Positions 1-53,204 of a DNA stretch of 53,204 bases are shown here, in pieces. Below the pieces are notes generated by a model that saw nothing but the letters and a program-made list of their open reading frames with translations, ran no database searches and had not been told where the DNA came from. Source of the stretch: Anaerolineae bacterium (GTDB lineage Bacteria > Chloroflexota > Anaerolineae > JAADDB01); NCBI GenBank assembly GCA_015486845.1, contig WFQU01000098.1, positions 1 to 53,204 of the forward strand. The letters run 5' to 3'. Numbering within the stretch: position 1 is the first letter of the stretch; every line of letters starts with the position of its first letter. The translations under genes were made by a program, and so were the position numbers.

Positions 1-131
1 AGGCTGCTTAACACCAGCCCCTTTCTAAGGGGCTTATCATTTACGTAGCACGGAGCTTTGAGCTCCGTGTGCTAAGTCGGCCAACCCCGTCAATCAGAAG
101 TTCGACTTCTCGAAGAAGTTGAACTTCTTTA
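1..131 (-). repeat. Composite intergenic repeat, truncated by the window edge
   Basis: The first 95 bases are a diverged reverse complement of part of 34199-34285 (the CACCAGCCCC and GTAGCACGGAG blocks). They are followed at 96-128 by the palindrome AGAAGTTCGACTTCT-CGA-AGAAGTTGAACTTCT. Other copies of the composite lie at 4598-4774 and 34147-34383. No coding potential is seen. Confidence 0.75.
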
Positions 132-139
132 AAGAAGGC

Positions 140-203
140 CTGATTGTTTATCTGCGTGCGCAGCCAGCGTTAATCTGCGTCCTATTTTATTTTCAAAGGA
201 GAA
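140..203 (+). repeat. Intergenic repeat ending in an SD-like run, in front of the ABC ATPase
   Basis: The segment contains the phrase GTTAATCTGCGTCCTATTTT and ends in TATTTTCAAAGGAG. The same phrase followed by TATTTTC and a purine run occurs at about ten places in the window. Here the purine run AAAGGAG lies a few bases before the GTG at 208 and is the best SD for that gene. Confidence 0.7.
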
Positions 204-207
204 ATAA

Positions 208-1068
208 GTGTCTACCATGATAAATGAAGCAATTCTTGCAAAGCATGTCAGTAAATGGTTCGTGAAAAAGGACAGCCAAAGCAGGCTGCCTTGGAAACGT
301 CACCAAAAAGAGAAAACAGTCATCCGGGCTGTATCCGATGTTTCATTCCAGGTAGCCAGCGGAGAGATATTCGGTGTGCTGGGGCCCAACGGTTCCGGAA
401 AAAGTACTTTGATCCGGCTCATTGCCACGTTGCTTATTCCCGACGAAGGGAAAATCGCGGTTTTCGGCCACGATGTCAACAAAGAAGGGCTAGCCGTCAA
501 AGCAATGATCAATCGAGTCTCTGTGGAAGCCTCTTTCTTCAAGAAACTAACGCCGATGGAAAATCTACTGTACGGGGCGCGACTCTATGGACTAAGCGGC
601 CATGAAGCCCGCCGACGCATCTTGGTTACACTGCAAGAATTGGGATTGAAGCAAAAGAGCATTTTCCGCCCCATGGAGGAAATGAGCCGGGGCATGCAGC
701 AAAAAGTCGCCATCGCACGTGCCTTTTTGACCCAACCGCGCTTGTTGCTCATGGATGAACCGACCACCGGCTTAGACCCAAGGTCCAAATTAGAGGTGCA
801 AAAAGTTGTGCGGCGCCTGCGCGATGACCACGGGGCGACCATCTTGTTGACCACGCATGACATGGTGGAAGCGGATATCCTCTGCGATCACATTGCCATA
901 TTGGACGAAGGCCGAATCGTGGCGCTAAACACGCCGCAAGGATTGAAGAAAATAGTAGCCAAAAACGGCACGAAACCAACATTAGAAGCAGTTTTCCTGG
1001 CGCTAACCGGCAAACAGCTACAAGAAGGCGAGGTGATCAATACCAAAAAGGAAGATACTGCTTCCTGA
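208..1068 (+). CDS. ABC transporter ATP-binding protein (ABC-2 exporter)
   Basis: The 286-residue nucleotide-binding subunit would power the membrane protein encoded next. Walker A GPNGSGKST is at residues 59-67, a variant signature MSRGMQQ at about 159-165, Walker B LLLMDEP at about 179-185, and the switch histidine in TTHD near 217. An N-terminal extension of about 40 residues precedes the usual domain start, as in DrrA or NodI-like exporters. GTG at 208 is chosen because AAAGGAG lies 6 bases upstream; an ATG three codons later is the alternative. The pairing with an ABC-2 permease suggests export of a lipid, polysaccharide or drug-like compound. The substrate cannot be told from the sequence. 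Confidence 0.9.
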   Translation: MSTMINEAILAKHVSKWFVKKDSQSRLPWKRHQKEKTVIRAVSDVSFQVASGEIFGVLGPNGSGKSTLIRLIATLLIPDEGKIAVFGHDVNKEGLAVKAMINRVSVEASFFKKLTPMENLLYGARLYGLSGHEARRRILVTLQELGLKQKSIFRPMEEMSRGMQQKVAIARAFLTQPRLLLMDEPTTGLDPRSKLEVQKVVRRLRDDHGATILLTTHDMVEADILCDHIAILDEGRIVALNTPQGLKKIVAKNGTKPTLEAVFLALTGKQLQEGEVINTKKEDTAS

Positions 1069-1162
1069 AAAGTAGGCGAAGACTTTGTCTTCACCTACCC
1101 GAGGGCTAATTCATGTCACCAGTACAACATTACAATTGCATTTTCTGAGAGAAGGATTTTCT

Positions 1163-1984
1163 ATGAAATTCACACGAGAACTTATCGCATCCTACGCGTT
1201 CGTGGAGCGCAATTTCAATTTAGTGAAGCGTTATTGGGGCTGGGAGATCGTCTGGCTGGCTTACTCCATTGCTAACGCCCTTTCCATCACCTTCATTGGC
1301 GCCGGCGTGGGCAGCGTCAGCGGACAGAAGTTGAACACGCAATACCTGGTTTTCTACTTGCTGATTGGCACCTTAGTCTGGCACTACCTTTCAGCCGTCT
1401 TCGAGAACATCAGCGAGATGATCGCCTGGGAGCGGTGGGAGGGCACCATCGAGTACACTTTCATGGCACCCATCAGGCGTTTGACACACATGTTCGGGCA
1501 AACTTTGTTCGCAATGGTCTACAGCTTTATCCACACCGGCATCATCTTAATCGTCGTCGCCTTTTTCTTCCACTTGGACCTGAGCCAGTCCAACATCGTG
1601 GGCGGCTCACTGATGCTATTAGCCGGCAGCGTCTCCTTCGTTGGCTTAGGCACCATGGCGGCGGTACTGCCACTCCTTTTTCCAGAGCGCGGCGCCCAAA
1701 TGACCAATGTGTTTCAGGCTCTACTGCTACTTTTCTCCGGGGTGTACTTCCCCATTTCGGTCTTGCCAAACTGGATGCAAGCTGTTGCGCACCTCTCCCC
1801 GGCCACATACGTGCTCATTGGCATGAGAGAGGCACTATTGCACGGCGCAACGAACACCTCGCTATGGCCTTACATCTGGAAATTGGGATTGGTCGGGTTA
1901 GTCTTTTTGCCGGCCGGATTGTGGGTTTTCAGCCAGGCAGAAACTTACGCTAAACACGCAGGACGATTGCATCGGAATGGATAA
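1163..1984 (+). CDS. ABC-2 type transporter permease
   Basis: This is the membrane partner of the preceding ATPase, 273 residues with about six hydrophobic segments. The usual ABC-2 pattern is present, including a late FSGVYFPISVLP segment typical of the family. The ORF track starts at a TTG at 1085, but ATG 1163 has GAGAAGGAT 8 bases upstream and removes an N-terminus that looks untranslated, so I use 1163. The gap to the ATPase gene is 94 bases in the same direction, consistent with one operon. The gene meets relA head-on across a strong GC hairpin. Substrate unknown. Confidence 0.88.
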   Translation: MKFTRELIASYAFVERNFNLVKRYWGWEIVWLAYSIANALSITFIGAGVGSVSGQKLNTQYLVFYLLIGTLVWHYLSAVFENISEMIAWERWEGTIEYTFMAPIRRLTHMFGQTLFAMVYSFIHTGIILIVVAFFFHLDLSQSNIVGGSLMLLAGSVSFVGLGTMAAVLPLLFPERGAQMTNVFQALLLLFSGVYFPISVLPNWMQAVAHLSPATYVLIGMREALLHGATNTSLWPYIWKLGLVGLVFLPAGLWVFSQAETYAKHAGRLHRNG

Positions 1985-2015
1985 GCAGTGAAACGAGAAT
2001 GGCCAATTTTGCTAA

Positions 2016-2043
2016 GCGCGCCGGATCACGTTACCCGGCGCGC
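2016..2043. terminator. GC hairpin between convergent genes
   Basis: GCGCGCCGG at 2016-2024 pairs perfectly with CCGGCGCGC at 2035-2043, and the relA stop codon lies in the loop. Reading leftward (minus strand) the arm is followed by TTAGCAAAATT, a poor T run. It may act as a two-way terminator or an mRNA end stabiliser between the permease and relA genes. Confidence 0.45.
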
Positions 2044-4191
2044 TTCCAGCACCGTGGGCAACTGTTCGATCTTGGCCAACACGCGGCTAAGTTGGACAAT
2101 GCCCTGAATTTCCAGCGTGGCGCTAATTTGTGCGGTGTGCTTTTTACTGTTGACAGAAGTCCTGGATTCCAAAATATTCACTTTTTCGGCAGCTAACAAG
2201 GCAGAAACATCGTGCAACAAACCAGACCGATCGTAGGCACTTATTTTGACGCGCACTGGATAGGTGGAAGCCGGCGCTTGTCCCCATTTGACATCGATCA
2301 GCCGGTCTGGTTCTTTCTCGCGGATAGCTTGCACGTTGGGGCAATCCCGCCGGTGCACAGTAATGCCCCGGCCCCGGGTGATATAGCCAACAATTTCATC
2401 GCCGGGGAGCGGATTACAACAACGAGCCGGCACCGCCATCACCCCGTCAATGCCTAATACGTTGATATTGTCGGAAATCGTAACAACCTGCCGGCGATGA
2501 ACCTCTGCATCTTCTTCGAGCAGCTCTTCCCCTGTTTCCTCTTTGTGGGCGGACGTGATCTTGCCAATGACTTGATGCAAATTGACGTCGCCATAACCAA
2601 TAGCAGCTAAGAGATCGTCAGACGTCATGTCAAAAGCATTGGCAATGAGTTCAATCTTTTGATCGATGCCAAGGCGGCTTAGCTCCCGTTCCAGCATCTC
2701 TTTGCCCAAGCTGATATTCTCCTGCCGATTTTGCTTTTTGAACCAGGCGCGAATTTTGTTGTGAGCTCGTGTGGTCGCTGTATAGCCCAAATCGGGGTTG
2801 ACCCAGTCACGGCTAGGGCCACCCCGCTTCGCTGTGATGATCTCTACCTGGTCACCAGTCTTCAACTGATAATCCAACGATACCAAACGGCCGTTGACCC
2901 GAGCGCCCCGGCAACGGTGTCCAACTTCGGTGTGGATAGCATAAGCAAAGTCAATGGGCGTGGCACCCCGCGGCAAATCTTTAATTTCCCCCGCCGGCGT
3001 GAACACATACACCCTGTCCATGAAGACATCAGTCTTCATGGAATTGACAAAATCTTCCGCACTGTTAATTTCCTGCCGCCAATCCATCAACTGGCGCAGC
3101 CAGGCTATTTTGTCTTCGAATTCGACATCCTGGCGGGTGTTCTGCTCTTTATAGCGCCAATGCGCGGCGATACCGTACTCGGCCGTGCGGTGCATTTCCC
3201 AAGTGCGAATCTGTACTTCCAGCGGGCGTCCCTGCGGACCAATCACAGCTGTGTGCAAAGAACGATACATGTTATCTTTGGGATTGGCGATATAATCATC
3301 GAATTCTTGCGGGATAGGCCGCCACAAACTATGCACAAGGCCCAAAGCCTGGTAACATTGCCCCACCTCGTCAACGATGATACGCACACCTTGCACGTCA
3401 TAGATCTGATCGAATTCGACCCCTTTACGCTGCATTTTGCGGTAAATGCTGTAAATGTGTTTAGGCCGGCCACTAATATTAGCCGTGATATGAGCTTGCT
3501 TCATTTCCTTGCTCAAAATTCTGATGACTTCTTTAATTCGCTTCTCGCGTTCAGTGCGCCGTTGCTGCAACCTGGAGGCTAAATCTTGGTAGACATCTGG
3601 CTGCAAATAGCGAAAAGAGAGATCTTGCAACTCCCATTTCATTTGCCAAATGCCCAAACGATTAGCTAACGGGGCGTAGATCTCAATGGTTTCCGTGGCA
3701 ATGCGTTTCTGTTTCTCCGGCGGCATAGAACCTAGAGTGCGCATGTTGTGGAGGCGGTCCGCCAGTTTAATAAGCACGACCCGCACATCATTGATCATGG
3801 CCAGAAACATTTTACGTAGATTTTCCGCTTGCTGGATATCTCTCCCCTGCCGAGCCGCAGGAGATGCGTACTGGTCCACCTGGCTCAATTTCGTCACGCC
3901 GTCCACCAGCATGGCAATTTCCGGGCCAAAGACCCGTTCGATATCCTCCAAAGTATAATCGGTATCCTCAGCCACATCGTGCAACAACGCGGCAGCAATA
4001 GTCACGCTATCCATGCCGACATCAGCCAAAATGGAAGCCACAGCGACTGGATGATAAATATACTCCTCCCCTGAGCGGCGTTTCTGCCCGGCATGCGCAC
4101 GTTCAGCGAACAGATAAGCATTCTCAATCAGCTTCCGCTCAGCCGGCGTGATAGTCTTGGGTAGTTTTTCAGCCAATGTCTTCGGAATCAT
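2026..4191 (-). CDS. relA: Bifunctional (p)ppGpp synthetase/hydrolase (RelA/SpoT, Rsh)
   Basis: A full-length 721-residue long Rsh enzyme that makes and degrades the stringent-response alarmone (p)ppGpp in the cytoplasm. The hydrolase HD domain keeps its metal ligands (H47, HDVAEDT at 71-77, and ADRLHNMRT around 144-152), so hydrolysis should be active. The synthetase shows GRPKHIYSIYRKM (241-253), YDVQGVRII (264-272), EVQIRT (325-330) and EYGIAAHW (338-345). A TGS domain follows at about 395-455, and an ACT domain occupies the last 75 residues. The gene stands alone. A TATAAT box lies about 167 bases upstream of the ATG. Confidence 0.96.
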   Translation of the reverse strand: MIPKTLAEKLPKTITPAERKLIENAYLFAERAHAGQKRRSGEEYIYHPVAVASILADVGMDSVTIAAALLHDVAEDTDYTLEDIERVFGPEIAMLVDGVTKLSQVDQYASPAARQGRDIQQAENLRKMFLAMINDVRVVLIKLADRLHNMRTLGSMPPEKQKRIATETIEIYAPLANRLGIWQMKWELQDLSFRYLQPDVYQDLASRLQQRRTEREKRIKEVIRILSKEMKQAHITANISGRPKHIYSIYRKMQRKGVEFDQIYDVQGVRIIVDEVGQCYQALGLVHSLWRPIPQEFDDYIANPKDNMYRSLHTAVIGPQGRPLEVQIRTWEMHRTAEYGIAAHWRYKEQNTRQDVEFEDKIAWLRQLMDWRQEINSAEDFVNSMKTDVFMDRVYVFTPAGEIKDLPRGATPIDFAYAIHTEVGHRCRGARVNGRLVSLDYQLKTGDQVEIITAKRGGPSRDWVNPDLGYTATTRAHNKIRAWFKKQNRQENISLGKEMLERELSRLGIDQKIELIANAFDMTSDDLLAAIGYGDVNLHQVIGKITSAHKEETGEELLEEDAEVHRRQVVTISDNINVLGIDGVMAVPARCCNPLPGDEIVGYITRGRGITVHRRDCPNVQAIREKEPDRLIDVKWGQAPASTYPVRVKISAYDRSGLLHDVSALLAAEKVNILESRTSVNSKKHTAQISATLEIQGIVQLSRVLAKIEQLPTVLEARRVT

Positions 4192-4762
4192 TCCACACGC
4201 AGTCCCAATATTGCCATTCGATTATTATCAACCCAGGTTACTGTTCCGCCCTACTCAAATAGAGCGCCAATTGCACACAAACAAATCAGAAAAGATTAGC
4301 ACTCATCTACATCCTATGGTCGGGACAACTGAATCGTCACCAATCCAAACTTGAATCATTATAGCGAATCTCTTGCGGGGCAACAATGATATAAGTCGTT
4401 ATCACTGGCCATAACACCCATGATACCCCCCCACTCAACAAGAGGCAAAATGATAATTGGCTCTGAAAAATAGAACGCTGAGCAATGCTGATACACGCTG
4501 ATTTCAAATATTATTACGCCAGCAATACGAAAATAGTTTCCTCGAAACAGGTTGACGCAGCAGCGCAAAGGTGCAGAGCGTCTAAAAAATCAGGTCCCCT
4601 TTAAGAAGTTCATCTTCGATTAGAAGTTCAACTTCTCGAAGAAGTTGAACTTCTTAAAAGGGGGCTGGTGTTGCACAGCCCCTTGCAGAGAACGCTACCT
4701 TGACGTACCCCGCCGCCATACCGGAATCGAGGCTTCAGCCGGTGGTAGATCCACCAACCCGC
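4192..4762. other. 571-base intergenic region, repeats only
   Basis: Nothing coding is supported here. It holds the possible relA promoter, a stretch at about 4470-4545 related to 51202-51245 (both contain GCCAGCAATACGAAAAT), and the composite repeat at 4598-4774. Confidence 0.6.
4358..4386 (-). promoter_or_regulatory. Possible promoter of relA
   Basis: On the minus strand TATAAT (plus-strand 4358-4363) is preceded 17 bases upstream by TTGTTG, a weak -35. This would give an untranslated leader of about 160 bases for relA. Confidence 0.35.
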
Positions 4763-4774
4763 CTAAAGGCTTGA
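4598..4774 (+). repeat. Composite intergenic repeat with palindrome
   Basis: The repeat contains the 15-bp perfect inverted repeat at 4622-4654 and then a block ending GGCTTGAC. It matches 34147-34383 closely, except that the latter has about 60 extra bases. Its right end runs into psuG: the last codons and TAG stop of psuG (AGCCTTTAG on the minus strand) are repeat sequence. Confidence 0.8.
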
Positions 4775-5674
4775 CGACAGTGCCTTGGCCAACTGCGCTG
4801 CCAGACGGACATTGTTACGCAACAAAGCGATATTAGCTTCCAAACTGCGCCCGTTGCTAATCTCGGCCAAGTAGCCTAATATGAAAGGGGTCACATCACG
4901 CCCGCTAATGCCACGCGACTCCGCCTCGGCCGTGGCCTGGGCAATCGCCGTTTCCGCTTCCTGCGCCGGCCATTCCGCTTCGGCGGGGATAGGGCAGACG
5001 ATCAGCGTTCCTTGCGACAATTGCAGTGCCTCGCGAGCCCGAACAAGTGCGGCAACTTCGGCAATACTATCCATGCGGGCATCGATGGGCAGACCGCTAT
5101 CCCGCGTGTAAAACGCCGGCAGTGTCGCTGTGCCGTAACCAACGACCGGCACCCCTTGCGTTTCCAGCTTTTCCAGCGTGAGCGGCAGATCCAGAATCGA
5201 TTTAATGCCTGCACAGACTACAGCCACCGGCGTTCGTCCCAACTCCAGCAAGTCGGCAGAAACGTCAAAAGGATGCCCGCGGTGCACACCGCCGATGCCG
5301 CCGGTAGCAAAAACCACGATCCCGGCCAAATGCGCCAAAATCATCGTGCCGGCTACCGTCGTAGCCCCGTATTCCCCCTGCGCCATGACAATGGGCAGAT
5401 CCCGGCGGCTGCATTTGCGCACATGATCGGCTGTGGCCAGCTCCTCTAACTGCCCGTCAGTCAGACCGATAGTCGGCTTGCCGCGTAAGATGGCAATAGT
5501 CGCCGGTATAGCCCCGCCGGCGCGCACATCAACTTCCAATTGCCGGGCAACTTGCAGATTAGTCGGCCGGGGCAATCCGTGGGTAATCAAAGTCGATTCC
5601 AAAGCAACAACCGGCCGGCCTACAGCCAAAGCTGCCTCTACTTCCGGGGCGAACCGCAAAATATGCTCCATCAT
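4763..5674 (-). CDS. psuG: Pseudouridine-5'-phosphate glycosidase (PsuG/IndA family)
   Basis: A 303-residue full-length PsuG homologue. The family cleaves the C-glycosidic bond of pseudouridine 5'-phosphate to uracil and ribose 5-phosphate, reversibly and with Mn2+. Family signatures include ALESTLITHGLP (24-35), ATGGIGGVHRG in the middle, and VTPFILGYLAEI near the end. No PsuK kinase is encoded nearby, unlike the usual psuKG pair. The start overlaps the upstream methyltransferase stop (ATGA), so the two are translationally coupled. The last codons lie in a dispersed repeat. The placement last in a corrinoid methyl-transfer unit is unexpected, and a related C-glycoside may be the real substrate. 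Confidence 0.9.
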   Translation of the reverse strand: MMEHILRFAPEVEAALAVGRPVVALESTLITHGLPRPTNLQVARQLEVDVRAGGAIPATIAILRGKPTIGLTDGQLEELATADHVRKCSRRDLPIVMAQGEYGATTVAGTMILAHLAGIVVFATGGIGGVHRGHPFDVSADLLELGRTPVAVVCAGIKSILDLPLTLEKLETQGVPVVGYGTATLPAFYTRDSGLPIDARMDSIAEVAALVRAREALQLSQGTLIVCPIPAEAEWPAQEAETAIAQATAEAESRGISGRDVTPFILGYLAEISNGRSLEANIALLRNNVRLAAQLAKALSSSL

Positions 5675-6612
5675 TTGTTATCCTCTCGCCGTTGGCGACG
5701 AGCCCGGCGCGCCGCTCTGGCGGCCTGACGATCTGCCGCAATGCCTTTTTCCCCCGCACCGGCAGCACTGCTCTCCTGCCGCGCTTGTTGCAGCCAAGCT
5801 GCGCAATGCTCATCCCGTCCCATGAGCATTTCCGCCGCCAAGATCGCTTTGCGCACCATCGGTTTCAGCGGGTTAGTGATAGCGGCCGGCATGCCAATGG
5901 CGATGAGCATGGCCATGAAAGTTGCGTTGATCTGTTCCCGATCCGGTAGACCGAAAGAGATGTTACTGGCGCCACAAATCGTGTTGCAGCCTAATTCTTC
6001 CTGGACACGACGCGTCAGTTCCAAGAGTGTTTTGCCGGCACCGGGGATCGCGCTGGCCGGCATGGCCAGCGGGTCAATAAGCACATCTTCCCGGGGAATG
6101 CCGAATGATTCCGCCCGTTCCACAATTTTCTTGGCCACGGCAAAACGCACGTCCACTTCCGGAGAGATGCCGGTTTCGTCGTTGGTCACGCCGATAACAG
6201 CGGCACCGTACTCGGCAATCAAAGGCAACATCACTTCCAAACGAGCGTCTTCGCCAGTTACGGAATTAACTAACGCTTTTCCTTGATACGCTTGCAAGCC
6301 GGCAGCCAGCGCCGCCACCACCGAAGAATCAATGGAAAGGGGCACATCCACCACAGATTGGACTTGCCGTATCGCCTCAGCTAAGATCGCCGGTTCATCG
6401 GCCAACGGGATGCCTGCGTTCACGTCCAACATTTGGGCACCCGCCGCGACCTGGGCCATAGCGTCCGATCGCACCCGATGGTAATCGCCGTTGGCCATTT
6501 CCACGCCTAACCGTTTTCGGCCGGTGGGGTTGATGCGCTCGCCGATGACGACAAACGGCCGCCCCGGGCCGATGATGACTTCTTTATGCTGAGAATGCAA
6601 AATCGTTTCCAT
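5671..6612 (-). CDS. Pterin-binding methyltransferase (MeTHF:corrinoid protein, AcsE/MtgA-like)
   Basis: A 313-residue TIM-barrel protein of the dihydropteroate synthase/AcsE superfamily, predicted to move a methyl group between a corrinoid protein and tetrahydrofolate. Visible motifs are GERINPTGRK (24-33), DVNAG (63-67), SIDSS (93-97), NSVTGED (116-122) and GASNISFGLP (214-223), the last typical of AcsE and the MetH folate domain. Residues from about 281 onward form an Ala/Arg-rich basic tail not expected in AcsE. The SD is a G-rich run just upstream of the ATG. The gene follows the corrinoid protein gene by 97 bases and overlaps psuG by 4. Confidence 0.88.
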   Translation of the reverse strand: METILHSQHKEVIIGPGRPFVVIGERINPTGRKRLGVEMANGDYHRVRSDAMAQVAAGAQMLDVNAGIPLADEPAILAEAIRQVQSVVDVPLSIDSSVVAALAAGLQAYQGKALVNSVTGEDARLEVMLPLIAEYGAAVIGVTNDETGISPEVDVRFAVAKKIVERAESFGIPREDVLIDPLAMPASAIPGAGKTLLELTRRVQEELGCNTICGASNISFGLPDREQINATFMAMLIAIGMPAAITNPLKPMVRKAILAAEMLMGRDEHCAAWLQQARQESSAAGAGEKGIAADRQAARAARRARRQRREDNK

Positions 6613-6709
6613 AAAATACCCCCCCCTTTAACAGTAAAACACAGATTAACCCAGATTCAATACGCCCCACCTGTTACGTGCACGGCAGCCACAACAGCAC
6701 TCTGATGAA

Positions 6710-7399
6710 TCATCCAGCAAATTTCTGCTGCAGACGTTTTTCGTGCTTAATGGCCCATTTAGCACGGTCTACAGCCGTCGCGGCATCAGCGCTGTAAGCG
6801 TCGGCGCCAATATCCTCGGCAAAAGCTTCATTCACCGCCGCACCGCCGACCATGACATACACTTTATCACGCCACCCTTTTTCTTGCAGCGCTTTGATGA
6901 CCACGCGCATGTAAGGCATGGTGGTGGTGAGCAACGCCGACATGCCCAACAATTGTGCATCATGTTCTCGCAAAGCTGCTAAGAATTTCGACGCGTCTGT
7001 GTTCACCCCCAAATTAACCACGTTGAACCCGGCGCCTTCCATCATCATAGCCACCAAATTTTTACCAATATCGTGAATATCACCTTTCACGGTGCCAATG
7101 ACCATGGTCCCTAATTTCGGCGCATCCGTCGCCACCAGCAACGGGCGCAATACTTCCATGGCGGCTTTCATCGCTTTAGCAGCCATCAACACTTCTGGCA
7201 CAAAAAGAATGCCATCACGAAAGTCCACGCCCACGATGTCCATGCCGGCAATCAGCCCTTTACTCAAAATCTCTTGTGGCGCCAGGTCGCGACGCAATGT
7301 TTCGTTAGTAGCTGCCACCACTTCATCCGCTAAACCATCGTATAGATCGTCTTGCATCTTCTCGAACAGCTCATCCAGCGGCATCTGTTCAATGTTCAT
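6710..7399 (-). CDS. Corrinoid (B12-binding) methyl-carrier protein, MtbC/MttC-like
   Basis: A 229-residue two-domain corrinoid protein. Residues 1-90 form the helical cap (B12-binding_2), and residues 95-220 the Rossmann-like cobalamin domain. GDIHDIGKN at 106-114 supplies the cobalt-ligating histidine (H109), with SALLTTTM (154-161) and a GGAAVN loop further on. This is the MtbC/MttC/MtmC type, not the iron-sulfur corrinoid protein of acetogens. It should carry the methyl group handled by the next gene's product and be re-reduced by the preceding one. It overlaps the activator gene by 11 bases, with SD GAGGT inside that gene. Confidence 0.93.
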   Translation of the reverse strand: MNIEQMPLDELFEKMQDDLYDGLADEVVAATNETLRRDLAPQEILSKGLIAGMDIVGVDFRDGILFVPEVLMAAKAMKAAMEVLRPLLVATDAPKLGTMVIGTVKGDIHDIGKNLVAMMMEGAGFNVVNLGVNTDASKFLAALREHDAQLLGMSALLTTTMPYMRVVIKALQEKGWRDKVYVMVGGAAVNEAFAEDIGADAYSADAATAVDRAKWAIKHEKRLQQKFAG

Positions 7400-9371
7400 T
7401 CTGTTTACCTCGTTCTCCCGAGCGCCACCGCTTAATCAGAGCCCGTGCATTAGGCATGGGGGCGCTCATGTGCGGAAAATGCATGGCGCCCACGAAAGCT
7501 TCCTGAAATGCATCTTCCAGCGCGATTTCTACATACTCGACCTGGTTCGCCAGTGATTCGGCCTCAACCCGCTTAGAACGGCTGAGCAACGCCAAACGGG
7601 CGCCATCCCCAGCCGCATTGCCCACGCTATGCACTTGTTCCGGCGGCACATCGGGAAAAAGGCCAACAATCAAAGCGTGCTGCGGATCAATGAGATTGCC
7701 AAACGCCCCGGCCAACTGTACTTTCTCCACTTGCCGGATGCCCATTTTCTGCATTAACAAATCCGCACCGGCATATAACGCCGCTTTCGCCAATTGAAAA
7801 GCGCGCACGTCGTTCTGAGTCACCACGATCTCCCGGCCGGCGGTGGTTTCTTCCGACCGCGCTAACACAAATTCGTACACGCGTCCTCGTTTGCGCAGCC
7901 GGTCTGTAGCCGCGCGTCCATTGAACCGTCCATCGGCGCGCAAAATTCCGCTGACGAACAACTCGGCTATTACTTCAAGGATGCCGGTGCCGCACAACCC
8001 CAATGCCGGCAAAGTCACTTCATCACTCCAGCGCCCGTCACCGATGATCCTAAAGCGCACCGCCAACGTCTGCGGATCGATGCGCACCCGTTCAATAGCA
8101 CCGCCGGTAGCTCGCATGCCATGACTGATAGCTGCCCCCTCGAAAGCCGGTCCGGTGGGACTGGAAGCAGAAAGCAGTCGCTGTCGGTTGCCTAAAACAA
8201 TCTCCCCGTTGGTGCCTACGTCAATGACCAACGTCAGCGCATCTTGCCGGTGCGGTGCCGTGGCTAATAGTACCGCCACATTATCAGCACCCACGTGACC
8301 GCCTTCCAGCGGCAGTAAATGGGCGTAAGCCCCAGCAGCCACACTGTGCAGCCCTATGTCACGGGCTTTGACATCCAGACCCTCGCCAAATACAGGCTGA
8401 AAAGGCGCCTGCCCCAAACTGACCGGATTAAGGCCCAGGATAGTGTGATGCATGACGCTATTACCCACTAACACGACATCCCCGATGGCTTCCGCGGCAA
8501 TGCCAGTGCGCTCGGCAACTTGGCTGGCCAATGCGTCAATGCCGCCAATGACGGCTTGTTGCAATTTAGTCAGGCCATCAGTGTGGTTCATGGCGTAACT
8601 TACCCGGGACATGAGATCATCGCCGCAGGTCACTTGCGGATTCATCATGCCGGCGCTATCCAGCAATTCGCCGCTTTCCAAGTCAGAAAGATAAACAGCA
8701 ATACTGGTAGAGCCCACATCCACAGCCAAGCCATAAATTTTCTCCCGATAGCCAGGGAAGAACCCGATGACTTCACGCTCATCCCAAACGAGCGCGGTCA
8801 TGCGTCTCTTGCTTTTTGCTGCCGCCGCCGGTAATTGTCGCAAGGCAACGATGTCAGCAGAAAGGTCGGAAAGCTGAAAGTGTTCCGCCAAGGCCTGTTG
8901 CACCTGTTCCCACAAAGTCAATCGCCCACCCAACGGTGCTTCCGGCAAATTGATGTATACTAAACGTACCGCGGGATCGGTAGTCAGGTGCAATGGCATG
9001 GCGTCTTTGAGTACAATTTGCTTATGCAAAGCGCTCTCCGGCGGCACGGTGACAACGACATCGCCAATGACACGAGCAGCACAAGAAAGCCGGGCATTCA
9101 CTTCCCAGCCTTGCCGGCGCAGGAATTTCATCTCGGCGCTGTCCGGCGGCGTCAAATGATGTTCCACAGAATAGATTTCTCCGGCACCGAAAGTTCCGGT
9201 CTCCACCAAAACTTTGCACTTGCCGCACACTTTTTGGCCGCCACAGATCGACTCGATGCCGACGCCTAACTGCTGTGCCGCTTCTAAGAGTGTGCTGCCG
9301 TGGGGAACTACGCCACTTTTGCCGGCCGGTTGGAAAAGCACGAAATGTGTTGGCAGGTTTTGATTCGTCAA
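7389..9371 (-). CDS. Reductive activator of corrinoid proteins (RACo/RamA-like ASKHA ferredoxin)
   Basis: A 660-residue protein that would reduce inactive Co(II) corrinoid to Co(I) at the expense of ATP. The N-terminal 2Fe-2S domain has cysteines C43, C49, C52 and C97 (CGGQKVCGKC). The rest is the RACo linker and ASKHA ATPase region, with AVDVGSTSIAVYL near 221 and VIDVGTNGEI near 361. The start is a TTG at 9371 with AAAGGT 9 bases upstream; no ATG is better placed. First gene of the unit, with a promoter just upstream. The family also serves O-demethylases and methylamine methyltransferases, but no substrate-specific methyltransferase is encoded in the window. Confidence 0.92.
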   Translation of the reverse strand: MTNQNLPTHFVLFQPAGKSGVVPHGSTLLEAAQQLGVGIESICGGQKVCGKCKVLVETGTFGAGEIYSVEHHLTPPDSAEMKFLRRQGWEVNARLSCAARVIGDVVVTVPPESALHKQIVLKDAMPLHLTTDPAVRLVYINLPEAPLGGRLTLWEQVQQALAEHFQLSDLSADIVALRQLPAAAAKSKRRMTALVWDEREVIGFFPGYREKIYGLAVDVGSTSIAVYLSDLESGELLDSAGMMNPQVTCGDDLMSRVSYAMNHTDGLTKLQQAVIGGIDALASQVAERTGIAAEAIGDVVLVGNSVMHHTILGLNPVSLGQAPFQPVFGEGLDVKARDIGLHSVAAGAYAHLLPLEGGHVGADNVAVLLATAPHRQDALTLVIDVGTNGEIVLGNRQRLLSASSPTGPAFEGAAISHGMRATGGAIERVRIDPQTLAVRFRIIGDGRWSDEVTLPALGLCGTGILEVIAELFVSGILRADGRFNGRAATDRLRKRGRVYEFVLARSEETTAGREIVVTQNDVRAFQLAKAALYAGADLLMQKMGIRQVEKVQLAGAFGNLIDPQHALIVGLFPDVPPEQVHSVGNAAGDGARLALLSRSKRVEAESLANQVEYVEIALEDAFQEAFVGAMHFPHMSAPMPNARALIKRWRSGERGKQNEH

Positions 9372-9404
9372 AATGCGCTACCTTTCTCGTTCTTGCTGGG
9401 GGCT

Positions 9405-9433
9405 ATTGTACCTATAAAGGCAATAGAACCCAA
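9405..9433 (-). promoter_or_regulatory. Promoter of the corrinoid/psuG unit
   Basis: On the minus strand TTGGGT and TACAAT are separated by exactly 17 bases. The predicted start gives a leader of about 27 bases before the TTG start codon of the activator gene. Confidence 0.55.
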
Positions 9434-9530
9434 AAACACGCCAACATAGACGCATTAGCCCGCTGTTCTCCCCTTAGAAGTTGAACTTCTTAAATAGGAA
9501 TGGCGTTAGTTGATGCCGGCAGATGGCCCA

Positions 9531-9633
9531 GCGACTAAAAGTCGCGGTAACATCTGCAAAATCGCCCTACGGCGATGGGCATGCAACCTTCGCAGGCAGG
9601 TTTCGCAGCTGTGGCAGCGATTTCTAATCGCCC
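9531..9633 (+). repeat. Four-hairpin repeat, copy 1
   Basis: Four short inverted repeats follow one another: GCGACT-AAA-AGTCGC, ATCGCC-CTAC-GGCGAT, AACCT..AGGTT and GCGATT-TCT-AATCGC. Other copies lie at 11619-11722 (minus), 19452-19556 (plus) and 53139-53204 (minus, cut by the window end). Confidence 0.85.
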
Positions 9634-9710
9634 GACAAGGCAGCCTACGTTGACCTGCGTCCCATTTTATTTTCAGCGTAGCAACGAAAAAACGCCGCAA
9701 CATCATCCCT

Positions 9711-9739
9711 TTGACGCACTCCGCTGACCATGCTAAAAT
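9711..9739 (+). promoter_or_regulatory. Promoter of the Mn-type pyrophosphatase gene
   Basis: TTGACG and TAAAAT are separated by 17 bases. Transcription would begin near 9746 and give a leader of about 187 bases made partly of repeat sequence. Confidence 0.6.
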
Positions 9740-9932
9740 TACCCAAGTGTATATCACCAATCTTGACGAATCTTTACACTACCCAAAAAACCTTTACCGC
9801 CGAGAACGCAAAGTACGTAGAGAGAAAAATAACGGGTTTGCAAGAGTATTTTGCCTTTAAGATCTCTGCTTGTTCTCAGCGATCCCTGCGGCTTAACGTT
9901 TTTTCAGGAGACTCAATCTTGAGAGGTAAATA

Positions 9933-11600
9933 ATGAGCAAAGCAAAGAATCTGTTTTATGTCGAGCCCACACTGCAGGAAGAGGCCATTTACGTTCATGG
10001 CCATGTCAATCCGGACACAGACTCCATCACATCCGCCATTACCTATGCTTACTTAAAAAACCAAGAGGATCCCTATCACCATTACCAGGCCGTACGCCTC
10101 GGCGATCTAAATCGCGAGACACAATTCGTGCTGGACTATTACAATATCGCCCCCCCACCCTATCTCAAACATGTACGGCAACGGGTAGCCGAAGCGATGG
10201 TGAAAGATGTGGTTTTCGCTTCTAAAGATATATCACTCTATGAGGCAGGAATGCTCATGGAAAAGAGGAACTTGCGGGCTTTACCGTTAGTTGACCGCGA
10301 GAACAAAGCTGTAGGTATCGTGACCGAACGCGCTTTAAGTCGTTATTTCCTGCGTGAGTTTCACACACTGAGCTTGAAAGACACACCATTAACCGTGGCA
10401 CAAATCGCCCGCACGCTTAAAGGAACAATCATCTTGGGATCTTCCGAGACGCAGTTAACCGGGCACTCGTTAGTTGCTGCCATGAGTCCGGAAAATATGG
10501 CGAAACACATCCAGCCGGGAGATATCTTACTCATCGGCGACCGTCCTAATGCCCAGCGCAAAGCCATCGAGAAAGGAGTAGCTTGTCTGATTATTACAGG
10601 CAACTTACCCCCAGGACAACAAACCATCGATGCGGCTAAAGAGAACAATACCGCCATTATTCTTTCTCCATTCACGACCTTCGTGGCCAGCCGCTTGCTG
10701 CGCCTGAGCGTATCAGCTTATGCTATCACCGACCGATCATTCTTCAACACCACCAAGGAGACGCTTCTTTCCGAGTTCGAGCCCGAATTAATGCAAGACG
10801 AAAATGGCATTGCTTTAGTCATAGATCAAGCGGCTAATCTGGAAGGCGTTATCACGCGCCATGACCTGATCCACCCCCGCCGTCGCCGTATCATCTTAGT
10901 CGATCATTCCGAAAAGTCACAATCCGTCCCGGGCATCGAGGACGCAGAAATACTGGAAATCGTCGACCACCATCGTTTAGGCGGGTTGGAAACAGGTCAG
11001 CCGATATTTGCTTATGTCAAGCCGGTGGGATGCACAGCAACTTTAATTTGGCAGCGCTACCGGGAATTGGAAATCGAGCCACCTCGCCCCATTACAGGGC
11101 TATTAGCGGCCGCTATTCTCTCGGATACCATGCTGCTGCGCTCGCCCACGACGACGACAGAGGATGTGGAAACATTAGAAGAACTCAAACCGTATTTGTC
11201 CGTAGATCCGATGACGTTTGGCATCGAAATGTACAATGCCAAAACGAATTTCGCTGGTATTAGCATCAAGGATTTGATCAACAACGACAGCAAACTCTTT
11301 CGCTTTTCCCAAAACATCGTTCAAATTTCTCAAATCGAGGTAGTAGATCAAAAACCTCTGTTGCAACGCAAGCCGGAAATATGGGAAGCATTGCAGCAAC
11401 AACGCGCGGCCAAAGGCTTAGACCTTTTCATCTTGGCCATTACTAACGTCCTGGCAGAAGGCAGCTACCTGATCGTCACCGGCAACGAGAAGTTGGTAGA
11501 GCGCGCTTATGGCATCCAGTTGGAGAACAGCATGGTTTACCTACCCGGCGTGATGTCCCGCAAAAAGCAGATCGTACCGCCATTAGCCAATATAGCGTGA
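9933..11600 (+). CDS. ppaC: Manganese-dependent (family II) inorganic pyrophosphatase with CBS and DRTGG domains
   Basis: A 555-residue DHH-family pyrophosphatase that hydrolyses PPi and so drives biosynthetic reactions. Catalytic motifs are HVNPDTDS (24-31), VDHSEKSQ (323-330), VDHHRLGG (344-351) and the C-terminal DHHA2 signature SRKKQ (542-546). Between the two DHH halves sit a CBS motif (about 85-140), a DRTGG domain (about 150-255) and a second CBS motif (about 260-315). In studied homologues this regulatory insert binds AMP, ADP or diadenosine polyphosphates and tunes activity. The ATG has SD GAGAGGT 6 bases upstream. Monocistronic. Confidence 0.95.
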   Translation: MSKAKNLFYVEPTLQEEAIYVHGHVNPDTDSITSAITYAYLKNQEDPYHHYQAVRLGDLNRETQFVLDYYNIAPPPYLKHVRQRVAEAMVKDVVFASKDISLYEAGMLMEKRNLRALPLVDRENKAVGIVTERALSRYFLREFHTLSLKDTPLTVAQIARTLKGTIILGSSETQLTGHSLVAAMSPENMAKHIQPGDILLIGDRPNAQRKAIEKGVACLIITGNLPPGQQTIDAAKENNTAIILSPFTTFVASRLLRLSVSAYAITDRSFFNTTKETLLSEFEPELMQDENGIALVIDQAANLEGVITRHDLIHPRRRRIILVDHSEKSQSVPGIEDAEILEIVDHHRLGGLETGQPIFAYVKPVGCTATLIWQRYRELEIEPPRPITGLLAAAILSDTMLLRSPTTTTEDVETLEELKPYLSVDPMTFGIEMYNAKTNFAGISIKDLINNDSKLFRFSQNIVQISQIEVVDQKPLLQRKPEIWEALQQQRAAKGLDLFILAITNVLAEGSYLIVTGNEKLVERAYGIQLENSMVYLPGVMSRKKQIVPPLANIA

Positions 11601-11618
11601 GAGAACAAAGCTTCGCCC

Positions 11619-11722
11619 GGCGATTAGAAATCGCTGCCACAACTGCGAAACCTGCTTGCGCAGGTTGTGCATGCCAATCGCCGTAGGGCGATTTTGCAGA
11701 TGTAGCCGTGACTTTTAGTCGC
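11619..11722 (-). repeat. Four-hairpin repeat, copy 2
   Basis: Reverse-oriented copy directly after the pyrophosphatase stop, with all four hairpins preserved apart from small changes. It could act as a 3' RNA stabiliser for that transcript. It is followed at about 11736-11864 by another repeat, related to 34384-34508. Confidence 0.85.
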
Positions 11723-11735
11723 TAGAGGGGGCATT

Positions 11736-11864
11736 TTCAGCTGCTGCGGTGCGCCTGCCTGCATGCCCACACAGGCAGGCCGAAGGCTCATGATGACGCC
11801 TCCGAAATAGCTGTTTTTATCTCTGTGCGCTCTGCGGTAAGAAGACTTTTTTCAGGAAAGCCAA
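11736..11864 (-). repeat. Repeat abutting the 3' end of a lipoprotein gene
   Basis: The stretch shares TCCGAAATAGCTGTTTTTAT and TTTTTTCAGGAAAGCCAA with 34384-34508. In both places the GGAAAGCCAA end lies immediately before the 3' end of a minus-strand gene. This copy also contains the inverted repeat CCTGCCTG..CAGGCAGG. Confidence 0.7.
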
Positions 11865-11866
11865 AG

Positions 11867-12703
11867 CTAAGGTGCGTCACTCAAATAAATCACGCGCCCC
11901 ACGTCATCCCGCAAAAGATTCTCCCAGCCAATAGAAAAAGGCCCAGCGGGAGAGCCTCCACTAAGCGTCACGAGGTATTGTCCCCGGTGCACAGGAATCG
12001 GGGAGGTGGTCGTTGTCGTGCGGAAAAGCAGGTCGCCCAAATGCGTCTCGACCGGCTCAGCAGGTATCACATATTCAGCATCCGTAAAAGCAAAGCCCAA
12101 CGAAAAGCGGTGGGTGCTGTTCGTGATATTTACCCGTTTCAACTCCACGGCTGGCGAGTAACCGCGGGTCACCTGGCCCGGCAAAAGCGCCACGAATGGT
12201 GTTCCCACAGGCACTCGAAATCCCAACAAGCGCCATTCACCTTCCTGGAAAGCAGTCACCCGAAATGGTGCATGCCGAGGGTTAAACGGGAGAGGAAACC
12301 GCACCTGCATAGCGTTCTCTAAGCGAGATGGCAGCAGCCTGGCAACTTGAGCGGCCGGTATCCCATGCAACAAACCGTTATCTTTGTCGCTAAGTACCGC
12401 GCTCAATATTCTCAGCCGACCGTCCTTTACATCCCAGTAGGCAACACGCCGCCCTTCCGTGTCCACATATTCGAACCGATCATTGCGACGCAAACGCGTG
12501 AGCCCGGCAAAATCCCGCGGCGGCACAACGGTTCGCGTCGGCACCGACACGGCAGTCGCCAGCGTCGCCGGCCGCGTCGGAGAAATGGTTAGCAGGGTTG
12601 GCCCTGGCCGAGACCACTTCTGACAACCGGTCAGTGCCACTAACAAGACTATCAGCAGTGCACCCTGAAGTTTGTACACCGTCCCCTCCATCGAAAAACG
12701 CAT
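11867..12703 (-). CDS. Hypothetical lipoprotein, coupled to the Kelch lipoprotein gene
   Basis: A protein of 278 residues if read from the ATG at 12703, which shares its A with the TAA stop of the upstream Kelch gene (TAATG); this decides the start over the track's longer version. A hydrophobic stretch ending in the lipobox VALTGC follows, so it should be exported and lipidated. The mature part is rich in beta-type sequence with a Pro/Thr-rich linker after the cysteine. I do not recognise a named domain. Tight coupling suggests it works with the Kelch lipoprotein at the cell surface. Confidence 0.75.
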   Translation of the reverse strand: MRFSMEGTVYKLQGALLIVLLVALTGCQKWSRPGPTLLTISPTRPATLATAVSVPTRTVVPPRDFAGLTRLRRNDRFEYVDTEGRRVAYWDVKDGRLRILSAVLSDKDNGLLHGIPAAQVARLLPSRLENAMQVRFPLPFNPRHAPFRVTAFQEGEWRLLGFRVPVGTPFVALLPGQVTRGYSPAVELKRVNITNSTHRFSLGFAFTDAEYVIPAEPVETHLGDLLFRTTTTTSPIPVHRGQYLVTLSGGSPAGPFSIGWENLLRDDVGRVIYLSDAP

Positions 12704-14259
12704 TACTTTGAGCTCACATCCAGCGACCACAAATCAGACAGATAGGCAGCACCCTGAACCCCCCCGAATAAAATAAACTGGGGCGGACTATCCACATAAG
12801 CAGAGGCAGCGCCATAGCGTGGCCCAGGACTGTTTTCAGCAGCTAATAACGTCCAAAGTCCACTAATGGCATGAAAAGACCAAAGATCGCCTAATCCCTG
12901 GCCGGCAGAATTGCCACCGCCGTAAATTAGCATAGTGTTGTTATGGGCGTCGAATGCATAAGCCATTTCCTGTCGTGCTTGAGGACGTGTAGCTTGAGGC
13001 ACATACTGTTGCCACATTTGATCCGTTACATCGTAGGCCCAAACATCATCCCGGGGACAGAGCCCCGGCGCAGTAGAACAACCGCCAAAAAGCGCAATTT
13101 GTTGGCTGGGCACATCGTAGGCACCAGCGGCGTAATAACGAGCAGCGGGATTGACAACCCCGGGCAAGGCCTGTTTCCAATGACCTCCGTTTATCTGATA
13201 AATCCAGGTGTCGGAGAGCGCTCCATCCACGTTTTGCCCGCCGAACCAGAAGAGCGCATCGTGTACCGGATCGTAGACAGCTATGCCATACGCCCGATTC
13301 CTGCTTTTGTCATCTGGCGACAGCCGTTGCCAGCTATTTTTGTCCGGGTCGTACGCCCATACATCGCTGTGATAGCCGGTAACATCAATGCCGCCCACCA
13401 AGAGAAACTGCTTACGAACGGGGTCCCAAAGCCCATTAGTCCCACTCCGGGGCGAAGGGCCTCCATCCACGCTAATCCGCTCCCATTTTTTCGTCGTCAT
13501 TTTATAGCGCCAAAGGTCATTCATAAATCCTTGCTGGCCCTTGCCGCCGAAAAGCAATAATTGCTTATGAACAGGATCATAAACCAGAACGGCATTCTGC
13601 CGGGGCACCGGGCCAACAGAGGAAGACGCCAAAACCACCCACTGATGCTGAACGCCAATGGGCGTGGGTGCGACGCTCTTCGGCGTCGGCGTGTGTTCCG
13701 GCCCAGTGGATGGCGTCTGCAACGGCGATGATTGAGCTGACGACGGCGTAGGTGGCAATTGGACAGCAATGGTCGGCACGCTATTCAGATCACCGGCCAA
13801 GAGCTTAACGCCATCAGCCGCAGCCCACCCCACCCGGTTATCAAAGCAACAGAATTGTAGCCAGGTGCCCGTAGCGTCACGACCGGTAATAGTCAATTTC
13901 TGACCGCGAGGTGCAATGCCAATGAGCGTTCCTCCCGGCGTATTGAAGCCCTGCAGTGCATCTACGACCACCTCAGCTTGCGGCCGAGATGGCTGGGTTG
14001 CCGTAGGCGATGGCAACAACAAGGGCGTTTTCATCACTGTTGTTGCCACGGTAGGCGTCGGGGTCATCGATGTCTTCGCCGCGGGGTGTTCCATTGTTGG
14101 CTGTTTGGTAACAATCTTCGTTGCCGACGAAGAAACAGACATTGTAGCTTCTATCGCTGCTAAGGTAGGCACAGGTGTCGCCGGGCTCGATCCGCCACAT
14201 CCAGCTAAGATTCCCCCGAGTAAAAGAAGCGCAAACAAATAAGCGAAAAAGCGGCGCAT
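12703..14259 (-). CDS. Kelch-repeat surface lipoprotein with SH3-like domain
   Basis: A 518-residue lipoprotein. The signal peptide ends in lipobox LAGC at about 18-21 and is followed by a long Thr/Pro-rich linker. An SH3-like segment (about 95-155) contains LTITGRDATGTWLQF. From about 205 to the end, five to six Kelch/galactose-oxidase-type blades repeat the pattern YDP..K..LLFGG..G and NDLW.Y. The ATG has a strong SD (AAGGAGG). Such proteins usually bind ligands or other surface proteins; no catalytic copper-site residues can be assigned, so galactose oxidase activity is not claimed. Overlaps the next lipoprotein gene by one base. Confidence 0.88.
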   Translation of the reverse strand: MRRFFAYLFALLLLGGILAGCGGSSPATPVPTLAAIEATMSVSSSATKIVTKQPTMEHPAAKTSMTPTPTVATTVMKTPLLLPSPTATQPSRPQAEVVVDALQGFNTPGGTLIGIAPRGQKLTITGRDATGTWLQFCCFDNRVGWAAADGVKLLAGDLNSVPTIAVQLPPTPSSAQSSPLQTPSTGPEHTPTPKSVAPTPIGVQHQWVVLASSSVGPVPRQNAVLVYDPVHKQLLLFGGKGQQGFMNDLWRYKMTTKKWERISVDGGPSPRSGTNGLWDPVRKQFLLVGGIDVTGYHSDVWAYDPDKNSWQRLSPDDKSRNRAYGIAVYDPVHDALFWFGGQNVDGALSDTWIYQINGGHWKQALPGVVNPAARYYAAGAYDVPSQQIALFGGCSTAPGLCPRDDVWAYDVTDQMWQQYVPQATRPQARQEMAYAFDAHNNTMLIYGGGNSAGQGLGDLWSFHAISGLWTLLAAENSPGPRYGAASAYVDSPPQFILFGGVQGAAYLSDLWSLDVSSK

Positions 14260-14410
14260 AATTCCTCCTTAATTGACAAAAATCCTGGTCGGCAAAAGCA
14301 GGCCTGATCTTTCAGCGAAACAGATCGGCCCAGGTGCCTCAAAGTTCAGACCAAAACGCAGGATAAGTGTCCAAGCATCCCGTCATAGATTTTCTACTTG
14401 GTGCTGAACG

Positions 14411-14443
14411 AAAAACGCCCCTGCTTGCAAATAAACAAGGGCA
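14411..14443 (-). terminator. Probable terminator downstream of rplI
   Basis: On the minus strand an imperfect GCCCTTG/CAAG..GGGGC hairpin is followed by GTTTTT, 55 bases after the L9 stop codon. Confidence 0.5.
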
Positions 14444-14498
14444 TTGCTCCTCTGCTCACTTATTGTGCCAAGTAAACTGTGATGATTACAGTCATCAA

Positions 14499-14990
14499 TT
14501 ATTCTGTTTCAACGGCAGGAGGCGTCTCACTATTCTCCACTTCGCCCTCAGGCTCAACCTTAACGGTTACTTCAGGGACAATGTCGCCCAGCAGTTTTAC
14601 ACCGACCTGATAAATGCCCAACTCACGTAGAGAGTGATCCAGTTGCAACCGTCGTTTATCGATCTCTTCGCCGATAGCCTCGCTTATCTTCTCGGCAATG
14701 TCCGTTGCCGTGACAGAGCCGTAAAGCTTGTCGTTTTCACCTGCTCGCATCTTGAAGCGTAATTCCAAACCGGCAATGCGCTCCGCCAACGATTGTGCCG
14801 CACGTTGCGCTTTTTGGCGCCGCGCCTCGCCCGCTTTGCGAATCTGCTCCGCCTGCCGACGCGCACCCGCCGTAGCCACCACAGCCAGACCGCGCGGGAT
14901 AAGATAATTACGAGCATAACCGTTTGCTACAGATTTAATCTCGCCGGCGTTTCCTACATTTTCTACGTCCTTCGTCAATAGAACTTCCAT
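14499..14990 (-). CDS. rplI: 50S ribosomal protein L9
   Basis: A 163-residue L9, which binds 23S rRNA near the L1 stalk. The N-terminal signature VENVGNAGEIKSVANGYARN and YLIPRGLA is intact, followed by the long connecting helix and the C-terminal domain. An acidic C-terminal extension of about 15 residues makes it longer than the usual 148. The track begins 22 codons too early; ATG 14990 matches the family start and has GGGAG about 11 bases upstream. The gene is not beside rpsF/rpsR here. Confidence 0.96.
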   Translation of the reverse strand: MEVLLTKDVENVGNAGEIKSVANGYARNYLIPRGLAVVATAGARRQAEQIRKAGEARRQKAQRAAQSLAERIAGLELRFKMRAGENDKLYGSVTATDIAEKISEAIGEEIDKRRLQLDHSLRELGIYQVGVKLLGDIVPEVTVKVEPEGEVENSETPPAVETE

Positions 14991-15079
14991 CTGAATACTA
15001 ACTCCCATTTTTTGTTGAGATACAGCCGACCCCATTGGAACAATACCAGCCGGCAATGCCTTTACACATGCGTTAGAAA

Positions 15080-15109
15080 ATTATACACGCACTACACCAA
15101 AAGGGACAA
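15080..15109 (-). promoter_or_regulatory. Probable promoter of rplI
   Basis: On the minus strand TATAAT (15080-15085) is preceded by TTGTCC at an 18-base spacing. The leader would be about 85 bases. The promoter overlaps the end of the remnant ORF at 15092-15259. Confidence 0.45.
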
Positions 15110-15259
15110 GTCAACCGGTGCCGTGGTTGGGTCAGCAATTCCAAAAATATCACCCCGGTGACTCCCTTTCAGTTCTTGTCTGCGCACGGCAACTGCTTTG
15201 ACCATGTCACGTACGTCGCCAACCTGCCCGATAGAGGCTGAAAGGATAACCGGATGCAA
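15092..15259 (-). pseudogene. 55-codon ORF, likely a C-terminal gene remnant
   Basis: From a TTG with no SD, this reads ASIGQVGDVRDMVKAVAVRR and later GDIFGIADPTTAPVDLSLLV before a TAG. The composition looks like real protein (charged helix, then an ordered end), unlike the surrounding repeats. There is no convincing start, and an in-frame stop lies two codons upstream. I do not recognise the family. A decayed gene end is the most likely reading; a short expressed peptide is less likely. Confidence 0.35.
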
Positions 15260-15642
15260 TGTCTAAGGACGCAAAGAAAAAATCCTTGCGCCATTGCCGC
15301 TTCGCGACCTTGCGTTGGATTTCTTGGTTCTGGCTCGACCGGTTCAGGTTTTGGACACAGATGTACTCAGAAAAACACAGATAAAAGATTATGAAAAAAT
15401 TTGTGATCTTCGTTGCTCTTTTCGCATCTCCTCAACAACCTGGGTACCGCTCCCCGGCCCCCAATTCTGGGGGAGTACTGCCCCCACAAAAAAGTTTTTT
15501 AGGGAGCAGGAGAGCATGATGTTCTATTCACCCCGAAATGTTGAGAAAACACCTCTTTTCTGATTTGTTTGCTGGTATTTGCGGGTAATCTGCGTAATCT
15601 GCGTTCCATTTGAGCAACGCTGAGCAGTCACGTCAAAGCAAT

Positions 15643-15673
15643 AAAAAAGCGGCACGCTACGGCGCGCCGCTTT
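15643..15673 (-). terminator. Intrinsic terminator of the S1-domain gene
   Basis: On the minus strand a GC-rich hairpin (AAGCGGCGCG..CGTGCCGCTT) is followed by a run of T. It lies 55 bases after the stop codon of the S1 protein gene. Confidence 0.75.
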
Positions 15674-15727
15674 GTATCATTCGTGTTTTATGTGGCAAGC
15701 AGGCCAATCACGCCATTGTGACCACAA

Positions 15728-16537
15728 TCACTTCTTTTTGTGTTGCCTCAACGTGCGAGAAACGATATCGTCCTCATCATCGTCCATGTAATCATCCCAG
15801 CGCTTTTTACGGCGTTTACGCTCTTTTAAGCGCAAAGTGCGCTGTGCCTTTTCCATGGCAAACTCAAAAGGCGTAGGCAATGATTCTTCTTTCCATGTTT
15901 CTTCCGCATTCGAAGCTGCCTTTTCTTTTTTACGACTGGAGCGAGGCCCTCGCTCAGATTTCCGTTCCGGCTCCGACACAGCAACTGCCGATTCCGGCTC
16001 AGGACGCAACCCCTTCAATGTCAGATCAACTCGATTGCGCCATGGCTCAATCTTAAGCACTTTGACCTCTAAAGTCTCGCCAAGGGTAACGACATCTTCC
16101 GGCTTCTTGACGAATCCTTCACTCATCTCGCGAATATGCAAGAGTGCCTCTAAACTGCCAATACCGATACTGACGAATGCGCCATAAGGCACAATTCGAG
16201 TTACCGTACCCGTAATGACATCATTAACATGCAAATCACGGATCGTCTTGCTCCCCGGCCGGATCATGGTCAGGCTAATGCGGTTAGCCTCTTTATCCAA
16301 CTCCTTAATCCAGACCGTGACCTGTTCACCTTCTTTGATGGCATCCTCGACCTTACTAACCCGAAACGGCGCCAATTCCGAAATGTGCACTAGCCCGTCT
16401 GTGCCAACGCCAATATCCACAAACGCTCCAAAGTTCGTCACTTGGCGTACAGTACCCCGCAATTCCATGCCTTTCGCTAATTTCTTAACGACCCGCTTGC
16501 GAGGAATTACTTTGATTTCGACATCCTGCTCTGCCAC
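15728..16537 (-). CDS. Double S1-domain RNA-binding protein
   Basis: A protein of 269 residues from the GTG at 16537. The track's TTG start at 16582 lies almost at the predicted transcription start, whereas the GTG has AAGGAGG 11 bases upstream. Two S1 domains are clear: GTVRQVTNFGAFVDIGVGTD..HISEL, and then GTVTRIVPYGAFVSIGIGS..LLHIREM. A Ser/Glu/Lys-rich stretch and a very basic and then acidic tail follow (RKRRKKRWDDY, DDDEDD). It probably binds mRNA or the ribosome, like short S1-type proteins of Gram-positive bacteria. It is too short to be ribosomal protein S1. Confidence 0.85.
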   Translation of the reverse strand: MAEQDVEIKVIPRKRVVKKLAKGMELRGTVRQVTNFGAFVDIGVGTDGLVHISELAPFRVSKVEDAIKEGEQVTVWIKELDKEANRISLTMIRPGSKTIRDLHVNDVITGTVTRIVPYGAFVSIGIGSLEALLHIREMSEGFVKKPEDVVTLGETLEVKVLKIEPWRNRVDLTLKGLRPEPESAVAVSEPERKSERGPRSSRKKEKAASNAEETWKEESLPTPFEFAMEKAQRTLRLKERKRRKKRWDDYMDDDEDDIVSRTLRQHKKK

Positions 16538-16591
16538 GATAACAATTTCCTCCTTAAACTCCTCCTCCGTATAGACGGCCAACAGCTAAAC

Positions 16592-16619
16592 ATTATATAC
16601 TTACCTTTTTTCCTGTCAA
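16592..16619 (-). promoter_or_regulatory. Promoter of the S1-domain gene
   Basis: On the minus strand TTGACA and TATAAT, both perfect consensus hexamers, are separated by 16 bases. Transcription should start near 16585, about 48 bases before the GTG start codon. Confidence 0.8.
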
Positions 16620-16680
16620 AAGTATCGCCTTTCGATTCAGCAATTCCAAATTTAACGCGGAGTGCAGAAACAGATTTAAG

Positions 16681-16835
16681 TAGGACTTACGCAGTTGAAC
16701 GTCAAAGCCCACAAACTGTCATCGCGAGGCGGTCGAAGCGTGCCAAAGCGAACCCCCATACCGCCTTGGAGATTGCTTCGCCCCCCCCTACGGGGCTCGC
16801 AATGACAGTTGCCTGGCTGAACTGCGTAACTCCTA
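16681..16835. mobile_element. MITE, 155 bp, with terminal inverted repeats and 4-bp target duplication
   Basis: The ends TAGGACTTACGCAGTT and AACTGCGTAACTCCTA are imperfect inverted repeats of about 16-20 bp. The element is flanked by TAAG on both sides (16677-16680 and 16836-16839). An inner inverted repeat (ACTGTCATCGCGAG / CTCGCAATGACAGT) makes nearly the whole element one hairpin. No ORF is present, so it must be moved by a transposase encoded elsewhere. Confidence 0.8.
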
Positions 16836-17056
16836 TAAGAATGAAATGGCCGGAAATTACACCTACATCTACCAAGCCTCCCTTTGGCAGCCAAAAAATA
16901 GTTCACTTTAGCAAACTTAGGAGCCCGTAGCGGTAACTTATAATCACACAGCGTGAGAATTTCTTACGCTTTCTTCAGCCTATGTCGCCACTGTACAAGT
17001 ACAAAGACAAAGTCAGAGCCGTTGGATTGATACATTTCAAATCGCGACTGTTTCAT

Positions 17057-17085
17057 TTGCCAAGTTTATGCTTCTATGCGATAAT
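17057..17085 (+). promoter_or_regulatory. Probable promoter of the NTPase-ECF unit
   Basis: TTGCCA and GATAAT are separated by exactly 17 bases. Transcription would start near 17092 and give a leader of about 266 bases containing the riboswitch-like element and terminator. Confidence 0.5.
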
Positions 17086-17161
17086 TTTCGTGTTCACACA
17101 AAAGGGGATAATGAGCCAGCTTATCCCGATATAGTTACAAAAAACGAATATTAGAACGACT

Positions 17162-17295
17162 CCGAGCTTGTCCGCCTAAGGGCGTAATATCTATGGCTGG
17201 CAAGCCGCACCCGGCCAAGCGCCGGGGGTGCCAAACCTGGCATCACAGGTCAACAAGGAAACGCGTTGGCCCCCCGAATTTGGAAAGGAGCTCGG
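17162..17295 (+). promoter_or_regulatory. Structured leader, candidate molybdenum-cofactor (Moco) riboswitch
   Basis: The closing stem CCGAGCT (17162-17168) / AGCTCGG (17289-17295) encloses several hairpins: CGCC-TAAG-GGCG, GCACCCGGC/GCCGG..GGGTGC, ACCTG/CAGGT, and GGTCAAC-(10)-GTTGGCC. The end GTTGGCCCCCCGAATTTGGAAAGGAG has the same 7-10-7 stem layout and the same TGGAAAGG segment as the E. coli moaA leader that I remember. The 5' half aligns less well. An intrinsic terminator follows 30 bases later, the arrangement of a transcription-attenuating riboswitch. The structured-leader claim is strong; the Moco assignment is moderate. Confidence 0.5.
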
Positions 17296-17325
17296 TCAAT
17301 GCGCCAGATGGTGCAATTTGCCCAG

Positions 17326-17356
17326 CCGTCCTTTGCCGGAAAAAGGACGGTTTTTT
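17326..17356 (+). terminator. Leader terminator overlapping the SD of the NTPase gene
   Basis: CCGTCCTTT (17326-17334) pairs with AAAGGACGG (17342-17350), followed by six T and then the GTG start at 17358. The 3' arm contains AAGGA, the only SD-like sequence for that start. The hairpin could therefore block both elongation and translation. Confidence 0.85.
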
Positions 17357-17357
17357 C

Positions 17358-17924
17358 GTGGACATAGAACCTTCCGGCCAAATTGTAATGGTGACCGGCA
17401 GCATCAATGCCGGCAAAACGACATTCTGTCAATACGCTGTGCACACGGCCAGAAAAACGGGAATCCGCGTAGCAGGACTTCTTTCGCGTGGCGTTTGGTC
17501 ACAAGGACAAAAAGTCGGCGTCACGATAGAAAACCTCAGCACTGGTGTGCGCTGGCCATTTGCGCACAGCCAACAGACTTTTCCCGGCCCCTCATTCGGA
17601 CGTTTCTCCTTTTCCCAACAAACGATTGATCAGGCTAACAACTATTTAAACGACCTCCGTACTATCATCATCGACCTACTCATTATCGATGAGATCGGCC
17701 CGCTGGAATGCACGCAAGGGGAAGGACTACAAGCGGTGTGGCCGCTCCTGGCCGGAGGGCAATACCGAACAGCGATCATCACAGTACGACCGCGGCTTAT
17801 TCCAGTCTTGCAAGAACGTTGCGGTACAGCCATCAAAGGCGTACTATCAGCCGAAAACAGTACCCAACAACAATTATGGGATGACTATCTACGATTAACC
17901 AGTTTTCAGGGGCGTGATGCATGA
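17358..17924 (+). CDS. Nucleoside-triphosphatase, THEP1 family (NTPase_1)
   Basis: A protein of 188 residues from GTG 17358. The track's start at 17193 would translate the leader structure, so it is rejected. Walker A GSINAGKTT is at about residues 14-22 and Walker B LLIIDEIGPLEC in the middle, with the DEIGPLE motif characteristic of THEP1 NTPases. Members hydrolyse NTPs in vitro, but their cellular role is unsettled. It is first in a unit with a complete ECF transporter and overlaps the ATPase gene by ATGA. That coupling suggests it acts in uptake or first use of the transported compound. Confidence 0.88.
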   Translation: MDIEPSGQIVMVTGSINAGKTTFCQYAVHTARKTGIRVAGLLSRGVWSQGQKVGVTIENLSTGVRWPFAHSQQTFPGPSFGRFSFSQQTIDQANNYLNDLRTIIIDLLIIDEIGPLECTQGEGLQAVWPLLAGGQYRTAIITVRPRLIPVLQERCGTAIKGVLSAENSTQQQLWDDYLRLTSFQGRDA

Positions 17925-19501
17925 TTGTCGCCGAAAAAATGTCCTTCTCCTACGGAAAGCACGAGGTGTTACACGACATTTCATTACAAATCGCCGACGG
18001 TGCGTTTGTGTTAATCAGCGGTCCTTCCGGCAGCGGCAAGAGCACTTTAGCACGAACTTTCAACGGCTTGGCTTTCCAGACACAGCGGGGCGGAAAGATG
18101 ACCGGCGCACTACACGTGGACGGATTAAATGTGCGCCAGCAAGAAATCAGTGCGTTGGCAACACGCGTGGGCATGATTTTCCAAATCCCGGCCACCCAGC
18201 TTTTCAATCTGCGCGTCGAGGAAGAGATCGCCTTCGGGCCACACAACTTAGGTTGGAATGAGACAAAAATCCAACGGCAGGTGGGCTGGGCCATGGAAGC
18301 AGTCGGTATAACCCACCTCCGCCAAAGAGAAGTGCGTACGCTATCGGGTGGCGAAAAGCAACGCTTAGCCATCGCCAGCGTTTTGTCCATGGGTCCCCGC
18401 CATTTAGTGTTGGACGAACCAACGGCTGCGTTAGATATTCCCGGCACCCAACAAGTGTTGTCTACACTAACGGATTTGAACCAGAAAGAAGGACGCACTA
18501 TCGTCATCATCGAGCACCGCTTAGGCGAAGTAGCCCCTCACGCCAAATGGGCCATTTTGCTGCAAAATGGCCATGTCGCGGCGCAAGGTGAAACAGACTC
18601 CTTGCTCGGCAATCGAACTTTACGCCGGCAGTTAGGATTGCGCCGGCTCACCGACGAGCCGCAACACAATTGGCAAGAACTGTTAGTGCCGACTGAGCCG
18701 CCCAACACCAATCCATTGATCTCGTGCCACCACGTCACTGGTGGCTACCAAAAAGGGCAACCAATCATCAAAGACGTGAGTTTTCAATTGCACCAAGGAG
18801 AATTCGTTGCCTTAGTGGGCAACAACGGTAGCGGCAAGAGTACCATCGCACGCTATTTAGCGGGTTCGCTGCGTCCCTGGACAGGAGAAATCGAATTCGC
18901 CTGGGGTCCAAAACACGCCCGAGAGGGAGGGCAGGTGGCACTGCTCATGCAAAATCCTTTGCAGCAACTTTTTTGTGAACGGGTAGACGAAGAAGTGCGT
19001 TTCGGCCCCCAAAATTTCCGTCAATTGGACGAAACCCTGGTTCAGCGCGTGCTGGAAATTTTAGATTTGACGGCACTTACCCGACGGCCACTCTTTGCGC
19101 TAAGTCGCGGGCAACAACAACGGGTCGCGTTGGCATCGCTCTTAACACTTTCGCCGCGTTTACTTATCTTAGATGAACCGACCATGGGACAAGATTGGGG
19201 TCATTTGAGCCGTTTTATGGGCTATTTACAAACGCTCAATGCTCAAGGATTGACCATCTTGCTCATCACACACGATTACAAATTAGTGCATCGCTATGCG
19301 CATCGCGTCCTGCTCTTAGATCAGGGTCGGATCATACTCGAAGGCAAGCCGCAAATTGCGGTGCAAAAAACGGCTGAAAACGCCCCCTATCCCCCAACCT
19401 TGGGGGGAACGCACCCCCCAGAATTGGAGGCCGGGGATAACAACTCGGCCCAGCGACTAAAAGTCACGGCAACACCTGCAAAATCGCCCTACGGCAATTA
19501 G
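17921..19501 (+). CDS. Energy-coupling factor transporter, fused double ATPase (EcfA-EcfA')
   Basis: A 526-residue fusion of two ECF-type ABC ATPases (CbiO/YkoD-like) that powers vitamin or metal uptake. Domain 1 has GPSGSGKST (34-42), TLSGGEKQR (about 140) and LVLDEPTAA. Domain 2 starts near 265 with GNNGSGKST (about 305), then LSRGQQQR (about 394) and LLILDEPTM. ATG overlaps the NTPase stop (ATGA). The last 40 or so codons, after VQKTAEN, are encoded by two adjacent dispersed repeats (19384-19440 and 19452-19556), and the TAG stop is inside the second. The conserved ATPase ends before them, so function need not be affected. Confidence 0.93.
   Translation: MIVAEKMSFSYGKHEVLHDISLQIADGAFVLISGPSGSGKSTLARTFNGLAFQTQRGGKMTGALHVDGLNVRQQEISALATRVGMIFQIPATQLFNLRVEEEIAFGPHNLGWNETKIQRQVGWAMEAVGITHLRQREVRTLSGGEKQRLAIASVLSMGPRHLVLDEPTAALDIPGTQQVLSTLTDLNQKEGRTIVIIEHRLGEVAPHAKWAILLQNGHVAAQGETDSLLGNRTLRRQLGLRRLTDEPQHNWQELLVPTEPPNTNPLISCHHVTGGYQKGQPIIKDVSFQLHQGEFVALVGNNGSGKSTIARYLAGSLRPWTGEIEFAWGPKHAREGGQVALLMQNPLQQLFCERVDEEVRFGPQNFRQLDETLVQRVLEILDLTALTRRPLFALSRGQQQRVALASLLTLSPRLLILDEPTMGQDWGHLSRFMGYLQTLNAQGLTILLITHDYKLVHRYAHRVLLLDQGRIILEGKPQIAVQKTAENAPYPPTLGGTHPPELEAGDNNSAQRLKVTATPAKSPYGN
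19384..19440 (+). repeat. GC-rich hairpin repeat inside the end of the ECF ATPase ORF
   Basis: CCCCCAACCTTGGGGG-type and CCCCCCAGAATTGGAGGCCGGGG sequence is similar to the reverse complement of 15452-15512. It is translated as a Pro-rich stretch. Confidence 0.6.
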
Positions 19502-19556
19502 CATGCACAACCTGCGCAGGCAGGTTTCGCAGTTGTGGCAGCGATTTCTAATCGCC
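19452..19556 (+). repeat. Four-hairpin repeat, copy 3, overlapping the ECF ATPase stop
   Basis: Same order of hairpins as at 9531-9633, with some decay in the first two (AGTCAC, GGCAAT). The mutated second hairpin supplies the TAG that ends the ATPase ORF at 19501. Confidence 0.85.
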
Positions 19557-19600
19557 GGGCGAAGCAGACTGTGCGCATCAGCGTTCTATTTTTCGGAGAA

Positions 19601-19635
19601 GAGGGTAGCCGAGGGCAATGCCCTCGGCTACCCTC
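19601..19635. repeat. Perfect 17-bp inverted repeat (GAGGGTAGCCGAGGGCA)
   Basis: The hairpin has a one-base loop. A near copy is at 34058-34092. Both are flanked by TTTTCGGAG on one side and AGAGAAGTTTATTTTCA on the other, so they belong to one larger repeat. Confidence 0.8.
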
Positions 19636-19689
19636 CAGAGAAGTTTATTTTCACATGGGCCTGTGGCCTGCCTGTGCGAGCATGCAGAC

Positions 19690-19778
19690 AGGCGCACCAC
19701 AGCGGATGAAAATGAAGATCAGCGTGCATCAGCGTTAATCAGCGTTCTATTTTCAGAGCATTCTATTTTCAAGGGAGG
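19690..19778 (+). repeat. Intergenic repeat ending in an SD, in front of the ECF S component
   Basis: The phrases ATCAGCGTGCATCAGCGTT and TATTTTCAAGGGAGG are present. The AAGGGAGG end is the SD of the ATG at 19786. The same arrangement is seen before the genes starting at 208, 47601 and 53056. Confidence 0.75.
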
Positions 19779-19785
19779 CAGTAAA

Positions 19786-20400
19786 ATGGCAAAGAAAGGT
19801 TTTTCAGTTCGAGAGTTGGTCTACATCGGCTTGTTTGGAGCGCTTTGGGGCGCGTTGGAAATGACTTTGGGGGCGACATTGCACAATATCAAGTTCCCAT
19901 TCACCGGCCTGGTCATGGGCGGCTTGGGCATGGCAGTGTTACTAACCGGTTATTACTTCGTGCCTAAGCGCGGTGCGTTGCTATCTATCGGCCTCGTCAC
20001 TCTCATTCTGAAAGGATTCAGCATAGGCGGCGTGGTGCTCAATCCAATGATCGCGATTTTCATGGAAAGCTTGCTGGCTGAGATTGGGTTGGTTATAGCC
20101 GGCAGCAAGCTACCAGGCTATCTGATGGCCGGCGGTCTGGGAGCAAGCTGGAACGTCATTCACCCCTTTTTCACGCAAGGTGTGTTGGCCGGCCAAGGAT
20201 GGTACGCCATTCTACAGCGCACGGTCAGTCGGGGCGCTAGAATGTTGGGACTTTCCCCTAACGCCGTCATCGCAGTCATGATTGCCTTGGTTGCCGTGTA
20301 TTTCATCGCCGGCGCTTTGGGCGGACTGGTAGGTTGGACGGTCAGCCGGACCGCGGCCCGGCGGCTAAACAGTTTCGACGAAGCAGAAGCATCATCTTGA
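19786..20400 (+). CDS. ECF transporter substrate-binding membrane protein (S component)
   Basis: A 204-residue membrane protein with about six hydrophobic segments. Helix 1 has the ECF S-component pattern (LVYIGLFGALWGALE), with small residues that would pack against the T component. ATG 19786 is selected by AAGGGAGG 7 bases upstream; the track's extra 56 codons are translated repeat. It lies between the ATPase and T-component genes of one ECF system and is coupled to the latter. I cannot match it to a vitamin-specific S family. The upstream leader suggests a compound linked to molybdenum or tungsten cofactor, but this is inference. Confidence 0.82.
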   Translation: MAKKGFSVRELVYIGLFGALWGALEMTLGATLHNIKFPFTGLVMGGLGMAVLLTGYYFVPKRGALLSIGLVTLILKGFSIGGVVLNPMIAIFMESLLAEIGLVIAGSKLPGYLMAGGLGASWNVIHPFFTQGVLAGQGWYAILQRTVSRGARMLGLSPNAVIAVMIALVAVYFIAGALGGLVGWTVSRTAARRLNSFDEAEASS

Positions 20401-21128
20401 TGAAAGGATCAACAAGCATCCAAGTGGATGCGCCACCTCGCCGGCGCATCCACTTGGGCACACGCGGCTATTTAACGTACTTCCTATTCACACTTTTCGT
20501 CAGCGTGCTGGCGCGGGGTAGCCGTTTGTTCATAGCCATCGGCGTTATTGTTGGATTGACGCTGCTCATTGCGCCCAGTGCGCTGCGCTTACTGCGAGAT
20601 TGGCGCTTCTGGTTATTCCCGCTTATTCTCATCGCCAGCAATCTCTGGATCTTGCCGGCCGATGCCTATTTCCATGGCATCCCTTACGCCCAAGCCGGCG
20701 TGAATCAAGGGCTGCAAATGTCGTTACGCAGCATCGGCATTATCCTGGGCATGCAAGGACTAAGTCGGAGCATCTCCATCAGCGAGATGGCCGCGCTGCT
20801 GGAACGGGTTAGCCGGCCCGGATTAGGGTTCGCTCTCGGTGTAGCCATCAATATGCTGCCACTGCTGCAAGAAAACGCACACAACAGCTTTCAGGCACTA
20901 AAAATGCGCGGCGGCCTGCGCCACCGCAGACTGCAATCGTTGCGCCTACTTTTCATCAGCGTGTTAGTCAGCACCTTGCGAGATGCTGAAGATATTGTCG
21001 CCGCCGCCCAGGCACGCGCCTTTCGCCCCGACCAGGCCCAACGGCAAGCATTAATAACTAGTGACCAAGACAAACCCCTGGCTATTGGCCTCATCTTGTT
21101 AACGGCCTTGCTAATCTGGCCTCTCTAA
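20400..21128 (+). CDS. ecfT: ECF transporter transmembrane protein (T component, EcfT/CbiQ family)
   Basis: A 242-residue scaffold membrane protein of the ECF system. The start ATG at 20400 shares its A with the preceding TGA stop (TGATG). Four to five membrane helices are visible. The two cytoplasmic coupling motifs near LKMRGGLRHRR and AAQARAFRPD correspond to the EcfT segments that contact the ATPases. It completes a full ATPase-S-T set in one operon (17358-21128), so this is a dedicated group I-type ECF transporter. Confidence 0.88.
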   Translation: MKGSTSIQVDAPPRRRIHLGTRGYLTYFLFTLFVSVLARGSRLFIAIGVIVGLTLLIAPSALRLLRDWRFWLFPLILIASNLWILPADAYFHGIPYAQAGVNQGLQMSLRSIGIILGMQGLSRSISISEMAALLERVSRPGLGFALGVAINMLPLLQENAHNSFQALKMRGGLRHRRLQSLRLLFISVLVSTLRDAEDIVAAAQARAFRPDQAQRQALITSDQDKPLAIGLILLTALLIWPL

Positions 21129-21185
21129 CGCCGTTGCACTAAGTCGCCTCTCGCTGCACCATTCTACCTGTTCGTTGATAAAGCA

Positions 21186-22133
21186 TTAAAAACTGCGACC
21201 GTGACTCCAATAGAGGGCCAGTGCGCCAACAGCCGCCGCATCGATGACCAACGCGAACAAAGGACCTAAACAAGGCACACCGCGGGCAACCAGTACCAAC
21301 AAGAAAACGCCCAACGCCGCAGCTAAAGCTGAGCGGTGGGGCTCGTCAATAGACAGGCCTAAGTTAGAGAAGAACAAATCGCCGAGCAGTGCACCAATGG
21401 CAGCCCATCCGACTAGCCCGGCCACGAACAGCAAAAGAATAATCAGTATGCCTAGCAAAGAAAGACAAATCGTGACAATCGTGATCGCGGCCAGCAAAGC
21501 CAGCAATACCAGCAAAATCAGGCCAACCACAAAAGCTAAAACACTCTCACGCCGCAGAACGTCAGCCGTCCCGGCAACACCTTGCGGCCAAATTACCGTG
21601 ACGAACCACGCCAGCGCAGCCGCGACCAAGGCCGTCAAAACAGTCTTGAACGCCCACCAGATTAGCCCCAATAGCGAGCCACCAAATCCAAAAACGCCAA
21701 AATCCGCCCGTCCGAAGTCATCGAAAGGAAACAGGTGCCACGTCGTGTGAAAGCCGCCCCGGTTGACATGTCCACCGATCCGAGCCATTGGCGCTCGCTG
21801 CAAATCACCGCCACGGACCGTGACATTGCCGCCTACATCGGCCTGGTCGCCCAAGTAAAGATTTCCCCCAACAACAATTAAGTTGCCATCGATACGCCCG
21901 TCGATCCGGGCGTCGCCACCGGTAACCGTCACATTGCCGGCCACGGTACTCCCAGCGGCTGTGCTCAGGTCACCGCCCACTACAATCAAATCCGTACTTA
22001 CACGCTCACCAGCAGCCAAAGAAAAATCGTGCCCCACAATCACCTGATTGGGCAAAACCGCATTAGCCTGCGCTGACAAAGGTAGCAGTAACAAAAGCAA
22101 CAACGGCCCTATCAATCGCCAGCGTTTCATCAT
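21186..22133 (-). CDS. Bactofilin-like polymer-forming membrane protein
   Basis: A protein of 315 residues from ATG 22133, which has AGGGGGT upstream; the track adds 40 non-coding codons. A signal peptide precedes a repetitive beta-helix-like region (about 30-130) with units such as LIVVGGDL, VTVTGGDA and LIVVGGNL, as in bactofilin/polymer-forming cytoskeletal proteins. A second hydrophobic half with about five membrane helices follows. This architecture (extracytoplasmic bactofilin-like repeats plus a membrane domain) is common as an uncharacterised envelope protein. Function unknown. Convergent with ecfT. Confidence 0.72.
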   Translation of the reverse strand: MMKRWRLIGPLLLLLLLPLSAQANAVLPNQVIVGHDFSLAAGERVSTDLIVVGGDLSTAAGSTVAGNVTVTGGDARIDGRIDGNLIVVGGNLYLGDQADVGGNVTVRGGDLQRAPMARIGGHVNRGGFHTTWHLFPFDDFGRADFGVFGFGGSLLGLIWWAFKTVLTALVAAALAWFVTVIWPQGVAGTADVLRRESVLAFVVGLILLVLLALLAAITIVTICLSLLGILIILLLFVAGLVGWAAIGALLGDLFFSNLGLSIDEPHRSALAAALGVFLLVLVARGVPCLGPLFALVIDAAAVGALALYWSHGRSF

Positions 22134-22169
22134 TTTTGACCCCCTAATCTTAATATGCTCTCGGAATGG

Positions 22170-22198
22170 TTGACATTTCCCACCAACGCGGCTATAAC
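22170..22198 (+). promoter_or_regulatory. Promoter of the deoxynucleoside kinase genes
   Basis: TTGACA and TATAAC are separated by exactly 17 bases. The start would be near 22205, giving a leader of about 37 bases with SD AAAGGAG. Confidence 0.75.
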
Positions 22199-22241
22199 AA
22201 GCCGGTAACAGTTTCATTTTCCCGAAAGGAGCGCAAGAAAA

Positions 22242-23270
22242 ATGCACGATCAATTTTACATTGCCATCGAAGGTCCCATCGGTGTCGGCAAAACAACGTT
22301 AGCCCGGCTGCTCAGCCAAGCATTCAACAGCGAGTTGCTATTGGAAGTTTTCGAAGAGAATCCGTTTCTCAGCGACTTCTATGCCGACCGACAACGCTAT
22401 GCTTTCCAAACCCAGATTTTCTTCTTGCTCAGCCGATATAGCCAACAATATGGCCACGTACAACCTATTTTAGCACATTCTGCGTTAATAAGCGATTATC
22501 TTTTCGCGAAAGACAGGCTCTTCGCCCACTTGAATCTGCAAGGGGATGAAATCAATGTCTATGAACGGGTACACCAGGCTTTGAGCGCCAATATTCCAAC
22601 GCCGGATTTGGTGGTCTATTTGCGCGCCAGCAACGATACTTTGATGCACCGCATTGTTTCCCGGGATCGGCCTTACGAACGCAACATGGATCGGTCGTAT
22701 ATTGCCGCGCTAAGCCAGGCCTACGACAACTTTTTCCATGAGGATACCGGCCTGAACATATTGACGATTGACACAGACGAGATCGACATCGTTTCCCGAC
22801 TCGAGGACCGGGCCAACGTTATCGGCCGGGTACGTGCTGCTTTAGAGGAAGGTGCCACTCAAGCCTTGTTGCCCGGCCTGGAACAAATCGTTCCGGCCCC
22901 CGCCGGCAGCCACAGCCAAACCGATCACCGCCGCTTAGGCGATTTTCAGCGTTGGCACAAAGCGTTAGACCACGAAAAAGGATTCCACAACGATATTTAT
23001 ATGAACTTCATTGCCCTCAACGAAGAGATCGGCGAAGTGGCCAAACTTCTAAAACTCAGTTGGATGAAACAGATCACCCTGACGGAAAAGGGGATGCCTC
23101 TATCGCAAGCCGAACGACAAGCAATACGAGGACACCTGCCAGAACTGAAAGAAGAGTTAGCCGATGTTTTAGCGTTCGTGCTGAAAATCGCCAACGATTT
23201 GGACATCGATTTAGAAACCGCCTACATTGAGAAAATGACCCACAACTGGACGAGGATGTGGGAACCATGA
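22242..23270 (+). CDS. Deoxynucleoside kinase fused to a MazG-like pyrophosphohydrolase
   Basis: A 342-residue two-domain protein. Residues 1-205 are a deoxyadenosine/deoxyguanosine kinase-type dNK: P-loop GPIGVGKTT (11-19), the FEENPFLSDFY substrate segment (37-47) and lid RDRPYERNMD (141-150). After a linker, residues 233-342 are a MazG-like fold with EEIGE (261-265) and EELAD (304-308), the metal-binding EExxE and ExxD pair. The first half phosphorylates deoxynucleosides; the second would remove pyrophosphate from a (d)NTP. No frameshift or stop separates them. SD AAAGGAG. Overlaps the next kinase gene by ATGA. Confidence 0.88.
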   Translation: MHDQFYIAIEGPIGVGKTTLARLLSQAFNSELLLEVFEENPFLSDFYADRQRYAFQTQIFFLLSRYSQQYGHVQPILAHSALISDYLFAKDRLFAHLNLQGDEINVYERVHQALSANIPTPDLVVYLRASNDTLMHRIVSRDRPYERNMDRSYIAALSQAYDNFFHEDTGLNILTIDTDEIDIVSRLEDRANVIGRVRAALEEGATQALLPGLEQIVPAPAGSHSQTDHRRLGDFQRWHKALDHEKGFHNDIYMNFIALNEEIGEVAKLLKLSWMKQITLTEKGMPLSQAERQAIRGHLPELKEELADVLAFVLKIANDLDIDLETAYIEKMTHNWTRMWEP

Positions 23271-23917
23271 ACCCACAACAATATTATTTCATTGTCATCG
23301 CCGGCAATATCGGCGTGGGAAAATCAACATTAACCGAAATGCTCAGCAGCGAACTTGGTTGGGCGCCGTTCCTCGAGGCAGTCGTCGAGAATCCCTATCT
23401 CGCCGATTTCTACACTGACATGAAGCGGTGGAGCTTCCACTCCCAGGTTTTCTTCCTTAGCCGACGCTTGCGCCACCATTACCAGTTATTGCAGGAAAAG
23501 AACTCGGTCATCCAGGATCGCAGCGTCTACGAGGATGCCGAAATCTTCGCCGAAAACTTGTACCGGCAAGGCGCTATGTCCGCCAGAGATCATGCAACGT
23601 ACCGGGGTATCTACCAAGTCGTCACCGAAATTCTGCCGCCGCCCAATTTGATCGTCTATTTGCGGGCATCGGTACGAACATTGCAAGCACGTATTGCCCG
23701 GCGTGGTCGGCAATACGAGCAAAGTATAGACCCCGCCTATTTAGCACAATTGAACAGCCTGTACGATGAATGGGCAGTCAATTTCCGGCTTAGTCCCGTG
23801 CACAGCATCGACACCGACCCGCTGGATTTTGTCCAGCGACCAAAAGATTTCAGCCAAATCGTACAGCGTGTGAAACAAGCGTTAAAGCACACAGCGGCGG
23901 CGCCCACTACCTCGTGA
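23267..23917 (+). CDS. Deoxynucleoside kinase (deoxyadenosine/deoxyguanosine kinase family)
   Basis: A protein of 216 residues from ATG 23267, which overlaps the upstream stop (ATGA) and has GAGGAT 8 bases before it; the track's GTG is three codons earlier. P-loop GNIGVGKST, VVENPYLADFY, the arginine-rich DRS motif (QDRSVYEDAEIF) and lid RRGRQYEQSID fit the dNK family. It is a paralogue of the preceding kinase domain without the MazG part. Tandem dNK genes often form a heterodimer (dGK/dAK), as in lactobacilli. The 3' end overlaps the convergent DUF84 gene by 11 bases. Confidence 0.92.
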   Translation: MNPQQYYFIVIAGNIGVGKSTLTEMLSSELGWAPFLEAVVENPYLADFYTDMKRWSFHSQVFFLSRRLRHHYQLLQEKNSVIQDRSVYEDAEIFAENLYRQGAMSARDHATYRGIYQVVTEILPPPNLIVYLRASVRTLQARIARRGRQYEQSIDPAYLAQLNSLYDEWAVNFRLSPVHSIDTDPLDFVQRPKDFSQIVQRVKQALKHTAAAPTTS

Positions 23918-24464
23918 GGAACAGCTCCGGGCGCAACAACGGCACTAAAGCGAATTGCAGCGCCCGGGCTAGATAATCGATACGTTGCACAGCGCCAAAA
24001 GTCAACGCGGCCACCGCCCCGCCCTGCTGCCGATCAGCCATGGCGCCCCATAAACCTTCCACCAGCGGCCCCAGTTCTTCACCAGCAGCCAGCCGTGCTC
24101 GCCAGGCCAGGGGCAACGGCACCAGACCGCCGTGGCCGTAGGAAAGGTGCCCCGTAGCCGGGCGTAAAACAGCCGCCCACGCCGTGATGAAAAACGCACC
24201 CAGCGCCTCTGCATAAACGGCGCCCCCTTCCAACCCGACCGTCAAATCAGCGTCAGGGCGCAAACGAGCTGCAGCTCGCGCCCGGTTGGCCGCGCCGGCG
24301 GCTGTTTCCTCTTCCCCGCACGGCTGAGCGGCAACGCCAGAAAGTGCGCTAACCGTTTCAACAACAGCCTCAGGCCAGCGCCGAGCTATCACCTGCTGAC
24401 AGGCAGTCAGCTTGGCCCGGTTGCGCGAACCCACAACCACCAGCATCGGCTGGAACGTTGACAC
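23907..24464 (-). CDS. DUF84 non-canonical purine NTP phosphatase (YjjX-like)
   Basis: A protein of 185 residues. The family hydrolyses inosine and xanthosine triphosphates to keep damaged purines out of nucleic acids. The N-terminal VVVGSRNRAKLTA motif, EEETAAGAANRARAA, and VGLEGGAV are the family hallmarks. The start is GTG 24464, three bases after the stop of the upstream dehydrogenase gene; an ATG six codons later is the alternative. Its position beside the kinase/MazG genes (convergent) makes a nucleotide-pool neighbourhood. Confidence 0.85.
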   Translation of the reverse strand: MSTFQPMLVVVGSRNRAKLTACQQVIARRWPEAVVETVSALSGVAAQPCGEEETAAGAANRARAAARLRPDADLTVGLEGGAVYAEALGAFFITAWAAVLRPATGHLSYGHGGLVPLPLAWRARLAAGEELGPLVEGLWGAMADRQQGGAVAALTFGAVQRIDYLARALQFALVPLLRPELFLTR

Positions 24465-24467
24465 CTG

Positions 24468-25460
24468 TCAGCGACTCCCCCGGGAAACCACCGGCGTGAT
24501 ATCCAACATGGTGTGCAGGCCTGGTGGTGCTGTCAACAAACTGCGAATGGCGTTGATGGTAATGGCCGCTGTAGCCCAGTCACCTTGCAAATCGGAGAGC
24601 GTCACACGAAAAGGCAACACGCCTTCATAAACCACTTCACCGCCCGCATTTTCTTCTTCCAGCGCCATAGTCAACGATAACCGTATCCGCTCTTCGCCGG
24701 CGATAACGCCAACTGCAGTCTGCGTGCCGCCAATGACAAAGCCCGGTTGCACTGATCCCAAGAGCGATTTATAGGAACGCTTAGCAACCAGAAGTTCATG
24801 CCCCAAGCGAATCTCGTCTACCTGCCAATCTAACGCCGCAGCCAGCAGTGTCAACGACGTAGCCAAGCCTACATGCCCCATTTTGCCAGCAGCAAAAGCG
24901 AAATTGGCGTCCTCCGGCTTCATCCCGACACCCATTTTCTGCTGCAGTTGCCGGCGACGCTGCGTGAGATTTACCCGCCGGTGCACTTCTATCCTTTTCA
25001 CATCCGGCAACGGCGCCGAAGCCAGAAAAGGCAACGCGTCCATGGCAAAGCCAGGATTAATGCCAGTACCCAAAACGCCCACACTCTTGCTGCGCGCTAA
25101 GCTATCCATTTCTTTCCACAACGCTGCGTTATCCGCCGTCGGATAAGCCAGCTCTTCACAAGTCGAAACAATGGATACTCGGGCCAGAATAATCGGCTTG
25201 ATTTGCGCCAAAAGAGCGTCCAAATGCGACGAAGTGGTCACTACAGCCACATCGGGATACCAATCCCGCAGTGGTTCCAGGTCGCCATTGACCACGATGC
25301 CTCGCGAACAGGAGAAACCACACACTTCGCCGAGATTCTTACCCATTTTATCGGGGGCGATATCCACAGCGCCAACCAATTCCATGTCATCCCGTTCACT
25401 GATAAGCTGTGCCGTCCGGCACCCAATGGGGCCTAATCCCATCTGCATCACTCGAAACAC
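24468..25460 (-). CDS. Dihydrodipicolinate reductase-like dehydrogenase (Ord/2,4-diaminopentanoate dehydrogenase family)
   Basis: A protein of 330 residues from GTG 25460, which has AAAGGAG at the right distance; the track's GTG at 25469 sits on the SD itself. N-terminal Rossmann motif QMGLGPIGCRTAQLI binds NAD(P)H. The layout (GAVDIAPDKMGK, CGFSC, TCEELAYP, GTGINPGFAMD) is that of the Ord family, which acts in ornithine fermentation. No other ornithine-degradation gene is present, so the substrate is uncertain. Followed 3 bases later by the DUF84 gene, likely one operon. Confidence 0.8.
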   Translation of the reverse strand: MFRVMQMGLGPIGCRTAQLISERDDMELVGAVDIAPDKMGKNLGEVCGFSCSRGIVVNGDLEPLRDWYPDVAVVTTSSHLDALLAQIKPIILARVSIVSTCEELAYPTADNAALWKEMDSLARSKSVGVLGTGINPGFAMDALPFLASAPLPDVKRIEVHRRVNLTQRRRQLQQKMGVGMKPEDANFAFAAGKMGHVGLATSLTLLAAALDWQVDEIRLGHELLVAKRSYKSLLGSVQPGFVIGGTQTAVGVIAGEERIRLSLTMALEEENAGGEVVYEGVLPFRVTLSDLQGDWATAAITINAIRSLLTAPPGLHTMLDITPVVSRGSR

Positions 25461-25576
25461 AGTAAACACTCCTTTCTAAAATCATCGGGCCACGGCTTAA
25501 GTCATGGCTTTACTTCTGGTGAATAAAATTCGCGACGACCTCTGCCCAACTAACCTACGCCAGAATTAGAACAATT

Positions 25577-26788
25577 TCAGCAGTCGGCTAATTGAATGTT
25601 ATCCGCCCGCAACAAACGCAGACGCACTGCATTCAAGGCAGAGCGGGCTATCCAACCGTGGCTCACTTCATCATTGCCATTAAAAGGCAAAGTAGTCACT
25701 ATCGGAGTCGTATCCGCGACCAAAGCGAGGAAGGTCACGCCCGGTTGTTCTCCAGGCTCGGGGAAACGCCCGCCGCCGGGAACACCGGTGAGCGCCAGAC
25801 CAAAATAGCCTTCGCCGGCAGCTTGTTGGGCTAATGTGCGGGCATCCGTCTCAGTAGTCGCCGTCATCTGCCCGGCAGGAACCGACAGCCAGCGGAAGAA
25901 GCCAGCCTGCCACAGCGCTTCCCAGCCGGCAAAAGCCGCTTCAGCGATAGCTGTGCGGGCAACAACAACCTTCAGACGGTTCTGCTGCAACAGATTCATG
26001 ATCACCTGCGCCAAAGTGTCCTCATCCTGGCCGAAAATAGCATCGCCCAATCGCCGCTTAATTTCGGCTACCACGGGCGCCAATAACCGATCCGCTTCTG
26101 CCTCATTGGGCGCTTTAGCTGTCACGCGGACATCAGTCTCGCCTTCGTGGGCAGCCAAACCAACCGTGGGGTTCGACATTGTCTCGAAATCAGCAATCAG
26201 CACATCAATGTGACTTTCGCCTACCCCAACGGTGTGTAGCACGACTGCTTTAATCAGCGCTGAAGGCGTTTCACTTCGTCGTTGCAAATACGGCAACACA
26301 TCGTGAGACAACAGATATTTCATCTCGCGCGGCACGCCGGGCAACGAAATGACAATCCCCGACGCAGCCTCAACGATAAACGCCGGCGCAGTGCCCACCG
26401 GGTTATGGACAACGATAGCTCCGACAGGCAAATAAGCCTGGCGTAAATTATTCTGGCCCATTTCGCGCCCTAAGCGCTTGAACAAAGCCCCGACATCCGC
26501 GATTAAGTCCTCACGCAATTGCAATGGTTGCTGCGTTGCCGCGGCAACCGCTTCACGGGTCATATCATCCACCGTAGGACCCAATCCCCCGGTCGTAATG
26601 ACGACATCGGAGCGGGACAAAGCTGCCTGCAAGGCCTGGACAATACGTTCCCTGTTATCGCCAACAGTCGTTTTGATGTAAAGATTAACGCCGATCTGGC
26701 GCAGCGCACGAGCAATGTCGCGGGCATTGGTGTCCACAATTTCCCCCAGCAACAATTCCGTGCCAATAGAAAGAATTTCAGCATTCAT
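25577..26788 (-). CDS. cinA: CinA family protein (nicotinamide-nucleotide amidohydrolase type)
   Basis: A 403-residue, full-length CinA. Residues 1-170 form the MoaB/Mog-like (MoCF_BD) domain with SIGTELLLGEIVDTN and TTGGLGPTVDDMT, which in homologues is an ADP-ribose or CoA pyrophosphatase. The C-terminal CinA domain (about 250-400) would deamidate NMN. The C-terminal catalytic Ser/Tyr motifs look less typical than in E. coli YgaD, so deamidase activity is not certain. SD AAAGGAG. The MoCF_BD fold does not indicate a role in molybdenum cofactor. Confidence 0.9.
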   Translation of the reverse strand: MNAEILSIGTELLLGEIVDTNARDIARALRQIGVNLYIKTTVGDNRERIVQALQAALSRSDVVITTGGLGPTVDDMTREAVAAATQQPLQLREDLIADVGALFKRLGREMGQNNLRQAYLPVGAIVVHNPVGTAPAFIVEAASGIVISLPGVPREMKYLLSHDVLPYLQRRSETPSALIKAVVLHTVGVGESHIDVLIADFETMSNPTVGLAAHEGETDVRVTAKAPNEAEADRLLAPVVAEIKRRLGDAIFGQDEDTLAQVIMNLLQQNRLKVVVARTAIAEAAFAGWEALWQAGFFRWLSVPAGQMTATTETDARTLAQQAAGEGYFGLALTGVPGGGRFPEPGEQPGVTFLALVADTTPIVTTLPFNGNDEVSHGWIARSALNAVRLRLLRADNIQLADC

Positions 26789-26825
26789 AGTTGTAGCTCC
26801 TTTGCAATTGAGATAGAATTAGCCT

Positions 26826-26853
26826 ATTATAGCTTATCGCCACGCGCCGCCAA
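26826..26853 (-). promoter_or_regulatory. Promoter of cinA
   Basis: On the minus strand TTGGCG and TATAAT are separated by 16 bases. The start is near 26819, leaving a leader of about 30 bases with AAAGGAG. Confidence 0.65.
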
Positions 26854-26934
26854 ACCTTGGCCACGACACTTTGAGTTGGGCCGTTCCAATCGGTACATTC
26901 CGTCAACAGGTGCTATAATAATATACCAGTGAAA

Positions 26935-27151
26935 TTCTTGTACACTGAGCAAAGATTTGACGCAGAGGCACAAGAGACGCAGCGGCAAAAAACGGTTAAC
27001 GCCAAGCCGCAAAACGGGCTAAGAACGCAATGAGAAACTTTTAATAGCCTTTGCATTTTGCCGACTTTGCCTTGATTTTAATCTCTGCGCCTCAGCAGCT
27101 CCGCGTCGGGTGTTTGGTTCTGGCTTGCCCAGGTTAGGGTTTTAGCGTAGG
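26935..27151 (+). repeat. About 210-bp dispersed repeat, copy A
   Basis: It matches the reverse complement of 41893-42120 over its whole length, with shared phrases GAGCAAAGATTTGACGCAGA, TTAACGCCAAGC and CTTTGCCTTGATTTTAATCT. Shorter pieces are at about 15296-15370, 31862-31945 and 47948-47985. It fills most of the 404-base gap between cinA and tatA, and no gene is seen in the rest. Confidence 0.8.
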
Positions 27152-27153
27152 AT
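27125..27153 (+). promoter_or_regulatory. Possible promoter of the tat genes
   Basis: TTGCCC and TAGGAT are separated by 17 bases at the very end of the dispersed repeat, 40 bases before tatA. Confidence 0.3.
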
Positions 27154-27192
27154 ATCAGGCGAAGTATTCAAATAATCATGTGAGGCAACAGC

Positions 27193-27636
27193 ATGGACAT
27201 TTTGGGAATTGGGTTACCGGAACTCATCGTGATCATTCTCTTGGCCCTAATTTTCTTAGGCCCGGACGAATTGCCGAAATTAGCCAAACAATCCGCTAAA
27301 TTGGTGGCTGAGATTAAACAGATGACCGATGAAGTCAATAGCGAGATCAAAAAAGAGACGGCCGAATTAGACAAAGCACTTCCAGCCGAATATAAAGAGG
27401 CAAAACAGGCTTTACAGGAAACAGCCGCAACGGTCAACAATTTGCAACATTTGCCTAAATCCATGTTGCAACAACTAGATCCGACCAAGCCCCCAACGCC
27501 ACCAAAAACGGCTAAGCCGTTGGCGCCAAGGCATAGTACCGAGGCGGCACCAGAAATCGCGGCCAATAATGCCATACCGCAAAAACAGCCATCGACGCCC
27601 TCCCCCGAGCCTGATCAGGAGAAAGCACGAGATTGA
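27193..27636 (+). CDS. tatA: Sec-independent protein translocase TatA/TatB
   Basis: A 147-residue Tat pore or receptor subunit. A short periplasmic start (MDILGIGLPE), one membrane helix (about 8-27), the hinge FLGPDELPKLA, and an amphipathic helix (28-65) define the family. A long Pro/Thr-rich tail (about 95-147) follows. The length and acidic helix are closer to TatB, but with only one such gene here the A/B assignment is open. SD GAGG. Overlaps tatC by four bases. Confidence 0.88.
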   Translation: MDILGIGLPELIVIILLALIFLGPDELPKLAKQSAKLVAEIKQMTDEVNSEIKKETAELDKALPAEYKEAKQALQETAATVNNLQHLPKSMLQQLDPTKPPTPPKTAKPLAPRHSTEAAPEIAANNAIPQKQPSTPSPEPDQEKARD

Positions 27637-28421
27637 GCGATCAGACGACACCCAGCAAACGAGAATTCCGCAGCATGCCGCTGCGAGAGCACTTATTAGA
27701 ACTGCGCCGGCGATTAGTGTGGTCCGTAGGGGGACTCGTTGTCACAACATTGATCAGCTTAGCATTCACCCGACGCTTTTTAGAGATCCTCATTTCCCCC
27801 ATGGGTAATGCCCGGCCCCAATCGTTACGGCCGGCAGAAAACATCCTGGTTTATTTCAAAGTAGCCATCATCTTAGGCGTGCTCTTGGACATGCCAATAC
27901 TTTTGTATCACCTGTTTGCCTTCATCGTGCCGGGATTGACGAAGAAAGAGAAAAGATTGCTGGCCTTTGTCATTCCGGCAGCCACGCTTCTCTTTGGTCT
28001 GGGTGTTGCGTTTGCCTCGTTGGTCATGCTACCGTTCTCGCTATCCTATTTACAACAATTTCTCTCTGATCTCATCCAGCCGAACTACTCTATTGACTAT
28101 TACATTTCTTTCGTCTCTAATTTCGTTCTCTGGGTTGGCTTGAGCTTTGAATCGCCTTTGATTATCGCTTTCATCGCCCGCGTAGGACTGGTAAGCCCTA
28201 AACAGTTGCTCAGCGGCTGGCGCTACGCCATTGTAATTATTGCCATCATCGCGGCGGTAATCACACCGACGCCAGATCCGTTTAACATGACATTGGTCAT
28301 GGCACCGTTAGTCTTACTATACGGTTTGGGCATTCTTTTAGCCCACTTTTCATACCGACCACGGCCCACTTTCGGCGACGAGGATGAAAACACAGAAAAC
28401 AAAATAGTAAACACAAAATGA
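27633..28421 (+). CDS. tatC: Sec-independent protein translocase TatC
   Basis: A 262-residue integral membrane receptor for twin-arginine signal peptides. The N-terminal MPLREHLLELRRRL motif carries the conserved Glu used for signal recognition, and six membrane helices follow. The start is TTG 27633, overlapping the tatA stop (TTGA), with AGGAGA 9 bases upstream; the short distance supports coupling to tatA. The family signature near LFAFIVPGLTKKEKR is present. Confidence 0.94.
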   Translation: MSDQTTPSKREFRSMPLREHLLELRRRLVWSVGGLVVTTLISLAFTRRFLEILISPMGNARPQSLRPAENILVYFKVAIILGVLLDMPILLYHLFAFIVPGLTKKEKRLLAFVIPAATLLFGLGVAFASLVMLPFSLSYLQQFLSDLIQPNYSIDYYISFVSNFVLWVGLSFESPLIIAFIARVGLVSPKQLLSGWRYAIVIIAIIAAVITPTPDPFNMTLVMAPLVLLYGLGILLAHFSYRPRPTFGDEDENTENKIVNTK

Positions 28422-28446
28422 ATGGTGGAAAAGAGGAAAATATCCA

Positions 28447-29328
28447 ATGCTCAAACGGAATATTTTGGGCCTATTGAAAACGATGCGTCCAAAACAATGG
28501 ACTAAAAATACATTCATCTTCGCAGCGCTTCTTTTCGATCACAAGCTTTTCGCGCCGGGCCCGCTACTGCGCACCATCGCCGCATTCATCCTGTTTTCGA
28601 TGCTTTCCAGCGCTGTCTATTTGATCAATGACGTGGCAGATATGGAGAGCGACCGGCAACACCCAAAAAAACGTCACCGCCCTTTAGCAGCCGGGGTTAT
28701 TTCAGCACACACGGCCATCGTAACCGCCATCGTGTTGGCTGTGGTAGCCATTGCCGCATCTTTCGCTTTGCTGCCGGCTTTAGGTGCGACAGCTACAGCC
28801 TATTTCGTCACCATGGTGCTCTATTCGTTTTGGTTAAAACACATCGTGATCATCGATGTAATGACCATCGCTGTTGGTTTTCTCTTGCGCGTTTTTGCCG
28901 GCGTAGTCGTCGTTCACGTTGCCCAGTTCTCCCCCTGGCTTTACGTTTGTACGACGCTGTTAGCGCTATTCATAGGCATTAACAAGCGTCGCAATGAGCT
29001 GACGCTGTTGGCCGGAGATGCCAGTAATCACCGTAGGATCTTAGACGATTACAATCTCGCGTTTATCGACGAAATGAGCAGCATGATCACGGCTTCAACC
29101 TTAGTCGCCTACGCTTTCTACACATTTTCAGCTCCAAACTTGCCACAAAACCATCTGATGATGCTCACCATCTTTTTTGTCATTTACGGATTAATGCGCT
29201 ATCTGTACTTAATTCACGTAAAAGGGGTAGGCGGTGCGCCGGATGAGTTGTTACTGGACGATAAACCACTTTTGGCCTCGGTTATGTTATGGGCGGGCAC
29301 AGTCGTCCTCATCCTGTACGTATTTTAG
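28447..29328 (+). CDS. UbiA prenyltransferase, decaprenyl-phosphate phosphoribosyltransferase-like
   Basis: A 293-residue membrane enzyme with about eight helices. The first Asp-rich motif NDVADMESDR and the following HPKKRHRPLAAG segment match 5-phosphoribosyl-1-pyrophosphate:decaprenyl-phosphate transferases (Rv3806c type). These make the precursor of polyprenyl-phosphoryl arabinose. The N-terminal MRPKQWTKN motif is also typical. It follows tatC by 25 bases with SD AGAGGAA, so it is probably in the same transcript. No DprE1/DprE2 epimerase genes are nearby, so the sugar product is unresolved. Confidence 0.85.
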   Translation: MLKRNILGLLKTMRPKQWTKNTFIFAALLFDHKLFAPGPLLRTIAAFILFSMLSSAVYLINDVADMESDRQHPKKRHRPLAAGVISAHTAIVTAIVLAVVAIAASFALLPALGATATAYFVTMVLYSFWLKHIVIIDVMTIAVGFLLRVFAGVVVVHVAQFSPWLYVCTTLLALFIGINKRRNELTLLAGDASNHRRILDDYNLAFIDEMSSMITASTLVAYAFYTFSAPNLPQNHLMMLTIFFVIYGLMRYLYLIHVKGVGGAPDELLLDDKPLLASVMLWAGTVVLILYVF

Positions 29329-29391
29329 TCTCTTTCCAAGACACAACACAGGAAAAGCAAAGCCAAAATAAACCTGCATTCCACGGTTCGG

Positions 29392-30696
29392 TCAAATATA
29401 ATTCAAAGCATGCGCTTTTTTTCGCAATGTTTTACGGAAGTCAGGGTGAGCAATACCGATAAGCGCTTCCACCCGCTGGCGGATAGTCTTACCGTACAAA
29501 TCGGCCACGCCCCACTCTGTGACCACGTAATGCACATCATTGCGGGTAGTCACGACGCCGGCACCGGGTTTCAACATCGGCACGATGCGAGAAACAGTTC
29601 CCTTTTGGGCCGTGGAAGGCAGCGCAATAATCGGCAGCCCGCCTTTGCTGCGAGCCGCACCACGGATGAAATCCACTTGCCCCCCCACCCCACTATAAAA
29701 TTCGTGCCCAATGGAATCGGAGCAAACCTGGCCAGTCAAATCCACTTCAATAGCCGAATTGATCGCGACCATTTTCTCGTTTTGGGCAATGAGAAACGGG
29801 TCATTGACGTAATCTGTCGGGTGAAATTCGACCATCGCATTGTTGTCCACGTAATCGTAAAGCGCCTGACTACCTAATACAAAACCAACAATCACTTTGC
29901 CGGGATGCAACGTCTTGCGGCTATTGTTCACCACGCCAGACTCTACCAGCGGAATTAAACCATCGGAAAACATTTCCGTGTGCACGCCCAAATCCTTTTT
30001 ATCTCGCAAATAGAGCAACACGGCGTCGGGAATGCCGCCAATACCCATTTGCAGCGTTGCACCATCCGGGATCATCTCGGCGATGTAGGCACCGATCCGC
30101 TGTTGCACCTCGCCGGGGCGGCCTTGGAGTAATTCTTCCAACGGATAGTCCGCTTCGACAATGTAGTCCAATTTAGACACGTGGATGAAACTATCGCCCA
30201 AAGTCCGGGGCATTTGCTCGTTGACCTCGGCAATGATCATTTTAGAAGATTCGGCAGCCGGCTTGGTCAGCCCTACCTCGATGCCATACGAACAAAAACC
30301 GTGCTCGTCGGGCAGCGAAACATGCGCCAGCGTCGCATCCAAAGGCAAAATACCACGTTTGAAAAGACCAGGAATCTCGCTCAAAAAGGTCGGCGTAAAA
30401 TCCGCCCGTCCCTCATTGACCGCCTTGCGCACGTTGGGGCTAATGAACAACGTATTCACCCGCAACTTTCCCGCGATGTCCGGCGCGACATAATCGGCAT
30501 TGCCGACCGTTAGCACTTGCGTGATTTCCACATCTTGTACTGTACCGGCCCGCGCCCGACGCACTAAAGCGGCCAGAAGCTGTGTAGGCACACTGCAATT
30601 ACCCGTCAAAAAGGCCCGATCGCCGGACTGGATATGCTGTACCGCTTCATCGGCCGTGACCACTTTCTGACGATAGAGTTTTTCCCAAGATTGCAT
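29392..30696 (-). CDS. Acetyl-CoA hydrolase/transferase family protein (4-hydroxybutyrate/butyrate CoA-transferase type)
   Basis: A protein of 434 residues from ATG 30696, which shares its A with the alanine dehydrogenase stop (TGATG) and has AGGAG 8 bases upstream; the track counts one TTG codon more. Both halves of the class I CoA-transferase fold are present: GNCSVPTQLLAAL near the N-terminus, GATLQMGIGGIPDAVL, and the catalytic-glutamate region. The C-terminal GGQVDFIRGAARSKGG and TEWGVADLYGKT are typical of Cat1/AbfT-like enzymes. Probable role: exchanging CoA between acetyl-CoA and a short-chain acid. The acid is unknown. Confidence 0.88.
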   Translation of the reverse strand: MQSWEKLYRQKVVTADEAVQHIQSGDRAFLTGNCSVPTQLLAALVRRARAGTVQDVEITQVLTVGNADYVAPDIAGKLRVNTLFISPNVRKAVNEGRADFTPTFLSEIPGLFKRGILPLDATLAHVSLPDEHGFCSYGIEVGLTKPAAESSKMIIAEVNEQMPRTLGDSFIHVSKLDYIVEADYPLEELLQGRPGEVQQRIGAYIAEMIPDGATLQMGIGGIPDAVLLYLRDKKDLGVHTEMFSDGLIPLVESGVVNNSRKTLHPGKVIVGFVLGSQALYDYVDNNAMVEFHPTDYVNDPFLIAQNEKMVAINSAIEVDLTGQVCSDSIGHEFYSGVGGQVDFIRGAARSKGGLPIIALPSTAQKGTVSRIVPMLKPGAGVVTTRNDVHYVVTEWGVADLYGKTIRQRVEALIGIAHPDFRKTLRKKAHALNYI

Positions 30697-31790
30697 CAAG
30701 CACGCTCCTGGAACAACGGCTGTAAACCAGGATAAACAATTTTGCCATCCCTAATATTAACGCAGCGAGCAATAGCAGGCACATCTTCCATCGCTTTAGC
30801 CAGCCCGTCCCGGGCCAAGGTCTGCACGAAACCAATAGTCACATTACTCAAGACATGGGTCGCCGTGCGGCCAATAATGCCGGTGATATTAGGAACGCCA
30901 TAATGGATTACGCCTTCTGCTACATAGATCGGATCTCGATGCGTCGTGGGACGAATGGTTTCCACACTACCACCCTGGTCGATAGAATAATCGATGATAA
31001 TCGAGCGCGGCCGCATGCGTTGCACCATTTCACGGGTCACCACGATAGGCGCTCGTTGCCCTGGCAACAACACCGCGCTCAATAGAACATCAGCGAAAGC
31101 AGTCATTTTGGCCAGATTATGTTGACTGGCCAGCATGGTAGTAACTTGATGGCCAAGCCGCTGACAAGCATTTTGCAAAGCTTTGATATTTTCATCCAGC
31201 AAATAGACCGTCGCGCCGACCTCGGCGAATGCCTGTGCCGCAGCAAAACCTACCGACCCGGCACCAATAATCACGACTTCGGCCGGCGGTACCCCAGCAA
31301 TCCCGCCCAACAGAATACCCTTCCCACCTAAATCGTTCTGCAAGAAACGGGCTGCCAAAAAAGGTGCCATTTTACCGGCCAAACGACTAAGCGCGTGCAA
31401 AACGGGCAAAGAGCCGTCCGGTTCTTGGAGCGTTTCCCAGGCTAACGCCGTCACCTTACGCTGCAACAGGATTTCCAGCTTCTTGCGATTAGCGGCAGCC
31501 AAATGCCAAAAAGCAGCGACCATTTGCCCCTCGTGCATGTAATTAAACTCCTCGGCAATCGGCCGAGTCACTTTCAAGAGCAATTCGGAGCGCAAGAAGA
31601 TTTCTTCGCCGCTGTAGCCAATCGTCGCACCCACCGCCTCGTAATCGCCATCCCGAAAGCCGCTGCCCAGGCCGGCGTCGTGCTCCACATAGACACGATG
31701 TCCCGCCTGCACCAACATGCTAACCGCAGCCGGCGTCAGCGCCACCCGAAATTCGTAAGGGCGTCGCTCACGCGGAATACCAATATCCAT
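30696..31790 (-). CDS. ald: Alanine dehydrogenase
   Basis: A protein of 364 residues from ATG 31790 (AAAGGAG 8 bases upstream; the track starts at an ATG lying in the SD). It interconverts L-alanine and pyruvate with NAD and ammonia. The N-terminal IGIPRERRPYEFRVALTP motif, the KVTRP substrate segment, VVIIGAGSVGFAAA (NAD-binding Rossmann) and the SIDQGGSVETIRPTTH region near the end define it. Coupled to the CoA-transferase gene by TGATG. The pairing suggests fermentation or scavenging of alanine-derived pyruvate. Confidence 0.92.
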   Translation of the reverse strand: MDIGIPRERRPYEFRVALTPAAVSMLVQAGHRVYVEHDAGLGSGFRDGDYEAVGATIGYSGEEIFLRSELLLKVTRPIAEEFNYMHEGQMVAAFWHLAAANRKKLEILLQRKVTALAWETLQEPDGSLPVLHALSRLAGKMAPFLAARFLQNDLGGKGILLGGIAGVPPAEVVIIGAGSVGFAAAQAFAEVGATVYLLDENIKALQNACQRLGHQVTTMLASQHNLAKMTAFADVLLSAVLLPGQRAPIVVTREMVQRMRPRSIIIDYSIDQGGSVETIRPTTHRDPIYVAEGVIHYGVPNITGIIGRTATHVLSNVTIGFVQTLARDGLAKAMEDVPAIARCVNIRDGKIVYPGLQPLFQERA

Positions 31791-31861
31791 TGCGAACACT
31801 CCTTTCATGTCAAACTGGGGCCAAACGCCCGCCGGCGCTAGGTGTGGCGGCTTGACGTTAA

Positions 31862-31945
31862 ATGTTTTTCCCGCCGCGTCTCTATCATCTCTGCGTCAAA
31901 TCTTTGCGCACAGTACAAGGATTTCATGAACCTGGTACCATCTGC
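31862..31945 (-). repeat. Partial copy of the 210-bp dispersed repeat
   Basis: TCTGCGTCAAATCTTTGCG and GTACAAGGATTTCATGAACC correspond to the AAAGATTTGACGCAGA end of copies A and B. Confidence 0.6.
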
Positions 31946-31973
31946 ACTATAGCACAGCCGGCAGCCACATTCA

Positions 31974-32450
31974 TTAAGTATGCGGCGCATCCAACTGTGA
32001 ACCGTCCTCGGCCGGCAGCCAGGGCAAATAGTCCAACTGCACATTAGCCTGATGCAAAAAATCTGCGGAATAAGGATCCGGATAGGCGCCGGCATAAACG
32101 ACCCGCACTAAACCAGCATTGATGATCATTTTCGCACAAGTCAAACAAGGTTGGTGCGTGACATAAATCGTGCCGCCCAGCACGCTAACCCCATACCGGG
32201 CGGCTTGAATAATAGCGTTTTGCTCGGCATGTAAAGTACGGACACAATGGCCATCAACCATCAAATGCCCCACGTCATCACAATGTGGCAGCCCAATCGG
32301 GGAACCATTGTAGCCGGTAGTCAAGATACGCTTGTCCTTGACAATAATAGCGCCTACGTGGGCGCGATCGCAAGTGCTACGCTGCGCTACAGCGAAAGCA
32401 ATGCCCATAAAGTACACATCCCAGGAAGGACGCTGATGTTTTTCAGTCAT
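31974..32450 (-). CDS. comEB: dCMP deaminase (ComEB family)
   Basis: A 158-residue zinc-dependent deaminase that converts dCMP to dUMP for thymidylate synthesis. Zinc site: H74-A-E76 in HAEQNAI, and C102-x2-C105 in PCLTCAKM. The C-terminal VVYAGAYPDP segment is typical of the family. It follows upp by 22 bases with SD AAGGGGAG, making a pyrimidine salvage pair. Confidence 0.93.
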   Translation of the reverse strand: MTEKHQRPSWDVYFMGIAFAVAQRSTCDRAHVGAIIVKDKRILTTGYNGSPIGLPHCDDVGHLMVDGHCVRTLHAEQNAIIQAARYGVSVLGGTIYVTHQPCLTCAKMIINAGLVRVVYAGAYPDPYSADFLHQANVQLDYLPWLPAEDGSQLDAPHT

Positions 32451-32472
32451 GCTGCTCCCCTTCTCGACCTAA

Positions 32473-33126
32473 TCAACCTGTGCCAAACTGGCGGTCACCG
32501 GCATCGCCCAGGCCGGGAACAATGAAGCCTGCCGGCGGATCGCCCTCTTGTTGCGGCGACGGGGTCAAATGATCGTCCACGGCTGCGAGGTAAATTGGCA
32601 CGTCAGGGTGGGTTTCCGAAAGATGGCGCACCCCTTCCGGCGCAGCGATAATACCGACAAACTTGATTTGCTGGGCACCCCACGATTTCAGGATGTTCAC
32701 GACTTCTACCGCCGAGCCACCAGTAGCCAGCATAGGGTCCAACACTAAGCAGACTTGCACGGTGGGGTCTACCGGCAAACGGTTATAATAAGCAACGGGC
32801 CGCAATGTGCGTTCATCCCGATACAAGCCAATATGCCACACCTCAGCGTTCGGCATCATCTCCCAAATGCCCTCCACCATGCCCAAGCCGGCGCGCAATA
32901 CCGGCACAAGGCCAATTTTCTCGGCCAGTTCGTGCCCCGAAGTCATGGCTAACGGCGTCTGCACCGTTTTCGGCTCCACTTGCAAATCCATGGTCGCCTC
33001 GTAGGCCAACAAAATAGCGATTTCTCGCACCAACTGGCGAAATTTCTTTGGGCTGGTATCCACATCCCGCAATAACGTCAACTTATGCAAGATCAACGGG
33101 TGATTGGAAATAGAAACACGTCCCAT
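32473..33126 (-). CDS. upp: Uracil phosphoribosyltransferase
   Basis: A 217-residue UPRTase that turns uracil and PRPP into UMP. The N-terminal [16 protein letters not shown], the [17 protein letters not shown] block, and the PRPP loop [14 protein letters not shown] are all present, with the C-terminal [13 protein letters not shown] uracil-binding region. Length matches the family (about 208). The start has AAGGGGA about 5 bases upstream. An intrinsic terminator sits just 18 bases before the start codon, so expression may depend on read-through. PsuG, if active on pseudouridine 5'-phosphate, would supply uracil to this enzyme. Confidence 0.95.
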
Positions 33127-33144
33127 AATGTCCCCTTACACACG

Positions 33145-33170
33145 AAAAAACGCCCACGCTATGGGCGTTT
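33145..33170 (-). terminator. Intrinsic terminator between the DksA-like gene and upp
   Basis: On the minus strand AACGCCCA-TAGCG-TGGGCGTT is followed by TTTT. It lies 13 bases after the DksA-like stop codon and 18 bases before the upp start. Confidence 0.85.
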
Positions 33171-33183
33171 CCCTGCTCGGCAA

Positions 33184-33621
33184 TCAAACTTCCTCATCTC
33201 CTCTAATGTCGAAAGCACTCATGAAGTTTGTCGGCGGGCGATAATGAATACCGCGTCGCTCCAGCCTTTCCACCTCTGCTTGACATTTAATACACAATGT
33301 TGCATCCGGCTTAGCCAGCAAACGTGCCGGGGCAATAGGACGCCCACAACGCTCACAAATGCCGTAAACGCCATGGTCAAACTTAGCCAATGCCCGTTGG
33401 ACAGATCGCAATCGTTTTTTCAGGTTCGCCGCTAAAGCCTGATACTTTTCCCGCTCGGCGATCTGCGGATCCCCCTCTTCCAAATCAATATCCACTTCCG
33501 ATGTGCGCATTGCGTCTTGCAAATGCTGCAAATCATTGAGGATCGCCTGCTCATCCTGCTGCAAACGCTGCCGCTGGTTTTCTAAGTCAATGGTTTCCAC
33601 TTCATCGTAGAGATCATCCAT
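33184..33621 (-). CDS. DksA/TraR-type C4 zinc-finger protein
   Basis: A protein of 145 residues from ATG 33621, chosen because AAGGAGGAAG lies just upstream; the track's longer start would begin before the likely transcription start. An N-terminal coiled coil (about 10-85) precedes the zinc finger CERC..CIKC (C89, C92, C110, C113). Members bind the RNA polymerase secondary channel and often work with (p)ppGpp; the acidic tip residues that define true DksA (DxxDxA) are not obvious, so it may be a DksA-like regulator of unknown target. A relA gene is in the same window. Confidence 0.88.
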   Translation of the reverse strand: MDDLYDEVETIDLENQRQRLQQDEQAILNDLQHLQDAMRTSEVDIDLEEGDPQIAEREKYQALAANLKKRLRSVQRALAKFDHGVYGICERCGRPIAPARLLAKPDATLCIKCQAEVERLERRGIHYRPPTNFMSAFDIRGDEEV

Positions 33622-33701
33622 ACTATCTTCCTCCTTCAGCAAGCTATCACCCCACCTGACAACGAGCGCCCGAACTGCGGGTAACACTATCAAATTGGCC
33701 T

Positions 33702-33730
33702 CTTATACCAATTTTTCCTCATTTCGTCAA
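33702..33730 (-). promoter_or_regulatory. Promoter of the DksA-like gene
   Basis: On the minus strand TTGACG and TATAAG are separated by exactly 17 bases. The start is near 33695, giving a leader of about 75 bases. Confidence 0.7.
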
Positions 33731-34057
33731 TATTAGGAGGAAGGTTGCAACACCTTGCCATAGCAAAAGAAAGAAAAGTTCAGCGCATCATGCAACTGCT
33801 ATAAAAGGCCACCGTTAGCAAGGCTATAACGATGACCTTTTAACAAGATAGTTTCTCGACAAAGAGAAAATACAAAGACACGAATTTAATTTCCCTTCGT
33901 ACCTTCGCATGAGGAAAGCCTTCCTGAGAAACTTAACAAATAGTTTTTCTCCGGATCGACAACAAAATAATGACTCTACTGCAAAAAGGTTCACCGCCGA
34001 GAGCACAGAGGACGCAGAGAGATAACGAATATCCTCCTTTGAAAATAAACTTCTCTG

Positions 34058-34092
34058 GGGGGTGGCCGAGGGCATTGCCCTCGGCTACCCTC
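34058..34092. repeat. 17-bp inverted repeat, second copy
   Basis: GGGTGGCCGAGGGC/GCCCTCGGCTACCC matches 19601-19635 with one or two changes. On the minus strand its flank reads TATTTTCAAAGGAGG, the recurrent SD-like end. Confidence 0.8.
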
Positions 34093-34146
34093 TCCTCCGA
34101 AAAAAGGAACGCAGATAAACGCAGGCTGCACACGCAGATAAAAAAC

Positions 34147-34383
34147 CAATCCCCTTTAAGAAGTTCAACTTCTACGAGAAGTTGAACTTCTTATCGACAG
34201 CGTGCTCCGCCCGAGCGCACGGAGGTCAAATCCCCGTGCTACGTCGCTAAGAAGCCCCCTGAAAGGGGGCTGGTGTTGAGCAGCCTTTTGGCAGCGAACG
34301 CAACCTTGACGTACCCCGCCGCCGTACCGGAATCGAGGCTTTAGCCGGTGGTAGACCCACCAACCCACCTAAAGGCTTGACAC
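34147..34383 (+). repeat. Composite intergenic repeat, longest copy
   Basis: The 16-bp perfect palindrome AAGAAGTTCAACTTCT-ACG-AGAAGTTGAACTTCTT (34158-34192) is followed by a CCGTGCTAC block, a GAAAGGGGGCTGGTGTT block, and the CCTTGACGTACCCCG...GGCTTGAC block shared with 4598-4774. Confidence 0.8.
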
Positions 34384-34426
34384 CAGCCGCTTCGTTTTCA
34401 TCCGCTGTGGTGCGCTGCAGACCCAT
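34247..34426 (-). other. 59-codon ORF inside repeats
   Basis: Starting at ATG 34426, with GGAGGA about 5 bases upstream, the frame reads MGLQRTTADENEAAG, then VKPLGGLVGLPPAKASIPVR and a basic end, stopping at TAG 34247. It is just under the ORF-track limit. Related short starts with SD occur in other copies (for example MSLRHTTADEN at 47692 on the minus strand). It may be translated, but its sequence is wholly repeat-derived, so I do not call it a gene. Confidence 0.3.
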
Positions 34427-34508
34427 GCCGACTCCTCCGAAATAGCTGTTTTTATCTCTGCGTTCTCCGCGAGCTCTGCGGTAAGAAAACTTTTTTCAGG
34501 AAAGCCAA
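34384..34508 (-). repeat. Repeat abutting the malic enzyme 3' end
   Basis: It shares TCCGAAATAGCTGTTTTTAT, CTCTGCGGTAAGAA and TTTTTTCAGGAAAGCCAA with 11736-11864. Both copies end within a few bases of the stop codon of a minus-strand gene. Confidence 0.7.
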
Positions 34509-34517
34509 TAATACGCA

Positions 34518-35870
34518 CTACTCTTCTTCATAAGGAGCCAAATCAGCTCTAGCTAAGCCCTGCGCCCGCGCTGTTTGGGCGACAGCTCTAGCGACAGCAA
34601 AATGCACCTTTTTGTCCAGCGGGCTCGGCACTAAGTCACCTGGTGCCGCCATATCGGCGATGGTCTGTGCGGCAGCCAGGTACATTTCCCGGCTCACATA
34701 AGGGACATACGCATCAACAGCGCCACGGATAATCCCTGGGAAACCTAACACATTGTTCACAGATTTCCCATCCGCAGCAAAAGCAGCACCAGCTTTCATA
34801 GCCACACCCGGGTCAATTTCCGACTTGGGATTCGAGATAGCTAAAATAATCTGTCCTTTGCGCACCCACTCCGGCTTAATGAGATTAGGCACACCGGTTG
34901 TGGCCACAACAATGTCCGCTGCGTCCATGATTTCCCGAAGTGATGACGGTGTGCCACCATAATCCGAGAAACGTTGCAACGCTTCCTGTGAAAGATCAGC
35001 GCCCAAAACAGAATGTCCGGTCAAACCCATAGCCATTCTGCTGATGGCCATCCCCGCCGCCCCCAGGCCGATCTGCCCGATAGTAGCTTGCATCAAATCA
35101 GTTCCAGCCTGTTTACAAGCGTTGGTGAGCGCCGCTGTCACAACAACCGCTGTGCCGTGCTGATCATCATGCATCACTGGGATGTCCAGCCTTTTCTGTA
35201 GCCGCTCTTCAATCTCGAAACAGCGGGGAGCCGATATGTCTTCCAACTGGATGAACGAAAAAGTCGGCGCAATAGCCGCAATCGTTTCGACAATCGTGTC
35301 GACATCTTTGGTATTGAGCAAAATTGGCATACCAGAGAGGCCTACGAAGGACTCCATCAACATGGCTTTTCCCTCCATGACCGGCATCCCGGCCACCGGG
35401 CCAATATCCCCCAACCCTAATATAGCAGTACCATCCGTAATAATAGCCACAAAATGTGAAATCGAGGTATACATTCTGGCCAGGGATGGATCGTTTTCTA
35501 TACGTTTACAAACCTCCGCCACGCCCGGGGTATAAACGCGACGCAGGATGGCCGGCGTGTTTACAATATACCTGCTCCGAATAGCAATCTTCCCTCCTAC
35601 ATGTAACTCTAAGACATCATCCCTAACCTCCAATACCTCAGTACCTTCGTTATGCACCATAGCATTGATAATACGTTGTGTTTGTTCCTCATCGTCAGAT
35701 TGTATGACAATTTCACGGATCGTGTGACGGTGCGTCTGGCGAATAAGCTCAATATTAGCTACACTCCCGCCCTCTTCTGCAACAGCTGTCAACAATCTTG
35801 CCAACGTCCCCGGTACTTGCTCGTTTTTACACCGTACCGTGCGTATAATTCTGTGTCCTGAATAAGACAT
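34518..35870 (-). CDS. NAD-dependent malic enzyme with N-terminal ACT domain
   Basis: A protein of 450 residues from ATG 35870 (AAGGAG 6 bases upstream; the track's first ATG touches the SD). It decarboxylates malate to pyruvate. Residues 5-85 form an ACT domain, which likely senses a small effector such as an amino acid. The catalytic part has the SRYIVNTPAIL and VYTPGVAEVC entry, DGTAILGLGDIGP, the metal-binding QLEDISAPRCFEIE and MHDDQHGTAVV. Lacking the phosphotransacetylase-like extension, it is of the short NAD type. Possible partner of ald in pyruvate supply. Confidence 0.92.
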   Translation of the reverse strand: MSYSGHRIIRTVRCKNEQVPGTLARLLTAVAEEGGSVANIELIRQTHRHTIREIVIQSDDEEQTQRIINAMVHNEGTEVLEVRDDVLELHVGGKIAIRSRYIVNTPAILRRVYTPGVAEVCKRIENDPSLARMYTSISHFVAIITDGTAILGLGDIGPVAGMPVMEGKAMLMESFVGLSGMPILLNTKDVDTIVETIAAIAPTFSFIQLEDISAPRCFEIEERLQKRLDIPVMHDDQHGTAVVVTAALTNACKQAGTDLMQATIGQIGLGAAGMAISRMAMGLTGHSVLGADLSQEALQRFSDYGGTPSSLREIMDAADIVVATTGVPNLIKPEWVRKGQIILAISNPKSEIDPGVAMKAGAAFAADGKSVNNVLGFPGIIRGAVDAYVPYVSREMYLAAAQTIADMAAPGDLVPSPLDKKVHFAVARAVAQTARAQGLARADLAPYEEE

Positions 35871-36188
35871 TTGCATCTCCTTTTAGTTCTGCTTCATTTC
35901 TATTGCACAAACGACTAAACACATCACGCTCTGATTATTATAGTCATGTTACGTAGTAACAGTAATAATCTAAATCAGCTTTCTGAAGATGTTACAGACA
36001 TTGTTGCCAAAGGGTATTGGCACAGCACAATTCTGGAAAATATGGTAAACTGTAATAGGAGTTATCCGTATTTTCGAGGCGAAACCAATGACCGAGATGG
36101 CTCACACTCCCTACGTCTGAAAAATACGCAGCACTAATTGTTCTCCTGACGCGGCGAACATAAGACGATATGAAACAGGACCGAAACA
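35871..36188. other. 318-base divergent intergenic region
   Basis: Nothing coding is supported; the 63-aa ORF at 35946 has no SD. A weak promoter toward ppk1 is listed separately. Confidence 0.5.
36017..36046 (+). promoter_or_regulatory. Possible promoter of ppk1
   Basis: TTGGCA and TATGGT are separated by 18 bases; the -10 match is weak. The leader would be about 135 bases. Confidence 0.3.
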
Positions 36189-38333
36189 ATGACTCACGTA
36201 GAAACGAACAGGAACCACAAGCCGGCAAAGCCAATCGATCTGGATGCGCCGTCGCTCTATATCAACCGAGAATTAAGCTGGTTGCAATTCAATAACATGG
36301 TTCTAGAAGAAGCTTGTGATCCGATCCATCCGTTATTGGAGCGCGCCAAATTTCTGGCGATTTTTGCTAATAATTTAGACGAATTCTTCATGATCCGCGT
36401 CTCCGGCTTACGTCGGCAATTACAGGCCGGCGCGTTGGAATTACCACCGGACGCCATGTCCCCGGCCGAACAGTTAGCGGCTATCCGGCAACAATTGTTG
36501 CCGCAGTTGGATCAGTTCAGCCATTGCTGGCGCGACGATATCCTACCAAAATTACAACAAGCCGGCATTCAGGTTTTAGATTACGGCCTTCTGAAAAAGA
36601 AACAGCGCAAATTGCTACGTCACTACTTCAAGCAGGAAATTTTCCCCGTTTTGACCCCGTTGGCTTTCGATCCGGGGCACCCGTTTCCGCATATTTCCAA
36701 CTTGAGCCTAAATTTAGCTATCATTGTCAATGACCCGGCCCGAGGTGAGCTTTTCGCCCGGCTAAAAATACCGGACCTCTTTCCCAGATTATTATCCATT
36801 CCGAGCGAAGAAGAAGCGGATAGTTATGCAGAGCTAGGACTGGTGGGGCACGGTTCTGGCACGTACGTCTGGATAGAGGAAGTTATCGCAGCCAATTTAG
36901 CTCAGCTTTTCCCCGGGCTTGAAGTGATCGACGCTTACCCGTTCCGGGTGACGCGCGACGCGGACATAGAAATTGAAGAGGACGAAGCTTCCGATTTGCT
37001 GAGCGCCATCGAAGACGGCGTAGAACAGAGAGAATTCGGTTCAACAGTTCGTTTGCAAGTAGGCGCCACCATGCCGCCCACGGTATTGCATTTCCTAATG
37101 AAAGAGCTGGACATGGCGCCTTATCAGGTTTTTCAGTTAAATCTGCCTTTAGCCATGCGAGACCTGATGGAATTGACGGCTATTCAGCGGTCTGAACTAA
37201 AGAATGCGCCCTTCTTGCGATCATTGCCCCCCCAGTTCGCCGGCCATGAGTCACTATTCGACGTAATCCGCCGCCAGGATATCATGCTTTACCATCCTTA
37301 TGACAGTTTTGCGCCAGTGCTGGATTTCCTGGAAGCTGCAGCTACTGATCCAAACGTGGTAGCCATCAAACAAACTTTGTACCGCGTCGGCCAAAATGCG
37401 CCGGTAGTGGCTGCTTTGTTAAAAGCCAGAGAGCGCGGCAAACAGGTCGCCGTTCTAGTTGAGCTAAAAGCGCGTTTCGACGAAGAGAACAACATCGGCT
37501 GGGCGCGTGCGCTGGAACAAGCCGGCGTTCATGTGGTATACGGTCTGATGGGATTGAAAACGCATGCCAAAATATGCATGGTCGTGCGTCGGGAACGAGA
37601 CGGCATCAAACGGTACGTGCACATAAGCACCGGCAATTACAATGCTGTCACGGCGAATATTTACACCGATCTTGGCTTTTTCACCAGCGATGAGGAGATT
37701 GGCGATGACGTTTCGGCGCTGTTCAACGCGTTGACCGGTTATTCCCGGCAAGACAATTACCACAAATTGCTGGTCGCGCCGGGCAAGATGCGTACTGAGA
37801 TCCTGCAGCGCATCGAACGCGAGATCACTCAACACAAGAAAGATGGCTCTGGCTATCTCGCCTTCAAGATGAACGCGTTGGTAGATAAAGCGTCCATCCA
37901 GGCTCTGTACCGCGCTTCCCAGGCCGGCGTGAAAGTGGATTTACAGGTCCGGGGCATTTGCTGCTTGCGTCCCGGCGTGCCCGGCGTCAGCGACAATATC
38001 AAAGTGACCTCCATCGTGGGGCGTTTCTTAGAACACCCACGCATCTATTATTTCCACAACGGCGGCGATGAAGAGTTGTTGTTGGGCAGCGCCGACTTAA
38101 TGCCACGCAACCTGGACCGCCGGGTGGAGATTCTGTTCCCGGTCGAAGAACCGAATCTGCTGCATTCAATCCGCGATCAAATTCTGGCTGTTCACTTGCG
38201 GGACAATGTCAAAGCGAGACAATTGTTGCCGGATGGCCATTACCGGCATCTGCAACCGGCTAAAGATGAAACAGCGTTGGATTCTCAGCAATGGATGCTG
38301 GAGCATAAAGGCATTTGGCACATTGAGGGGTAA
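36189..38333 (+). CDS. ppk1: Polyphosphate kinase 1
   Basis: A 714-residue PPK1 that reversibly builds polyphosphate from ATP. The N-terminal domain begins with LYINRELSWLQFN. In the catalytic C-terminal half the two phosphohistidine-type motifs are THAKICMV (H459, the autophosphorylated residue) and HISTGNYN (H478), with QTLYRVGQNAPVV and GSADLMPRNLDRRVE also conserved. Length is standard. Followed by a metallophosphoesterase gene, 33 bases on, and facing the CYTH-HTH-HD-CHAD gene: a polyphosphate neighbourhood. Confidence 0.96.
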   Translation: MTHVETNRNHKPAKPIDLDAPSLYINRELSWLQFNNMVLEEACDPIHPLLERAKFLAIFANNLDEFFMIRVSGLRRQLQAGALELPPDAMSPAEQLAAIRQQLLPQLDQFSHCWRDDILPKLQQAGIQVLDYGLLKKKQRKLLRHYFKQEIFPVLTPLAFDPGHPFPHISNLSLNLAIIVNDPARGELFARLKIPDLFPRLLSIPSEEEADSYAELGLVGHGSGTYVWIEEVIAANLAQLFPGLEVIDAYPFRVTRDADIEIEEDEASDLLSAIEDGVEQREFGSTVRLQVGATMPPTVLHFLMKELDMAPYQVFQLNLPLAMRDLMELTAIQRSELKNAPFLRSLPPQFAGHESLFDVIRRQDIMLYHPYDSFAPVLDFLEAAATDPNVVAIKQTLYRVGQNAPVVAALLKARERGKQVAVLVELKARFDEENNIGWARALEQAGVHVVYGLMGLKTHAKICMVVRRERDGIKRYVHISTGNYNAVTANIYTDLGFFTSDEEIGDDVSALFNALTGYSRQDNYHKLLVAPGKMRTEILQRIEREITQHKKDGSGYLAFKMNALVDKASIQALYRASQAGVKVDLQVRGICCLRPGVPGVSDNIKVTSIVGRFLEHPRIYYFHNGGDEELLLGSADLMPRNLDRRVEILFPVEEPNLLHSIRDQILAVHLRDNVKARQLLPDGHYRHLQPAKDETALDSQQWMLEHKGIWHIEG

Positions 38334-38366
38334 GTGCCGGGCGGCCCGGCCGGGGAGCATCGTCCT

Positions 38367-39110
38367 GTGAAAGTTATGCTCATTGGTGATGTCCATGGCA
38401 ATTTGCCGGCGCTGCTGGCAGTCATCCGACATGCCGAACAGCAAGGCGTCACGCGCATTTGGAATGTGGGGGACTTTGTCGGCTACGGGCCGTATCCGGA
38501 CGAAGTGGTCAGCTATTTACGTGACCGCGCTGCATTGAATATCACCGGTAATTACGACCTCAACGTGCTCAACTTTCCGGCCAAAGCGGAGAAATGGCGG
38601 CACAGCAAGCATCCGCTGAAGTATTTGGCGTTCCGCTGGGCATACGAACAGCTTTCGTCAGCCAACCGCGCTTTTCTGCGTGCGTTGCCGCCGGAGGCCC
38701 GCCTGAAAGCCGGCAAATTGCGCGTGCTCTTGGTACACGGCAGCCCGGCTTCTAACAAAGAACATTTAACCGTTGAGACGCCTGTCGCCCGGTTGCGCGA
38801 GCTGGCCCGAATGGCGGATGCAGAGGTCATTCTGTGTGGACATTCCCACCAGCAGTTTGCCCGACAGACAGATGGAGTCTGGTTCGTCAATCCAGGCAGC
38901 GTGGGCCGGCCCGACGATGGTGATCCCCGGGCATCATACGCTATTCTGCACTTGAAACACGGCACGCTGGCAGCAAAACATTACCGGGTGGTATACGATG
39001 TACAAGCGACCGTTGAGGCGCTCCGGGCTGCGCATCTGCCAGAGGCTTTCGCCCAGATGTTGCTGCAAGGGCACGATCTGAACGCTGTTTTGGCTGCCGG
39101 GCAAGAGTAA
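38367..39110 (+). CDS. Metallophosphoesterase (YfcE/MJ0936-like)
   Basis: A protein of 247 residues from GTG 38367 (GGGGAG about 9 bases before; the track begins directly after the ppk1 stop). Calcineurin-like metal motifs: GDVHGN (7-12), GDFVGYGPYPDE, GNYDLNV and CGHSHQQF. It is probably a two-metal phosphodiesterase or phosphatase. Its position just behind ppk1 suggests a role with polyphosphate or nucleotides released from it, but family members are promiscuous, so no substrate is assigned. Confidence 0.85.
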   Translation: MKVMLIGDVHGNLPALLAVIRHAEQQGVTRIWNVGDFVGYGPYPDEVVSYLRDRAALNITGNYDLNVLNFPAKAEKWRHSKHPLKYLAFRWAYEQLSSANRAFLRALPPEARLKAGKLRVLLVHGSPASNKEHLTVETPVARLRELARMADAEVILCGHSHQQFARQTDGVWFVNPGSVGRPDDGDPRASYAILHLKHGTLAAKHYRVVYDVQATVEALRAAHLPEAFAQMLLQGHDLNAVLAAGQE

Positions 39111-39167
39111 GACTTCCTTGTGCGATGTCTCATCTCCGTTCAAACAAAACGCCGATTAGCTATACGC

Positions 39168-41729
39168 TTAAAGATCGGTTAACAAATTTGCCAGCCGCTT
39201 CCGAAAATCCGGATTATTCACGTGTTTCCACACTATCAGAAAAGTTTCAATGCGTTGTTGCAACGCCTTTTGCCGGCTAGCCGAATAGACAGCCACGTCG
39301 GGCGCCACCACGATAGCCGGTGCGACGCTTTCCCGGGCAATTGTTGCCGGGGGGCGCAAAGCACCCCAGGTGAGGAAATTGCGCAGCATTCTAATGGCAA
39401 CGACAGCATCCTGCAGTTGGCCCAAATGATCTTGCAACGCGACGACTTCCCGAATGAGCGGTTTAGCTTCTGGCCCCAGCACTTCTCGGAAATACTCCAA
39501 CGTGTAACGAAAATACTTGGCGGCGATGCGCAACCGATGGTAACGGGTTAGCGGCATATCCGCAGCCAGCCACTCTTCGTATGCCAGCAAGTATGCTTGC
39601 CGCTCCGCGACCAAAACGGGCAGCAGTTGACGCACACGCCGGGGAAACGCATCCCCTTTGGTCGAAAACGGTTGCTGTGGTCCTTCCCATGGTTTTCCTA
39701 AAAATTCGGCGAAGTGCGCTTTGAAATGTCGATAAGACGTTTTATTCAAGAAAACCAATAACTGCGTCCTGGCCTCGGCATATGCTGTTGTCCAGGCGGC
39801 ACGCAACGGACTCAAATCCACGACCTGCCCGTCCGATTGCTCCTGCAGAAAACATTCAACATGTTCCCAAAAAACGTCCAAATCGCGCCCTTGTCCCAAA
39901 GAACGTCCAGTGTGCTGCAACATGCGGTTGAATGGACGTAGACTTCCCATATCCAGGTACGGAGACAGAACGTGAATAGCCACCCGCATACGGCGCACGG
40001 CTACGCGCATATCGTGCAATGCGTCGGCGTCGCCGGCGCGCACTGCCGGCTCGTGATAGAGCATCCGCCAAAAATGGAACCGGATGATCTTGCGGGCCGC
40101 TTCGCACATAAGATCGTCCGCTGCGACGCCTGGTAAACTCGGTAAAACGACCTTCTCCTGGGCATTTTCATTGCTGACCGGATGGAGCAATTGCCAGGTG
40201 AGCGTCTGTTCTTCTGACATGGGCGGACGGAAAACAACTTTCGTGGGAAATAGCAGCGCCCATAAATCCGCTTTACGTTGGGCCCGGCTTGCGTCTGTCA
40301 TCGCCTCCGCCCCGGCGATGTTGATTTCCATAAGTCCGACCGAACGGCGCAATGAACCGATCCGGCTTGTACCGCCGGAAAAATCTAGCCCGTCCGCCAT
40401 GCGCACGATGGCGGCCAAGGCTAAGGTTTCCTTTTGTGCGGTTGCCGGTAATTCGGAGAAAGGCAATTGTTGCGAGAGCTGCCTCAGTTTCTTGGCGGTG
40501 ATCTGTTTGCGGTGCAAAAACGTAATGGCGGCGACCATAATTTGTTCCGATCGATTCAGCTCTATCACTGGATTTTGCAACAGCATATCGCGTCCCACAA
40601 TATGATGCCGCCTGGAATCTGTCGCTAAGCCGATATCATGCACTAAAGCCGCTTTTTCCAGGAGAGCGCGTTGCGCCAGCGGGAGGCGATGGATGGGCGC
40701 CAAAATATCGAAAAGCATCAACGCGTAATCAGCAACCGCCCGGGCGTGGCGTTGGTTCACGTGATAGTGTTCCCATAAGGCGGTAATGGGCACCGGTGAG
40801 ATGGTAATGGCTTCGTTCGCATCAGGCGTTGCCCTGACCGATCTTGATGACGTCGGCATGGGGATTGCCGGCGGTAAGGCCTGATCGATGATAGACGCGG
40901 GGAACAGCGCGGTGCGTTTCTGGCGCAATTGTGCCAGCCAGTAACGCACCCGCCTTTCCGAAAGCCCGGCCATCTGTGCCGCTTGCCGCTGCGTGTTCCC
41001 CGCCTGCAGCGCCAACAATGCTTTGGCGTGGCGGCCATGCCGATCAGGACGAGCTGCGATAGCTTGCAGGATGATGCGTTCGTCTGGCAACAGCAGTTGG
41101 CCAGCCGGAAGGTTTCTATCCGCGAAGAAGATCTGCGCATGTTGCAATTTCGTTCTCGTATCAGGTCGTAATGAAAACTGCGTCTGCAAGATGCGGACGA
41201 TTTCCTGTAGATCTGCCTCTTTTCCATCCTGACGCAGTTCGATTTCCAGCACGAAAAAATATCGCCGGTCATCCTCTTTCTGCAACAGCACTTCATCGCT
41301 ACTCCACGCCGCGACGAGGCGCTTACCTTCTGTGACGTCACACTCCCAACGCGTTTGCCGGAGGTCGAAAAGTGCAATCACTGGCATGTTTTTGATAGTA
41401 GCCAGGATGAAATCGCGTAATGGCGAAACAGGCCAACGATTCGGCGGTTGCCAGGAGGGCAAAGTCACTTCAATCTCCTCACGGCGGCGCACGGTGCCAC
41501 TTCCACCACGCAACGCTTTTAACGTGATCACGGTGCTGCCCGAAACTTCCCGCGCCCGCAGCGCGTAGCCGGCCTGGAAGATGTGTCTTTCTGCGGTGTC
41601 GAAATACGTGTCGCGGAGCTGTTGCTGTCGTGCCGGGGACATCGCATAACGGCCGATACCGGACATGGTCCGTAGCTGTTCAGCGATCGTCCGGTCAGGC
41701 ACCGAAAACTTAGCTTCGATCTCTTTCAT
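39168..41729 (-). CDS. CYTH-HTH-HD-CHAD multidomain protein (polyphosphate metabolism)
   Basis: A protein of 853 residues from ATG 41729; track numbering below adds four. Residues 5-205 are a CYTH domain (EIEAKF at 7-12, RYFFVLEIEL), which in relatives hydrolyses triphosphate or makes polyP-linked products. Residues 245-275 look like a helix-turn-helix (QRQAAQMAGLSERRVRYWLA). Residues 325-480 are an HD domain of the Ppx/GppA C-terminal type (LVHDIG, then HRKQI). Residues 540-850 are a CHAD domain (HDMRVAVRRMR at 576-586, LRIAAKYFRYTLE, LQDHLGQLQD). CHAD binds polyphosphate. The convergent ppk1 gene supports a polyP role. I do not know this exact four-part order as a named family. Confidence 0.88.
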   Translation of the reverse strand: MKEIEAKFSVPDRTIAEQLRTMSGIGRYAMSPARQQQLRDTYFDTAERHIFQAGYALRAREVSGSTVITLKALRGGSGTVRRREEIEVTLPSWQPPNRWPVSPLRDFILATIKNMPVIALFDLRQTRWECDVTEGKRLVAAWSSDEVLLQKEDDRRYFFVLEIELRQDGKEADLQEIVRILQTQFSLRPDTRTKLQHAQIFFADRNLPAGQLLLPDERIILQAIAARPDRHGRHAKALLALQAGNTQRQAAQMAGLSERRVRYWLAQLRQKRTALFPASIIDQALPPAIPMPTSSRSVRATPDANEAITISPVPITALWEHYHVNQRHARAVADYALMLFDILAPIHRLPLAQRALLEKAALVHDIGLATDSRRHHIVGRDMLLQNPVIELNRSEQIMVAAITFLHRKQITAKKLRQLSQQLPFSELPATAQKETLALAAIVRMADGLDFSGGTSRIGSLRRSVGLMEINIAGAEAMTDASRAQRKADLWALLFPTKVVFRPPMSEEQTLTWQLLHPVSNENAQEKVVLPSLPGVAADDLMCEAARKIIRFHFWRMLYHEPAVRAGDADALHDMRVAVRRMRVAIHVLSPYLDMGSLRPFNRMLQHTGRSLGQGRDLDVFWEHVECFLQEQSDGQVVDLSPLRAAWTTAYAEARTQLLVFLNKTSYRHFKAHFAEFLGKPWEGPQQPFSTKGDAFPRRVRQLLPVLVAERQAYLLAYEEWLAADMPLTRYHRLRIAAKYFRYTLEYFREVLGPEAKPLIREVVALQDHLGQLQDAVVAIRMLRNFLTWGALRPPATIARESVAPAIVVAPDVAVYSASRQKALQQRIETFLIVWKHVNNPDFRKRLANLLTDL

Positions 41730-41892
41730 AGTGTCACACAATCCTTTCCGAGGACAAAACGGCGCATCCCGCTTCAGCTTAGGCGTTACCGGTATTTATC
41801 ACCGCGAAGGACACGAAGGAACACACAGAAAAACTAATTTTCTCCTTTTACAGACTTTATTACCATCTTTATACCTGTATTTTTCTGTGTGC

Positions 41893-42120
41893 ATCTGTGC
41901 CCAAAACCTGACTCGGTCGAGCCAGAACTAAAAACTCGACGCGGAGCCGCTGAAGCGCAGAGATTAAAATCAAGGCAAAGTCAGCGATACGTATTAGCAC
42001 CAAAAGCTATTAATAGTTTTTTGTTGTGTTCTTATCCCATTTTGCAGCTTGGCGTTAACTGTTTTTTGCCTCTGCGTCTCTGCGTCAAATCTTTGCTCAG
42101 TGGACAAGAATTTCGATGGT
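41893..42120 (-). repeat. About 210-bp dispersed repeat, copy B
   Basis: Reverse-oriented match to 26935-27151. It occupies most of the 539-base gap between the CYTH/CHAD gene and carB. The rest (41730-41890 and 42121-42268) shows an ACCGCGAAGGACACGAAGGA stretch but no gene or RNA. Confidence 0.8.
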
Positions 42121-42268
42121 ATGGTACTACCCGAATAGCTGATTACGTAGATTTTACGCCGATAAATCAGAAAGGATCAGCGAAAACCAGCATTCATCTA
42201 CATCATCTGCGGCCTAATTGCTTTTCGGGCCGCGACCCTGCGTCTTCTGTCTCGATACCGGTTGCCTG

Positions 42269-45200
42269 TTACGGCATATTGTTGCCGCTTCCCCCGTCTC
42301 TGCGATTACCCCGATAATGAGCCTGCAAACTACGCACTTTAAGTGTTTTGCTCTGTAATGCCCGAATGCCAATGACCGCCGCGGCGGCACCGGAAAGAGT
42401 CGTAACCAGCGGCACTTTATATTGGATGGCTGCCTGGCGTATTTTGCGGCCATCCTGGCGAGAAGTTTGTCCCAGCGGCGTATTCACGACAAGTTGTGTA
42501 GCGCCTTCGCGGATGAGATCTACCACATGCGGAGAACCCTGGCTTACCTTCTTGACAGTAGTCACCGGCAAGCCAACCCGCTCCAGCACGGCTGCTGTGC
42601 CCTTGGTGGCAATCAGACCGAAGCCCAAGCGATGGAAATCGCGAGCAATTTTGAGGATAGCCCCTTTATCAAAATCGTTGACCGTCAGCAACACGCTGCC
42701 GGTCGTCGGCAGCGGTGTACCAATAGCCATCTCTGCTTTGGCAAAAGCGTGTCCAAAATGCGCTGCGTGTCCCATGACCTCGCCAGTGCTGCGCATTTCT
42801 GGTCCTAAGAGTGCATCCACGCCGGTAAATTTACCAAACGGCAAAGCAACTTCCTTCACGAAAAACCCATCCACGGCCGGTTCTTCCACGAATCCAATCT
42901 CCGCCAAGCTCCTGCCGGCCATCACTTGCGTAGCCAGGCGGGCCAACGGAACACCGGTTGCTTTGCTCACAAAAGGCACCGTGCGGCTGGCACGCGGGTT
43001 CACTTCCAGAACATAAACCACGTCATCTTTGATGGCAAACTGAATATTCATCAAACCGCGCACGCCTAAAGCCAGGCCAATCTGTTCTGTGTAATCACGA
43101 ATGATGTTCAAGAAGTAGTAGCTAATTTTGAATGGCGGCAGCACCATGGCAGAATCGCCAGAGTGAATGCCCGCTTCCTCGATGTGTTGCATCACGCTGC
43201 CAATGACCACCCGCTCCGTGTCGGCGACGGCGTCGACGTCGATTTCGTAGGCATCTTCCAGGTATTGATCAACTAAAACCGGCTTGCCCGGCGCAGCTTC
43301 TTGTGCTGCGGCGATGAAATGCGACAGCTCCGCCGGCGCATAAACAATGGCCATGGCTCGGCCACCTAAAACATAACTGGGGCGCACCATAACCGGATAA
43401 CCGATGCGCTGGGCAACGGCTAATGCCTCCGGAACGGTGTGAGCCATGCCGTGTTCCGGCTGGGGGATATCCAATTTTTGCAGCAACGCGCCGAAACGCT
43501 CACGATCTTCCGCCAAATCGATGGTTGCCGGCGTTGTGCCGAGGATAGGCACGCCGGCCGCAGCCAGTTCGCTGGCCAAATTCAACGGCGTCTGACCTCC
43601 CAATTGCACGATGACGCCCAAGAGCTGTCCTGTTCGCGATTCTTCCTGGACGACGTGCAGCACATCTTCCGTCGTCAAGGGCTCGAAATAGAGCCGGTCG
43701 GAAGTGTCGTAGTCGGTGCTGACAGTCTCCGGATTAGAATTAACCATGATGGTCTCGATACCCATTTCCTGCAAAGCAAAAGCGGCATGGCAGCAACAAT
43801 AATCGAATTCGATCCCCTGACCAATACGGTTAGGCCCGCTGCCAAGGATGATCACTTTGCGCCGGTCAGTCGGGGCCGCCTCATCCACGGTTTCGTAAGT
43901 CGAATACATGTAAGGGGTAAAAGCCGGAAATTCAGCAGCACAGGTGTCCACTTTGCGGTAGGTAGGTGCCAGGCCGGCCTGCTGGCGTTGTTGCCGGATG
44001 GCAGAAACTGTGCTGCCAGTCAATTGCGCCAGACGAGCATCGCTGAAGCCGAGCTGTTTCGCTGCGAACAGTGCGTCATCGTCCAGCGGAGTCGCCGCCA
44101 ATCGTTTCTCTGCGGCAATGATTTTCTCCATTTGGGCCACGAACCAGGGATCGTAACCGGTAGCCGCGGCAATCTGAATAACAGACCGACCGCTACGCAA
44201 AGCCGCAAAAACAGCCGCCAGTCGGCGCGGGTTAGGACGGCGCAGCAAACCATCGATTTCCGCTGTGTTGGAAGGCGACAACGTTCGGGGGTGATCCTCC
44301 AAACTCCGCATCGCTTTCTGCAGCGCCTCGGGGAATGTGCGGCCAATGGCCATGATTTCTCCAACGGATTGCATCTGCGGCCCCAACGTGTCATCCACGC
44401 CGGGAAATTTCTCGAAATTCCAACGCGGTATTTTCACCACCACGTAATCCAACGCTGGCTCGAAAGCCGCCACCGTTTTCTGTGTGATATCATTGCGTAT
44501 TTCATCCAGCGTATAGCCCACAGCCAGCAACGCTGCAATTTTAGCGATGGGGAAACCAGTCGCTTTGCTAGCCAATGCTGATGAACGGCTGACGCGGGGG
44601 TTCATTTCGATGACAACGACCCGCCCGTTCGTCGGGTTGACGGCAAACTGAACATTGGAGCCCCCAGTTTCCACCCCGACGGCGTGCATGACCAAACGCG
44701 CCATGTCCCGCAATTGTTGATATTCCTTGTCGGTGAGCGTCTGAGCCGGGGCAACAGTGATAGAATCGCCGGTGTGAACGCCCATCGGATCGATGTTCTC
44801 AATGCTGGTCACCACAACGAAATTATCATGCCGATCCCGCATCACTTCCAGCTCGAATTCTTTCCAGCCCAGCACCGATTCTTCCAGCAGCACCTGGTGC
44901 ACGGGACTTTCCCGCAAGCCTCGCCCTGCCTTATCTCGCAAATCAGTTTCGGCCAAGGCAATGCCACCGCCGCTGCCACCTAACGTAAAACTGGGGCGAA
45001 TGAGCAGCGGGTAGCCCAACGTTTCAGCAGCAGCTAATGCTTCTCCCTCCGAAGCAACCAGAAAACTACGAGGTACATCCAAACCAACCCGATTCACCGC
45101 TTCCTTGAAGCGCTGACGATCCTCAGCGACGCGCATCGCTGACAACGGGGCGCCAATAAGCTCCACGCCGTAGCGCGCCAAGACACCCTGCTCGGCCAAT

Positions 45201-45502
45201 GCGACGGCTAAATTCAACGCCGTCTGGCCGCCCACGGTTGGCAATAGTGCGTCCGGCCGTTCCTGGGCGATGATCTTCTCCACAATCTCCAGCGTCAAAG
45301 GCTCGACATATGTGGCATCGGCCAAATCGGGATCGGTCATGATGGTGGCCGGGTTGGAATTAACCAAGATAACCCGGTATCCCTCACCCCGCAACGCTTT
45401 GATAGCCTGCGTGCCGGAATAGTCGAATTCCGCTGCTTGCCCGATGACTATCGGCCCGGCGCCTAACACCATAATGGACTGTATGTCATTTCGTTTCGGC
45501 AT
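42269..45502 (-). CDS. carB: Carbamoyl-phosphate synthase, large subunit
   Basis: A 1077-residue, full-length CarB. It makes carbamoyl phosphate from bicarbonate, ammonia (from CarA) and two ATP, for arginine and pyrimidine synthesis. Both ATP-grasp halves are present, each opening with a GxGPxxIGQ segment ([19 protein letters not shown] and [19 protein letters not shown]). The duplicated [17 protein letters not shown] and [16 protein letters not shown] loops and the C-terminal MGS-like allosteric domain are also there. ATG lies four bases after carA. The long antisense ORFs in this stretch are shadows. Confidence 0.97.
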
Positions 45503-45506
45503 TTTG

Positions 45507-46682
45507 CTAAGCTTTCTTTTCTCGAATTATGCGGATGAATTGTTCGAAGAGGTAATCGGCATCGTGGGGGCCAGGGCTGGCCTCCGGATGGTATTGCACC
45601 GCGAAGACCGGTCGATCCCGTAACCGCATCCCCTCCACGCTGCCATCGTTCAAGTTCCTGTGAGTAATTTCGATCTCCGGCGGCAAAGCGGCCGGATCCA
45701 CCACGTAGCTGTGATTTTGAGCGGTAATTTGCACATGCCCGCTGCGCAAGTCTATCACTGGCTGGTTGCCGCCGTGATGGCCGAACTTCATTTTATGCGT
45801 GCGCCCGCCCAAGGCCAGGGCCAAAATCTGGTGTCCTAAACAAATGCCGAACATGGGCAATCCGGATGCCAGGAGTTTCTGCACAGTTGTCACGGCATAA
45901 GGCACACCGGCCGGATCGCCGGGCCCGTTGGATAGGAAGATACCGTCCGGATGCATGGCCAATAGTTGCTCGGCCGGCGTAGCGGCGGGGAAAACCGTCA
46001 ACGCAGCGCCGTGGGTCACCAGCCGGCGCAGAATGTTGCGCTTGACGCCGAAATCGTAAACCGCGATGCGCACACTTCCCTCCACTGCCGGTCGCAGCGG
46101 ACCATGGCTATCCGCCAACGGCTGCCAAACAGTGCTGGTTTCTTGCCAGCCGAATGGGACCGCGTGGCTAACTTCTCGCACCAAGTCGCGGCCATCCAAG
46201 CCAGACCACTGCCGGGCCTGCTGCCACAAATCAGGGGGAGAAACGCCAGGCAGCGTACTCAGCGCCGCTTTAAGCGATCCTTTTTCTCTGATGTGCAAAG
46301 TTAGCGCCCGAGTGTCCACGCCGGAGATAGCCGGCACATTGTGCCTACCCAAATAATCGGGCAGTGATTCGACACTGCGCCAGTTGTTAGGTTGCCGGCT
46401 CATCTCTCGCACGATGAGGCCAGAAAGCCAGGGCCGCTCCGATTCTTCGTCCTCCGGATTGACGCCTACATTGCCGATGTGAGGATAAGTCATGACCACA
46501 AACTGTCCACGATAAGACGGATCGGTGATAATTTCTTGATAGCCGGTCATGCTGGTATTAAACACGATTTCGCCAAACGTTGTCCTCATCGCTCCATACG
46601 CCTCGCCGGGCCAAATCGTCCCATCTTCCAAAACGAGATACGCCGGGGAATCTCCTGCTATTTTCTTATCAATTGTTTCCAT
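45507..46682 (-). CDS. carA: Carbamoyl-phosphate synthase, small (glutamine amidotransferase) subunit
   Basis: A 391-residue CarA. The N-terminal half carries [20 protein letters not shown]. The class I amidotransferase domain has the catalytic cysteine in [10 protein letters not shown], with the His/Glu pair in YHPEASPGP. It feeds ammonia to CarB. SD GAGGT 10 bases upstream; the gene follows a phosphodiesterase gene by 31 bases. No arginine or pyrimidine regulator site is obvious upstream. Confidence 0.96.
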
Positions 46683-46713
46683 GCTGCCGGTTTTACCTCA
46701 TTCTCCATTTTCT

Positions 46714-47601
46714 TTAAGGTCGTGTCTTGCGCAATGATAACATCAAATCAGGTCGATCGGTAATAATACCGTCGACCCCCTCTTTGATCAGAACACGCAT
46801 AGCAGCCGGATCGTTGATAGTCCAGACCTGTACCTTCATCCCTTGCCGATGGGCAGCAGTGATAAATCCGGGCGTAACGATTTGGTAACCACGCCAGCGG
46901 ATCGGCACTTGCAGAACGTCCGGTACAGGACGGTAAAGCCGCCATAGGTGTGCTCTCTGCATAATCCAGAAAATTTCTATACCCGGCTCACTGGTGCCAG
47001 TAGCCGTTTGTGATATCAAGGCTCTGAAACGAGTGATGACCTTGCGATGAAACGAGACCACGATAACTCTATTTTCGGCGTGCTGCGCCTTGATTAGAGT
47101 CGCCAAGGCATCAGCTACCGCGACATCATCAGGCTTGATCTCAATACTCATTTTTGCGGTCGGAAAGTTTGTCAACACTTCTAACAAGGTTGGGATGGTA
47201 ATGCCTCGACCCCGGTAAGGGAAAGTTGCCCCGCCGTCGCGGGTGAAATGATACCCGGCATCTAACTTTCTAATTTCGTTTAGCGTCATCTCCTGCACCA
47301 AGCCATGGCCATCGGTTGTGCGATCCACACTTTTGTCGTGAATGACAACTAATCGGCCATCTTTGGTCATGTGGATATCCATTTCAAGCATGTCGACGCC
47401 TAACGAAACAGCATTACGAAACGCTACCAGGGTATTCTCCGGCGCTAAACCGGCCCCGCCTCGATGTGCAATGACCCACGGACGGTCATTGCCGCGGAAG
47501 ACTGGCTTGACAGCGATCGGCTTAATAGTTAGCAGGAGATAAATAATTAGAACAAGCAAAATGAGTAGTGCCAAAAGCAGGATTCTTATCCAAGTACGCA
47601 T
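46714..47601 (-). CDS. Membrane-anchored glycerophosphodiester phosphodiesterase
   Basis: A 295-residue protein with an N-terminal membrane anchor (about 6-26) and a GDPD TIM barrel. AHRGGAGLAPENT (45-57) supplies the catalytic histidine and HRG start, EMDIHMTKDGRLVVIHD the metal ligands and second histidine, and WTINDPAAM the late family motif. It should hydrolyse glycerophosphodiesters to glycerol 3-phosphate and an alcohol on the outer face of the membrane. The SD (GAGGAGG) is the end of a dispersed repeat. Followed by carA. Confidence 0.9.
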   Translation of the reverse strand: MRTWIRILLLALLILLVLIIYLLLTIKPIAVKPVFRGNDRPWVIAHRGGAGLAPENTLVAFRNAVSLGVDMLEMDIHMTKDGRLVVIHDKSVDRTTDGHGLVQEMTLNEIRKLDAGYHFTRDGGATFPYRGRGITIPTLLEVLTNFPTAKMSIEIKPDDVAVADALATLIKAQHAENRVIVVSFHRKVITRFRALISQTATGTSEPGIEIFWIMQRAHLWRLYRPVPDVLQVPIRWRGYQIVTPGFITAAHRQGMKVQVWTINDPAAMRVLIKEGVDGIITDRPDLMLSLRKTRP

Positions 47602-47983
47602 GATCTAACCTCCTCTGAAAATAGAACGCAGATTAACGCTGATGCACGCTGATCTTAATTTTCATCCGCTGTGGTGTGCCGCAGGCTCATGATAACTCCC
47701 TTGAAAATAAGACCTCTCCCCTGGCTTACCGCCCAAAGGGGCGGTAAGCCTTCCCCTCCCCGTGTCGGGGAGGGGGAAAAGCTAAGTGTAGCGCAGCTTG
47801 GGGGAGAGACCTCCCTTGAAAATAGAATGCTGATTGACGCTGATCCTTTCTGCTTTATCAGCGTGCATCAGCGTCCTGTTTGCCCAGGACTGAGTAGAAT
47901 TATCGATTAACTGGATTCACCGATTGAATCTATTTTCGGCCCGGCCCTGGACTTTTTCTCCGCGTCTTTGCGTCAAATTTTGG
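47602..47983. other. 382-base intergenic region, entirely repeats
   Basis: Three minus-strand copies of the TATTTTC-SD ending lie at 47609-47623, 47697-47709 and 47810-47824. GC-rich hairpins at about 47710-47810 (CTTACCGCCC..GGGCGGTAAG and CCCCTCCCC..GGGGAGGGG) lie between them. A piece of the 210-bp repeat (TTTGCGTCAAATTTTGG) is at 47948-47985. No gene. Confidence 0.65.
47609..47690 (-). repeat. Intergenic repeat ending in the SD of the phosphodiesterase gene
   Basis: On the minus strand CAGCGTGCATCAGCGTTAAT is followed shortly by TATTTTCAGAGGAGG, which is placed 7 bases before the ATG at 47601. Confidence 0.75.
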
Positions 47984-50059
<2,076 letters not shown>

Positions 50060-50080
50060 TTAAACCGAACCGGCTTTCCC

Positions 50081-50109
50081 ATTATACAGGATTATGGCGA
50101 TGTTGAACA
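50081..50109 (-). promoter_or_regulatory. Probable promoter of ligA
   Basis: On the minus strand TATAAT (50081-50086) lies about 45 bases before the ligA start. The -35 (TGTTCA at 17 bases) is weak. Confidence 0.4.
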
Positions 50110-50314
50110 GCACCCTTCCGGGCCATTTCGACGGTCGAAACTCTGCACAGAGCTCCGTGCTACAAAAAAAGAAAGCCCCCTGAAAAAGACCTATCTGGCG
50201 CAGGAACAAATTATGATTTCCGCTGAAGTATAGGACGTCACGTTGTTATAGCGGATGTAATTGCGTCAGAAGGGTCTTTAGCCGGGCAACAACGTACCCG
50301 GCGCGTTGCTGCAA

Positions 50315-50351
50315 CAAAAAAAGGACTTCTCCATCAAAGAGAAATCCTCTT
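50315..50351 (-). terminator. Terminator of the disulfide oxidoreductase gene
   Basis: On the minus strand AGGATTTCTC-TTTGATG-GAGAAGTCCT is followed by seven T, 40 bases after the stop codon. Confidence 0.8.
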
Positions 50352-50390
50352 TCTCAATACCAGGGCCGGGAAAATGGGCAACAGCTTGCA

Positions 50391-51047
50391 TTACGAAGAT
50401 TTAGCAACTGCCTCCATCAAATGGGGCAGGATCATCTGCTCTGGCATGGCACCTTCCACAGCCTCTACTTCGTTAATGACGGTTCGGGGCACAGCCATGA
50501 CACTATAACGATTCGATAGCGCCGGGAACTCAGTGGCTTCGATCATATCGCCGGTGACCCAAGGACTATAAAAAGCCAGTTTGTGGGCTAACATCACAGA
50601 TCTGGGACAATAGGGGCAAGTCGGCGTAATGAAAACCTGCAAATGCACCGGCTTGGTCAAGCTATCCAAAAAAGATCTGGTTTCTTGTTGCAATTCCACT
50701 TGACCGCTGCTAACCATCCGGATTGCTTCCAGCAAGGACATGAACTCATAGCCGGAAGGAATACCGAAAAAGCGAACGCCAAAAGTTTTGCCATCCTGCA
50801 CCGGAATAATAGCCGGGACTTTGTCCACGCTGAATTGTTTGGCCATTTCGTTATCAGCAGCCAAATCATAAGCTTCGACGCTTACCAAATCCGAGAGCGA
50901 GGCTAACTCTTCGCAAATCTCCCGCGTCTCGGGGCAATATTGGCAACCGATGTGTTGGCTGAACACAACTAATGTTACCGGTTTCTTTAAATTTTTAGTG
51001 AAGTCATCGCGTATGAATTGTCGGTCTTTCTCTTGTAGAAGGCCCAT
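50391..51047 (-). CDS. Protein disulfide oxidoreductase with two thioredoxin folds (PDO/glutaredoxin-like)
   Basis: A 218-residue protein of two tandem thioredoxin-like domains. The first carries CQYC (C35, C38) and cis-proline VPAI. The second carries CPYC (C144, C147) and VPRT. This matches the PDO family of archaea and thermophilic bacteria, which oxidise, reduce or isomerise cytoplasmic disulfides. The CPYC site is glutaredoxin-like. SD AGGAGGAAG. It has its own promoter and a small hairpin terminator in the leader, suggesting attenuation. Confidence 0.9.
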   Translation of the reverse strand: MGLLQEKDRQFIRDDFTKNLKKPVTLVVFSQHIGCQYCPETREICEELASLSDLVSVEAYDLAADNEMAKQFSVDKVPAIIPVQDGKTFGVRFFGIPSGYEFMSLLEAIRMVSSGQVELQQETRSFLDSLTKPVHLQVFITPTCPYCPRSVMLAHKLAFYSPWVTGDMIEATEFPALSNRYSVMAVPRTVINEVEAVEGAMPEQMILPHLMEAVAKSS

Positions 51048-51077
51048 ATAGCACTTCCTCCTGTACTAGTTTTGCAT

Positions 51078-51101
51078 AAAAAAAGGTCACAAAGCGTGAC
51101 C
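51078..51101 (-). terminator. Leader hairpin with T run upstream of the disulfide oxidoreductase gene
   Basis: On the minus strand GGTCAC-GCTTT-GTGACC is followed by seven T, ending 30 bases before the ATG at 51047. It lies downstream of the promoter at 51117-51145, so it can end transcripts before the gene. Confidence 0.8.
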
Positions 51102-51116
51102 GGATTTATCATCTCA

Positions 51117-51145
51117 ATCTTACAGTTTGATGCAAATTGTGTCAA
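51117..51145 (-). promoter_or_regulatory. Promoter of the disulfide oxidoreductase gene
   Basis: On the minus strand TTGACA and TAAGAT are separated by exactly 17 bases. Transcription should start near 51110, only about 10 bases before the leader hairpin. Confidence 0.75.
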
Positions 51146-51442
51146 TTCGTTACATGTTCTTGCCCTATGACGCCAAGAATGCCCCGGCGCGCAGAAATAA
51201 TAGAACGCTGATCTCAAATACATTATGCCAGCAATACGAAAATCCTTGTTATTGAACCCGGTTCATACTATTGGCCACACCACGATCAAGCGCATACCAA
51301 CTTACCGCGACAATACTGGGTAAGCGCTTGTTGCCAGCAGGATGACGACAGTTTGCAACGAGACGGCAATATTCAGTCAATCCTGATTTGAGCCGATTAG
51401 AACAATCGCATTAGGAAAACTCTTGGGCAATAATAAAAGAAC

Positions 51443-51565
51443 TCAGGCCCGTTTGCTATGGTCCACTGCTCTCAACACCTTTAGATTGAGCAAAATGAAA
51501 GCAATAAACTGTAAAAACTTGTTATTCATCTTTGCTTTGTCTTTAGCCGTTATCTTAAAACGCAT
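51443..51565 (-). CDS. Small hypothetical membrane protein, 40 residues
   Basis: The ORF is below the length limit of the track. ATG 51565 has AAGGAG exactly 8 bases upstream, as good as any SD in the window. The peptide starts MRFKITAKDK, has one hydrophobic helix (NKFLQFIAFILLNLKV), and a basic end. It follows the SQR-like gene by 51 bases on the same strand, so it is probably co-transcribed. No repeat overlaps it. I do not recognise a family. Confidence 0.5.
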   Translation of the reverse strand: MRFKITAKDKAKMNNKFLQFIAFILLNLKVLRAVDHSKRA

Positions 51566-51616
51566 GGTTGTTGCTCCTTATGGATTAATTTTTGACACAG
51601 GGGGATACATGACGAC

Positions 51617-53056
51617 TTATTCCGGAATAATTTTCCAGCCCGGATACCCTTTGAGTTTATACATGAAAGTTGTGTGTAACATGCGCTTCATCCAGGCACC
51701 CGAAAGGCCAATATCCATTTGCGTAATGCTGAGATGGCGTCCGCCCTCATTGGGATACTTACGCCGATCCGGCACAACCGGATAAACGACCAAAGTGGAT
51801 GCTAAACCATCCCAAAGCGAAGAGCCCATCGAAGCGATGCAAATTGTGAGCATTTCGGACATGCGCTCATTGTGACCCATGCGCCCGTGCTTAATAAGAG
51901 AAACGATGTTCTTAGCTACAACGCGACCGATGATGCCGGAAGCCATCCCTGTACGCGGCACAGCCGGCACAATAACCGTTCCATTAGGTGTCGTATGAGG
52001 TTCTGAAACGGTTCCTGGTGGAGCAAAAGCAATGCCGGCTGCAAAAATATCAGGATAGGTCGGATTCTGATACCAGGCTGGCCAGGCACCTGGGCGGTTT
52101 TTCAATTCAGCATGGGGTAAACCGTAAGTGGCATCTACTTTGACAAAACCGCCGGCATCGGCAATCTTAGTGGTAATATTGTTATTGTCCTTATCAATAT
52201 ATTGAATCTTCGGGCCGGCAAACCCCGGAAGAAGCATGGCAAAGTCGAAATTCGTTTCGCCGTGTTTGCCATTTTCGTCTTCCCAGAAGATACGCCCTTT
52301 TTCGACTTTATCAACTGAACGGTGGATTTGCCACTTAACACCGGTGTCTTCGAAAATAGCATGCACGAAATCTTCAGTGGAGATTAGCTTTCCATGATAC
52401 GAGCCACGCCCCCCACCGATACCAAAGTCGCCCAGCTTAGGTTCATTAGAGAACCAGAGTAGCTCCGCTTGGTCACGCACACCCTCTTTAACCAAAATTT
52501 TATGAATATTGCTGAGATACTCAAACGCAGCGCCTTGGCAAGTTGCACCCCGGAAACCAGCGCCAATAACGAATTTAAGCCTTTCTCCCTGGTGCAATCG
52601 TTTGATCATCGTATCAAGTTTATTCCACGCTTGAACAGCATGGGGCGGGGAACAGATAGACATGGTTTCGCCCTCCGCATGGGGCCCTAAACCGGGCGTA
52701 GCCCCAAAATCAAGGCGGGCGCCGGTGGCAATGACGATATAATCATAATTAGCCTGTACCGTGCCGCTGCCATCGGTGCGCTCTACAACGACATATTTCT
52801 CATCGGGATGCACTTCAGTAGCAGTACCTTGGATGAAATGGATACCTGTCCGTTCATAAACAGGCCGCAATGGGAATTGCGTCTTCCCTACCTTCATCGT
52901 TCCGCTTCCAACCCACACCAACGAAGGCGTATAAACAAACGAATCATACTTATTGATCATAGTGATCTGATGTTTTCGTGTGTTAAGTCCATCCGCTAAA
53001 TACAGGGCCGCAGTCTGGCCAGCAAAGCCGGCTCCAATAATCACAACTTTAGCCAT
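51617..53056 (-). CDS. FAD-dependent oxidoreductase, sulfide:quinone reductase-like
   Basis: A protein of 479 residues from ATG 53056 (GGAGGAG upstream; the track adds 14 codons of repeat). The N-terminal FAD motif VVIIGAGFAGQTAALYL, the second dinucleotide region FVIGAGFRGATCQ, and IVIATGARLDFG are typical of the SQR/NDH-2 superfamily. A cysteine sits in ATCQGAAFEYL and another in SICSPPHAVQ; the exact SQR cysteine triad cannot be confirmed by eye. The C-terminal helical tail suits membrane attachment. Sulfide oxidation to the quinone pool is likely but not proven. Confidence 0.82.
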   Translation of the reverse strand: MAKVVIIGAGFAGQTAALYLADGLNTRKHQITMINKYDSFVYTPSLVWVGSGTMKVGKTQFPLRPVYERTGIHFIQGTATEVHPDEKYVVVERTDGSGTVQANYDYIVIATGARLDFGATPGLGPHAEGETMSICSPPHAVQAWNKLDTMIKRLHQGERLKFVIGAGFRGATCQGAAFEYLSNIHKILVKEGVRDQAELLWFSNEPKLGDFGIGGGRGSYHGKLISTEDFVHAIFEDTGVKWQIHRSVDKVEKGRIFWEDENGKHGETNFDFAMLLPGFAGPKIQYIDKDNNNITTKIADAGGFVKVDATYGLPHAELKNRPGAWPAWYQNPTYPDIFAAGIAFAPPGTVSEPHTTPNGTVIVPAVPRTGMASGIIGRVVAKNIVSLIKHGRMGHNERMSEMLTICIASMGSSLWDGLASTLVVYPVVPDRRKYPNEGGRHLSITQMDIGLSGAWMKRMLHTTFMYKLKGYPGWKIIPE

Positions 53057-53065
53057 AATAACAAT

Positions 53066-53125
53066 CTCCTCCGAAAATAAAAATGGGGCGCAGATCAACG
53101 TAGGCTGCGCACGCAGATAAAAAAC
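53066..53125 (-). repeat. Intergenic repeat ending in the SD of the SQR-like gene
   Basis: On the minus strand CTACGTTGATCTGCGCCCCA is followed by TATTTTCGGAGGAG, 9 bases before ATG 53056. The same layout is at 140-203. Confidence 0.7.
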
Positions 53126-53138
53126 AATGGTCGGTCCG

Positions 53139-53204
53139 GCGATTAGAAATCGTTGCTACAACTGCGAAACCTGCCTGCGCAGGTTGCAAGCTAATCGCCG
53201 TAGG
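53139..53204 (-). repeat. Four-hairpin repeat, copy 4, cut by the window end
   Basis: The GCGATTAGAAATCG, AACCTGCCTGCGCAGGTT and ATCGCCGTAGG parts are present; the rest lies beyond the window. Confidence 0.8.

Follow-up and report, generated by a model that had tools for sequence, protein, structure and literature searches.

A Moco riboswitch upstream of an NTPase-ECF transporter operon in an Anaerolineae bacterium, and its possible link to Moco uptake

Introduction

Why would a Moco riboswitch stand in front of the genes of an ECF transporter? The Moco RNA motif, or Moco riboswitch (RF01055), was described by Regulski et al. in 2008, and both terminator platforms and platforms with the ribosome binding site in P1 have been described for the class (PMC2408646). 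In Dehalogenimonas, a genus of the Chloroflexota, such riboswitches are reported to precede moaA/moaC (PMC13390414). The prevailing view is that Moco is obtained by de novo synthesis only (PMC9793310), and the coenzyme-uptake categories of a survey of riboswitch regulons from 2013 include no transporter of Moco (PMC3766115).

An earlier note on a stretch of Anaerolineae DNA of 53,204 nucleotides (the window), made from the letters alone, proposed a candidate Moco-type riboswitch ahead of an NTPase gene and an ECF transporter, a combination that it did not know for this riboswitch. The pairing is likewise absent from the genes listed when the motif was first described (PMC2408646), and no report of it or of a bacterial Moco importer was found in the open-access literature (subscription papers and preprints lay outside the search). 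What is the riboswitch, how might it act, and what could the transporter carry?

Results

The leader and its aptamer

The window was scanned with cmscan against all Rfam families at their gathering thresholds and a single family, RF01055, was matched. The match covers the complete model (positions 1-135) with 65.8 bits and an E value of 1.1e-13, the gathering score being 36. A permissive scan of the leader alone gave nothing beyond RF01055, and no second RF01055 match was found in the genome of the window (3.28 Mb, 97.9% complete). The closed multi-hairpin element of the earlier note is this match (Table 1). The hallmarks of the class are present in the alignment, in the constrained fold and across 33 leaders: P1 with CUCC/GGAG, the conserved CCGAGC and GGAAAGG core, and a GNRA tetraloop on P4. 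The P3 region is 36 nt long and forms two hairpins by energy; the presence of P3 goes with Moco rather than Tuco as a correlation only. The folding energy of the element is better than that of shuffled sequences (z -2.15).

The 33 leaders are Moco RNAs that lie directly upstream of homologous ECF operons in Chloroflexota, Bacillota and Bacteroidota. In their alignment, which was fitted to the structure, 86.6% of the cells pair and covariation is 0.477, compared with 0.145 for shuffled and at most 0.110 for slid alignments. The earlier note had named two outcomes that would speak against its proposal, namely no RF01055 match together with no covariation, or a clear match to another riboswitch class, and neither arose. 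In sequence, P1-P5 architecture, GAAA tetraloop and P3-region insertion the element resembles the riboswitches of Regulski et al. (PMC2408646). It is a Moco riboswitch of the ordinary, known class, and the novelty lies in the operon that it regulates. The aptamer is predicted to bind and respond to Moco.

Table 1. Features of the leader and operon, in window positions
Feature	Position	Strand	Basis
Sigma-70-like promoter, TTGCCA-17-GATAAT with TG extension	17057-17085	+	consensus match only
Moco riboswitch aptamer (RF01055); insertion in P3 region; P4 capped by GAAA tetraloop	17148-17306	+	covariance-model match and leader covariation
P1 5' strand, core CUCC 17160-17163	17157-17163	+	Rfam alignment, constrained fold
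5' strand of CCGAGCT/AGCTCGG closing helix (partner 17289-17295)	17162-17168	+	isoenergetic with P1+P2; this sequence only
P1 3' strand, core GGAG 17287-17290; overlaps SD-like AAGGAG 17285-17290	17287-17294	+	Rfam alignment, constrained fold
Putative 22-codon frame, ATG 17299 to TAG 17365-17367; spans terminator, overlaps NTPase gene start	17299-17367	+	sequence
Intrinsic terminator stem-loop; T run 17351-17356	17324-17352	+	fold
AAGGA in terminator 3' arm, SD for GTG 17358	17343-17347	+	sequence, fold
NTPase_1/THEP1-family P-loop NTPase, GTG start	17358-17924	+	PF03266, E 7e-17
ECF ATPase, two fused ABC domains (YkoD-like layout)	17921-19501	+	domain search
ECF S component; no Pfam/NCBIfam model; YkoE-like predicted fold	19786-20400	+	structure model, fold match
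ECF T component (CbiQ family)	20400-21128	+	PF02361, E 1.4e-14

Two folds of the closing region have to be distinguished. In the Rfam fold P1 pairs well, and so does P2 (GCUUGUC 17166-17172 with GGCAAGC 17199-17205). The CCGAGCT/AGCTCGG helix, which had been taken to close the element, is isoenergetic with this fold (-87.1 for the helix vs -87.0 kcal/mol) and cannot form together with it; its pairing consumes the P2 5' strand. The helix exists but was rejected as P1; its 3' strand is absent from all 32 other leaders read, so that it is at most an alternative state peculiar to this sequence. The poor pairing of the P2 5' strand, given earlier as the weak point of the proposal, came from picking this competing helix and disappears because the Rfam fold pairs P1 and P2 well.

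The promoter proposed upstream matches 10 of 12 consensus positions, and 1 such site was found compared with 0.4 in shuffles. Between an S1-domain-like gene and this promoter lies an inverted-repeat element (16680-16835) with the ends ACGCAGTTGAAC ... CTGAACTGCGT and the look of a MITE-like insertion.

Terminator and start codons

The terminator followed by six T and a GTG start was borne out, with a stem of 11 pairs and -16.2 kcal/mol. A terminator of -10 kcal/mol or stronger occurs within 110 nt of the aptamer in 25 of the 33 leaders, where shuffles give an expectation of 2.65. The view that AAGGA in the terminator arm is the only SD stands in part: this site is present, but the AAGGAG of the aptamer itself is also SD-like and is followed 8 nt later by an ATG. 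In 19 of the 33 leaders the NTPase start codon is found 3-9 nt after the aptamer GGAG, and therefore the P1 3' strand is likely a ribosome site with the terminator inside the coding sequence. The window differs from these 19, as the ATG at the equivalent place opens a separate 22-codon frame and the NTPase starts at the GTG. A frameshift or an assembly error in the T6 run may account for the split between the two frames. Unlike known Moco riboswitches, the start codon comes directly after P1 and the terminator is within a reading frame. Ribosome-coupled attenuation is the simplest model; its elements are seen in the sequence, and their coupling is what the model would add. The leader of the window could also form an RNA antiterminator by pairing of AAAGGA in P1 with UCCUUU in the 5' arm of the terminator (-12.4 for the duplex, and -82.7 for the whole leader against -87.1). 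It is not claimed, as no common complement was seen by eye across the relatives.

The regulated operon

Domain searches agree with the reading of the regulated genes as an NTPase and an ECF transporter. The S component shares its operon with T and ATPase genes of its own, as in group I ECF transporters. When the NTPase sequence was compared with the PDB, the only matches were to P-loop proteins. The S component matches no family in Pfam or NCBIfam, and its sequence has no PDB match at E values up to 10, so that homology to YkoE is not detectable by sequence. A structure model (pLDDT 94.8, from a 25-member alignment) has as its best fold match in the PDB the ECF S component 5edl (probability 1.00, E 8.7e-3, TM about 0.56), which we take to be B. 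subtilis YkoE; TmRibU is also among the fold matches. The modelled S component thus appears to have a vitamin-type, YkoE-like fold, the likeness being by fold only. In YkoE the thiamine-binding residues are Trp49, Glu77 and Gln95.

The YkoEDC system has a fused ATPase and is under thiamine riboswitch control (PMC5037267). Like this group I transporter studied by Josts et al. in 2016, the window has dedicated S, T and double-ATPase genes in a single riboswitch-controlled operon and an S component that finds 5edl by fold. It differs in that the riboswitch is of the Moco and not the TPP class, the S component is not YkoE by sequence, there is an additional NTPase and the context is one of Mo-enzymes.

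Further downstream, a CinA-like protein with a MoCF_biosynth domain is encoded 4 kb after the operon (25577-26788) and is probably CinA, not a Moco enzyme. TatA/TatC genes are found about 6 kb downstream (27193-28421); several relatives have TatC/TatA genes immediately ahead of the Moco RNA.

Recurrence of the S component and the Moco RNA

Within the class Anaerolineae, 29 of the 199 genomes searched have homologs of S. One scan of a species-genome collection gave 72 S loci, mostly from Anaerolineae and other Chloroflexota and also from Bacillota, Bacteroidota, Eisenbacteria, Armatimonadota and others; some genomes contribute loci to both searches. Our own covariance model, built from 25 Moco RNAs, gave 28 matches in 905 kb of S loci, 24 of them in the 72 loci, upstream of S and on its strand. 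With the RF01055 model of Rfam, a Moco RNA was found immediately before S in six Bacteroidota genomes (53-70 bits). In a subfamily of S with HKF in place of HPF, a PadR regulator gene replaces the riboswitch in several loci. No S component was found in viral contigs. Weak S matches of 360 aa had been considered as false matches to NrfD, which was rejected: in these proteins the S domain is joined to a second membrane domain, and most of their genes lie beside NTPase or Mo-enzyme genes. A divergent S-like paralog lies by cytochrome genes about 10 kb from a Moco-RNA-linked S in Bacteroidota (L173:4762-5352, L174:15888-16469, L175:4582-5274).

Genes beside S in relatives

The operon of the window is insufficient by itself to place the riboswitch in a Mo-related gene context, which is evident from the loci of relatives. 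Neighbours of S there include molybdoenzymes, FmdE, a TorD-like chaperone, Fe-S and radical-SAM proteins, TatA/TatC, MoeA, XdhC, MOT1, xanthine-dehydrogenase subunits, MobA/MocA-like transferases and a TonB receptor. In Bacteroidota the order is a Tat-signal molybdoenzyme, ferredoxins, Moco RNA, S, T and a TonB receptor, with the NTPase too in several; other Bacteroidota have S fused to a second membrane domain near NTPase genes, MobA-like genes or molybdoenzymes. The NTPase adjoins S in Chloroflexota, Bacillota and Bacteroidota loci, and in one case (L178:6162-7910) a single 582-aa frame joins an N-terminal S domain to a C-terminal NTPase_1 domain in a natural fusion.

In 19 loci (for example L104:3908-4372) a lipoprotein with a molybdopterin-binding Oxidored_molyb domain is encoded between S and T. 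A clear lipobox is present in 17 of the 19, and these 17 have no Cys after it; their role is therefore probably binding rather than catalysis. This lipoprotein is a candidate extracellular Moco-binding protein.

Moco synthesis genes in S carriers

The genome of the window encodes MoaA, MoaC, two MoeA and six PF00384 proteins. It presumably makes its own Moco, and import would supplement synthesis there. Most Chloroflexota carriers of S also have MoaA, MoaC and MoeA. A different pattern is found in other carriers, which are mostly MAGs and may be incomplete. Five genomes (G223, G237, G266, G246 and G280) combine a molybdoenzyme with an S gene that adjoins a Moco RNA, and MoaA was not found in any of them; MoeA and MoaE were also not found in G223, G246 and G280. 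MoeA is kept without MoaA in G237, G266 and G219, and in G219 it adjoins the ECF genes. G270, with a main contig of 3,665,746 bases, combines S with a NarG-type enzyme and a MobA-like gene, and no MoaA, MoeA or MoaE was found in it. G230-G232 have XDH-type genes with S and the NTPase, plus MocA-like and/or XdhC genes, and searches for MoaA, MoaC, MoeA and MoaE found none. As a control, each of these gene searches covered 14 genomes and recovered its family in 11 or 12 of them. The absence of MoaE was dropped as proof of auxotrophy in Bacteroidota, as MoaE was not found even in relatives that have MoaA and MoeA.

Four further Bacteroidota genomes (G254, G257, G260 and G262; L191, L193-L196) have molybdoenzyme-domain proteins, the domains PF00384 and PF01568 also matching proteins that possibly lack Moco. 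MoaA, MoeA and, at the threshold used, S were not found in these four, and S or NTPase genes were not seen near the molybdoenzyme genes.

Discussion

Unlike known Moco riboswitches, the one in the window controls an NTPase-ECF operon and not a moa, mod or molybdoenzyme gene. The best reading, to which we give a probability of about two in three, is that the operon encodes an importer of Moco (or molybdopterin) with a partner NTPase and is repressed by Moco. The cargo is proposed from the phyletic pattern and the genomic context: a Moco RNA is paired with this transporter across phyla, including users of Moco enzymes in which Moco-making genes were not detected, and the pump therefore probably imports Moco, an ability that bacteria are not known to have. 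A Moco-sensing riboswitch would repress a dedicated group I, YkoEDC-like ECF transporter and the NTPase. The transporter would bring in Moco or molybdopterin for salvage, and the NTPase may handle or re-activate the cargo after entry. When Moco is scarce, P1 would open and the AAGGAG strand would become free for ribosomes, whose translation through the terminator (or an RNA antiterminator) would keep RNA polymerase going. When Moco is bound, P1 would hide AAGGAG and the terminator would form.

Could the cargo be the metal itself? Import of molybdate or tungstate is the main rival to Moco import and we consider it unlikely. Elsewhere in bacteria, Moco RNAs are found ahead of molybdate transporter genes (PMC2408646), and Moco feedback on riboswitch-controlled modABC is known. 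ECF transporters for Co and Ni exist, and MOT1-type molybdate transporter genes are found near S in L102, a homolog being present in L046/L107 of G072. However, S occurs in genomes where MoaA and MoeA were not found, and an imported metal could not become Moco there. The vitamin-type fold of S also speaks against a metal substrate, and both the TonB receptor in the Bacteroidota operons and the molybdopterin-domain lipoprotein between S and T suit a larger, scarce cargo.

Less likely again is an intermediate or breakdown product, such as cPMP or metal-free or dephosphorylated molybdopterin, which would be turned into Moco by MoeA and/or the NTPase. The retention of MoeA without MoaA in three genomes, in one of them beside the ECF genes, would fit such a cargo, as would the MobA-like genes retained near S and the P-loop NTPase that accompanies S in many loci. 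Where MoeA was not found (G223, G246, G280, G270), however, the known route could not finish a metal-free precursor. A cargo with no relation to molybdenum, such as a thiamine precursor, with the riboswitch merely tying expression to Moco status, is suggested by thiamine-binding YkoE as the nearest solved fold but is very improbable, as the informative neighbourhoods in relatives, riboswitch-less loci included, indicate molybdenum metabolism and a scan of 13 S loci against all of Rfam detected no TPP riboswitch.

Import of Moco would have parallels in other cofactor systems. The queuosine salvage system QueK-QrtT-QueL similarly combines a riboswitch, an ECF S component and partner enzymes, in that case for salvage of a modified-base precursor, whereas its riboswitch, enzymes and cargo are all different (reviewed in PMC11477304). 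The ECF importers of B12 and heme (PMC5997447, PMC7299338) are a precedent for the uptake of metal cofactors, although their cargo is unrelated and they have no link to Moco.

More tentatively, the S-NTPase module together with the ECF motor, and with the TonB receptor in Bacteroidota, may form a widespread system for the uptake of intact Moco, with some bacteria being Moco auxotrophs and with control by Moco riboswitches that have the ribosome site in a P1 strand and the terminator inside the first reading frame. With a defined S family that lies beside molybdoenzymes in genomes where Moco-synthesis genes went undetected, Moco salvage becomes open to direct test. If true, it would explain how nitrate reductases or xanthine dehydrogenases run without moaA in some bacteria.

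Follow-up and report, generated by a model that had tools for sequence, protein, structure and literature searches.

Through deoxynucleoside salvage, damaged, deaminated, and methylated nucleosides re-enter the pool of DNA precursors, and the ways in which cells exclude them from DNA are only partly known. Deoxyguanosine kinase (Dgk) converts deoxyguanosine to dGMP, and MazG enzymes hydrolyze a dNTP to the dNMP and pyrophosphate. In B. subtilis, dgk and the deoxyadenosine/deoxycytidine kinase gene dck are adjacent, in that order, and share a 4-base overlap of the ATGA type (reference record with both genes annotated, L128). For deoxynucleoside kinases (dNKs), the triphosphate of the substrate acts as an inhibitor (PMC11662666). 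Two enzymes with the MazG fold are relevant to the locus described here. DCTPP1 (RS21-C6; dCTP pyrophosphatase 1) is a stand-alone, MazG-like all-alpha NTP-PPase; its pocket residues include His38, Glu63, Glu66, Trp73, Glu95, Asp98, and Tyr102, and the enzyme is reported not to hydrolyze dGTP (PMC4491611). MazZ of cyanophage S-2L is (d)GTP specific and converts dGTP to dGMP (PMC8342488), which is also the product of Dgk; MazZ is not fused to a kinase and works with PurZ in 2-aminoadenine synthesis.

The window (the whole 53,204-nt stretch of Anaerolineae DNA that was analyzed) contains a kinase pair of the B. subtilis type in which the first kinase carries a C-terminal MazG domain (Table 1). 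The first-pass annotation had described a dNK and a MazG domain with an intact EExxE/ExxD motif in one open reading frame, and both points are borne out. In a single frame, the dNK profile (PF01712; cutoff, 27 bits) matches residues 7 to 199 with 129 bits, and the MazG profile (PF03819; cutoff, 22 bits) matches residues 258 to 333 with 22.7 bits, barely above the cutoff. The catalytic acids E261, E262, E265, E305, and D308 are all present on alignment, where their absence had been considered a possible weakness.

Table 1. Coordinates of the kinase-MazG fusion gene, its parts, and the two genes that follow it in the window
Feature	Position	Strand	Basis
RBS-like AAAGGAG, before the fusion gene	22225..22231	+	Direct reading of the sequence
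Fusion gene, 342 aa, dgk-type dNK followed by a MazG domain	22242..23270	+	Pfam; full-length homologues
Kinase domain, residues 1-205	22242..22856	+	Pfam dNK, E 2.6e-37
Linker, residues 206-228	22857..22925	+	Alignments; sequence and length vary among homologues
MazG domain, residues 229-342	22926..23267	+	Pfam MazG, E 1.2e-4
EEIGE, residues 261-265 (EExxE metal-binding motif)	23022..23036	+	Alignment of homologues
ELAD, residues 305-308 (ExxD metal-binding motif)	23154..23165	+	Alignment of homologues
dck-type deoxynucleoside kinase, 216 aa, dNK paralogue of the fused kinase	23267..23917	+	Pfam dNK, E 2.5e-54
Convergent DUF84 NTPase, inosine/xanthosine triphosphatase-like	23907..24464	-	DUF84/NTPase_I-T, Pfam E 3.2e-36

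A sequencing artifact joining two genes had also been raised as a concern. The fusion is not an artifact of assembly, since a whole-protein search found full-length matches at 48 to 72% identity in ~42 of 150 related genomes, on unrelated contigs; an assembly join is effectively ruled out. The nearest homologue (L034, from another genus of the same family) is 72% identical end to end, and the full-length fusion is conserved at 48 to 72% identity in the 28 relatives with an intact tail. Among 350 genomes spread over the phylum, the fused form is confined to the class of the window, and the matches to the two close kinase homologues outside this class (G159 and G288) cover only the kinase part. 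The only match in a scan beyond the phylum, a cytidylate-kinase-like gene of Peptoniphilus, was spurious. A phage or plasmid origin was rejected: the dNK-MazG arrangement was not found in the viral contigs searched, and none of the phage and plasmid records covers 80% of the fusion query. A literature search, with subscription papers outside its scope, found no paper joining dNK and MazG. The fusion is real, old, and class-wide in reach; it combines known and individually ordinary enzymes in a new domain architecture and is not a new kind of system.

The sequence of the fused kinase points to the Dgk subtype, which would phosphorylate deoxyguanosine. B. subtilis Dgk is the nearest named kinase (35% identity; 137 bits, versus 84 bits for Dck), and SDY occupies residues 84 to 86, where Dck has DRS; the surrounding SDYLFAK aligns with ADYHIYK of Dgk. 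The P-loop (GPIGVGKT, residues 11 to 18), the ENP motif following the catalytic Glu (E35-V-F-E-E-N-P), and the Arg-rich lid (RDRPYER, residues 141 to 147) are conserved in an alignment of 43 homologues. The plain kinase downstream, which matches PF01712 with 184.6 bits, is closer to B. subtilis Dck (150 bits, versus 132 bits for Dgk), with which it shares 35% identity and the motif DRSxYED (here DRSVYED). Its start codon (ATG at 23267) shares bases with the stop codon of the fusion gene (TGA at 23268 to 23270), so the ATGA coupling of a neighboring dNK paralogue was correctly identified in the first-pass annotation. The tandem is nevertheless not peculiar, as had been supposed, because gene order, the 4-bp overlap, and the Dgk and Dck matches all agree with the known dgk-dck salvage operon of B. 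subtilis. Whereas B. subtilis Dgk stops at 207 aa without a MazG tail, the Dgk-type kinase of the window carries one, and this tail is the sole novelty relative to that operon. In 51 of 81 homologous loci, the dgk-type gene is followed immediately by a dck-type gene in the same orientation; some of the other loci are cut by contig ends. Neither a dgk-type nor a dck-type kinase was detected (E 1e-10) in three genomes of the same family (G002, G004, and G005; drafts 86 to 92% complete), and the whole pair may therefore be dispensable within the family.

By sequence profile, the tail falls among MazG-type enzymes. The profile built from the fused MazG halves matched enzymes of this type with solved structures, with E values of 3.4e-11 to 7e-7, including SSO3215 (3.4e-11) and RS21-C6/DCTPP1 (2.4e-10). 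Structure prediction of the whole fusion from one sequence failed (pLDDT 38.6). A model of the MazG half, built from three sequences (its own and those of two viral-contig MazGs), was all helical (pLDDT 73), and its top fold match was DCTPP1, with a probability of 1.00, a weak E value of 0.024, and a TM score of ~0.5. DCTPP1 has the same EExxE/ExxD acids, and its H38, W73, K121, M122, N125, and R128 align with identical residues in the window (H239 and W274 among them). The window MazG differs in being fused, in having a longer loop connecting helices 2 and 3, in lacking an aligned partner for Trp47, and in having F312 at the position of Tyr102. The complete DCTPP1 pocket (His38, Trp47, Trp73, and Tyr102) is thus not found, and because of the missing Trp47 and the replacement of Tyr102 by Phe, the domain is not classed as a dCTPase. 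Because the counterparts of His38, Trp73, Lys121, Asn125, and Arg128 are retained, however, a purine substrate seems no more likely than a dCTP-like or modified pyrimidine one. MazZ has the MazG metal site, but its match to the fused-MazG profile is weak (E 4.4e-4), too weak for its guanine-pocket residues Ile56 and Asp60 to be aligned.

The fate of the tail in relatives was compared across 81 dgk-type homologues, including that of the window; unfused homologues were sampled, so that proportions do not represent population frequencies. Four states were found: an intact MazG domain (29), a MazG domain with a broken active site (14 of the 43 with a recognizable MazG tail), a short extension of 70 to 120 residues, none of those scanned giving a Pfam match (14), and no tail, with the kinase retained but ending soon after its domain (24). 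Regardless of tail state, almost all homologues preserve the P-loop and ENP motifs of the kinase. Compared profile against profile (hhalign), the short extensions matched MazG with a probability of 90.6%, an E value of 1.3e-6, and a score of 41.6, whereas the best of ~200 column-permuted controls scored 13.9 (a few failed permutations scored zero) and the reversed control scored 13.3. These values indicate that the extensions are MazG remnants; no single remnant is long enough to be significant by itself, and unrelated sequences could account for two or three of these 14 extensions (L086, L107, and perhaps L106).

Only four of the acids were used to define the intact group, yet its pocket residues are near-invariant: H239, K331, and N335 are each present in 28 of 29 sequences, and M332 and R338 are present in all 29. 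These positions align with the pocket and the C-terminal motif of DCTPP1/RS21-C6. Eroded tails have lost the pocket as well, retaining the Lys in 4, the Asn in 2, and the Arg in 5 of 14. Loss of the pocket together with the acids argues that intact tails, including that of the window, are probably kept for catalysis. One eroded homologue belongs to the family of the window (L058:5543-6565, minus strand): its fused MazG domain is present with the acids replaced (RH..E / H..H), and it offers a handy natural comparison for the window copy.

In a tree with 30 stand-alone MazG proteins, which were of one kind and from the same class as the window, all 43 fused MazG domains fall on one side of a single branch (support, 99/90), and this clade was recovered in all 200 bootstrap trees examined. 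One old fusion is the likeliest origin, since the fused domains form one clade against the stand-alone proteins. Several eroded tails sit on long branches of this tree. On the kinase tree, tail states are interleaved, and the strongly supported branches require a minimum of 3 changes for eroded tails, 3 for absent tails, and 5 for intact tails; for example, L082, without a tail, is sister to L053, with an intact tail (99/92). Repeated loss after a single fusion would be the simplest reading, and some tail-less lineages could predate the fusion. In unfused relatives, neither a separate neighboring MazG gene nor decayed MazG sequence beyond the stop codon was found. Because the active site has been lost recurrently, the tail looks like an optional accessory and not the core of a new machine, and its catalysis is not essential to the arrangement, given that 14 of 43 tails are broken and 14 more have been reduced to short remnants. 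The series from active to dead, shrunken, and lost tails is the most interesting part of the comparison.

The favored reading, with a probability of roughly 0.55, is that a MazG tail gained once on the dgk of a dgk-dck operon performs a useful but dispensable removal of a salvage-derived triphosphate. A Dgk-type kinase of the salvage operon would have acquired the tail long ago in this bacterial class. The kinase domain would form the monophosphate from deoxyguanosine and, probably, from similar purine deoxynucleosides, and the tail, dimerizing beside it, would hydrolyze a dNTP to dNMP and pyrophosphate, thereby removing a triphosphate that salvage itself can generate. The target could be a damaged, deaminated, or methylated nucleotide or a surplus normal nucleotide that would otherwise inhibit the kinase. 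Dispensability is suggested by the repeated loss of this function in relatives that have kept the kinase. The first-pass annotation considered the two activities opposed, which holds for the net effect on the triphosphate pool; otherwise, the reactions are not mirror images, as both end at the monophosphate, and together they would raise the monophosphate and lower one triphosphate. Its suggestion of house-cleaning or pool control was a reasonable guess, and salvage-coupled clean-up or trimming of a dNTP appears the likeliest role in the window. Placing a kinase on the same chain as a domain that destroys triphosphates would tie salvage directly and physically to clean-up, and since active, inactivated, shrunken, and lost tails coexist in one class, the role is testable by comparing close relatives.

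Several observations count against this reading. The Pfam score of the MazG domain is marginal, and the domain departs from the DCTPP1 pocket at Trp47 and Tyr102. The genome encodes other MazG proteins, namely, a canonical MazG (contig C167) and a stand-alone MazG (C177), so general clean-up is already covered; a HisE-like protein of the MazG fold is present as well. The C177 protein (128 aa) has the same motif as the fused domain but belongs to a separate clade. Many relatives keep the tail without an active site, which suits a noncatalytic role, and no nucleotide-metabolism neighbors beyond dck are conserved across the 81 loci. A more specific version is offered tentatively, as possible rather than probable: the salvage kinase would police its own products, with the tail destroying wrong triphosphates admitted by salvage and becoming a dead helper in many descendants. 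If this is true, the natural series of tails would show an enzyme domain turning structural.

The main alternative is that the tail serves chiefly in assembly or regulation, its catalysis being secondary and often lost. Paired MazG helices would then make the kinase dimer a tetramer or tie Dgk to Dck, raising affinity, and the 14 full-length tails without catalytic acids and the 14 short helical remnants whose profile matches MazG are consistent with this. The deoxyadenosine kinase of Giardia intestinalis owes its tetrameric state to extensions at its N and C termini, and its KM rises ~50-fold when both are deleted (PMC11662666); its C-terminal extension thus matters for assembly and affinity but, unlike the tail in the window, is not a MazG domain. 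MazZ, in turn, forms a tetramer of tight dimers (PMC8342488). A pure scaffold would have no need, however, of the whole metal site and pocket kept by the window copy and 28 others, 24 homologues retain the kinase without any tail, and the long branches of eroded tails are as expected under relaxed selection. This alternative is considered doubtful.

A second alternative is a valve, by which MazG would convert the kinase end product dGTP back to dGMP and thereby both lift feedback inhibition and limit the size of the dGTP pool. Such a valve is conceivable because guanine-specific MazG enzymes exist (PMC8342488), and it would suit a Dgk-type kinase subject to the inhibition by its own triphosphate that is described for dNKs (PMC11662666). 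It is unlikely, as the pocket aligns with that of a dCTPase reported not to hydrolyze dGTP (PMC4491611), the similarity to MazZ is weak, and a kinase and a hydrolase acting on the same base would constitute a futile cycle. Less likely still is a neutral fusion, in which the joining of dgk and mazG was tolerated without coupled function and is decaying in many lineages. Repeated erosion and loss (at least 3 changes of each kind) with the kinase unaffected would be expected of such a fusion, but 29 of 81 homologues across the class keep all catalytic residues and the wider pocket despite deep divergence.

The convergent neighbor noted as an ITP/XTP phosphatase does match DUF84/NTPase_I-T, below the NCBIfam equivalog cutoffs for inosine/xanthosine triphosphatase, and it overlaps the 3' end of dck by 11 bp. 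A functional link is unsupported, however: of 80 other loci, just 1 has DUF84 near the kinase pair, and because it is not conserved there, its position is not evidence of shared function. The gene is probably outside the system. The most recurrent neighbors are a divergent polymer-forming protein, often accompanied by an ECF-type sigma factor and an anti-sigma-like protein (named by sequence reading); the polymer-forming membrane protein occurs in 18 of 81 loci, 15 of which have a MazG tail. This recurrence supports orthology of the loci rather than a nucleotide function. In the window, a polymer-forming, bactofilin-like membrane protein is encoded divergently from the fusion (21186-22253, minus strand).

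Farther downstream, the product of 24468-25469 (minus strand) carries a C-terminal domain of the 2,4-diaminopentanoate dehydrogenase type that scores far under the NCBIfam equivalog cutoff, so its substrate is uncertain. A CinA-type protein (25577-26788, minus strand) has a normal N-terminal half and a barely recognizable C-terminal CinA (NMN deamidase) domain (PF02464, E 0.0066, below the cutoff). Upstream, positions 17921-21128 (plus strand) encode an apparent energy-coupling-factor transporter, with consecutive open reading frames for a double ATPase and for S-like and T-like membrane proteins, as read from the ORF list.
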